This document shows, piece by piece, positions 1-38,725 of a stretch of DNA of 38,725 nucleotides (the stretch's first letter is position 1; every line of letters begins with the position of its first letter). Source of the DNA: Candidatus Blackburnbacteria bacterium RIFCSPHIGHO2_01_FULL_43_15b (lineage in GTDB: Bacteria > Patescibacteriota > Microgenomatia > UBA8517 > UBA10165); assembly GCA_001816385.1 (NCBI GenBank), contig MHBW01000008.1, positions 1-38,725 of the forward strand, read 5' to 3'. The notes beneath the pieces are model-generated. The model had not been told where the DNA came from, did not search any database, and saw only the letters and a list, made by a program, of their open reading frames with translations. Position numbers and translations under genes: made by a program.

Positions 1-36
1 GTTAGATCGATAATTACCCAATAAAGGTCAACACTA

Positions 37-1611
37 ATGCTAAAACGAATATTTAACAATACCCCATTAAACCTCACAATTGTTCTGGCCACAGCAATTA
101 TTACTTTTTTCCCTACGCTTAAGATGTATTTCTTTATGGACGAATGGGGGAATCTATATGAGTGGACACATGGTTATCAATATAGATATTCGGTTTTTCC
201 AGGAGAGGTTTTTCATTTCCTCTTTGAAACTTTTGGCCTTAATGCAACAGGATATTACGCAACGGGTCTTGTAGGATATGCGCTTTCTGTTGTTATTTTC
301 TACCTCCTTGTCAGCCGTACTTTAAAAAGTAAATTGCTTGGACTAATTGCGGGTTTGGTTTATGCAACCTGTCCTATTGGGATAAATACCGTGCAAATGG
401 TGTGGACTTATGTGGCGGAAGGTGGTTATCCGCTTACAATCGCACTTTTAATTCTACTTTATTTAATGGTTGGGTATTTTCAAGAAAAAAAGATTTACTA
501 TTTTATTTTAGTCTCCGTGTGTTTTCTGCTTTTTTTGGAACTAGAACCAAGACGTGTTTTCCTGTTTCTCCCGCTCCTGTTTCTCTTTGACTACTTTTAC
601 AACTTCAAAAAAATCATTCCTAATGTCGGATTCTTTTTGAGACAAGCAATACTTCTATTTATTTTTGTAGCTTATTACAGATACAATGTTACGTTATCAA
701 ATATAATTCTCCATAGTGGTGTTGTATTTTTGTCTGGTGCGTCGACTTTTGATTGGCAGACTAAGGCAAACTTCAGTAAGGTGGCACTCGCCAGTCCACA
801 GCCATTAATAAGCTTAACAAATATTCTTCTTGCGGGACCGTGGATATTCATCAGTGAACGCCTTAAAGGACATGTTGACCTCGTCGATATAAAACAAGTG
901 TATCAAGTAGTGATTGCCACACTTTCTCTCGCAGGTTTAATAGTCGTTCTGGCTCTGAAAACTAAAAAACAGTGGGGACTATTACTATTGTTCTCCTTAG
1001 GATGGATATATGCAAACATCCTAGGTTTTTACATCTTTAGCTCTCCAGGGGTAAATGACGCACCGCATAGATATCTGTCTCTTGCTGCTCCAGGCTATGC
1101 CCTCTTTGTTACGCTTTCTATTGCCTCTTTGTACGCTTTTTTTGCAAAGAGGAACAAAAAAGCCAAGCCAAAGCTTAAAAAGGTGTTTGTCGCTATATTG
1201 TTAGGCATAATCGTTGTCAACTTTTTGTCAGTAAAAACAAACTTTGACAAGTTTAATGATTTTCATGGCAAACCAGCTCGAGCTTTTTATAAATCATTGA
1301 AAGAATACTACCCCACGCTGCCCCCAGACTCTATTCTTTATTTCCAGACTCCGCCAAGTCCAGCTGTTAAATATAAACTAAGCAGGATTTATGGGGGAAG
1401 TAACTATGGCGTGCCAGCAACGATTGCGGTTTTTTACCCTGAGCGCAAAAAAGAAGAACTTGTCTGGGCAACTGACCTTGTAAAAGTTGAGGAATTTATC
1501 AAAAGCGACAAGACTCGCATAGACCGCGTATTCGCATTCTATTACGATGATAATGGTTTGTGGGACAAGACTGAAGAAGTAAGAAAAAAGCTAATGGCCA
1601 ATTCTAGTTAA
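37..1611 (+). CDS. Polytopic membrane protein, GT-C glycosyltransferase-like
   Basis: Predicted 524-residue inner-membrane protein. The first membrane segment (about residues 12-30) is followed at once by the acidic pair D35-E36 in FFMDEWGNLYEW. An acidic pair just outside the first helix is typical of GT-C enzymes, which take sugars from polyprenyl-phosphate donors on the outer face. About ten hydrophobic segments follow up to about residue 400, then a soluble tail of roughly 120 residues. The start is the first ATG of the frame; a weak AAAGG lies 10-15 bases upstream. The gene converges on the epimerase gene and their 3' ends overlap by 8 bases. The GT-C class is inferred from topology and the acidic motif; no family is recognised with certainty, and acceptor and donor are unknown. 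Confidence 0.75.
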   Translation: MLKRIFNNTPLNLTIVLATAIITFFPTLKMYFFMDEWGNLYEWTHGYQYRYSVFPGEVFHFLFETFGLNATGYYATGLVGYALSVVIFYLLVSRTLKSKLLGLIAGLVYATCPIGINTVQMVWTYVAEGGYPLTIALLILLYLMVGYFQEKKIYYFILVSVCFLLFLELEPRRVFLFLPLLFLFDYFYNFKKIIPNVGFFLRQAILLFIFVAYYRYNVTLSNIILHSGVVFLSGASTFDWQTKANFSKVALASPQPLISLTNILLAGPWIFISERLKGHVDLVDIKQVYQVVIATLSLAGLIVVLALKTKKQWGLLLLFSLGWIYANILGFYIFSSPGVNDAPHRYLSLAAPGYALFVTLSIASLYAFFAKRNKKAKPKLKKVFVAILLGIIVVNFLSVKTNFDKFNDFHGKPARAFYKSLKEYYPTLPPDSILYFQTPPSPAVKYKLSRIYGGSNYGVPATIAVFYPERKKEELVWATDLVKVEEFIKSDKTRIDRVFAFYYDDNGLWDKTEEVRKKLMANSS

Positions 1612-2668
1612 GTTTGGAGTAAGCATCCCAAATTTTATCTATTCCTTCAATCACACCAACCTTCGGTTTCCAACCAAGTATTTTTTGAACTTTTGAAATA
1701 TCGCTTATATAAATTTTCTGATCGGCTGCCCTCCAAGGTTTGAACGTAAGTTTCAAGGGTTTCCCACCCTTCTTGTTAAGATGCTCAATTGCTTCAAGAA
1801 GACTTATCGTGTTTTTTACCCCACCTCCAACATTAAATACCTGCCCGGCAACGTCATCTATATTCTCAAATTCTTTTATATACAATTTTGTAACGTCTGT
1901 TCCAAACAGAGCATCTCTTACCTGCTTTCCGTCACCATAAATATTTAAAGGTTGATTATTAATCTTTGCTCGTACAAACCAATCAGTCCAACCCTGGTCT
2001 TCAACACCCTTTTGGTAAAGACCATAGATGCAAGACATTCGATTAACAACCGTTGGAACACCATAAATATGAAAATACTCCTGGCAGTAAAGATCAGCAG
2101 TTGCTTTTGACGCACCATAGGGGCTGTGTGGAAATCGTCCGGATGAGTCCATGGGAAAATCCTCATTAACACCAGACCTTGTTAGTCCGGCAAGAACAGT
2201 TGCCCTCACTTTCTTTTTGTTGACTTTTGCAAAATCCCATACATATCTTTTACCCTTTGCTTTCACTGGAACCAGATTTATTTCCTCAGAGTATATTTTG
2301 TTAGTTGAGGCAAAAATTACCGGAAACTTCCCATTTAGTCTTGAAAACTCAAGAACATTCAGAGTGCCCAGCGCATTTGTTGTGAAATCAAATATTGGCC
2401 AGGCAATTGACCAAGGGATGCCGGGATTTGCCCCTAGGTGGATAATCCCGTGAATTGGCTTTGGAAGTCTTTCTATATCTTGTGGATTTCTAACATCGCC
2501 ACGAACTATTTCAACACCAGCCCTTTTAAGTATTGGAAGGTTCTCCTCAGAAAGTGGTCTTATGAGCGAGTCAAAAGCAATAACTTTATATCCCTTTTCC
2601 TTTGCGTGAAGCACGATGTTTGTGCCGATAAACCCACAACCACCTGTTACAACTAATGTTTTTTGCAT
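1604..2668 (-). CDS. NAD-dependent epimerase/dehydratase, CDP-paratose 2-epimerase-like
   Basis: Extended short-chain dehydrogenase of 354 residues, the usual family length. The N-terminus carries the NAD-binding loop TGGCGFIG (residues 8-15). The catalytic pair is Y184-x3-K188 in HSPYGASKATADLY, with STNKIY at residues 121-126. Several further stretches (DQGWTDWF, GDGKQVRD, FNVGGG, RAADQKIYISDI) match what I remember of CDP-paratose 2-epimerase (TyvE/RfbE), which interconverts CDP-paratose and CDP-tyvelose. The exact substrate is uncertain because related SDRs share much of this pattern. The gene is the second in a two-gene minus-strand unit, 19 bases behind the GT4 gene that ends at 2688. 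No other CDP-sugar gene is visible in the window. Confidence 0.85.
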   Translation of the reverse strand: MQKTLVVTGGCGFIGTNIVLHAKEKGYKVIAFDSLIRPLSEENLPILKRAGVEIVRGDVRNPQDIERLPKPIHGIIHLGANPGIPWSIAWPIFDFTTNALGTLNVLEFSRLNGKFPVIFASTNKIYSEEINLVPVKAKGKRYVWDFAKVNKKKVRATVLAGLTRSGVNEDFPMDSSGRFPHSPYGASKATADLYCQEYFHIYGVPTVVNRMSCIYGLYQKGVEDQGWTDWFVRAKINNQPLNIYGDGKQVRDALFGTDVTKLYIKEFENIDDVAGQVFNVGGGVKNTISLLEAIEHLNKKGGKPLKLTFKPWRAADQKIYISDISKVQKILGWKPKVGVIEGIDKIWDAYSKLN

Positions 2669-2687
2669 TGATAAGCCTGAAATTACA

Positions 2688-3905
2688 CTAAAAGCCCATC
2701 TTTTTCAAGGCCAGACTGTAAGTATTTTCCCATGTATTGTTTTTCGCACGCTTGATTGCGTTTGCTCGCATCCTTTTATACAAAGCCTTATTCTTCAAAA
2801 GCCTCAATATCGCCCCAGCCTGGTCTTTTGGGTTGTCGAGAGCAATAATTCCTGCCCCATCTCGCTCAATCTCTTGACCTAAAGGCGGAACTTGAGTCGT
2901 TATAACAGGCAAACCAGAAGCCAGGTATAGCCTTGTTTTTGTTGCATCCGCCCACCAACGTGGAGACCCAGGAATTGCTTTGTAAGGCGCAAGGCCAAGG
3001 GCATATTTTCGTATTTCTTTGGATAACTTGACTTGATCGGTGAAAAAACCATGGAAAATAACTTTTTGCTCAAGCTTAAGTTTTTTAGTGAGGGCTTCCA
3101 GCCGTTCCAGGTCCGCCTGCCCTCCGCCGTATATATGTAAAGTCGTTTTGGGAAGCTTTTGTGCCACAAGTTTCAAAGCTTCGATTGCTAAATCAGGGCC
3201 ATTTTCCGGACCTAAAGTGCCTGCAAACACCAACCCATGCGGATCTATCTCAGATAAAGGCAGATAGTCAATTTGCTCCGGATAAAGTGCGTTAGGTACA
3301 TGGATGACTGGAGCAGACTTGTTTGGATTCAATCCCATCTTAATTCTGGCTGGTTGCATTGCTAGGGAGACATCCCAGATATAATCAGAATGGGTTGCAG
3401 CGAGCCGGTCGAGGGCTAGGTATAGGTCGTTAACCCATTTGGGTTTGTATCTGTTTGTGGAGTAATCTGAGACGTAATAAACGACAGTTGTACAATAACC
3501 CAATTTCTTGAGTATTGACCCCGCTAGCGCATTTATTGCTTCTAAACCTATAAATATGTCGTATTTTTTACCACTTCGTAGGACAAATTCCAGTACAGAG
3601 AAAAAGTCACGAAGTTTAAAAATAACCGAGGTTTGGGTTGATTTAACTGATTTTAAAAAAGGATATAGAATAAAAGAGGTAAGGAAGAAACGAGTCTCTT
3701 TTAGAGATTTCGTTCCGCGATAAACTTCGGCAAACGGCACCACACAATCACTGCCAGGGTGAGGTTGTTCTATCAAAGTAAAGTTGTGGGTTTTTTTCTT
3801 AAGAACTCCTAAAATAGGTTCTATCATTCCGTTGATGGAGGTGCGATATCCTTGTGTTCGAACAGAAAAAGTCGCGAACAAGATTGAATTTATCTTTTCC
3901 TTCAT
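2688..3905 (-). CDS. GT4-family glycosyltransferase with altered donor motif
   Basis: GT-B fold glycosyltransferase of 405 residues, cytoplasmic, expected to move a sugar from a nucleotide donor to a lipid-linked glycan. The C-terminal donor domain begins near residue 222 (HGLVFAGTLGPENG) and contains the usual helix-strand pattern (ALKLVAQKLPKTTLHIYGGG). The part that normally holds the E-x7-E signature reads ATKTRLYLASGLPVITT (about 321-337). By alignment to the common KxLEYMAxGxPVV pattern, the second Glu is Leu326. This may be a divergent GT4 subfamily or a weakened enzyme. A GGAG Shine-Dalgarno lies 5 bases before the ATG, and a TATACT box sits 13 bases upstream. First gene of the unit with the epimerase. 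Confidence 0.83.
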   Translation of the reverse strand: MKEKINSILFATFSVRTQGYRTSINGMIEPILGVLKKKTHNFTLIEQPHPGSDCVVPFAEVYRGTKSLKETRFFLTSFILYPFLKSVKSTQTSVIFKLRDFFSVLEFVLRSGKKYDIFIGLEAINALAGSILKKLGYCTTVVYYVSDYSTNRYKPKWVNDLYLALDRLAATHSDYIWDVSLAMQPARIKMGLNPNKSAPVIHVPNALYPEQIDYLPLSEIDPHGLVFAGTLGPENGPDLAIEALKLVAQKLPKTTLHIYGGGQADLERLEALTKKLKLEQKVIFHGFFTDQVKLSKEIRKYALGLAPYKAIPGSPRWWADATKTRLYLASGLPVITTQVPPLGQEIERDGAGIIALDNPKDQAGAILRLLKNKALYKRMRANAIKRAKNNTWENTYSLALKKMGF

Positions 3906-3918
3906 TTAAACTCCAATG

Positions 3919-3926
3919 AGTATAAT
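3919..3926. promoter_or_regulatory. Overlapping divergent -10 boxes
   Basis: The 31-base gap between two divergent genes holds TATAAT on the plus strand (3921-3926) and TATACT on the minus strand (3924-3919). The two hexamers share four base pairs. Expected start points, about 7 bases beyond each box, fall near 3933 (+) and 3912 (-), only a few bases ahead of the two start codons. No -35 element is convincing on either side. Promoter assignment is inferred from sequence only. Confidence 0.5.
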
Positions 3927-3936
3927 GCAATATTTT

Positions 3937-6900
3937 ATGCGTCGCAAGGTAAGTGACAATTTCTATTTGTTAGTTGTAGTCTATGTCGTTTTTTTGCTTG
4001 TGAGTTTGCTTTTTCTTTCACTAAGGTGGTTGCCACCTGGGTATGCATTGGCTGGGCATGACTCTGGGTTGCCATTGGGGGCAAAGCAATTTTTAATCAG
4101 TCGCTTATATGCATGGGATGATCGGCTAGGTTTTGGGGGTGACAATTCAGCTAACTTTGGAAGCATAACTATCCATTTCTTCGATTGGCTCTCTGCGATT
4201 GTCGCAGGTACTCCATATGCGGGGAATTATGTCTCGCTTTTCTTCTGGCTAAGCTTAATTTTTCTATCAAGTCTATTTCTAGCTTACCAATTTAAAGATA
4301 GTTTGGGGAAGCCATTTATTTTTATTTTCCCTGTACTTGTCTCTATAAACTTTTACATTTTTCAGTCTATATTCATGCTGGAAAGGGCCAAATTTGGCGT
4401 TTTTTCTGCGACACTTATTTCACTTGCTGTATATTTCCGTATGCACGATAAAAAACTTTCTGTGGTATTATCGGCTCTCGTATCCGCGCTTGCTTTTTTT
4501 GTTTTTAACGGTGGTGGATGGTTTGGAATCACTTTATATGGAGGGGTAACGCTTATTCTGTTGACGACTCTAGTTTTTGGAGTTGTTAGTTTGTCGGCGA
4601 AAAGAACGGTAAAATTTATAGTGTTATGTGGTTTATTCTATGTTTTTCTTAATGCTTATTCCATATTCCCGTACCTTAAGAATTTTCTTGTTAACGATGC
4701 TGTACACCTTGTTCCTACTGCAGATGCGGAAAACAATAAAAATTGGCTTAGGGACATAAGTCGACACGCTTCATATTTAAATCTTTTTAGGTTACAGGGC
4801 ATTCCCGAATGGTATGGTGATGTGGACGGGGCGACAAAAGCAAATTCTTCTCACGTATATGCTCAATATTACCTTGACAGTTTTACATCAGTTGTCGCGA
4901 GTTTTATTTTTCCACTGTTAGCGCTTGTCGGCTTACTTTTGGCTAAAACAAACAAGCAAAAGCGGATCCTTTCTTTTTTTGGGTTGGTTGCTTTAATAGA
5001 AATGGTGTTTACAGCTGGTTCGCATCCCCCTCTTGGGGGCTTTTATGAATTTTTAATGGATAGGCTACCCGGTTTTTTCCTCTTCCGATCTGCTTTTTAT
5101 AAGTTTGCAATTTTTTACATGCTGGGTATGTCATTGTTGGTGTCGTTTGCGTTGAGCATTATAGTAGAGAAGTTAACTACCCTATGTATAGGGCTATTGT
5201 TTCCATTCAAGTTAAGACAAAGCCAGGTCTGGTTTTGGGCTAGGTTGGCATTCTTTTCTCTATTTATCGCAGCAATTGTTGGGTTATGGTTGAGCTATCA
5301 TTGGGTACTATTTGGTACTAATGGGATTTTTGCTTGGAATTCCAATCTTTCAACTAAAGTTGAACCACCATCGTATATTTTTGACTTTGCGGATTGGACG
5401 CGGAAGAACAATGTTCAGGATAAGAGAATTCTTATGTTGCCGCCACCCAGTAAGGATTGGCAAAATGACGCTTATGATTGGGGCTATTGGAGCCTTTCGC
5501 CGTTAACCTCTTCACTTAGCTCTGCTCGAGTTTTGTCTAATTGGCATGTCCTCAACGATGAAGAAGTTAACGTCATTAATGAACTTTATAACTTTGTAAA
5601 AAATAAAGATGAACAGAACTTTACTCGGCTGTCGCAGAGGTTAAACATAGGATATGTGTTGCTTAGACGGGACGTGCTTGCTGATGGCAGTTGGTCATCC
5701 GCAGAGGGCACGGATGGTTACAAAGCAGCAGTGGAGTCTTTCGCGAACACAGAAAAACTAAAAGTATTTGGACAGTGGGATTTGTATCAGCTTAAATCTA
5801 ATAATCCATTACAAGTTTATACACTTGCTTCGGTTAATTCGATACCTGACAACCTTATCACTCTGGCAAATGGTTTTTTCCCATCGGGGCACGCTGTGGG
5901 CTTATCAGCCGCTAAAGCGTATAAGGGAGTTGAACAATTAAGCGCTAACAAGATCGATGCTTTTGATTGCTTGTCGTGTTTGCTTGAGAAGCAAACACTT
6001 TTAAAAAGTCTTCCGGAAACTAATATATTGCCCAATTCTCCTCTCTATTATTTTAAATTTATGAAAGAACAAAAAGTTCTTAGGGAATCAAAAGAGTCGA
6101 GGAGTAAAATTGGCAATTATCTTGGCTTGATTTTGAAACGTACAGCTGAACTCAAAGCTATGCTTGATACATCAGCTAGCGAAAGTTTTGTAATGGTAAA
6201 TGTAAGTGTCGTTAGGTCTTATCTAGACCAATTATACGATACTATTAGTGTCAACAAAAGCAATGCATATGATTATGAGTTGTTGAGGCAAGTGTTAGAT
6301 TTTTTGAACCCGGTGGAGCATGAGGTAGGTGACTTTTCAAAGGGAAATATGGCAAAAACACATAGTTATCGTTTCAATGAAGAAATGCTGGGAATTCTTT
6401 GGGATATACACAAAATAAAGGACTTTTTCAATCCGCTTTTAGAAAATTCCCGCAATTGGCCACAGGAAAAAGTCTATAAAATTAGTTTTCCTCAAGCTGG
6501 TCTTTATACACTGTATTTTTCTTCTCAAGCATTTCCAAGAAACCTAGAGGGGGGTGGAATTTTACCCAAAGCTATAAGGCTTAAAGAGAAGGATGGAGAA
6601 AAAGAACTTCCAATTGGTGGTCAAAATAATGATTGGATCAGCTTAAGTATGGGCCAACAGGATGTGGGTGAAGTAGAGTTAAAATTGGAGTTTCCAAGTC
6701 TGCCTAATTTATTTAGTATCGAGGGAGAGAGAATTGAGCAATTTCCCTTTGGGAGGAATGCTTGCTATCGCGGTAAAATACAAGGTTTTGACAAGGAACG
6801 GCTTTATGAGGTTCTTATTTCTAAAACAGACAGAACAAAAGCTGTAAAAGTTATTTTTAGGGATGATAATCGCGTATATTCGTCTAGGTACGGTTTTTTG

Positions 6901-7443
6901 CAAGGTGAAGATCGATTTGAAGTTCCTGCGGTAGCGAAAGGAGAATTCTCAAGATATATTTACAAGCCGGCTGTTTTTGCAAAGGATATTTCTCTTTATA
7001 TTTGTAGTGATGATGTAATACCTCCTGTTATAGATAAGATTATTGTGCAGGAGTTTTTTACACCTTCAGCGATAAATGTAAGGCAATCTGATTTGAAAAT
7101 TCAAACCCCGCCTGATATTCACTATGTGCGCATAAGCCCTACTGAATACAGTGTTGTTGCTGAAAGGACCGGAAACCCCTATATATTAGTATTTAATGAA
7201 AAGTTTAATTCGTCGTGGCAGTTATTAGCTCAAGACCCAACAGGCAAGCTCAAACCGCTTAAAAAACATTTCTCAGTGGATGGCTATGCAAATGCTTGGC
7301 TTGTTGACCAACCGAACATAAATGATTTCAAAATTGAATATGCGCCACAGCGTTTGTTTTATATAGGCGCATTGGTGTCAGCAATTACACTTCTTAGCAG
7401 TATTGTATGGCTAATTTATTCGGGGATAAAAACGCGTAGGTAA
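3937..7443 (+). CDS. Very large YfhO/GT-C-like membrane protein
   Basis: Predicted 1168-residue membrane protein. The N-terminal half has about twelve hydrophobic helices with an acidic-loop motif (AGHDSGLP, D42) after the first helix, as in GT-C enzymes and YfhO-type proteins. A large extracytoplasmic region of about 650 residues follows, then one C-terminal helix ending in KTRR. Just before this helix a domain carries LVFNEKFNSSWQLL (W1094), which recurs in the products of 10756 and 7988. I place the start at the ATG at 3937 because a TATAAT box at 3921-3926 lies inside the longer frame. An in-frame ATG at 3916 would add 7 residues. The role is probably outer-face sugar transfer to a lipid-linked glycan; the donor is unknown. 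Confidence 0.78.
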   Translation: MRRKVSDNFYLLVVVYVVFLLVSLLFLSLRWLPPGYALAGHDSGLPLGAKQFLISRLYAWDDRLGFGGDNSANFGSITIHFFDWLSAIVAGTPYAGNYVSLFFWLSLIFLSSLFLAYQFKDSLGKPFIFIFPVLVSINFYIFQSIFMLERAKFGVFSATLISLAVYFRMHDKKLSVVLSALVSALAFFVFNGGGWFGITLYGGVTLILLTTLVFGVVSLSAKRTVKFIVLCGLFYVFLNAYSIFPYLKNFLVNDAVHLVPTADAENNKNWLRDISRHASYLNLFRLQGIPEWYGDVDGATKANSSHVYAQYYLDSFTSVVASFIFPLLALVGLLLAKTNKQKRILSFFGLVALIEMVFTAGSHPPLGGFYEFLMDRLPGFFLFRSAFYKFAIFYMLGMSLLVSFALSIIVEKLTTLCIGLLFPFKLRQSQVWFWARLAFFSLFIAAIVGLWLSYHWVLFGTNGIFAWNSNLSTKVEPPSYIFDFADWTRKNNVQDKRILMLPPPSKDWQNDAYDWGYWSLSPLTSSLSSARVLSNWHVLNDEEVNVINELYNFVKNKDEQNFTRLSQRLNIGYVLLRRDVLADGSWSSAEGTDGYKAAVESFANTEKLKVFGQWDLYQLKSNNPLQVYTLASVNSIPDNLITLANGFFPSGHAVGLSAAKAYKGVEQLSANKIDAFDCLSCLLEKQTLLKSLPETNILPNSPLYYFKFMKEQKVLRESKESRSKIGNYLGLILKRTAELKAMLDTSASESFVMVNVSVVRSYLDQLYDTISVNKSNAYDYELLRQVLDFLNPVEHEVGDFSKGNMAKTHSYRFNEEMLGILWDIHKIKDFFNPLLENSRNWPQEKVYKISFPQAGLYTLYFSSQAFPRNLEGGGILPKAIRLKEKDGEKELPIGGQNNDWISLSMGQQDVGEVELKLEFPSLPNLFSIEGERIEQFPFGRNACYRGKIQGFDKERLYEVLISKTDRTKAVKVIFRDDNRVYSSRYGFLQGEDRFEVPAVAKGEFSRYIYKPAVFAKDISLYICSDDVIPPVIDKIIVQEFFTPSAINVRQSDLKIQTPPDIHYVRISPTEYSVVAERTGNPYILVFNEKFNSSWQLLAQDPTGKLKPLKKHFSVDGYANAWLVDQPNINDFKIEYAPQRLFYIGALVSAITLLSSIVWLIYSGIKTRR

Positions 7444-7455
7444 CATTTAGTCCGC

Positions 7456-7499
7456 CTTCGCGAAACCCGAGGTTTTTTAAACCTCGGATGAAAGCGAAG
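7456..7499. repeat. Nested hairpin with conserved CCGAGG arms
   Basis: A 9-bp stem (7467-7475 paired with 7479-7487, loop TTT) starts with CCGAGG. It is enclosed by a second inverted pair, CTTCGC (7456-7461) with GCGAAG (7494-7499). It lies 13 bases after the stop of the large membrane protein. No T-run follows on either strand, so it is not a standard terminator. Confidence 0.7.
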
Positions 7500-7513
7500 T
7501 TAATATCAATGGC

Positions 7514-7538
7514 TTCGGCGGATTTACGCTCCGCCGAA
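7514..7538. repeat. Second hairpin of the triplet
   Basis: Perfect 9-bp stem, TTCGGCGGA (7514-7522) with TCCGCCGAA (7530-7538), loop of 7 bases. It stands between two related CCGAGG hairpins. Confidence 0.7.
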
Positions 7539-7555
7539 ACAAAACGAACGAAGAA

Positions 7556-7578
7556 TCCGAGGGTTCTTAACCCTCGGA
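7556..7578. repeat. Third hairpin of the triplet, next to a start codon
   Basis: Perfect 10-bp stem (7556-7565 with 7569-7578) with a three-base loop CTT. Arms begin TCCGAGGG and closely resemble the first hairpin (CCGAGG, three-base loop, CCTCGG). Its right arm ends in the GGAG that would serve as Shine-Dalgarno for the ATG at 7587, so folding could hide that site. Confidence 0.7.
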
Positions 7579-7586
7579 GTTTCAAT

Positions 7587-7967
7587 ATGACTACAAAAAT
7601 CAAGAACTTATTTACAGGTTATCTCAAAGAAAAATTTATTTTCGGATGGGCACGACCTCGAAAAAACAGAATTGTACTTTTTGTTGTATTGTTCTTGTGT
7701 CTATTAATGTTCTCCTTCGCTCCATATTTCAACTTAGTTTTTAACTTTTATCTGGTCGCACTAGTCGCAACAGTTTTGGCACCTTTTGTCTTAGACATGG
7801 ATCCAAAACTTTTCTTTATTGTTGCAACTATCCTGCTGGTGTTAGCTTTACCTGCACAATTTTTTGATCCTAACACAGCTGAGACTTTGGGTAACTATGT
7901 TTTTATCGCCTTACTTTCTGGGGTGTTGAGGAGTTTTGTTTTATCTTGGCGACGTGCAACAGACTAA
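7587..7967 (+). CDS. Small polytopic membrane protein of unknown function
   Basis: Predicted 126-residue protein with three to four hydrophobic segments starting near residue 25 (IVLFVVLFLCLLMFSF) and two short basic stretches (KNLFTGYLKEK, RPRKNR) at the N-terminus. I recognise no family. The frame is open further upstream to 7488, but that part runs through three perfect hairpins and encodes low-complexity residues (LRSAETKRTKNPRVLNPRS). The ATG at 7587, preceded by GGAG at 7576-7579, is therefore the better start. The gene converges on the YfhO-like gene at 7988 with a 20-base gap and no visible terminator. Location among glycan genes suggests envelope work, but no function can be named. 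Confidence 0.6.
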   Translation: MTTKIKNLFTGYLKEKFIFGWARPRKNRIVLFVVLFLCLLMFSFAPYFNLVFNFYLVALVATVLAPFVLDMDPKLFFIVATILLVLALPAQFFDPNTAETLGNYVFIALLSGVLRSFVLSWRRATD

Positions 7968-7987
7968 CGCTAAAAAATTCCAATATT

Positions 7988-9967
7988 CTACTGTCTGGTT
8001 CTTTTAAAGTTTTTTTGTCGTCTTGGTCTCCAAAGAAAATATGAAAGTATGCCAAGAAGCGTAAAAATACTAATAGTTTTACCCAGTCGGTAGCTTTCAG
8101 GGTAATAGAAAAACTCCACAATCTTCGTCTCTTGTGGAATTTTAACCTTCATTAGTTTATTCCCAGTTTCCTCAACTCTAATTCTGTTCCCATCAGCTTT
8201 TGCCTTCCAGCCTGGGCTCCATGTTTCAGCAAAAACAATTTCTCCCGCTTTATGTTTTAATGCGTCAATAACAACACCACTTGGCTTATATCTAATAATT
8301 GGAGCTTCTATCTCATGGGTAGGTCCAGCAATGTAAAAATAGGCTCTGGTTTTAAATTGGGTATTTTCAAAAATCAGATATTTGTCAAATTGGGCAACTT
8401 GAGTAAACTGCTTATCTTTAAGTACGTATGGAGAAATAACATATTTTACATTCGCCTCTCCTAGTATGGATGCGATGGGTTGAATATTGTGAAATTTATA
8501 AATGGAAGTAGAGGGTAATGTGGAGCTGTATCTATCCCAATAAACCTGAGAAAGTTGTATGAAGTTGTCGTAATAGTTTTTTTGGTAAATAGTCCCATAC
8601 CCTTCAATAGTTTGAAGATTATTTCGCGCTACATCTTGTTGGGATAAACACCTAGTAACACAAAAGACGCGGAAGGTTTCCGGGTCACTTTTTAAAAAAT
8701 CCAAAACAGAAGCCGGAGCCAATTCTCTTGTGGTTGCTGGAGGCTTCCCAATCCAAATCCACGAAAGTGTAATTAACTCAATTATTGTTAAAAAAGCAAG
8801 TGCTAGAGTTAGCTTTTTCAGCCTTGTCCTGTACAGTGTTTCAAAACCTAAGCCGGCCAGGAATACAAATATTAGAGTATTAACAAACCATATTCTTGTA
8901 GCTACACGGCCTAGCACGTACCAATCGGACTCCAAAAGCAAGGAATTAATCGGTGAGACATTATTAAGACTAATTAGAACTATTCCCGAAACAAGAAAAA
9001 CAACTAAAATCTTATATTTTTTCTCAAGTTTGTAGAACCCGATTAAAGCTAAAATAGATATGAAAACTCCCACAGCCAGCCATTTTTCTGTATCTAAATC
9101 GTAAATCTGTTTGCCCAGAAGCTCAGGATACAGTGATTTTACAAACTCAACTTTACCATTCCATTTAGGGTATACATCACGGTCTTTAAGCAATATAAAC
9201 CTAGTGGTTTGAGGCAGCCATTCAAGCTGGGGCAAAAACGTATTTGCAGTGAAACCGCTGGTAAGTGTGACGACAAGGATTAAAGAAATCAAAGTCTTTG
9301 GAGAGCGCTTTTTAACTAATAGAAATATGCCGGCTAAAAAGAGAACAACGCAAACAACTATGGTTGCCATAACAAATACCGTAGAAAAGGAGAAAAACAA
9401 CCCGGACAAGCTAACTGCCAGGATTGCAGACCAGAAAAAATTGGGTGACTTGACCAATTTTAACGTTGCCAATAATACGAAAGGTAACCATGCTGACATT
9501 ATGATAAACACCAAGTGGCCTGCTTCTATAAATCCGGCAGTTCGGGGGAAGGTTATATAGAATATAGCTGTAATAACACTGGTTATTCTTGAGAAGCCAA
9601 AACCCTTTTTTGCAGTTAGATAGATCCCAAACCCGCCTAAAAAGGTGTGAAATATTAGGGACACCATAAATGCACCATCTATTGGCAAAAAGAGAAAAAT
9701 TACATTTAGCGGGTAAAACAAAAGGGCACCCGGATCAGAGAGAAGTGGTGTGCCTGAAAAAAACATATTATTCCATAACGGTATTGTGTGATTTTGGAGA
9801 ATAGATTCTTTTATAAAGTAAAAGATTGGCCAGTAAAATTCCTGAAGGTCATTTCCTCGGTTAAGCAAAATTTGTGGATTGACAATAATTGGTAGGTATA
9901 GGAAAAATGTAGCAAGGGAAAGAGGTAAGACAATCTTGGCAATATCCGGACGCAGCAAGTTACGCAT
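7988..9967 (-). CDS. YfhO-like membrane protein
   Basis: Predicted 659-residue polytopic protein of the YfhO type. The N-terminal helix is followed by a loop containing NRGNDLQEFYWP (acidic pair D-L-Q-E), then about eleven helices. An extracytoplasmic domain of about 230 residues comes next, then a last helix ending in WRPRRQKNFKRTRQ. YfhO-family proteins are GT-C-like enzymes implicated in decorating lipid-linked or teichoic-type polymers. The motif IVFAETWSPGWKAK (W587) is the counterpart of the W motifs in the 3937 and 10756 products. The frame can begin at GTG 9979, but an extended -10 box (TGTTATTCT, 9990-9982) would start transcription near 9975. The ATG at 9967 is therefore chosen. Confidence 0.8.
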   Translation of the reverse strand: MRNLLRPDIAKIVLPLSLATFFLYLPIIVNPQILLNRGNDLQEFYWPIFYFIKESILQNHTIPLWNNMFFSGTPLLSDPGALLFYPLNVIFLFLPIDGAFMVSLIFHTFLGGFGIYLTAKKGFGFSRITSVITAIFYITFPRTAGFIEAGHLVFIIMSAWLPFVLLATLKLVKSPNFFWSAILAVSLSGLFFSFSTVFVMATIVVCVVLFLAGIFLLVKKRSPKTLISLILVVTLTSGFTANTFLPQLEWLPQTTRFILLKDRDVYPKWNGKVEFVKSLYPELLGKQIYDLDTEKWLAVGVFISILALIGFYKLEKKYKILVVFLVSGIVLISLNNVSPINSLLLESDWYVLGRVATRIWFVNTLIFVFLAGLGFETLYRTRLKKLTLALAFLTIIELITLSWIWIGKPPATTRELAPASVLDFLKSDPETFRVFCVTRCLSQQDVARNNLQTIEGYGTIYQKNYYDNFIQLSQVYWDRYSSTLPSTSIYKFHNIQPIASILGEANVKYVISPYVLKDKQFTQVAQFDKYLIFENTQFKTRAYFYIAGPTHEIEAPIIRYKPSGVVIDALKHKAGEIVFAETWSPGWKAKADGNRIRVEETGNKLMKVKIPQETKIVEFFYYPESYRLGKTISIFTLLGILSYFLWRPRRQKNFKRTRQ

Positions 9968-9981
9968 GATGATTTTCACCT

Positions 9982-9990
9982 AGAATAACA
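9982..9990 (-). promoter_or_regulatory. Extended -10 promoter of the 659-residue YfhO-like gene
   Basis: TGTTATTCT read on the minus strand fits the extended -10 pattern TGnTAnnnT. Transcription from it should begin near 9975, giving a leader of roughly 8 bases before the ATG at 9967. No Shine-Dalgarno is present. Confidence 0.5.
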
Positions 9991-9998
9991 TATATTGC

Positions 9999-10027
9999 TT
10001 TACAACTCAGGGTTAGTCGTTTAAAAT
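9999..10027 (+). promoter_or_regulatory. Promoter of the DUF5667 gene
   Basis: TTTACA (9999-10004) and TAAAAT (10022-10027) are separated by 17 bases, a textbook sigma-70 spacing. The ATG follows 9 bases after the -10 box, so the mRNA leader should be only about 3 bases. Divergent from the 9982-9990 promoter. Confidence 0.5.
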
Positions 10028-10036
10028 TACCTAATA

Positions 10037-10552
10037 ATGCGAACAGTAAAAATAGTAAGATTTCTCTTCTTGAGTCTTGTGGGTGTTTGCCTTCTCTATG
10101 TTATCCAAGCGCCGTCAGTTTTTGCCCAACAGTCGAGCCTAGAATTGCCAAAAGAGTCTACTAATCCCGGAGACGGATTCGCTTTTCTTGCAAAAAGACT
10201 TGGAGAAAAGTTTAAACTTTTCCTCTACTCCCCATTGCCAAAGAGGAAGAAAGATGCTTTGGAGAAATTAGCTACAACACGCTTGACAGAATTAAAATAT
10301 GTTATCGAACAGAAAGATATGGCTAATTTTGAAAATACGACAACCAGATACTCAACAACAATTGGTGAATGGGTGGAATATATCAACAAAAAAAAGCTGA
10401 CTGACCAAAAACAACACGCCAAAGAAGTCCTGAACAGCCATGTCCCAGTTATAGAAATGCTTATGACGAAATACGATCCAACAACTGCTGAATGGAGATT
10501 TGTTAAACACGACTTGGATTATCTGAGTATCTATATCTCACAACTTAACTAA
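10037..10552 (+). CDS. Secreted DUF5667-type protein
   Basis: Predicted 171-residue exported protein. A signal peptide with a hydrophobic core (FLFLSLVGVCLLYVI) ends in the cleavage-like VFA-QQ at residue 30. The mature part contains NPGDGFAFLAKRLGEKFKLF and then KKDALEKLATTRLTELKYVI. This resembles the DUF5667 pattern (a PGDxxYxLKRxxExxKL stretch followed by helical repeats) as I remember it. The rest is charged and helical. The function of this family is not established. The gene has its own promoter and lies 52 bases ahead of the long glycan operon, so it may be either a separate unit or read through into it. Confidence 0.75.
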   Translation: MRTVKIVRFLFLSLVGVCLLYVIQAPSVFAQQSSLELPKESTNPGDGFAFLAKRLGEKFKLFLYSPLPKRKKDALEKLATTRLTELKYVIEQKDMANFENTTTRYSTTIGEWVEYINKKKLTDQKQHAKEVLNSHVPVIEMLMTKYDPTTAEWRFVKHDLDYLSIYISQLN

Positions 10553-10569
10553 AGAATTTTTCACAGTTG

Positions 10570-10598
10570 TTGTGCCTCATACAGGAAAAAGATAAACT
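10570..10598 (+). promoter_or_regulatory. Candidate promoter of the 22-kb glycan operon
   Basis: TTGTGC (10570-10575) and TAAACT (10593-10598) lie 17 bases apart. The ATG of the first small gene follows after 6 bases, so transcription would start on or next to it. Match to consensus is modest. Confidence 0.38.
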
Positions 10599-10604
10599 TA
10601 AAGC

Positions 10605-10772
10605 ATGCTTGCGCATATTGTACGTGCTTTCATTTTCTTGGGATTTGCTACAATTACACTCCTTTTGGCCACAAATCATTATGGTTTTGCAATAAAAATT
10701 ACAAATTACTTTTTTTGGTTTGTATTGTTAGTTGTTCTTGGAGGACTGTTTAGTAATGAGATTAAAAAGTAA
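10605..10772 (+). CDS. 55-residue membrane microprotein
   Basis: A short frame encoding 55 residues with two hydrophobic segments (about 6-22 and 35-50), a short polar turn between them, and the tail SNEIKK. It begins 6 bases after a -10-like TAAACT and overlaps the next gene by 17 bases. The Shine-Dalgarno GGAGGA of that gene lies inside this frame at 10740-10745, so translation may be coupled. Hydrophobic two-helix composition and exact fit between promoter and next gene favour a real gene. No homologue is recognised. It may be a regulatory or accessory subunit of the large membrane protein behind it; that is a guess from position. Confidence 0.55.
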   Translation: MLAHIVRAFIFLGFATITLLLATNHYGFAIKITNYFFWFVLLVVLGGLFSNEIKK

Positions 10773-13296
10773 CAATTACATCTTTTTCATTCTTCTGGTG
10801 CCAACGTTACTCGTTTTTCGTGCTTTCTTTTTGCCAGGACCCCTTGCTTGGGGCGATGCGCCTTTTTACAACCAAGAATCCCTAAACTCTTTGTTCGGAG
10901 AGCCTTGGGCGTGGTTTAACCAGTCAGTAGCAGGCTTGGGCGATGTAAACCATCTCTATTGGATTTATCCAATTTCACTTTTATACGGAGCGTTATACAA
11001 ATTTCTTGGCCTGCAAAGCGATGTGCTGATACGGCTTTTTTTCTATTTTCCTGCGGTACTGGGAGCTTTAATCACCCCAATTCTTCTTGCAAGAAATTTA
11101 AAGCTTTCTAAAATCACCCAAGTTTTTACAGGTCTTGTGTACACCTTTAACACAAGTTTTCTTCTTATTGTTGACGGCGGGCAAGTGGGTGTTGCCTTAG
11201 CTTATGGTGTTTTCCCACTAAGCCTTCTTTATTTAAGGAAATTAAGAGAGAATCCAACCTTTCCGCAACTTTACAAAACCCTTGGTGTTTTTCTGCTGCT
11301 TGTCGCGGCTGATGCTCGAATTGCGATAATTTGTTTTTTGGCTTTCCTTTTATGGTCGGTGACAGAAGCTGTAGTAAAGTTATGGGAACCTAGGTGGTCA
11401 CACTTTAAAATCTTCTTGCTTTTTTGCTTCTCAGTGGTGGGTTTAAGTTTGTACTGGCTCTATCCAGCCGCCAAACTACTGACAAATATTGATATGGGTG
11501 CGGACAAGCCGCTTGAGTTCATATCATTGCTCAACTCCATCTTTCTTTTCCAGCCTCACTGGCCGGCAAATGAATTTGGGAAAGTTTTTTCTGTACCATT
11601 CTACTTCGTTGGTATTCCACTCCTAGTGTTTGGCAGTTTGTTGTTTAAAAAAAAGAGTAATTATGTTTTTGCACTTTGTGTCTTGATTTTTGCATTTTTA
11701 ACAAAAGGTACAGCAGCGCCGTTGGGAGGCGCTTATGAATTTTTTATAGAACATGTGCCTTTGGGTGCGGCTTTCCGCGATTCCAGCAAGTTCTTTGTCC
11801 CGACAGTGCTTTTTAGCGCATTGCTTGTTGGGGTGTTTGTGGACAATATTTTCTTATTAATTAATAGGTACAGTAAAATTCTGGGGAAGATAGTTATTAG
11901 CGTAGCGTTTATATATTTACTTTCGCTTGTTTATCCAGCTATAAGTGGCCAGATGAATGGAGTTCTTGTGGGCAGGAGGGTTGCAGACGATTATAAAATA
12001 CTAAATGATTTAATTCGTGCCAATTCCGGTAACTTTCGCACAGTGTGGTTTCCTGAAAACCATCCATGGGCATATGGTACTTTTAAAAAGCCAGCCGTTG
12101 ACGCTAGGACTTTGGTTGGGGCGAGACCATTAGCAAATCTGAACACCGGGACTCAAGACAGGTTTAATTTTTTACACGATCCCAAAGCCATTGACTGGTT
12201 CAAATTATTTGGCATAAAATATCTCGTTTTTTCAGGAGATCCTCGCAAAGCAACTCTTACCGAAGAGGAAAAATATGACTGGGACAACCTGCTTAATTTG
12301 GTGGATTCAATAGAGGGGTTAAAAAAACTAGATATAGCATCAAACATCCCGGTTTATGAAGTACCAAATATAAAGTCCCACATTTTCGCCACAGACAAAA
12401 TATTTATTGTAGTGGGCGGGGACAAGAATTTCTTGCCGAACCAACCCTTTTTGTTTGTGGAGGACGGCAAATGGGACCCAAAAAACCTGGAAAAAATCTC
12501 GCCAGACTCAGCGAACCTGATTTTTAACAACTCCGATCAGAAAGATTTGGCACTCTCATTTTTGCAGAAGTATTTTGCAACTCCTGATGAAAAAAGTAAG
12601 TGGGCGCTTAGAGCTTCTGGGGACTATCTAAAATACAAATATGAACTTCTAATACACAATATAAATTTTGACGATTTTGACTATGGCAAGGGAATTGCGT
12701 TCTCTACAAAAACGGGGGAAAAGTTGTATTTCAACCTGTCAATTCCCGCCGATGATACATATGTGATTGCACGTCGTCAAATGAATGCAACTGGAAAAAT
12801 GGAATGGCAGGTGGGAGAGCCGACAGAATATAAAAAAGGCACCCAAAACTTAACTGTTGAAAGTTCCGGAGGGAAACAGGTAGTTAATACTGCGGCGGCA
12901 ATTCCAGCAAAAGAGTGGGAAGAGGCAAATAAACTGGCCCAGGCTATTTCAACCAAGTTCAGAGTTGTCGACCTACAAAATTTTTCCAGCCCACCTTGGA
13001 TTCCAGTTAATTATAACTATATTAATCCTACTAAATATTCTGTCACACTTTCCGAAAAAGCACACTGGATTGTTTTTACAGATAGTTATAATCCGATGTG
13101 GAAACTTTCTACCGCGCAAGAGCAATTTGCATCATTGCCAGCGTATTCGGCAGTGAACACATTTTATGTTTCTGGGGCAAATAGCGGAACTATCTTTTTC
13201 ACCGGACAAAAAGTGGTGGATCAAGGCTTGTATATATCTGTCGGCACACTAGTTATACTGGTTCTTGGCTATATATGGATAAGATTAAAAGGCTAA
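10756..13296 (+). CDS. Large YfhO/GT-C-like membrane protein
   Basis: Predicted 846-residue membrane protein. After the first helix the loop reads PLAWGDAPFYNQESL (an acidic residue in the position usual for GT-C). About twelve helices follow, then an extracytoplasmic part of about 430 residues and a final helix (YISVGTLVILVLGYIWI). The penultimate domain carries IVFTDSYNPMWKLS (W782), shared in form with the products of 3937 and 7988. The start at ATG 10756 is chosen over the upstream TTG at 10732 because GGAGGA (10740-10745) sits 10 bases before it. It overlaps both neighbours (17 and 22 bases). Likely an outer-face glycosyltransferase or glycan-modifying protein; substrate unknown. Confidence 0.78.
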   Translation: MRLKSNNYIFFILLVPTLLVFRAFFLPGPLAWGDAPFYNQESLNSLFGEPWAWFNQSVAGLGDVNHLYWIYPISLLYGALYKFLGLQSDVLIRLFFYFPAVLGALITPILLARNLKLSKITQVFTGLVYTFNTSFLLIVDGGQVGVALAYGVFPLSLLYLRKLRENPTFPQLYKTLGVFLLLVAADARIAIICFLAFLLWSVTEAVVKLWEPRWSHFKIFLLFCFSVVGLSLYWLYPAAKLLTNIDMGADKPLEFISLLNSIFLFQPHWPANEFGKVFSVPFYFVGIPLLVFGSLLFKKKSNYVFALCVLIFAFLTKGTAAPLGGAYEFFIEHVPLGAAFRDSSKFFVPTVLFSALLVGVFVDNIFLLINRYSKILGKIVISVAFIYLLSLVYPAISGQMNGVLVGRRVADDYKILNDLIRANSGNFRTVWFPENHPWAYGTFKKPAVDARTLVGARPLANLNTGTQDRFNFLHDPKAIDWFKLFGIKYLVFSGDPRKATLTEEEKYDWDNLLNLVDSIEGLKKLDIASNIPVYEVPNIKSHIFATDKIFIVVGGDKNFLPNQPFLFVEDGKWDPKNLEKISPDSANLIFNNSDQKDLALSFLQKYFATPDEKSKWALRASGDYLKYKYELLIHNINFDDFDYGKGIAFSTKTGEKLYFNLSIPADDTYVIARRQMNATGKMEWQVGEPTEYKKGTQNLTVESSGGKQVVNTAAAIPAKEWEEANKLAQAISTKFRVVDLQNFSSPPWIPVNYNYINPTKYSVTLSEKAHWIVFTDSYNPMWKLSTAQEQFASLPAYSAVNTFYVSGANSGTIFFTGQKVVDQGLYISVGTLVILVLGYIWIRLKG

Positions 13297-14537
13297 TTTT
13301 CTCAGGGACTGCAAAAAATACTTCAGCACTGTTTGCAGGCAACATGGGGGGCGCTGTTTTGGCTGTTCTGTTTACGCTTTTGGTTGCACGGAGATTGGGG
13401 CCTGAAGAATGGGGAGTAGTTGCGGCAGTAATAAGTTTAATAACCATAGCTGAAGCGTTAGGAGATTTTGGACTTGCTTCCAGCCTTTACCGGTTTTTTG
13501 CCAAGAGTCTTACTGAACAAAAACATCAGGAAGCTGAAGACTTCAGGCATTTGGCTTTCTTTTTCCGGATTTTAACGGCAGGACTGGTTTTCCTGATACT
13601 TGTTATTTTTTCCGGTTCGATTTCTTCTCTGGTTTTCAAAACAGATGACTCTTTTTTGACTTTTGTCTCAGGTTTGGGAATCTTTTCCTATTTAATGCTT
13701 GATTTTCAGGTTGCATCTTTACAAACTCGAGGGAAATGGGGCTTATCGGCTTTCTTTATTGCCTTTGTTAACCTAATTCGTCTGGTAGGCGTTTACCTGC
13801 TTTTTGCGCAAGGAAAGTTAAATTTGCACAATACCTTATGGATGTATTCTGGAACACCTTTGGCAACTCTTCTCTTAACCTTCTTTTGGCAGCCTACACG
13901 CCTAGCGTTTGTTAAACATTGGACAGGGGCAAAAAACCTTTTATTTTTTTCGGGTTGGTTGGGGTTAAATCGTATCGCAGCTGCTATCGCCTCAAGGATC
14001 GACGTAATATTGCTTCTGGATATTTCTGGTGCTTATCAAACAGGCCTTTTTGGTGCGTCTAAGCAATTGGCAGTCGGAGTGCCTATGTTGGTTGGAAGTT
14101 TGGCTACGGTGCTTGCTCCTAGGTTTGCAACACTTGAGGAGAGGGCACTGTCAAGATATTTCAAAAAGAGTATCGCGCTTTCTGTGTTTTTGGCTTTTGG
14201 GCTACTCTCTGGCATATTAATTTCCCCATTAGTCATATCCCTATTTGGGGACGAATATGAAGAATCCAGGGGAATTTTACAATGGCTCCTTGTTGGCTAT
14301 ATTCCTTTTGTGATTTCCATGCCGGCTGTGAACTTATTAATTTACGCGTTGCATAAACCTAAAATCATAGGCATTTTGTCCCTGCTGCAAATTCCACTTG
14401 TGTGGTGGCTTAATGTGTACTTGATTCCTTTGTATGGCGTATGGGGGGCCGTTGCGGTTCACATAGTCTGGAATCTTTCAACTTTACTAGTGGCCTACGC
14501 GTTTGTGGGGTATTATTTGGGCAAAAAGAATAAATAA
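13275..14537 (+). CDS. Wzx/MATE-type polysaccharide flippase
   Basis: Predicted 420-residue inner-membrane protein with about 12 to 14 helices. The N-terminus is typical of polysaccharide biosynthesis (Wzx, MVF superfamily) exporters: a short basic start, FAGNMGGAVLAVLFTLLVARRLGPEEWG (seen around residues 22-49), and an early GDFGLASSLYRF motif. This family moves undecaprenyl-diphosphate-linked oligosaccharides across the membrane. Its place next to GT2, GT4 and Wzy-like genes supports this role. It overlaps the preceding gene by 22 bases and shares one base with the following start codon. No obvious damage in the frame. Confidence 0.88.
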   Translation: MDKIKRLIFSGTAKNTSALFAGNMGGAVLAVLFTLLVARRLGPEEWGVVAAVISLITIAEALGDFGLASSLYRFFAKSLTEQKHQEAEDFRHLAFFFRILTAGLVFLILVIFSGSISSLVFKTDDSFLTFVSGLGIFSYLMLDFQVASLQTRGKWGLSAFFIAFVNLIRLVGVYLLFAQGKLNLHNTLWMYSGTPLATLLLTFFWQPTRLAFVKHWTGAKNLLFFSGWLGLNRIAAAIASRIDVILLLDISGAYQTGLFGASKQLAVGVPMLVGSLATVLAPRFATLEERALSRYFKKSIALSVFLAFGLLSGILISPLVISLFGDEYEESRGILQWLLVGYIPFVISMPAVNLLIYALHKPKIIGILSLLQIPLVWWLNVYLIPLYGVWGAVAVHIVWNLSTLLVAYAFVGYYLGKKNK

Positions 14538-15388
14538 TGAAAAAGACAATCACAGCGCATTGTTTGGTCAAGAACGAAGCCAGATATGTTTGGTTTTCTG
14601 TCATGTCTGTTATAAATCATGTAGGCCAAGTGCTTCTGTGGGATACGGGCAGCACGGACGGCACCCAAGAGATAATAGATGAAATATTAAAAACCCCCGA
14701 GGGGAGAAAAAAAGTATATTTTCGCGAGTACGGAAACGTGACGCCGGACACGTTTGAGCAAGTTCGGCAAGCAATGCTGGACGCAACAAAAACCGACTGG
14801 TTTTTAATGGTGGACGGAGATGAGGTTTGGTGGCAAGATAGCATTCGCCATCTTGTTTCAGTTGTAAACGAAAAAGGAGATAATGTGGAGTCGATAGTGG
14901 TACCGACAGTAAATTTGGTGGGGGATATTTATCATTACCAGGACCCGTCAAGTGGGCAGTATCATTTAGCTGGCCACAGAGGACATCTAAATCTTCGTGG
15001 GATAAATCGCAAAATTTCTGGGTTACATTCCTTTGGGCCTCATGGACAGTGGGGTTGGACGGATGCAGAAAACAAAATGATCCAGTACCGTGATCCGCAA
15101 AAAATTATTTATGTGGACGCGCCATATCTTCATGCTACCAATGTTCCAAGAGCAGGAGAAATGAAAAAAGAAACCGATGTTCCCAAAAGAGTGATGAAGA
15201 GAAAATATGAGTTAGGAGTTTCGTTTCCGGCTGACTTTTATTATCCCGAAGTATTTTTTAAGGACAGACCTTTAATTGTTCCTTCACCTTGGGTGAAGGT
15301 TGACACCTATTTTAAAGTTCGGGCGGCGATAGAAACTCCGCTTAGAAAGATAAAAAGAAAAATCTTTCCGAGGAGGGTGGGGTACTAA
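14537..15388 (+). CDS. GT2-family glycosyltransferase
   Basis: Glycosyltransferase of 283 residues with a GT-A fold. The N-terminal Rossmann-like part reads LVKNEARYVWFSVMSVI, then LLWDTGSTDGTQEI (about 33-46). The metal-binding DxD is D93-G-D95 in MVDGDEVWW. The C-terminal half has unusual histidine-rich segments (YHLAGHRGHLNLRG, HSFGPHGQWGW, YLHATNVPRA), perhaps acceptor binding. No membrane helix is evident, so it should act on the cytoplasmic face with a nucleotide-sugar donor. Start codon overlaps the flippase stop (TAATGA type). The protein resembles SunS-like or LPS core-modifying GT2 enzymes in its NEA and DTGSTDGT motifs; acceptor unknown. Confidence 0.85.
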   Translation: MKKTITAHCLVKNEARYVWFSVMSVINHVGQVLLWDTGSTDGTQEIIDEILKTPEGRKKVYFREYGNVTPDTFEQVRQAMLDATKTDWFLMVDGDEVWWQDSIRHLVSVVNEKGDNVESIVVPTVNLVGDIYHYQDPSSGQYHLAGHRGHLNLRGINRKISGLHSFGPHGQWGWTDAENKMIQYRDPQKIIYVDAPYLHATNVPRAGEMKKETDVPKRVMKRKYELGVSFPADFYYPEVFFKDRPLIVPSPWVKVDTYFKVRAAIETPLRKIKRKIFPRRVGY

Positions 15389-15390
15389 TA

Positions 15391-16089
15391 ATGGAAACGA
15401 AAAACTACCACAGAGATGAAGTTTACTTACAAAACCAAGACTTATTCAGAAATATCTTCAGGGTTGTTTTTAAGAAAGTTCTGAAATACAAAAAGAGAGG
15501 TAGCATACTCGAGGTTGGGTCATCAATGGGGCTTTTGCTGGATATCTTTCGCAACGCAGGTTGGGTTGTCCAGGGTATCGAGCCGTCAGAAAAGTCTTCT
15601 CTTTATGCAAAGAAAATCGGAATACCTACGATAGGAGAAACTTTTGAAGAGTCTAAAATTTCTGGCAAATACGATGTGATTATTCTTAACCATGTGCTTG
15701 AACACTTAACCGACCCCGCAAGGGTTTTGAAAAAAGCTCATCGGCTTCTTAATAATGATGGAATTATTGTGGTTAACGTACCGAATGCAGGCAGTCTCGC
15801 GGCAAGAATATATGGAGATTCCTGGGAGTACGTTTTAACTAAAGAGCATCTTTGGCAGTTTACCCCAAACTCGCTTAACGGCGTATTAAGTGATTCTGGT
15901 TTTAAGATGTTGGAATGGAATGCGGTCTCGGGGGTGTGGGAGTACGATAATCCGGCCGCTGAAATCTGGCAGAGTTTAACAAACTTTAAAAAGAGATTTT
16001 TCAGAAATGTTTTAACAGCCATACCTGCCTGGTTTGTTACACGACTTAAGATGGGTACAGGGTTGTCAGTTGTCGCCCAAAAACAATGA
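15391..16089 (+). CDS. Class I SAM-dependent methyltransferase
   Basis: Predicted 232-residue methyltransferase of the Methyltransf_23/UbiE-like group. SAM-binding motif I is EVGSSMGLLLDIF (E41, G43, G47). An acidic end of the second strand (VVQGIEPS) and the motif LNHVLEHLTDPARVLKKAHR follow. The region after GIIVVNVPNAGS, with LTKEHLWQFTPNSL, is typical of methyltransferases in surface-glycan clusters. It probably methylates a sugar or a growing chain end; the target cannot be told. AGGAGG lies at 15371-15376, 14 bases before the ATG. The stop overlaps the next start by ATGA. Confidence 0.87.
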   Translation: METKNYHRDEVYLQNQDLFRNIFRVVFKKVLKYKKRGSILEVGSSMGLLLDIFRNAGWVVQGIEPSEKSSLYAKKIGIPTIGETFEESKISGKYDVIILNHVLEHLTDPARVLKKAHRLLNNDGIIVVNVPNAGSLAARIYGDSWEYVLTKEHLWQFTPNSLNGVLSDSGFKMLEWNAVSGVWEYDNPAAEIWQSLTNFKKRFFRNVLTAIPAWFVTRLKMGTGLSVVAQKQ

Positions 16090-17480
16090 AACTAAAGTCT
16101 CTACTACTCCTATTTGCTTTGCTTTCTCTTCATTTGTATTTTTTAACTCATCTTAAGTTTACTGCCTGGCCGGAAATGTTCTCTTATCCTTATCTCAAAA
16201 ACCATGGGTTTTTGTTATATCAGGACATGGTCCATCCATATCCACCAGTTCTCACACTTACGCTTGCATATCTTTATAAATTTTTCGGTTATAAACTTTT
16301 CGTTTTAGAGTGGTTCTCCTGGATTGTAGTTTTATTTTCCACAGTGTGTGTTTGGCTGCTAGCAAGACAGGTGGGGAAAAGTGAGAGAGCAGGTATTGTT
16401 GCCGCGACTTGCTATGTATTTCTTCAGCCTTTTTTAGAAGGCAATATGTTGTGGTTTGATATCGCCATTGTCCCACCAGTACTTTTAGGTCTATTTTTTC
16501 TTTTGAAAAATAACTTATTTGCTAGTGGATTGTTCTTTGCCCTTGCCGCATTTACCAAACAAACCGCAGGATTATTTTATATCGCTGTACTGGCATACCT
16601 TATTTGGCGCGATAGATCGCACCTTTTAAGGCGACCCCTTACAAAGCGCGTAATATCGTTCCTTTTGGGGCCTTTGATTTTTGGTATTCCACTTTTGTTT
16701 AGGTTATGGCAGGAAGGGGCCTTAATTGGTTTTTGGAAGTGGGTGGTTTTATATCCGGCAATGCAGTGGTCTAAGTTCCCGGGCTATGTCCAAATGTCGC
16801 TATCACGTCATCAAGTGGCAGTTCTGGCCATATTGTCTTTTTCTTTAATAATTATAGCAGTGAAGAATTGGAAAATATTGAAACACCCCGACTTCTTTTT
16901 GCTTTCGCTTTTGTCTTTTGTGGGAATTTTGGCTGTTTATCCAAGGTTTTCTTTTTTTCATTTTCAAATAGTATTGGCCTTTTGGGCAGTTTTTGTGGGT
17001 ATACTTTTGCTAAAAACTAAGTTTTCTCCGACTTCTGCAATTGTGTACGCACTCTTTATTGCGGCATCAATAAGAGTGATTATCTTTCCTGTTGTGAGGA
17101 CTGATTGGGGCAAGGAGGCGAGGTTTTATAACAGCGAAGACAAAAAACTGGCAGCACAAATAAAAGAAGCAGTTGGTGACAATCAAACGGTTTTTTTACA
17201 AGGCTTTTCTTCGCAATATTATGTTTTATCAAACACGCTTCCGCCTAAACCCTGGGCTGATAATTTTTCCTGGTATTGGGAAATTTCTGGCGTGCAGGAG
17301 GAAATTTTATCTAAGTGGTCTAACAATTCTCCGCTCTATCTGGTATGGAGAATTCCCAAAGAGAGTGAGTCCTTGTTGGGACGTTATCAGCCTGAAAAGA
17401 TTGTAAATTACCTAAGCCAAAATTACACTAAAGAACAAGAACTTAAAAACGTGGTTTGGGTTTGGAGGAAAAAACAATGA
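16086..17480 (+). CDS. GT-C family membrane glycosyltransferase (PMT-like)
   Basis: Predicted 464-residue protein with about ten helices. After the first helix the loop contains AWPE (E30) and then QDMVHPYPPVLTL (D47, H50). This layout fits ArnT/PMT-type GT-C enzymes that use polyprenyl-phosphate sugars. A second recognisable site is AAFTKQTAGLFYI after about residue 155, a loop also common in this group. The last 100 residues form an extracytoplasmic domain with no final helix. ATGA overlap with the methyltransferase and with the following GT4 gene. It is the first member of a GT-C, GT4, GT2 triplet that recurs downstream. Confidence 0.82.
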   Translation: MKLKSLLLLFALLSLHLYFLTHLKFTAWPEMFSYPYLKNHGFLLYQDMVHPYPPVLTLTLAYLYKFFGYKLFVLEWFSWIVVLFSTVCVWLLARQVGKSERAGIVAATCYVFLQPFLEGNMLWFDIAIVPPVLLGLFFLLKNNLFASGLFFALAAFTKQTAGLFYIAVLAYLIWRDRSHLLRRPLTKRVISFLLGPLIFGIPLLFRLWQEGALIGFWKWVVLYPAMQWSKFPGYVQMSLSRHQVAVLAILSFSLIIIAVKNWKILKHPDFFLLSLLSFVGILAVYPRFSFFHFQIVLAFWAVFVGILLLKTKFSPTSAIVYALFIAASIRVIIFPVVRTDWGKEARFYNSEDKKLAAQIKEAVGDNQTVFLQGFSSQYYVLSNTLPPKPWADNFSWYWEISGVQEEILSKWSNNSPLYLVWRIPKESESLLGRYQPEKIVNYLSQNYTKEQELKNVVWVWRKKQ

Positions 17481-18448
17481 GGGTGGCTTTTTTATCTTTT
17501 TATAGCGATAAAGTTAATAGGGGTGTTGAAACTTATGTCCAGGAACTATCTAGCCGGCTAACTCTTCTTAGTCATAAGGTAGATGTTTTCGAGGGAGGCA
17601 AAAGCAAAGCTAAAAATGTAAAAGATTTTACCATAGAGGTGTTGTCTAAAGTTAGTGTGGACACTGATGTTTTAATTCCCACAAACGGAGGTTGGCAGAG
17701 CTTGTTATGTAAAATTTGGTGTGTGCGACACGGAAAGAAGTTAATTATTTCCGGACAAGCAGGACTGGGTTTTGATGATCGGCTTAATTTATGGGTTTTC
17801 CCGGACTGTTTTGTGGGCTTGACGGATTATCAGTGTGCATGGGCGCGCAAGGCTAGTCCATTTATCAAAGTGGCTAAAATTCCAAATGGCGTAGACGTAA
17901 AAAAGTTCAACAGAGTAGGTGATGGTTTAAAAATCAATCTTGCCAAGCCTATTGTTTTGTGCGCAGCAGCTTTGATTCCGATGAAAAGACTGGATTTGGC
18001 AATTAAGGCTGTTTCCAAACTTCCCAAAGGCTCGTTATTAATTGCGGGGAAGGGTGAGCAAGAAGAATGTTTAAAGCAACTTGGAGACAAATTACTCCCT
18101 GGACGCTTTCAGATTCTCTCATTTGCTCGCACGCAAATGTCCCAGGTTTACAAAGCCGCGGATGTTTTTACGTTTCCAACTTCACCTTGGGAATCGTTTG
18201 GCATTGTGATGTTGGAAGCAATGGCATGCGGTCTGCCAGTTGTTGTCAGCAATGACCCGATTCGTTGTGAGATAGTTGGGGACGCCGGACTTTTTGTAAA
18301 TCCGGAAGACACCCAAGAGTATGCTCAAGCCTTAGAAAAAACACTCGCTATGAAACGGGGAGATAAACCAAGAAGACAAGCTGAAAAATTTTCCTGGGAC
18401 AAAATTGCCCAGCAATACGATGAGCTATTCCATAGTTTAGTTCCATGA
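17477..18448 (+). CDS. GT4-family glycosyltransferase
   Basis: GT-B fold enzyme of 323 residues. The N-terminal acceptor domain has the glycine loop NRGVETYVQEL (about 14-24). The C-terminal donor domain includes IPNGVDVKKF, LIAGKGEQEECL and the retaining-GT4 signature E239-x7-E247 in WESFGIVMLEAMACGLPVVV. A cytoplasmic retaining transferase using a nucleotide sugar is expected. The chosen ATG at 17477 is preceded by GGAGGA (17464-17469) at a 7-base spacing and overlaps the previous stop by ATGA. The longer frame from TTG 17456 would place the Shine-Dalgarno inside the gene. The protein is somewhat shorter than the usual 360-400 residues, mainly in the N-terminal domain. Confidence 0.88.
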   Translation: MRVAFLSFYSDKVNRGVETYVQELSSRLTLLSHKVDVFEGGKSKAKNVKDFTIEVLSKVSVDTDVLIPTNGGWQSLLCKIWCVRHGKKLIISGQAGLGFDDRLNLWVFPDCFVGLTDYQCAWARKASPFIKVAKIPNGVDVKKFNRVGDGLKINLAKPIVLCAAALIPMKRLDLAIKAVSKLPKGSLLIAGKGEQEECLKQLGDKLLPGRFQILSFARTQMSQVYKAADVFTFPTSPWESFGIVMLEAMACGLPVVVSNDPIRCEIVGDAGLFVNPEDTQEYAQALEKTLAMKRGDKPRRQAEKFSWDKIAQQYDELFHSLVP

Positions 18449-19296
18449 ACAGCCCAAAAATTTCTGTAATAATCCCAACTTACAATGAAGAAAACGTCAT
18501 TGTGGAATGTTTGGAATCCCTGAATAAACAGACATACAATAATTATGAGGTGATTGTTGTAGATGACGGCTCGACAGACGACACAGTAAAAGTAGTTTCA
18601 CACATCACCAATCACCAATCACTTATCACTCTGCTTAAGCAAAAACATAAAGGACCCGGAAGTGCACGAAACTTAGGGGCAAAACATGCCAAAGGTGAAG
18701 TTTTGGTTTTTGTAGATTCGGATATGACTTTTGCTACTGATTTTCTGGAAAAGTTAGTCAAGCCAATATTAGAAGGAAAATCAAAAGGAACGTTTAGCAA
18801 GGAAGAGCTGGTTGCCAATCCTGAAAATATATGGTCTGCTTGTTGGACAATTAACGAAGGTTGGGAGAAAGGAAAACGCCACCCAAAAAATTATCCTGAT
18901 AAACAAAAAGTTTTTCGGGCAATTTTGAAAAGCGAGTTTTTTCGTGTAGGCGGATTTACGCCAAGCGGAGAATATACTGATGACTGGTCTTTAAGTAAAA
19001 AGTTAGGGTATCTTGCCGACAATGCTATTAGTGCAAAGTTTTATCACAAAAACCCCGAAAGTTTGGGAGAGATATTTAATCAGGCAAAATGGATTGGCAA
19101 AAGAAGATATAAATTTGGAATTTTAGGGGAATTTGTGGCACTTGTTCGTGCCTCTCTCCCTATTTCAGTCCTTGTGGGATTAGTCAAAAGCTTGATAAAC
19201 AAAAGGCCGCAATTTTTTGTTTTTAAAATTGTTTATGGCTCGGGGATTTTTGTCGGTAGTTTAACTTCACTATTTGGAGGTAAAAGTGCGAAGTAG
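18445..19296 (+). CDS. GT2-family glycosyltransferase
   Basis: Glycosyltransferase of 283 residues. The GT-A start is clear: VIIPTYNEENVIVECLESL, then VVDDGSTDDT, GPGSARNLGA, and DxD at D91-S-D93 (VDSDM). The catalytic-region acidic pair is likely YTDDWSLSKKLG. A hydrophobic C-terminal part (about 225-275) may anchor it to the membrane. Residues 53-62 (HITNHQSLIT) are encoded by four tandem heptamers (18604-18631), an odd insertion between strand and helix, and another GT gene of this operon shows the same repeat. ATGA overlap with the previous gene; the following GTG start lies inside its end. Confidence 0.88.
   Translation: MNSPKISVIIPTYNEENVIVECLESLNKQTYNNYEVIVVDDGSTDDTVKVVSHITNHQSLITLLKQKHKGPGSARNLGAKHAKGEVLVFVDSDMTFATDFLEKLVKPILEGKSKGTFSKEELVANPENIWSACWTINEGWEKGKRHPKNYPDKQKVFRAILKSEFFRVGGFTPSGEYTDDWSLSKKLGYLADNAISAKFYHKNPESLGEIFNQAKWIGKRRYKFGILGEFVALVRASLPISVLVGLVKSLINKRPQFFVFKIVYGSGIFVGSLTSLFGGKSAK
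18604..18631 (+). repeat. Heptanucleotide tandem repeat inside a GT2 gene
   Basis: Four consecutive 7-base units, ATCACCA, ATCACCA, ATCACTT and ATCACTC. As 7 is not a multiple of 3, each unit is read in a different frame; three units give seven residues. The repeat is in frame and the enzyme remains intact. Confidence 0.7.
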
Positions 19297-20656
19297 AGAA
19301 AAAACATTCTTGATTTTAGTGTTAGTGGGCGCATTTGTTATCCGACTATTTTCTCTAAACCAGTCGCTTTGGTTAGATGAAGCAACGAGTGTTTTGGCAG
19401 CGAAAAACTTTTCATTCCCGGATTTAATTTTTAAGTTTTCGCCAGGCGACTTTCACCCACCGCTTTACTATTTAGTTCTTAAAATGTGGATTAGTTTTTT
19501 CGGTACGTCAGAAATTGCTGTTCGGGTATTGTCTGTTATTTCTGGCGTGGCCACTGTTTATATTGTCTACCTTATTGGCAAGAAGTTGTCTGGCAGTGGA
19601 GTAGCAGTAACAGCCGCCGCCTTTTTGGCTACTGCACCTTTGCATATTTACTACTCGCAAGAGGCGAGAATGTATAGCTTGGAAACTTTGCTGGCTGTTC
19701 TTGTGGTCTGGTTTTTTGTAAGCGAAAAGTGGATCGGTTTGGTAATAACTGCAGCAATTTTACTCTACACCGATTATCTGCCAGCACTAATTTTAATCCC
19801 ATTATTTCTAATAAAAAAGAAAAAATTAGTTCTCCCTTTTATTGGGGTTTTATTGCTACTCCTCCCGTGGTTCCCTATCTTTTTAAACCAATTGCAAAAC
19901 GGGCTTGCCGTGCATAGCAATGCACCGAACTGGTGGGTGACTTTGGGTAAGACCAATTTTAAAGAGCTAGCCTTAGTTCCCGTAAAGTTCATGCTGGGAC
20001 GCATTTCTTTTTACAATAAATCTTTGTATGCTGCGACAGTTCTTGGATCGGGCGCAATTTTCGGAACAGCACTTTTTGGCACTTTGAGAAAATGGCAAAA
20101 AGCAAGGCCCCTGTGGCTTTTGTTTTTATTCCCCATTTTGGCAGCAGCTGCGTTGGGATTATACATTTCTGTCTTTTCTTATTTCAGACTCTTATTTGTT
20201 TTGCCTTTATTTTATCTCCTAGTCGCATATGGTACACAAAACCTGGGCGCTCGGTGGTTTAAACCGCTGTTGGCAGGAATACTATTTATAAACCTTACTG
20301 CCAGTTCGCTTTATCTTTTTACACCGCGGTTCCACAGAGAAGATTGGAAAAGTGCAGTTTCCTGGCTTGAGCAGGACGCGGGACAGAAAAGTGCAGCAAC
20401 TCTTTTTGTCACGAACAATCAGCGCGATCCCTATATTTATTATTCAAAGGGTGTACCTTCGTTTGGTCCTGATGGACTTGGGAGAGGGAATTTTGAGAAA
20501 ATATACCTGATGCGGTACGTTCAGCCTATTTTTGATCCGCAAGATAGCTTGCGTAAAAAAATTGAGAGTGTGGGATACCAAAGAATGGCGGAAAAAGATT
20601 TTAATGGTGTAACCGTTTGGGCGTACGAAAGGAATACATATGCGAATTTGCATTGA
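19286..20656 (+). CDS. PMT/ArnT-like GT-C glycosyltransferase
   Basis: Predicted 456-residue membrane enzyme with about eleven helices. It carries the PMT_2 hallmarks: LWLDEA (D31, E32) after the first helix, GDFHPPLYYLVLKMW (D55, H57), and YYSQEARMYSLETL. These place it in the family that moves sugars from polyprenyl monophosphate carriers on the outer face of the membrane. The start is GTG at 19286, with GGAGG (19276-19280) 5 bases ahead. The upstream TTG overlaps that Shine-Dalgarno and is unlikely. It overlaps the GT2 gene before it by 11 bases and the GT4 gene after it by 17. A soluble tail after about residue 350 probably lies outside the cell membrane. Confidence 0.88.
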   Translation: MRSREKTFLILVLVGAFVIRLFSLNQSLWLDEATSVLAAKNFSFPDLIFKFSPGDFHPPLYYLVLKMWISFFGTSEIAVRVLSVISGVATVYIVYLIGKKLSGSGVAVTAAAFLATAPLHIYYSQEARMYSLETLLAVLVVWFFVSEKWIGLVITAAILLYTDYLPALILIPLFLIKKKKLVLPFIGVLLLLLPWFPIFLNQLQNGLAVHSNAPNWWVTLGKTNFKELALVPVKFMLGRISFYNKSLYAATVLGSGAIFGTALFGTLRKWQKARPLWLLFLFPILAAAALGLYISVFSYFRLLFVLPLFYLLVAYGTQNLGARWFKPLLAGILFINLTASSLYLFTPRFHREDWKSAVSWLEQDAGQKSAATLFVTNNQRDPYIYYSKGVPSFGPDGLGRGNFEKIYLMRYVQPIFDPQDSLRKKIESVGYQRMAEKDFNGVTVWAYERNTYANLH

Positions 20657-21716
20657 CGTCTCACAAGCAGTTTATGGCACGGGTGTTGGTGACTATACAA
20701 AAAATTTAGTCACTCATCTTTTGCGGGTTGATTCGGAAAACGAGTACGTATTATTTGGTGGGGCATTAAGACGACGGGGTGAATTGCAGCAGTTATTTCC
20801 GCCTACAAAAAACAGCACTCTCAAATCTTTCATCTTTCCCCCGACAATTGCCGATATTTTTTGGAATAATTTACACACTTTACCGATTGAAAAGTTTGTG
20901 GGGAATATAGATTTATTACATTCTTCTGACTGGACGCAGCCGCCAACTTGTGCCTTTAAGATAACCACAATTCACGATTTAGCGCCTTTAAGATATCCGC
21001 AGTACACCCCCAAGAAAATTTTAGATGTGCACAAAAAACGCCTGGCATGGGTGGCAAAGGAAGTTGATCGAATAATTGCCGTTTCATCTTTTACCAAACA
21101 GGAAGCGGTTGAACTCTTAGGAATAAACCCCGAAAAAATTGTGGTTATACCAGAGGCGGGGGATGAACGGATTTGCCCAGTTGGCTTTGATGAAGTTGAG
21201 AGGGTTGTTAAAAAATTTATGATACCTGGAAAGTATCTTTTGGTTGTGGGAACTAATCCACGCAAGAATCTTCCCAAAATAGTTGAAGCTTTTGATAAAA
21301 TTCGTGTCAATCACAAGCTTTCGTTAGTAGTGGTAGGCAGAAAACCTCAGGGAAATTTTGGGAAAGATGTAATTTTTACCGGCTTTACCGGCTTTGAAGA
21401 TTTATCTGCGCTTTATTCGGGGGCAGCGGCTCTTGTATACACTTCTTTGTATGAAGGTTTTGGGCAGCCGATTCTTGAGGCAATGAAAGTTGGCTGTCCT
21501 GTGATTACGTCCAACACATCAAGTTTGCCCGAAGTAGCGGGGGATGCTGCGGTGTTGGTAAATCCTACAAAAACCGAAGAAATTGTGGATGGTATTAAAG
21601 AAGTTGTTAGAAACAGAGAAAAGTGGGCAAAAAAAGGGAGGCAGCGAGCAAAGGAGTTTTCTTGGGAAGATACGGTAAAACTCACTTTACGGGTTTATCA
21701 GGAGGCTTTGAAATGA
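20640..21716 (+). CDS. GT4-family glycosyltransferase
   Basis: GT-B fold enzyme of 358 residues with a complete set of family marks: N-terminal IDVSQAVYGTGVGDYTKNL (acceptor glycine loop), TIHDLAPLRYPQ, VVGTNPRKNLPKIVEAF (donor-domain start) and E272-x7-E280 in YEGFGQPILEAMKVGCPV. This group contains mannosyl- and rhamnosyl-transferases of O-antigen clusters. AAAGGA about 6 bases before the ATG serves as Shine-Dalgarno; the gene begins inside the end of the GT-C gene. It is followed by a related GT4 gene; the pair may come from tandem duplication. Confidence 0.9.
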   Translation: MRICIDVSQAVYGTGVGDYTKNLVTHLLRVDSENEYVLFGGALRRRGELQQLFPPTKNSTLKSFIFPPTIADIFWNNLHTLPIEKFVGNIDLLHSSDWTQPPTCAFKITTIHDLAPLRYPQYTPKKILDVHKKRLAWVAKEVDRIIAVSSFTKQEAVELLGINPEKIVVIPEAGDERICPVGFDEVERVVKKFMIPGKYLLVVGTNPRKNLPKIVEAFDKIRVNHKLSLVVVGRKPQGNFGKDVIFTGFTGFEDLSALYSGAAALVYTSLYEGFGQPILEAMKVGCPVITSNTSSLPEVAGDAAVLVNPTKTEEIVDGIKEVVRNREKWAKKGRQRAKEFSWEDTVKLTLRVYQEALK

Positions 21717-22819
21717 CTATCGGAGTAGACGGCAACGAAGCAAATTTGAAAAACCGCGTGGGTGTAAATCAATATGCCGCAGAATTATTGTGTGCCTTGG
21801 AGAAATTGGAAGAGGCACAAAAGCATGAGTGGGTGGTTTATTTGGCTTCCCCGCCTCTCCCCCATTTACCCAAAGAAAGGGTTGGGTGGACATATAAAAT
21901 AGTGCCAGGCGGACTTATTCAAAAAACTCTCACTGTGTGGCGAACAAGACCTGATGTGTATTTTGCACCGACACACTATTTGCCTTTGTTTCCACCTGTT
22001 TCAACGGTGATGGCCGTGATGGACTTGGGATATTTGAGATTCCCCGACCAATTTAAAAAACGTGACTTTTTTCAATTGAAGTATTGGACCTTAATTTCTT
22101 TACTGGAAGCGCAGAAGGTTCTAGCAATATCTGAAAGCACAAAATCGGACATTATAAAGCATTATCCATGGGCTAAGAGAAAAATTGTGGTGACCCCTTT
22201 GGGCTATGACAAAAGCCAATTTAAATATCCCATTCCGAAAAAAGAAATTGAAAAGGTTGCCAAAAAATATGGAATCGAGGGGAAATATGTGTTGTACTTG
22301 GGTACCTTAAAGCCAAGCAAGAACATAGAAGGAGTGGTGGAAGCATTCCATCTACTCATCACCCATCGCCCATCACTTGCCACCAAATTAGTGGTTGCCG
22401 GTAAAAAAGGTTGGTTGTTTAACACGATTTTTAAGAAGGTGGAAGAGTTGGGATTGCAAAACCGCGTTATTTTTACGGACTTTTTCCACGAAGAAGATAA
22501 AGCCCCTTTGATGGCTGGAGCTTTAGTTTTTGTCTCCCCCAGTTTTTGGGAAGGTTTTGGAATTCCCGCTTTGGAAAGTATGGCTGTCGGGACACCTGTT
22601 GTTGTTTCTAATGTCACCAGTTATCCGGAAGTGGTGGGCAAAGCAGGTATTTTAGTTGACCCGTACAACGTAGAAGGTATAACTGAGGGGATAAACAAGG
22701 TAGTTTCCGCCTCCTCCGCAGCATATGATAAGATGATAAGAACAGGTTTGGATCAAGCCGCAAAATTTTCCTGGGAAGAAACAGCACGAAAAACTTTGGA
22801 CGTATTAACAAATTTATGA
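21713..22819 (+). CDS. GT4-family glycosyltransferase, paralogue of the preceding gene
   Basis: GT-B fold enzyme of 368 residues. It opens with IGVDGNEANLKNRVGVNQYA, shows VMAVMDLGYLRFPDQF (counterpart of TIHDLAPLRYP in its neighbour), LGTLKPSKNIEGVVEAF, and E280-x7-E288 in WEGFGIPALESMAVGTPVV. The ATG at 21713 has GGAGG at 21701-21705, 7 bases away, and ATGA overlap with the previous stop. The frame stays open a further 30 codons upstream, inside the previous gene, but that part does not look like a GT4 start. Residues encoded at 22358-22385 (ITHRPSLAT) come from a degenerate heptamer repeat like that in the GT2 gene at 18445. Confidence 0.9.
   Translation: MTIGVDGNEANLKNRVGVNQYAAELLCALEKLEEAQKHEWVVYLASPPLPHLPKERVGWTYKIVPGGLIQKTLTVWRTRPDVYFAPTHYLPLFPPVSTVMAVMDLGYLRFPDQFKKRDFFQLKYWTLISLLEAQKVLAISESTKSDIIKHYPWAKRKIVVTPLGYDKSQFKYPIPKKEIEKVAKKYGIEGKYVLYLGTLKPSKNIEGVVEAFHLLITHRPSLATKLVVAGKKGWLFNTIFKKVEELGLQNRVIFTDFFHEEDKAPLMAGALVFVSPSFWEGFGIPALESMAVGTPVVVSNVTSYPEVVGKAGILVDPYNVEGITEGINKVVSASSAAYDKMIRTGLDQAAKFSWEETARKTLDVLTNL
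22358..22385 (+). repeat. Degenerate heptamer repeat inside a GT4 gene
   Basis: Units ATCACCC, ATCGCCC, ATCACTT and the decayed GCCACCA follow each other without gaps. Unit sequence and the final ATCACTT agree with the array at 18604-18631. It lies in the loop after the donor-domain strand and keeps the frame open. Confidence 0.6.
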
Positions 22820-23418
22820 ATCTTTTCCAAGATAAAAATGGCAACAGGCTAACTCTCTCTCAAGCTTTGGGGAAGATTGCGAACAGACTTAGCAATTACT
22901 TTCTCGATTTTGAGTTAATGATCTTGCGCTGGGTAGGTCATATACCAATACGCACGCTCCGGCACGCGATTTACATGTTGGTCGGAGTCCGTATGGGGCG
23001 AGGTTCAACAATCCACATGTGGACCAATTTCTTCCAGCCAAAAAATATAGAAATTGGGCAAGACACAATTGTTGGGAATAACGCATTTTTGGACGGCCGC
23101 GCGCCGTTAATAATTGGGAACCACACAAATATAGCCGCCGAAGTATTAATTTACAACTCCGAACATGATGTTCACTCAGAAGATTTCCATGCCATTGAAG
23201 GGCCTGTTGAAATTGGTGATTATGTCTTTATCGGTCCTCGGGCTATTATCCTGCCTGGAGTAAAAATTGGAAGAGGTGCAATTGTTGCGGCAGGCGCGGT
23301 GGTAACCAAAAGTGTTTCGGACTTTGCGATTGTCGGAGGAGTACCTGCAAAAGAAATTGGAGAAAGAAAGAATAAAAATCCCCGCTATAGTTTAGGCCAT
23401 TCTCGCCTGTTCCAATAA
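22816..23418 (+). CDS. Hexapeptide-repeat acyltransferase (WcaF/LbH type)
   Basis: Predicted 200-residue left-handed parallel beta-helix transferase. From about residue 65 the hexapeptide pattern is plain (IEIGQDTIVGNNAFL, IIGNHTNIAAEVLI, VEIGDYVFIGPRAIILPGVKIGRGAIVAAGAVVTKSV). The motif YNSEHDVHSEDF supplies the expected catalytic histidine region. The family moves acetyl or other acyl groups from acyl-CoA to sugars. The N-terminal 60 residues are longer and more hydrophobic than in a minimal LbH enzyme, perhaps for membrane contact. ATGA overlap with the GT4 gene. It probably O-acetylates a residue of the glycan built by this operon. Confidence 0.9.
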   Translation: MNLFQDKNGNRLTLSQALGKIANRLSNYFLDFELMILRWVGHIPIRTLRHAIYMLVGVRMGRGSTIHMWTNFFQPKNIEIGQDTIVGNNAFLDGRAPLIIGNHTNIAAEVLIYNSEHDVHSEDFHAIEGPVEIGDYVFIGPRAIILPGVKIGRGAIVAAGAVVTKSVSDFAIVGGVPAKEIGERKNKNPRYSLGHSRLFQ

Positions 23419-23423
23419 TTGTT

Positions 23424-23984
23424 ATGAAGCTCCTTTTGAATATTGTGTTTTATATCTTGACCGCTGTTGTTTTATTCGGCACAGTTGCATATTTATCTGT
23501 CCCCTCTCCACACTTTCCCAAACCCCCTTCGGACTCTGTTCAATCTGTTGAAAAGGCTGATGTGGAAAATTTTTACCAGCGGCGCGCTTACTTTACTGAC
23601 TTTTCTCGGGAAGATATTTTGAAGCATTACGAACAAGAATTTAAAAAACAAAACCTTCTGCTAAACATCTCATATACCGTAACCTATCCTCCCGAAGATG
23701 CTCAAGTTTTGATACGAGATCAAACGCGTAGTGTTTATTTACCTGAGATAATTCACCCATTTAGAGAGTCTTTGTTTGTAAATGTCTTTGAGGCAAAAAC
23801 TGCCAAGGATGAGATATGGTATCGTGGAGTGCATTACGAAAGGAAGATCACAGTAAGGTATGTTCCTTCAGACCCACGACTGAGAGTGGGAATATTAACA
23901 GCAGCTGTGTTGGGATTGCTTTTTCTTTTGCGGGAGATATTGACGACTTTCTTTAATATTGCCAAAAGAATAGTGAAAAAATGA
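23424..23984 (+). CDS. Two-helix membrane protein of unknown function
   Basis: Predicted 186-residue protein with one helix at each end (about 5-25 and 153-173) and about 125 residues between them, presumably outside the cytoplasmic membrane. The central part begins YLSVPSPHFPKPP and contains EDILKHYEQEFKKQ and VFEAKTAKDEIWYRGVHYERKITVRYVPSDPRLR. The last helix is followed by KRIVKK. I recognise no family. It lies 5 bases after the acyltransferase stop and overlaps the next GT2 start by ATGA, so it is translated with the glycan enzymes. Topology (both ends inside, a folded part outside) resembles that of chain-length or polymer-assembly partners, but sequence gives no proof. Confidence 0.72.
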   Translation: MKLLLNIVFYILTAVVLFGTVAYLSVPSPHFPKPPSDSVQSVEKADVENFYQRRAYFTDFSREDILKHYEQEFKKQNLLLNISYTVTYPPEDAQVLIRDQTRSVYLPEIIHPFRESLFVNVFEAKTAKDEIWYRGVHYERKITVRYVPSDPRLRVGILTAAVLGLLFLLREILTTFFNIAKRIVKK

Positions 23985-24925
23985 AAAGTAAATCCATCGA
24001 TGTTTCGATCATAATTTTAAGTTACAACACCAAAAATTTAACTTTGGCCTGCATAGAATCAGTCGTTCGTCATACCCAGGGCATAAACTACGAGTTGATA
24101 ATTATTGATAACGCCTCAACAGACGGATCGGTAGAAATGCTAAAAGATTTGAAGAGAAAGGTAAAGGGGGTGGTAGTGATTTTAAGCAAAGAAAATTTAG
24201 GGTTTTCTGCAGGTAACAACTTAGGAATGAGTGTTGCCAGAGGCAAATATATTCTACTATTAAATTCCGACACTGAGTTTGGCGAAAACGTCTTGTCACC
24301 CATGATTCCCTGGATGGAGCAACATCCAAAAGTTGGAGTGGCTACCTGCCAACTAACAAATCCGTATGGGAGCATACAGCCAACGGGGGGTATGTATCCG
24401 GATTTGTGGCATCTTTTTTTGTGGTCAACTTTCTTGGATGATTTGCCAGGTGTAGGCGAGCTCTTTGGGTCATATCACCCACACCCTACCTTTTATCGAC
24501 AGGAACATTCGCTTGATTGGGTGACTGGTGCGTTTATGCTGATTCGCAAAACTGCAAAAGAAGAAGTTGCTGAATTTGATCCGAAGTTTTTTATGTATGC
24601 TGAAGATATGGAGTATTGCTACCGATTTAAACAAAAAGGTTGGGGAATTAGGTATGTGCCGATTGCAAGAATTATGCATATAGGTGGTGCCTCAAGTACC
24701 GGCGAGGGAGTGCATTTTTCAAATAATGTTTATGGTAAAGAGCGAAGTGTGGTAGGAGAATTTAAGGGAATTGGTTTATTTTATCGTAAGCATTTTCCAG
24801 CACAGTATCCTTTAGCGTCGGTGTTGCTGAAAATTGGGGCGTCCTTAAGGTTTTTTGTGTTTGGGTTAATTTTTCAGCAAACCCAGGCTAAAAATATTTA
24901 TGCGAAAGCTTTTCAGAGTATTTAA
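23981..24925 (+). CDS. GT2-family glycosyltransferase, rhamnosyl/galactofuranosyl type
   Basis: Glycosyltransferase of 314 residues, the WbbL/GlfT-like group. Signature elements are VSIIILSYNTKNLTLACIES, IIDNASTDGSVEML, ENLGFSAGNNLG, the DxD-type LLNSDTE (N95-S-D97), WVTGAFMLIRK, and AEDMEYCYRFKQKGWG with IMHIGGASS. These are shared with bacterial rhamnosyltransferases acting on undecaprenyl-linked acceptors. A hydrophobic stretch near the end (FFVFGLIFQ) may attach it to the membrane. It is closely related to the GT2 gene at 28940. Translation starts on ATGA overlapping the preceding gene. Confidence 0.9.
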   Translation: MKSKSIDVSIIILSYNTKNLTLACIESVVRHTQGINYELIIIDNASTDGSVEMLKDLKRKVKGVVVILSKENLGFSAGNNLGMSVARGKYILLLNSDTEFGENVLSPMIPWMEQHPKVGVATCQLTNPYGSIQPTGGMYPDLWHLFLWSTFLDDLPGVGELFGSYHPHPTFYRQEHSLDWVTGAFMLIRKTAKEEVAEFDPKFFMYAEDMEYCYRFKQKGWGIRYVPIARIMHIGGASSTGEGVHFSNNVYGKERSVVGEFKGIGLFYRKHFPAQYPLASVLLKIGASLRFFVFGLIFQQTQAKNIYAKAFQSI

Positions 24926-26318
24926 CTCTAATGCCAAAATGATCTTGAAGTACGGTTTGGCCGCACTACTTCTAACTGTGCCGCTTTACCCTAAATTTCC
25001 TCTTTTTTCCGTTCCCGGTACGTATGTTGCGATACGTGCTGAGGATTTTATTATTATTTTTGTTGGGCTTGTTTGGGCTATTTATATACTTTCTGCCAAA
25101 CAGGCGGCTTTTTTGCTTAAAAACAAATTAACCCAGGCAATTTTGATTTATTGGGGAGTTGGGTTTTTGTCGGTTTTGAGTGCAATCTTTTTAACCAAAA
25201 CGGTGTCTTCTCATATTGCTTTATTACACTGGGCCAGACGCATAGAATACATGCTCCCTCTGCTTATTGCTTATTCAGTTACTCAAAAAATCGACAAAAG
25301 CAGATTTTTTGCCCAGTGCTTGTTTGTTGGTGTATTTTTTGTATTTCTCTTTGGTTGGGGACAAATCCATTTAGGCTTACCGGTTATTACTACGCAAAAC
25401 GAAGAGTACTCAAAAGGCTTGGCTCTGCGCTGGATTTCGGGGGCAAGACTTGGTTCAACTTTTGCCGGACATTACGATCTTTCGGCGTTTTTAGTTATGC
25501 TTTTGCCACTATCAACAACACTCTTTTTCTATTACAAAAAGTTAAAAAACAGAATGTTGTTTTTGACTTTTTCCGTTCTGCCTGCGTTTTGGTTGATGCT
25601 TAAAGCAGAGTCTAGAGTATCTTTCGTCGCCTTATTGTTTGGCGTTTCTGTGGCTTTATGGGTATTTAACAAAAAAAGATATGTAGTACCAATAGTTTTG
25701 CTAGCCATACTTGGGGCGGTGTTTTTAAGCAATTTGGGGGCGCGTTATAGATTAGGTGTAAAAACATATTGGGAAAGACTGATCAAAGTTAATATTTCGA
25801 CTTTAATTGTACCTTCCGTATCAGCAGCTCAAAAGAACTCTGCTTCTCCAGAACGCCAACGCAGCAAAGAACTGGAGAATAACCAGACCCAACCTGCTCC
25901 AGCTGTTTTAGAAGATCGTTCTGCCGCGATTCGCCTCAACATTGAATGGCCAAGAGCAATCCGGGCATTTGCTAAAAACCCGCTTTTGGGAACAGGGTAT
26001 TCATCGATTACTTTAGCAACGGATAACGATTATCTGCGTGCTTTGGGGGAAGTTGGATTGGTGGGAGCACTCGCTTTTCTTTTGATTATTTTGCGGGTTT
26101 TTGAAAATTTAATCTCCTTTATTAAGAATGCTAAACATGACTGGAAATATGGTTTTATTGTTGGTTATTCTGGAGGGTTGGTGGGAATATTGGTCAACGC
26201 AAGTTTTATTGATGTTTTTGAGGCATCCAAAGTTGCTATAATCTTTTGGTTGTTAACAGGAATTGCCATGGGTATTGTTGATCGGCGGAGTTTGAAGGAA
26301 AGGATAAACGAGTCTTGA
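24900..26318 (+). CDS. O-antigen ligase/polymerase family protein (Wzy_C type)
   Basis: Predicted 472-residue membrane protein with about eleven to twelve helices. The Wzy_C features are LKAESRVSFVALLFGVSVAL, then a large outer loop, then NPLLGTGYSSITLATDNDYLRALGEVGLVGALAFLLI. WaaL and Wzy proteins join or polymerise undecaprenyl-diphosphate-linked glycans on the outer face. In place of the catalytic His of many WaaL proteins (HNxYL) this protein has DNDYL. The loop also contains a polar low-complexity stretch (SAAQKNSASPERQRSKELEN) just before it. The ATG at 24900 overlaps the GT2 gene by 26 bases; an internal ATG at 24939 is a second choice. Neither has a good Shine-Dalgarno. Confidence 0.85.
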   Translation: MRKLFRVFNSNAKMILKYGLAALLLTVPLYPKFPLFSVPGTYVAIRAEDFIIIFVGLVWAIYILSAKQAAFLLKNKLTQAILIYWGVGFLSVLSAIFLTKTVSSHIALLHWARRIEYMLPLLIAYSVTQKIDKSRFFAQCLFVGVFFVFLFGWGQIHLGLPVITTQNEEYSKGLALRWISGARLGSTFAGHYDLSAFLVMLLPLSTTLFFYYKKLKNRMLFLTFSVLPAFWLMLKAESRVSFVALLFGVSVALWVFNKKRYVVPIVLLAILGAVFLSNLGARYRLGVKTYWERLIKVNISTLIVPSVSAAQKNSASPERQRSKELENNQTQPAPAVLEDRSAAIRLNIEWPRAIRAFAKNPLLGTGYSSITLATDNDYLRALGEVGLVGALAFLLIILRVFENLISFIKNAKHDWKYGFIVGYSGGLVGILVNASFIDVFEASKVAIIFWLLTGIAMGIVDRRSLKERINES

Positions 26319-27760
26319 AAAAAATACATATTTATTGGCTTGCTCTGCTTTTTGTATTAGGAGTGGGGTTGGTGGTTCGTCTATACAAGATCGATAATCC
26401 TGTTGCCGATTGGCATTCATGGAGACAGGCAGACACTGCTTCGGTAACGCGCATTTATGTGCAAAACGGTATTGACCTTCTGCATCCCCGCTATCATGAC
26501 ATTTCCAATATCGCTTCAGGTTTGGACAATCCTCAAGGTTGGAGATTCGTCGAGTTCCCAATTTATAACGCCCTCCACGCGGTGCTTTACAAAACATATC
26601 CAGCATTTGGAATTGATAAGTGGGGTCGTTTAACGTCTGTTTTATGTTCTTTGGCTTCAACGGTTTTTCTGTCCCTGTTAGGAAGGAGACTGTGGGGGTC
26701 GCGGGAGGGAGTTTTAGCCGCGTTTTTTTTCGCAGTTCTGCCTTTCAACATTTATTTTTCCCGGGTGATCTTGCCCGAACCCATGGCAGTTATGTTTATA
26801 ACTATTTCGCTTTGGGCCTTTGCGCGCTATGTTTATACGGAAAAGTTTTGGGGTGTGGTAATTTCTGGCGCGGCTTTATCTTTGGCAATTTTGGTTAAGC
26901 CTTACATAATTTTTTACGGCTTGCCTATTTTTTACCTGGCTTGGGCAAAATTTGGGTTTAGGAAACTATTGTGGAATCCCAGCCTTTGGGTATTTCTATG
27001 TCTGGCTGCGGCGCCATTTTTACTTTGGCGCTCCTGGATGTGGCGCGAAAATTACCTTGTTGGTATCCCCCATTGGGCTTGGGCTTTTAACGGGGACAAC
27101 ATTCGCTTTCGTCCTGCGTTTTGGTGGTGGGTTGTTGAAGAAAGATTGGGACGAATGATTTTAGGAGTATGGGGAGTTTTACCATTTATCGTTGGACTGC
27201 TGGTAAAACCTCAAGGAAAATATCCATATTTCTTACATATTTTGGTTGGTAGTCAGTTGATTTATGCTTCTGTTGTCGCCACTGCCTCTGTAAGACATGA
27301 CTATTATCAAACGCTAGTTATTCCAGCAGTAAGTCTTACATTGGGAGTTGGAACTTATGCTTTGTGGACGAGTCACGAGTTTTCTAAACAAATTGTGCGT
27401 TTGGCGATTGTAGGGAGTATTGCGGCCGCTCTCTTTTTCTCTTTTTACCAAATTAAAGAATACTATAAAATCAATCACCCTGAGATAATATCGGCAGGAT
27501 CTGCTGCAGATAAATTGCTTCCCAGAGATGCTGTTGTTCTTGTGCCGTACAATGGCGACACGGCATTTTTGTATCAAACAAAAAGACGCGGCTTCCCCTT
27601 TATTACTTACCCATTGCCGGAAATGATCAGCAATCTGGGAGCCCAATATTATGTCTCCGTTAATTTTGATGCTCAAACAAAACAAGCAATGAACCAATAT
27701 AAAGTTATGGAGCAAACGGACAAATACGTTATCGTTGACTTAACACATAAAAAGCAATGA
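26315..27760 (+). CDS. PMT-like GT-C glycosyltransferase
   Basis: Predicted 481-residue membrane enzyme. After the first helix the loop reads VADWHSWRQADTASV (D32, H34, R37, D40). The WRQxD form is a known variant of the GT-C acidic loop. About ten helices follow, with FSRVILPEPMAVMF where PMT_2 proteins have their second conserved site, and LVKPYIIFYGLPI. A soluble tail of about 110 residues ends the protein. Translation starts at TTG 26315 within the stop of the Wzy-like gene (TTGA overlap); no ATG lies near. This is the head of the last GT-C, GT4, GT2 triplet. Confidence 0.85.
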   Translation: MKKIHIYWLALLFVLGVGLVVRLYKIDNPVADWHSWRQADTASVTRIYVQNGIDLLHPRYHDISNIASGLDNPQGWRFVEFPIYNALHAVLYKTYPAFGIDKWGRLTSVLCSLASTVFLSLLGRRLWGSREGVLAAFFFAVLPFNIYFSRVILPEPMAVMFITISLWAFARYVYTEKFWGVVISGAALSLAILVKPYIIFYGLPIFYLAWAKFGFRKLLWNPSLWVFLCLAAAPFLLWRSWMWRENYLVGIPHWAWAFNGDNIRFRPAFWWWVVEERLGRMILGVWGVLPFIVGLLVKPQGKYPYFLHILVGSQLIYASVVATASVRHDYYQTLVIPAVSLTLGVGTYALWTSHEFSKQIVRLAIVGSIAAALFFSFYQIKEYYKINHPEIISAGSAADKLLPRDAVVLVPYNGDTAFLYQTKRRGFPFITYPLPEMISNLGAQYYVSVNFDAQTKQAMNQYKVMEQTDKYVIVDLTHKKQ

Positions 27761-28953
27761 AGGTATTAATGCTTACTCCATATCTCCCATATCCTCCGTC
27801 TTCAGGGGGGCAAATCAGGTCTTACAACTTAATAAAACAGCTTTCCAAAAAGCATGATATAACGCTCTATTCTTTAATAAAACACGATGAGGAAAGAAGA
27901 TATATCGGTGAGTTAGAAAAATACTGCACAGAAGTAAAAATTTTTAAGCGTCCAACTAAACCTTGGACTTTATCAAACATTTTCAAAACTGGAATAGGTC
28001 CTTATCCGTTTTTGATGATTCGTAATTTTTCTCCTGCCGAAAAAAGCGACCTTAATAATGTTTTGAAAAGCGAAAAATTTGACATAATTCACGCCGAAAC
28101 TTTTTATGTCAGTTTGCATATCCCACAAACAAATACTCCTATCGTTTTGGTAGACCAAACAATAGAATACGAAGTTTATCAGCATTTTGTAGAGAATTTT
28201 AAATGGAAATTGTTGCGGCCCCTGTTGATGATTGATGTTTTAAAAATAAAACTTTGGGAAACCAGATATTGGGAAAAGGCGGCGCGCGTTATTGCTTTGT
28301 CAGAGCGCGATGCCAACTCGATGAAAAAATTAGTACCTTCCCTAAACGTGGCCGTGGTGCCAAACGGAGTAGGGGAGGATTTGATGGAAAATGTGCCTCT
28401 TCATTTTTGCAAAAAGATTATTTTTGTAGGAAATTACGCCTGGCTGCAAAATGTTGAAGCGGTCAATATTTTAGTTCGTGAAATATTCCCAAGAATTAAA
28501 AAGCGCGTGTCTGATGCGAAGTTGATTATCGTTGGCCAAAATACCGACAAAATTCCCACTATCAATTCTAGCGATATAGAAGTGGTTGATTTAAAAATTG
28601 AGGATATTGAAGGCATTCAAAAGGCATATCACGAGGGAGGCATTATGGTTGCACCGCTTTATGGTCCATCCGGCGCGCGTTTGAAAATTGTTGGGGCGAT
28701 GGCGGCTAAGCTGCCTGTTGTGACAACTTCAATTGGGATTTTAGGCATTGACGCAACCGACGGAGAGCATGTTTTGCTGGCTGATACATTCGATGAAATT
28801 GCCCAAAAGGCAGCAAGATTATTAACTGACAATAAACTTTACAAAAAAATTGCCACAAACGCGCGTTCTCTGGTGGAGGATAAATATACCTACCAGGTTA
28901 TAGCCCAAAAATTAGACGCTGTGTATAAGGAGGCCACCGGTGGAAAAAGTTGA
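27757..28953 (+). CDS. GT4-family glycosyltransferase lacking the second motif Glu
   Basis: GT-B fold protein of 398 residues. The N-terminus MLTPYLPYPPSSGGQIRSYN and the segments HAETFYVSLHIP, VALSERDANSMKK-like (ALSERDANSM) and IIFVGNYAWLQNVEAVNIL are typical of the GT4 subgroup seen in exopolysaccharide/exosortase clusters. In most members the donor site reads GxRLKILEAMAxGxPVV. Here the text is GARLKIVGAMAAKLPVV, with Gly313 in place of Glu; GGG instead of GAG is a single base change. The protein may be an altered or inactive transferase, or the Glu may not be needed in this subgroup. ATGA overlap with the GT-C gene. Length and frame are otherwise intact. Confidence 0.85.
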   Translation: MKVLMLTPYLPYPPSSGGQIRSYNLIKQLSKKHDITLYSLIKHDEERRYIGELEKYCTEVKIFKRPTKPWTLSNIFKTGIGPYPFLMIRNFSPAEKSDLNNVLKSEKFDIIHAETFYVSLHIPQTNTPIVLVDQTIEYEVYQHFVENFKWKLLRPLLMIDVLKIKLWETRYWEKAARVIALSERDANSMKKLVPSLNVAVVPNGVGEDLMENVPLHFCKKIIFVGNYAWLQNVEAVNILVREIFPRIKKRVSDAKLIIVGQNTDKIPTINSSDIEVVDLKIEDIEGIQKAYHEGGIMVAPLYGPSGARLKIVGAMAAKLPVVTTSIGILGIDATDGEHVLLADTFDEIAQKAARLLTDNKLYKKIATNARSLVEDKYTYQVIAQKLDAVYKEATGGKS

Positions 28954-29908
28954 CCTAAGTATTGTTATCTTGGTGTATAACGCCAAAGGCTATTTGGAGC
29001 AATGTATAGATTCAATCAGAGGTGCCAATCTTAAAGACATTTCCTGGGAAATTGTATTGGTTGATAATGCCTCAACAGACGGCTCTCGTGAGCTGGTGAA
29101 CGCTCTAGGCAAAAAAGACAAACATATAACGGCCGTGCTAAATTTGTCTAACTTAGGATTCTCAAAAGGGAATAATGAGGGCATAAAAATAGTTTCGGGC
29201 AGATATATTCTCTTTTTAAATCCTGACACAGTATTGTCAAAAGATGCTTTAAAAGAAGCTTTCCTGCATATGGAGGAACACCCCGATGTTGGGGCAGTAG
29301 GGGCTCGATTACACTTACCAACCGGGGAAACTGATAGTCCAGCCCACCGTGGTTTCCCAACGCCCTTGAACGCGATTTTCCAATTTATTGGTTTAAGGAG
29401 CCTATTCCCCCACAGTAAAATTTTTTCGGGTTATACTTTAGGGTGGTTAATAGACAGCGCACTCCCCCATGAAGTAGACGTTATAAGTGGCGCGTTCTTT
29501 TTAATTCGTCGAAATGTGGGAGAAAGTTTAGGATGGTGGGATGAGGACTATTTTATGTACGGGGAAGATATTGATTTTTCGTATCGCATAAAACAAGCTG
29601 GATGGAAAATTATATTTTTACCCAAGGCTGATGTTCTCCATTACGGCGGGGTGTCCGCGGGTATAAGAAAGCATATTAGAAAGGTTAGTTTGGCGAGCCC
29701 TGAAACCCGTTTGCGCTCTATTAAGGCATCAACTGAGGCAATGCGATTGTTTTATACAAAGCATTACACAAATAAATACCCCAGTTTTTTAACCGATATG
29801 GTTTTGTTTGGTATTTCACTTCTGGAATATTTTAGAATTTTAAAGATTAAGTTTTCATACAACTCGTTTCAAAACAGCTTCATAAAATATGGCAAAAATT
29901 GGCATTGA
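28940..29908 (+). CDS. GT2-family glycosyltransferase, rhamnosyl type
   Basis: Glycosyltransferase of 322 residues, a paralogue of the gene at 23981. Features: VDLSIVILVYNAKGYLEQCI, VDNASTDGSRELV, NLGFSKGNNEGI, FLNPDTV (N94-P-D96), VISGAFFLIRRNVGE, YGEDIDFSYRIKQAGWK, and VLHYGGVSAG. The start is GTG at 28940 with a perfect AAGGAGG (28927-28933) 6 bases before it, inside the end of the previous GT4 gene. It probably adds a deoxyhexose or furanose to a lipid-linked chain from the cytoplasmic side. The C-terminal hydrophobic stretch (FLTDMVLFGISLLEYF) may touch the membrane. Confidence 0.9.
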   Translation: MEKVDLSIVILVYNAKGYLEQCIDSIRGANLKDISWEIVLVDNASTDGSRELVNALGKKDKHITAVLNLSNLGFSKGNNEGIKIVSGRYILFLNPDTVLSKDALKEAFLHMEEHPDVGAVGARLHLPTGETDSPAHRGFPTPLNAIFQFIGLRSLFPHSKIFSGYTLGWLIDSALPHEVDVISGAFFLIRRNVGESLGWWDEDYFMYGEDIDFSYRIKQAGWKIIFLPKADVLHYGGVSAGIRKHIRKVSLASPETRLRSIKASTEAMRLFYTKHYTNKYPSFLTDMVLFGISLLEYFRILKIKFSYNSFQNSFIKYGKNWH

Positions 29909-31004
29909 TTGTCGATTGTGGGGAACGGGAAACACCGGCATTGGACGGTATACTCAGGAGTTAGTTGAAAATCTGCAAAAAATTGACCATGAAAATGAGT
30001 ATATTTTGTTCTGCCGCCAAAAGGATTTTGAGAAAATCGATATCGCGGATTGGAAAAAAATCGTTGCCGATATCCCCCATTATTCTTTTTTAGAACAAAC
30101 AGCCCTTGTCCAAATTTTCTTGCGTGAAAATTTGGATCTTTTACACACCCCGCATTTTAACGTTCCGATTTTGTATCCGAAGCCATATATTATTACCATC
30201 CATGACATTTTATGGCACAAATCTTATGGAACCCACTCTTATGGAACCAATGTGACAAATCTTTCTGCACCCTTTTACTGGGGCAAGTATGCCGCCTATC
30301 GGGTAGCAGTAAAATTTGCCGTTAAAAAAGCCAGAAAAATTATTGTTCCCAGCCATGCAGTCGAAAAAGATATCGTTGGATTTTTCCCAAAGGCTAAGAA
30401 TAAAATATGCGTAACATACGAAGGCGTGAGTGACCTAGCCAAAGGTGGGGTAATAAAAAACAAAGCCCCTTATATTCTTTATGTAGGTAATCTTTATCCA
30501 CACAAGAACATCGAGATGCTTGTGCGCGCTCTTGCCTGTTACCACATTCTAGAACGTGGTAACAAACTAATTATTGCTTGCGGACGGAGTATTTTTTTGA
30601 ACAAATTTCAGCAGTTTTTGGGAAAAGAAGGTGTCACCGATTTTGTGGAAGTCAAAAGCACTGTTTCAGACAAGGAATTGGCTGGACTTTATAAAAACGC
30701 CCAGGCTTTTGTTTTTCCAACTTTGTCTGAAGGTTTCGGTTTGCCTGGGCTTGAAGCAATGTCTTGCGAGACACCAGTTGTTTGTTCCGATATACCGGTT
30801 TTAAGAGAAATTTATGGTAATGCTGCTTTGTATTTCAACCCAAGAGACCCGAGAGATATTGCAGAAAAAGTTCAAAAAGTGCTTGAAGATAAGGCGACAA
30901 GGATGAACCTTGTCAGGGCTGGTGGAATACAGATTAAAAAGTACTCCTGGCGAAAAATGGCGCAGCAAACCCTCAACGTCTATAAAGAGGTGTTGGGCCA
31001 ATGA
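29889..31004 (+). CDS. GT4-family glycosyltransferase
   Basis: GT-B fold enzyme of 371 residues. It begins IGIDCRLWGTGNTGIGRYTQ (acceptor glycine loop), contains ITIHDILWHKSYGTHSYGTN, the donor-domain start YVGNLYPHKNIEMLVRAL, and E281-x7-E289 in SEGFGLPGLEAMSCETPVV. Related to the GT4 genes at 20640 and 21713. The codons for residues about 336-344 (ATRMNLVRA) are formed by a hairpin repeat that recurs at the recO stop codon; the protein still matches the family across this part. Overlaps the GT2 gene before it by 20 bases and the next gene by ATGA. Confidence 0.9.
   Translation: MAKIGIDCRLWGTGNTGIGRYTQELVENLQKIDHENEYILFCRQKDFEKIDIADWKKIVADIPHYSFLEQTALVQIFLRENLDLLHTPHFNVPILYPKPYIITIHDILWHKSYGTHSYGTNVTNLSAPFYWGKYAAYRVAVKFAVKKARKIIVPSHAVEKDIVGFFPKAKNKICVTYEGVSDLAKGGVIKNKAPYILYVGNLYPHKNIEMLVRALACYHILERGNKLIIACGRSIFLNKFQQFLGKEGVTDFVEVKSTVSDKELAGLYKNAQAFVFPTLSEGFGLPGLEAMSCETPVVCSDIPVLREIYGNAALYFNPRDPRDIAEKVQKVLEDKATRMNLVRAGGIQIKKYSWRKMAQQTLNVYKEVLGQ
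30896..30919 (+). repeat. Hairpin repeat inside a GT4 reading frame
   Basis: A 24-base element with a 7-bp stem (GACAAGG with CCTTGTC, loop ATGAA). It agrees at 22 of 24 bases with 35631-35654, which lies at the recO stop codon. Here it is read in frame. Confidence 0.65.
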
Positions 31005-32065
31005 AAACTGCTTTGGTGTATGATCGCGTCAACAAATGGGGCGGGGCAGAGAGGATACTTTTATCTCTACACAAACTTTTTCCACAAGCTACTCTTTTTA
31101 CTTCCGTCTATCATCCAAATTCTGCGCCCTGGGCAAAGGTTTTCTCCACCGTTATCTCCTCTTTTCTGCAGAACTTTCCATTTGCCCAAAAAAGGCATGA
31201 TCTTTACGCACCATTAATGCCGTTGGCTTTTGAATCATTTGATTTCTCAGATTATGATTTAGTTATCTCGGTTACGTCAGAATCCGCCAAAGGGATAATT
31301 ACAAAACCGGGAACGCGGCATATTTGCTACTGCCTTACCCCTACCCGTTATCTGTGGAGCGGATACGATGAATATATAAATACTTCCCTGCGACGAGCTT
31401 TGCTTAAACCTGTGATTGCCTATCTTCGCAAGTGGGACAAGATTGCCGCGCAAAGACCTGATGTTATCGTGAGCATTTCCAACACGGTGAAAGAACGTGT
31501 CGAAAAGTATTACAGCAGGTCTTCGACTGTCATTTACCCTCCGGCGAGAGTGGATCATGGGAGCAAGGGTGGTGGTGGGGATTACTACTTGGTAGTTTCA
31601 CGGATGGTGCCATACAAAAAGGTGGATTTGGTAATTGAGGTGTTTAACAGGTTGGATAAACCGCTGGTAATTGTGGGAGCAGGCAGCGAGGAAAGACGCC
31701 TTCGGTCAATGGCAAAAAAGAATATCAAATTTGCCGGATTCGTAAATGATGCCGATTTGGGCCAATATTATAAAAACTGCAGAGCGCTAATTTTTCCCCA
31801 GGAAGAAGATTTTGGAATAGTACCGGTGGAGGCTCAATCGTTTGGCAAACCCGTTATCGCACACAAAAGTGGTGGTGCAGTAGAGACCGTGACCAACAAA
31901 ACAGGCATGTTTTTTGAAAGACAAACAGCAGGCGACTTGCTGGATGCAATACAGAGATTTGAAGTCCGTCACTTTGCTGAAAAAGACTGTATAAATAATG
32001 CAAAAAGGTTTGGTGAGGAGAAATTTTTAGAAAGTTTTGCTAATATGGTAGATATCCTGGTGTGA
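31001..32065 (+). CDS. GT4-family glycosyltransferase, WbaZ-like
   Basis: GT-B fold enzyme of 354 residues resembling the WbaZ mannosyltransferase group. The N-terminus is VYDRVNKWGGAERILLSL (two Gly loop). Middle segments include SVTSESAKGI, HICYCLTPTRYLW and VSISNTVKERVEKYY. The donor domain has SRMVPYKKVDLVIEVFN, IVGAGSEERRL, and the signature E269-x7-E277 in EEDFGIVPVEAQSFGKPV, followed by SGGAVETV. WbaZ enzymes act on lipid-linked O-antigen intermediates on the cytoplasmic face. ATGA overlap with the preceding GT4 gene and a 4-base gap before the sugar-phosphate transferase. Confidence 0.9.
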   Translation: MKTALVYDRVNKWGGAERILLSLHKLFPQATLFTSVYHPNSAPWAKVFSTVISSFLQNFPFAQKRHDLYAPLMPLAFESFDFSDYDLVISVTSESAKGIITKPGTRHICYCLTPTRYLWSGYDEYINTSLRRALLKPVIAYLRKWDKIAAQRPDVIVSISNTVKERVEKYYSRSSTVIYPPARVDHGSKGGGGDYYLVVSRMVPYKKVDLVIEVFNRLDKPLVIVGAGSEERRLRSMAKKNIKFAGFVNDADLGQYYKNCRALIFPQEEDFGIVPVEAQSFGKPVIAHKSGGAVETVTNKTGMFFERQTAGDLLDAIQRFEVRHFAEKDCINNAKRFGEEKFLESFANMVDILV

Positions 32066-32069
32066 CTAT

Positions 32070-32711
32070 ATGAGTTACGTACTGGTTAAGCGACTAATCG
32101 ATATTCTCGCCGCAATTGCGCTGTTGATTATATTTTCTCCGATAATGCTTGTTGCCGCCGCGGTAATAAAGCTCACCTCTCCTGGGCCAGTTTTTGCGGA
32201 TACCCCAAAACGTGTTGGGAAAAACGCAGAACTTTTTCGTTTATATAAATTCCGCTCGATGATTGTTAATGCGTACGAACTTTTGCGGACAGACCCAAAA
32301 TTTAAAAAAGCGTATGAGGAACAGCAAAAAGGTGGGAATTACAAGATTAAAAATGATCCACGAATAACCCCAATTGGGAAAGTTATTAGAAAATATTCAA
32401 TTGATGAGATGCCGCAGCTGATTAACGTTTTAAAAGGAGAGATGAGCTTGGTCGGCCCGCGTCCATATTACCCCGAAGAGTTAAAAATCCAAAGGCGAAA
32501 GTATCCCGAAACCAAACATCTGATTCGCGAGACTCTCTCGGTCAAACCGGGAATAACGGGCTATTGGCAGGTATCGGGACGTTCCAATGTGCCGTTTGAC
32601 AAAAGAATTGCTATAGACGCAACTTACGTTAGAAATTTATCTTTTTTTCTGGACTTGGAAATTATTTTTCGTACTCCCTGGGCAATGATTTCTGGCAAGG
32701 GGGCTGTATAA
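32070..32711 (+). CDS. Polyprenyl-phosphate sugar-1-phosphate transferase (priming enzyme)
   Basis: Predicted 213-residue monotopic phosphoglycosyl transferase (bacterial sugar transferase, PF02397 type). It starts the glycan by moving a sugar-1-phosphate from a nucleotide sugar to undecaprenyl phosphate at the inner face. All hallmarks are present: an N-terminal re-entrant helix with LIIFSPIMLVAAAVIKL and SPGPVF, then RLYKFRSM, IDEMPQLINVLKGEMSLVGP-RP, and KPGITGYWQVSGRS. It is the short form without the N-terminal CoA-like membrane domain of WcaJ/WbaP. It is the last gene of the 22-kb run, 4 bases after the GT4 gene. The following gene has its own promoter. Confidence 0.93.
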   Translation: MSYVLVKRLIDILAAIALLIIFSPIMLVAAAVIKLTSPGPVFADTPKRVGKNAELFRLYKFRSMIVNAYELLRTDPKFKKAYEEQQKGGNYKIKNDPRITPIGKVIRKYSIDEMPQLINVLKGEMSLVGPRPYYPEELKIQRRKYPETKHLIRETLSVKPGITGYWQVSGRSNVPFDKRIAIDATYVRNLSFFLDLEIIFRTPWAMISGKGAV

Positions 32712-32723
32712 GGACCCCATTTG

Positions 32724-32732
32724 TGTTACACT
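32724..32732 (+). promoter_or_regulatory. Extended -10 promoter of the DUF4012 gene
   Basis: TGTTACACT fits TGnTAnnnT. The ATG lies 10 bases after the hexamer, which gives a leader of about 3-4 bases. It lies in the only non-overlapping gap between the operon and the DUF4012 gene. Confidence 0.5.
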
Positions 32733-32742
32733 GAAAAAACGC

Positions 32743-34683
32743 ATGGCAAAAATCGAAGATATGCCCAAAATTGATTTTTCTGCTCCTGTGACGCAACCTG
32801 CGTCTGCTGCGCCCCGCAAAAGATTTTTTGGCAAGAAGATAGCTGTTCCGGTTTTTGGGGCAGTTGGATTGTTGGTAATTTTATTAATTTTTTTCTTAGT
32901 CTTGCCTCTCCTTTCAATCCGTGTTTCTGCTCAAAAATTGGCAAATTCTATGAAGGATTTGGATGCAGCTGCCTCTTCGCAAAACCTGACTCAGGCGCAA
33001 AACGCCCTTGATAAGACAAAAAAAGACCTACAATCTTTGGATGGCGATGTTAATAAATTAGTTTGGGTAAAATTTATTCCGGGGTTGGGTAATTATTGGA
33101 ATGACGCTAAGCACCTGACGGTTGGCGGAAGAGCGGGTTTAGAGGCAGGCGATACGATTATTCAAGCTATCGAACCATATAGCGACCTTCTTGGTCTTAA
33201 TGGCGGCCACAAAGCTGAAGATGGCACAAAAACGGCAGAAGAACGCATTAACTTCATTGTCGGGACAGTAGACGGCGTAATTCCCAAAATGGATGTTATT
33301 TCACAAAAGACGATTATCGCCTCTTCAGAAATTTCTAAAATAGATCCCAACAGGTATCCGGAGTATTTCCAGGGCAAGCCTGTTCGTTCTAAAGTTAGAG
33401 AAGCTATCGAGGCAGTTCAGAAAGCGCACGAGGTTTTAAGTGATGGCAAGCCTTTCCTGGAGCAGTTGCCATACCTTCTGGGTACCAATGGGGAAAGAAC
33501 CTATCTTATTTTATGGCAGAACGATAAAGAGCTTCGTCCCACAGGCGGTTTTATTACAGCTTACTCAATAGTTAAGGTAAATAAAGGCAAGTTTGAGCCT
33601 GTAAACTCTGATGATATTTACCAGCTGGATAAGAAATTTAATAGTAAAATCCCTTCTCCGGAACCGATCAAAAAATACTTGCCCCTTGTCCCCTATTGGA
33701 ATCTTCGCGATATGAATTTGTCCCCGGACTTTAAAACTTCTATGGACACCTTCTATCAAAATTATTCGACGATCAAGAATGCACCTCCGATTGATGGCAT
33801 AATTTCTGTCGACACCTATCCCTTAGTTGGACTTTTAAAAGTCATGGGGCAACTGGGAGTTTCTGGTTTTGGGAACTATTCAGCTGATAATGATTCGCGC
33901 TGCAACTGCCCTAACGTTATTTATCAGTTGGAGTCTTATGCCGATGTTGCCGGGCCGATTGTTTGGGATGATATCTCGGGCAAAATTGTCTATAAACCGC
34001 CTCATGCTGATAACCGCAAAGCCTTCCTTGGACCTTTGATGAATACTCTAGTTGCCAACGCGATGGGGCAACCAAAGGATAAGCTATCGAGTCTTTTCCA
34101 GGTAGGTTGGGATTCATTAACGCAAAAACACGTTCTTTTCTGGATGAAGGATGCCCAAGTTCAAAAAGCTGTGGAGTCGTTTAATGTCGCTGGACGCATA
34201 CAAGATACCACGGGGGATTTTCTGGCTATAAACGACACTAATTTTGCGGGCGCAAAATCTAATTTGTATGTCCAAGAAAATGTGACTCTTAACGTGGAGC
34301 AAAGCAAAACCGGAAGTACCAATTCGCTGACCATTAAGTATTCAAATCCGCAGAAGTACGATGGTTGGTTGAACGGGCCGTATCGGGATTGGATCAGGGT
34401 TTATGTTCCCGCAGGATCGACCTTGGTTGACTCAACGGGTTCGGATGTGCCGGTAACTACTTCGCAGGATTTGGGGAAAACTGTTTTTGAAGGATTTTTT
34501 ACGCTACGGCCGATGGGGGTAACGGAGTTGCATTTTAAGTACAAAACGCTTGTGGTTCAGAAAAAAGGCCACAAGATTCTGATTCAAAAACAACCAGGAA
34601 CAGAAGGGCATCAGTATGAAGTTCAGTTTAGCAAGCAAAAAGAAACCTTTGTGCTTACCTCAGATAAAGAACTCTCCTTCTAA
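32743..34683 (+). CDS. DUF4012 membrane-anchored protein
   Basis: Predicted 646-residue protein with a cytoplasmic proline/alanine-rich tail of about 30 residues, one helix (about 33-58, VPVFGAVGLLVILLIFFLVL) and a large outer part. A helical stretch with DLDAAASSQNLTQAQNALDK follows the helix. The DUF4012 core starts near residue 245: TYLILWQNDKELRPTGGFIT, then LRDMNLSPDFKTSM and IDGIISVDTYPLVGLLKVMG. DUF4012 resembles the LytR-CpsA-Psr group in its RxTGG-like loop, as far as I can judge; a role in attaching glycans to the envelope is therefore possible but unproven. A C-terminal beta-rich domain (YVQENVTLNVEQ, YVPAGSTLVDSTG) ends the protein. Short-leader promoter just upstream. Confidence 0.88.
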   Translation: MAKIEDMPKIDFSAPVTQPASAAPRKRFFGKKIAVPVFGAVGLLVILLIFFLVLPLLSIRVSAQKLANSMKDLDAAASSQNLTQAQNALDKTKKDLQSLDGDVNKLVWVKFIPGLGNYWNDAKHLTVGGRAGLEAGDTIIQAIEPYSDLLGLNGGHKAEDGTKTAEERINFIVGTVDGVIPKMDVISQKTIIASSEISKIDPNRYPEYFQGKPVRSKVREAIEAVQKAHEVLSDGKPFLEQLPYLLGTNGERTYLILWQNDKELRPTGGFITAYSIVKVNKGKFEPVNSDDIYQLDKKFNSKIPSPEPIKKYLPLVPYWNLRDMNLSPDFKTSMDTFYQNYSTIKNAPPIDGIISVDTYPLVGLLKVMGQLGVSGFGNYSADNDSRCNCPNVIYQLESYADVAGPIVWDDISGKIVYKPPHADNRKAFLGPLMNTLVANAMGQPKDKLSSLFQVGWDSLTQKHVLFWMKDAQVQKAVESFNVAGRIQDTTGDFLAINDTNFAGAKSNLYVQENVTLNVEQSKTGSTNSLTIKYSNPQKYDGWLNGPYRDWIRVYVPAGSTLVDSTGSDVPVTTSQDLGKTVFEGFFTLRPMGVTELHFKYKTLVVQKKGHKILIQKQPGTEGHQYEVQFSKQKETFVLTSDKELSF

Positions 34684-34689
34684 AGAAAG

Positions 34690-34744
34690 AAAAAGGCCGG
34701 GGTCCTACAAAACGCTTGTGTGTATCGCGTCGAGAACCCCAGCC
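34690..34744 (-). terminator. Rho-independent terminator, minus strand
   Basis: Arms at 34733-34744 and 34695-34706 pair over 12 bp in minus-strand RNA (GGCTGGGGTTCT with AGGACCCCGGCC, including two G-U pairs). A T-rich tail TTTTTCTTTCTTTA follows. Read on the plus strand, the same arms contain two mismatches and no T tail. The signal therefore belongs to the minus strand and to the small gene at 34763-34996. Confidence 0.75.
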
Positions 34745-34762
34745 TGCGGAGCAAAAAAAGTG

Positions 34763-34996
34763 TTAGTCCCGCGTGCGAGCCAGGTAGATGTGCGTAGGAT
34801 ATATCCCTACGACGCGAAAGCGATCTCCACTTTCGCTAACATCCGGTTCCTGAAAATAGGGTAGGAAGACGACTCCTGCACCCCCTCTACCCACGCCGGT
34901 CACCAGCTTGCCGTTAGGCAGCTGCAGCTCGTAGAGACCGCAGCCTGAGTCGGCACCTTCGCCGGCCTCTTTTGCGGACACATATCGTGCCGACAA
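34763..34996 (-). CDS. GC-rich small protein of unknown function
   Basis: A 77-codon frame on the minus strand with strong coding character: codons such as GGC, GCC, CTG, GTC, CGC, TAC and AAC prevail, unlike the AT-rich third positions around it. The product includes GCGLYELQLPNGKLVTGVGR, GVVFLPYFQEP and RFRVVGIYPTHIYLARTRD, which suggests a small beta-rich fold. The frame ends 19 bases before a minus-strand terminator. The start is uncertain: TTG 34996 or GTG 34981, neither with a Shine-Dalgarno. A minus-strand TATACT at 35048-35043 could be the promoter. No family is recognised. The foreign base use may mean transfer, but small genes of this kind may also be an old part of the lineage. Confidence 0.55.
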   Translation of the reverse strand: MSARYVSAKEAGEGADSGCGLYELQLPNGKLVTGVGRGGAGVVFLPYFQEPDVSESGDRFRVVGIYPTHIYLARTRD

Positions 34997-35066
34997 GAAG
35001 ACGACTATGTCTCACTCGCGCAAAACTACAATGTCAACCCATAGTATAAGGGAGGTGGAATAACTT

Positions 35067-35075
35067 TGCTAGAAT
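35067..35075 (+). promoter_or_regulatory. recO: Extended -10 promoter of recO
   Basis: TGCTAGAAT, with the hexamer TAGAAT ending 5 bases before the ATG. A start point 6-7 bases beyond the box falls on the start codon itself, so a leaderless mRNA is expected. A GGGAGG lies further upstream (35050-35055), too far to serve as Shine-Dalgarno. Confidence 0.6.
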
Positions 35076-35080
35076 AGAGA

Positions 35081-35632
35081 ATGGAACAGAGAACTTACTT
35101 CACAGAAGGCGTGATTTTGGCCAGGAAAAACTTTGGTGAGGCGGATCGGCTTTTGGTTATTTTCTCCAAACATTACGGCAAGATTCGCGCTATCGCAAAA
35201 GGGGTGCGTAAGCCTGCTTCAAGGAAACGAGGCGCTTTGGAAATTTTTAATATGACTAAATTTTTGCTGGCGCGAGGTAAAAATTTGGATATTGTGACTG
35301 ATGTCGAAGCTATAAAAAACTTTGAAGAATGGCGGAAAGATTTGGTTAAAGTGGGTGTGGCCTATCATCTATGCGAAGTTGTTGACAGGTTAACCGTTGA
35401 AGGCCAGGAACATAAAGAAGTTTTAAATCTTCTCCTGGAAAGCTTTTCGGCTCTTTCGGGTGTGGACTATTGGCAACTTTATCCGTTGACCCAAAACTTT
35501 AAGTTGGAAGTATTGGAAGAGCTTGGGTTTTTATCAAAACACAAGCCTTCTCCTCGTGAAGTTGATGATTTTATTGAAGATCTTCTTGGCAGTAAACTCA
35601 AAACCTCCAAGTTCCTAAAAGTTCTTGCCTGA
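35081..35632 (+). CDS. recO: Short DNA repair protein RecO
   Basis: RecO loads RecA through the RecFOR pathway at gaps. The first 80 residues give the OB-fold with clear family marks: EGVILARKNFGEADRLLVIF, YGKIRAIAKGVRKPASRKRG. The helical part follows (VGVAYHLCEVVDRL, LTQNFKLEVLEELGFL). The protein has 183 residues against about 240 in model bacteria. The usual zinc-type Cys cluster and the end of the C-terminal domain are missing. The stop codon lies at the first bases of a dispersed hairpin repeat (35631-35654), so repeat insertion could have shortened the gene; alternatively, short RecO is normal for this lineage. Start codon is set by the TGCTAGAAT promoter. Confidence 0.88.
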   Translation: MEQRTYFTEGVILARKNFGEADRLLVIFSKHYGKIRAIAKGVRKPASRKRGALEIFNMTKFLLARGKNLDIVTDVEAIKNFEEWRKDLVKVGVAYHLCEVVDRLTVEGQEHKEVLNLLLESFSALSGVDYWQLYPLTQNFKLEVLEELGFLSKHKPSPREVDDFIEDLLGSKLKTSKFLKVLA

Positions 35633-35654
35633 CAAGGATGAACCCTGTCACGGC
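35631..35654 (+). repeat. Hairpin repeat at the recO stop codon
   Basis: Copy of the 24-base element at 30896-30919, with 22 of 24 bases the same. The stem GACAAGG with CCCTGTC contains one G-U pair. Its first bases overlap the last two bases of the TGA stop. Confidence 0.65.
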
Positions 35655-35668
35655 GCGATAAATCACAC

Positions 35669-35691
35669 TTTGCAAGGGGACCCCTTGCAAA
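35669..35691. repeat. Perfect 23-base palindrome
   Basis: Two perfect 11-base arms (TTTGCAAGGGG and CCCCTTGCAAA) around one central A. There is no T-run behind either arm. It is followed by a G/C-rich stretch (35693-35712) with CCGCAAGCGG. Position between recO and the TspO gene; role unknown. Confidence 0.6.
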
Positions 35692-35713
35692 CTCCCCGCA
35701 AGCGGTTGGGGAT

Positions 35714-35742
35714 TGCGGCGTTGTTTGGCAGTGTGCTACATT
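35714..35742 (+). promoter_or_regulatory. Promoter of the TspO gene
   Basis: TTGCGG (35714-35719) and the extended -10 TGCTACATT (35734-35742) with a 17-base spacer. The ATG follows after 6 bases, so the transcript should start at or next to it. Confidence 0.6.
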
Positions 35743-35748
35743 AAATTA

Positions 35749-36240
35749 ATGCCTAGGAAAAAGAAAAAAACGTCAAAGATTAATTGGGGTCAACTTATCA
35801 CCGCAATTGCACTTTGTGAGGGAGTTGGAATTGCAGGGTCTTTTTTTACTTTCTCGTCTATCCCTACCTGGTACGTAACCTTAAACAGACCATCATTCTC
35901 GCCTCCGAACTCCCTCTTTGGCCCGGTTTGGACAATGCTTTATGCTTTGATGGGGATAGCGCTGTATCTTCTTTGGTCAAAAAAAGGAAAAACGGCTGTA
36001 ACCCTTAAAAATCTTTTTGTAGTGCAACTTGTCCTAAATGGAATCTGGTCTCCTGTATTTTTTGGCGCACAAAATATTGGCCTTGCCTTTGTGGTCATTA
36101 TCGCTCTTTGGGTCTCGATCGCGGCTTTGATTTATAAAGCCTGGCGTGAGGATGAAAGAGTGAGTTTGCTTCTCCTGCCTTATCTTCTCTGGGTAAGTTT
36201 TGCCTCAATTCTCAACTACTCGCTTTGGCGACTTAACTAG
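35749..36240 (+). CDS. TspO/MBR-family membrane protein
   Basis: Predicted 163-residue protein with five helices, the length of the TspO/peripheral benzodiazepine receptor family. Conserved parts are WYVTLNRPSFSPPNSLFGPVWTMLYALMG, seen around residues 45-75 with the W, P and PVWTxLY residues of the family, QLVLNGIWSPVFF, and LLPYLLWVSFASILNYSLWRLN at the end. Bacterial TspO binds porphyrins and is tied to stress and tetrapyrrole handling, although in a heme-poor organism the ligand may differ. The basic N-terminus PRKKKKTSK is longer than usual. The frame is open from 35713, but the ATG at 35749 fits the promoter spacing. Not linked in function to its neighbours. Confidence 0.9.
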   Translation: MPRKKKKTSKINWGQLITAIALCEGVGIAGSFFTFSSIPTWYVTLNRPSFSPPNSLFGPVWTMLYALMGIALYLLWSKKGKTAVTLKNLFVVQLVLNGIWSPVFFGAQNIGLAFVVIIALWVSIAALIYKAWREDERVSLLLLPYLLWVSFASILNYSLWRLN

Positions 36241-36246
36241 TTGTAT

Positions 36247-36275
36247 AGATTCCGTGTCAGGCACGGAATGACGGG
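36247..36275. repeat. GTCAT-type palindromic repeat
   Basis: Stem ATTCCGTG (36249-36256) with CACGGAAT (36262-36269), loop TCAGG. Read on the minus strand it nearly matches the copy at 37989-38018: GTCAT, the stem, a CCTGA/CTTGA loop, then ATCTATA. Confidence 0.75.
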
Positions 36276-36291
36276 TGGGATTAACGTATTA

Positions 36292-36321
36292 GCGCAATTT
36301 ATTGCGCGCATTAAAATGCGC
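36292..36321. repeat. Two overlapping hairpins before glyS
   Basis: GCGCAA-TTTA-TTGCGC (36292-36307) and GCGCAT-TAAA-ATGCGC (36306-36321) share two bases, so both cannot be fully paired at once. They end 21 bases before the glyS promoter box and thus should not be in its mRNA. They may mark the end of the TspO transcript. Confidence 0.6.
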
Positions 36322-36341
36322 TAGTACATCAGCCTAGTTTT

Positions 36342-36350
36342 TGCTACCAT
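36342..36350 (+). promoter_or_regulatory. glyS: Extended -10 promoter of glyS
   Basis: TGCTACCAT; the hexamer ends 6 bases before the ATG at 36357. A leaderless or one-base-leader mRNA is expected. No -35 element and no Shine-Dalgarno are seen. Confidence 0.55.
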
Positions 36351-36356
36351 GTAGCC

Positions 36357-37661
36357 ATGGCTGAAGAAATAATGCAAAAAATTGTAAGTTTGTGTAAGAG
36401 ACGGGGATTTGTATTCCCGGATTCGGAGATTTATGGAGGCTTGGCCAATACCTGGGATTATGGCCCCTTGGGAGCAAGGCTTTTACAAAACATCCGCAAT
36501 TTGTGGTGGAAGAAATTTGTGGAAACACGCTCTGATATTTTCCCGATCGAATCGGCTTTGATTATGAACCCCAAAGTTTGGGAAGCTTCGGGGCATTTGG
36601 CTTCCTTTACCGATCCATTAGTTGAGTGCAAAATTTGCCATGCACGGGTTCGGGCGGATAAGCCTGAAGACATGGAAGCACATACAGCCGATCACCCGGG
36701 AGAGGAAGTAACCTGGACGGAACCTAAAAACTTTAACTTGATGTTTAAAACTTTTATCGGAACGGCCCAAGATTCAAAACAGGAAGTTTACCTCAGGCCC
36801 GAGACAGCGCAGGGAATGTTTGTGAACTTCAAAAATGTATTGACGACAGAGCGTTCACGTTTGCCTTTTGGAATTGCCCAAATGGGAAAAGCTTTCCGAA
36901 ATGAAATTACCACAGGCAACTTTATTTTTAGAACTTTGGAGTTTGAGCAAATGGAAATTGAGTATTTTGTTAAAAGTGCTGATTGGGAGGCTGCGTTTGA
37001 GGGTTGGAAGGAGCAGATGTGGGATTGGATAATCGGTCTTGGGATTGAGGAAAGTAAACTTAAATGGCGGGCCCACGAAAAAGATGAGCTTTCACACTAT
37101 TCAAAAAGGACTGAAGATATTGAGTTTGAATTTCCGTTTGGTTGGGGAGAGTTATATGGATTGGCTTATCGAACGGATTTTGATCTTAAGAATCATTCCG
37201 GAAAATCCGTAGAGGAGTTGCAATATGAAGATCCTGAAACGCGTGAGAAGTATTATCCGCATGTGGTTGAGCCTACCTTTGGTTTAAACCGTACGGCTTT
37301 GGTGGTTTTGCTTAGTGCTTATACTGAAGAAGGCGAGAGGGTTTATTTGAAGCTTGATCCGAGGCTGGCGCCGTACAAAGTTGCTGTTTTCCCATTGGTT
37401 TCTAACAAGCCCGACATTGTGGAAAAGGCACGAGACACGTTTGCCGTTTTGCGTTCGACGTTTGCCGTTTCGTGGGATGATCGGGGAAACATAGGTAAGC
37501 GGTATGCTGCCCAGGATGAGATAGGAACCCCCTGGTGCGTGACCGTTGACTATCAAACTTTGGAGGACAATACCGTTACCGTCCGTGACCGTGATACGGC
37601 GCAACAGGAAAGGGTTAATGTTGACCAGCTTCAAGGTTACTTCCAAGAGAAGCTAAAGTAG
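36357..37661 (+). CDS. glyS: Glycyl-tRNA synthetase, single-chain dimeric type
   Basis: Class II aminoacyl-tRNA synthetase that charges tRNA-Gly, cytoplasmic. At 434 residues it is the alpha2 (eukaryote/archaea/Thermus-like) form, not the alpha2-beta2 form of E. coli. Visible parts: GGLANTWDYGPLGARL near residue 28, a C91-x2-C94 ... H109-x3-H113 set that may bind zinc, YLRPETAQGMFVNF (145-158), motif 2 MGKAFRNEI (R181, E183), FRTLEFEQMEIEYF, and motif 3 PTFGLNRTALVVLLSAY (R312). The C-terminal anticodon domain has YKVAVFPLV and GIGKRY-like NIGKRYAAQDEIGTPWCVTV. The gene stands alone with its own promoter; a repeat cluster follows it. Confidence 0.96.
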   Translation: MAEEIMQKIVSLCKRRGFVFPDSEIYGGLANTWDYGPLGARLLQNIRNLWWKKFVETRSDIFPIESALIMNPKVWEASGHLASFTDPLVECKICHARVRADKPEDMEAHTADHPGEEVTWTEPKNFNLMFKTFIGTAQDSKQEVYLRPETAQGMFVNFKNVLTTERSRLPFGIAQMGKAFRNEITTGNFIFRTLEFEQMEIEYFVKSADWEAAFEGWKEQMWDWIIGLGIEESKLKWRAHEKDELSHYSKRTEDIEFEFPFGWGELYGLAYRTDFDLKNHSGKSVEELQYEDPETREKYYPHVVEPTFGLNRTALVVLLSAYTEEGERVYLKLDPRLAPYKVAVFPLVSNKPDIVEKARDTFAVLRSTFAVSWDDRGNIGKRYAAQDEIGTPWCVTVDYQTLEDNTVTVRDRDTAQQERVNVDQLQGYFQEKLK

Positions 37662-37668
37662 CTCCCTT

Positions 37669-37840
37669 CGTCATTGCGAGGAAGATCCTTCGCAGAGCTC
37701 GGGACAGGCTCCGCAATCTTACAAAAGCTGTCATTCCAGACTTGATCTGGAATCTACAAAATATTTTTGGATCCCCGCACAGGCGGGGATGACAAAATGT
37801 GGATTGCTTCTCCTTCGACAAGCTCAGGATCGCAATGACG
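37669..37840. repeat. Composite palindromic element after glyS
   Basis: Terminal inverted repeats CGTCATTGCGA (37669-37679) and TCGCAATGACG (37830-37840) are perfect over 11 bases. Inside lie two perfect 8-bp hairpins (37733-37753, loop CTTGA; 37771-37790, loop ACAG) and the common environmental motif CCTTCGACAAGCTCAGG. The whole resembles several REP/MITE-like units packed together. No open frame of note. Confidence 0.7.
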
Positions 37841-37873
37841 GAATCTTTCCACTTCTCACCTCTGCCCTATAGA

Positions 37874-37901
37874 TTGACTTTGGGCATTTTTGTGGTACAG
37901 T
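37874..37901 (+). promoter_or_regulatory. Promoter inside the repeat-rich region
   Basis: TTGACT (37874-37879), a 16-base spacer and the extended -10 TGGTACAGT (37893-37901). This is the best two-box promoter in the window. The next good start codon (38208) is about 300 bases away, so the transcript has a long leader or is a separate RNA. Confidence 0.5.
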
Positions 37902-37988
37902 TATGGGGTAAAAGTGAGGCTAAGTGGCCTCAAAGCACATTGACTACGGTTGCTCGAGGGCAGCTTTCTGGTGTGTCACCACATTGTT

Positions 37989-38018
37989 TGTCATTCCGTG
38001 CTTGACACGGAATCTATA
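37989..38018 (+). repeat. GTCAT-type palindromic repeat
   Basis: Stem ATTCCGTG (37993-38000) with CACGGAAT (38006-38013), loop CTTGA, followed by CTATA. Nearly the same as the inverted copy at 36247-36275. Confidence 0.75.
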
Positions 38019-38058
38019 TAAGAACCTGGCTGTCGCCAGAACCTTGTTGCTTTGCAAT

Positions 38059-38086
38059 AGATGCTGAATCAAGTTCAGCATGACAG
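38059..38086 (-). repeat. GTCAT-type palindromic repeat with a different stem
   Basis: Read on the minus strand: GTCAT, then ATGCTGAA (38081-38074), loop CTTGA, TTCAGCAT (38068-38061), CTA. Loop and flanks agree with the copies at 37733 and 37993, but the stem sequence is wholly different and still pairs perfectly. Confidence 0.7.
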
Positions 38087-38125
38087 GGGAAGCAGGGTTT
38101 TTGAATAGGTTCTAGCGTTGAGTTG

Positions 38126-38171
38126 TGGCCTGCCAGCAACGCTTCGCATAGCAATGCTGGCTGGGTGGCCA
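38126..38171 (+). promoter_or_regulatory. Long hairpin in the leader of the small membrane gene
   Basis: Inner stem GCCAGCA (38132-38138) with TGCTGGC (38155-38161) and outer stem TGGCC (38126-38130) with GGCCA (38167-38171). A second hairpin, TGCTC-TTT-GAGCA (38178-38190), ends 6 bases before the Shine-Dalgarno AAGGAGGG. Could affect mRNA stability or translation; no known riboswitch is recognised. Confidence 0.4.
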
Positions 38172-38207
38172 GACAGCTGCTCTTTGAGCAAGCAATAAGG
38201 AGGGTTT

Positions 38208-38423
38208 ATGCGCGTCACGATAGCTTTCTTTGGCGTGATCATGCTGGGATTTGTCGTCTTTGATCGGGTAGCTCTTTGGCTATCCGCGTCTCCCAGCGTT
38301 TCTGTGGGTGTGTTCACGTATACCCAAATGACGGTGCAGGTGTTGGGTGTGTTTGGGGTATTGTGCCTGGCTGTCGCGATCTTCTGGGACGAAATCTTTC
38401 GGTACCTGAGTGGTACCAAGTAA
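38208..38423 (+). CDS. GC-rich two-helix small membrane protein
   Basis: Predicted 71-residue protein with helices at about 3-24 (VTIAFFGVIMLGFVVF) and 42-62 (VQVLGVFGVLCLAVAIFW), and tail DEIFRYLSGTK. A strong Shine-Dalgarno AAGGAGGG (38197-38204) fixes the ATG. Codons are rich in GTG, GTC, CTG, CGG and ACG, unlike the AT-rich glycan genes. A second small gene follows 11 bases later with its own Shine-Dalgarno. No family is recognised. A short membrane protein next to a coiled-coil protein recalls small phage or plasmid modules (holin-like), but no mobile gene is visible, so this is only an option. Confidence 0.68.
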   Translation: MRVTIAFFGVIMLGFVVFDRVALWLSASPSVSVGVFTYTQMTVQVLGVFGVLCLAVAIFWDEIFRYLSGTK

Positions 38424-38434
38424 GGAGCACAAGG

Positions 38435-38686
38435 GTGGACGAACAGACTCGGGAGACAATGCAGCGACTCATTTCCGCTATCGGGGAGCTTGCTGAAGCC
38501 GTTCGGGAAAACACCGTGTCACTCAAGCACGCGAACAGCGTCAACGATCAGAATGGTCGCGAGATCGAGACGTTACGGGTGCGGATATCCCAGCACATGG
38601 AAGTAACCGATTCGGTAGGTCGCATGATGAGCCGGCTTGAGGGTGCTTTTGTCAAGTACCCCATTCATGAAGACATTATTCTCTAA
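38435..38686 (+). CDS. GC-rich small coiled-coil protein
   Basis: Predicted 83-residue soluble protein, strongly helical and charged: TRETMQRLISAIGELAEAVR, then NDQNGREIETLRVRISQHME and VTDSVGRMMSRLEGAFVK. Heptad-like spacing of hydrophobic residues points to a coiled coil. The start is GTG at 38435, with AAGGAG (38422-38427) 7 bases ahead that overlaps the stop of the preceding small gene. The frame is open upstream, but that part overlaps the first gene in another frame. Codon use is as GC-rich as in its partner. Function unknown; the tight spacing suggests the two products work together. Confidence 0.65.
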   Translation: MDEQTRETMQRLISAIGELAEAVRENTVSLKHANSVNDQNGREIETLRVRISQHMEVTDSVGRMMSRLEGAFVKYPIHEDIIL

Positions 38687-38715
38687 CTAACTCTGCATAA
38701 ACGGCAGGAGGCATT

Positions 38716-38725
38716 TTGAGCTTAG
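38716..38725 (+). CDS. Possible start of a further small gene, cut by the window end
   Basis: AGGAGG (38706-38711) lies 4 bases before a TTG at 38716. Only three codons are visible. The spacing pattern matches the two genes upstream, so this may be a third gene of the same unit. Confidence 0.25.

Follow-up and report, generated by a model that had tools for sequence, protein, structure and literature searches.

A probable lineage-specific small gene with its own one-sided terminator between DUF4012 and recO in a Patescibacteria genome

Introduction

In the genome of Candidatus Blackburnbacteria bacterium RIFCSPHIGHO2_01_FULL_43_15b, a gap of 397 bp separates a DUF4012 gene from recO. What fills this gap, and whether it is a protein gene, a structured RNA or DNA without function, is the question addressed here. 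Patescibacteria genomes are tiny, and a dispensable-looking gene that is retained in one of them together with a strong terminator of its own deserves explanation. An initial annotation had proposed an expressed minus-strand gene of an unknown family at this site. We analyzed the locus within its window, i.e., the whole stretch of 38,725 nucleotides of contig MHBW01000008.1 (assembly GCA_001816385.1), to which all coordinates without a contig or locus label refer, and compared it with the remaining genome and with related genomes.

Results

The gene arrangement is as originally annotated: a minus-strand frame of 77 codons with a TTG start (34996-34763) lies between two plus-strand genes. This candidate small gene (34763..34996) was delimited using the open reading frame listing, GC by codon position and coding classifiers. 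The DUF4012 gene (32743..34683, plus strand; Pfam PF13196, E 4.5e-22) is convergent with it; on the other side lies recO (35081..35632, plus strand; Pfam PF11967, E 5.6e-20), whose ATG has a -10-like TAGAAT a few bases upstream. Judged by their Pfam matches, both neighbors are chromosomal genes. The minus-strand frame is open for 82 codons from stop to stop, 77 of them counted from the TTG, and is overlapped by a plus-strand frame of 82 aa. GC content is ~58% over the frame, 53% over the wider gap and 43% over the genome, and the unit departs in base composition from its neighbors (58% vs. 43% GC).

DUF4012 and recO are adjacent in nine relatives, with a gap that mostly measures 3-41 bp; three genomes are exceptions. 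One (G001) has a GC-rich junction of 136 bp. A second (G004) has 261 bp with an unrelated 72-codon frame of acidic, repetitive content (L008 1246-1464, minus strand), which is preceded by TATAGT-ATCTTT-ATG, a leaderless-type signal, and has no evident terminator hairpin downstream. The third (G007) has 781 bp holding one frame (L011 2056-2836), which by eye reads like a staphylococcal-type nuclease. Because the gap in relatives is usually 3-41 bp, the 77-codon unit is lineage-specific, and the different inserts across genera make the junction look like a variable insertion spot. Such variability also fits non-functional foreign or decayed DNA, i.e., the remnant of a longer element in which frame and hairpin were kept by chance or descent.

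Searches with the 77-residue protein returned only the protein itself from its own genome and no homologue from genomes of the order (57), the class (374) and the phylum (380). GTDB species genomes, scanned twice with a reach limited to close relatives, likewise gave no match, nor did viral contigs, plasmids and phages; Pfam, PHROGs and NCBIfam contained no matching profile, and the PDB no matching sequence. At the DNA level, the element matched itself alone among the class genomes, apart from two matches of 19-22 bases that were disregarded as chance. Residues 16-70 aligned with a protein of one class genome, which presumably resembles SAM hydroxide adenosyltransferases, at an E of 0.007 for one of 374 genomes, a value attributed to chance. 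Further weak matches in the class and phylum (E 0.004-0.02 per genome) were treated in the same way, those inspected being unrelated frames, some with internal stops. A PDB match to a T-cell receptor (E about 0.7) was rejected, as were Foldseek matches of a low-confidence fold model (E above 1); nothing solved resembles this model. The missing homologue favors non-functional DNA, and the initial annotation had named it as grounds for refuting a gene. As a refutation it is weak, because the genus is represented by one genome and the other genera of the family lack the unit.

Openness of the frame is by itself weak evidence for coding, since ~4% of random 77-codon stretches at the same composition are open, a frequency that again speaks for DNA without function, and since the overlapping plus-strand frame is open too. 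GC by codon position (1/2/3) is 0.69/0.48/0.60. Third positions had been described as GC-biased, and GC3 is indeed high for this genome (0.60 vs. a mean gene GC3 of 0.40; the exact value of 0.597 is reached by 1.3% of genes), but first positions are richer (0.69). Content was further assessed with classifiers that used amino-acid composition, bias between codon positions and the periodicity of hydrophobic residues and were trained on GC-matched fragments from this genome and E. coli. Among decoy open frames, 1.3-1.9% scored as high as the 77-codon frame; for random open frames the share was 0.4-1.3%. Of real gene fragments, 76-78% scored at or below it. Among structure-preserving shuffles, 3.9% were open, and 1-3% of these open ones matched the score. 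The overlapping plus-strand frame scored low by logistic regression (0.01-0.17) and middling by random forest (0.45-0.57). The content of the minus-strand frame thus groups with real genes and looks coding, a result at odds with non-functional DNA. A single-sequence fold model of the protein (mean pLDDT 46.7) contains five short strands, suggesting that the product is likely a small, soluble, beta-rich protein; its predicted tryptic peptides include EAGEGADSGCGLYELQLPNGK and LVTGVGR.

Folding and a genome scan identified an intrinsic terminator stem-loop on the minus strand (34694..34745), which is separated by 17 nt from the stop codon ending at 34763. Its stem has 13 bp including two U-G pairs, with an additional inner stem of 5 bp; the arms pair 34745-34733 with 34706-34694, from A34745-U34694 through U34733-A34706, and the T-rich tail TTTTCTTTCTTT (34682..34693) reaches the stop codon of DUF4012 (34681-34683). 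The two U-G pairs and the T-rich tail were correctly noted in the initial annotation, which had given the stem as 12 bp and the spacing as 19 nt. Its statement that the hairpin is strand-specific holds as well: relative to shuffles, minus-strand RNA folds with a z of -3.9, whereas plus-strand RNA is less stable (z -1.6) and lacks a T-tail. Among the 667 terminator-like sites of the whole genome (hairpin-plus-T sites reaching -12 kcal/mol, both strands), this one ranks 16th at -24.2 kcal/mol. Only six equally strong sites lie inside 756 kb of genes, both strands counted, and consequently the expected number of such hairpins in the 100 nt after a given stop is ~0.0004. The terminator is missing from the list of the consensus scan, probably because the loop limit of that scan is 8 nt. 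A terminator of this kind would suit protein and RNA genes alike, and its strength, strand and expected distance past the stop argue against DNA without function.

A possible -10 box, TATACT, with a weak -35 upstream (35043..35048, minus strand) was recognized from the sequence and a pattern scan; the consensus scan listed no sigma-70 site for the unit. The TTG start has no leaderless signature nearby. Across the whole genome, Shine-Dalgarno-like motifs before starts show no clear enrichment (0.157 vs. 0.140 in shuffled sequence), and the most frequent position of -10-like boxes is 6 nt upstream of start codons, so leaderless transcripts seem to be common. Given the former result, the absence of a Shine-Dalgarno site before the TTG is not counter-evidence to translation.

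Strong dedicated terminators are rare in this genome, being found at the -18 kcal/mol threshold in 12 of the 701 genes tested. They occur in 3 of 12 GC-rich genes vs. 9 of 689 others (p 8e-4), an excess which, on small numbers, suggests that several accessory genes arrived with terminators of their own. Other GC-rich gaps in the genome hold no copies of the 77-codon element. Comparable sites were recorded in passing. One gap holds a GC-rich orphan frame of 80 aa that is membrane-like (L037 4289-4531, plus strand), and 138 nt downstream of this frame is the genome's strongest terminator-like hairpin (L037 4669-4719, plus strand; -34.8 kcal/mol). Another contains a 98-aa frame (L059 2430-2726, minus strand; GC 56%) that is coding-like by classifier and matches neither Pfam nor PHROGs. 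At the window's end, a GC-rich frame of 71 aa (38208-38423, plus strand; GC3 0.64) resembles a membrane protein and has no Pfam match.

The same stretch could instead encode a structured non-coding RNA of ~340 nt, in which a closing helix surrounds a multi-branched fold, the terminator comes next and the open frame is incidental. Folding yields a possible long-range helix of 15 bp with several U-G pairs (35028-35014 with 34780-34764), whose 5' arm, UAGUUUUGC-GCGAGU (35014..35028, minus strand), and 3' arm, GCUCGC-ac-GCGGGACUA (34764..34780, minus strand), the latter overlapping the last codons and the stop, pair with weak significance (p 0.03 against shuffles). Minus-strand RNA from 34762-35028 has a fold z of -3.6 (plus strand, -2.6) with 0 of 200 shuffles as stable, and the putative transcript start would lie ~7 nt before the closing helix. 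Synonymous shuffles match this stability in only 1 of 1000 cases, which counts against a protein gene. However, the segment ends were picked after the fold was seen, ~1-2% of this genome's ordinary GC-rich coding fragments reach equal values (mean synonymous z -0.66, 1% quantile -3.5), and 1.2% of genes pair their two ends as strongly. Known RNAs of this genome fold lower (tmRNA z -5.3, RNase P -4.8), and no Rfam covariance model matched the element; a hit to Clostridiales-2 RNA was rejected at 14 bits vs. a cut-off of 58.6. A DNA search recovered tmRNA in 7 of 7 relatives, and a like search found the element in none of the other class genomes searched, which makes a conserved RNA gene unlikely. 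The element is also excluded as this genome's own tmRNA or RNase P RNA, which lie in L050 and at G000:C4:7770-8114, respectively. This RNase P RNA, clear yet divergent, scores 77.7 bits, whereas the class A cut-off in Rfam is 100. Among other RNA genes, the 16S rRNA gene (L033 3142-4878, minus strand) contains a group I intron (3851-4109), and another intron match lies at 2057-2254. The 23S match in L028 is 3908 bases long, so it too seems to contain inserts.

Discussion

We consider it probable, at about 70%, that the 77-codon unit is a stand-alone, lineage-specific protein gene with its own one-sided terminator in a variable junction. The frame, its composition, its terminator and its absence from relatives are direct observations; the missing homologues, non-ATG start, weakly matched promoter and low-confidence fold model weaken the interpretation as a protein gene. 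The best reading is a foreign or newly arisen orphan of moron-like build, presumably acquired by transfer rather than formed de novo. Coding statistics and the strand-specific terminator agree on an expressed gene, as initially proposed, but the term family is premature as no second member was found in the collections searched.

In such a gene, a GC-rich unit of ~400 bp would occupy the variable DUF4012-recO junction, and transcription would proceed leftwards from a promoter near 35043-35048, with a start near 35035, divergent from recO. Translation would begin at the TTG with no Shine-Dalgarno site upstream, the usual situation in this genome, and yield the 77-residue protein, most likely a dispensable accessory. 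The one-sided terminator would end transcription immediately ahead of the convergent DUF4012 gene and so spare DUF4012 and the genes preceding it from antisense readthrough.

A lineage-specific RNA gene at this junction is possible, though we regard a structured non-coding RNA with an incidental frame as unlikely; the coding-like statistics of the frame would then have to be a coincidence. A coding-like RNA and a structured gene are similarly likely coincidences, and large RNAs that are orphans are much rarer than small orphan genes; for these reasons, a protein is preferred. Slightly more doubtful is a bolder proposal, namely that the unit belongs to a set of self-contained orphan cassettes, each a GC-rich gene with a strong one-sided terminator, moving between Patescibacteria junctions, or else that it is a lineage-specific large structured RNA carrying an open frame. 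Least likely is non-functional DNA, since in addition to the coding score and terminator, the boundaries of the unit fit exactly between two genes.

One-off orphan genes are common, and a single 77-codon gene, as an orphan of the common sort, is only mildly surprising. The DUF4012-recO junction, however, provides a simple site for watching the gain and birth of small genes across genera.

Among known systems, tmRNA and RNase P RNA are similar to the unit in transcript size, paired ends and a downstream terminator; unlike them, the unit is not conserved in the family, folds more weakly and has a coding-like frame. Phage morons are single genes with their own transcription signals and odd composition between adjacent genes (PMC4378225). 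Like the morons of temperate phages (PMC4378225), the 77-codon unit is a single coding region inserted where the genes of relatives adjoin, with its own terminator and deviant base composition. Unlike morons, it belongs to a bacterial chromosome, phage genes were not seen next to it and phage collections contain no relative of it; the candidate for a promoter of its own is TATACT (35048-35043) with a weak -35, the consensus scan listing none. ORFans and taxonomically restricted small genes share its short length, lack of homologues, odd composition and variable junction; what sets the 77-codon unit apart from them is its strong dedicated terminator.
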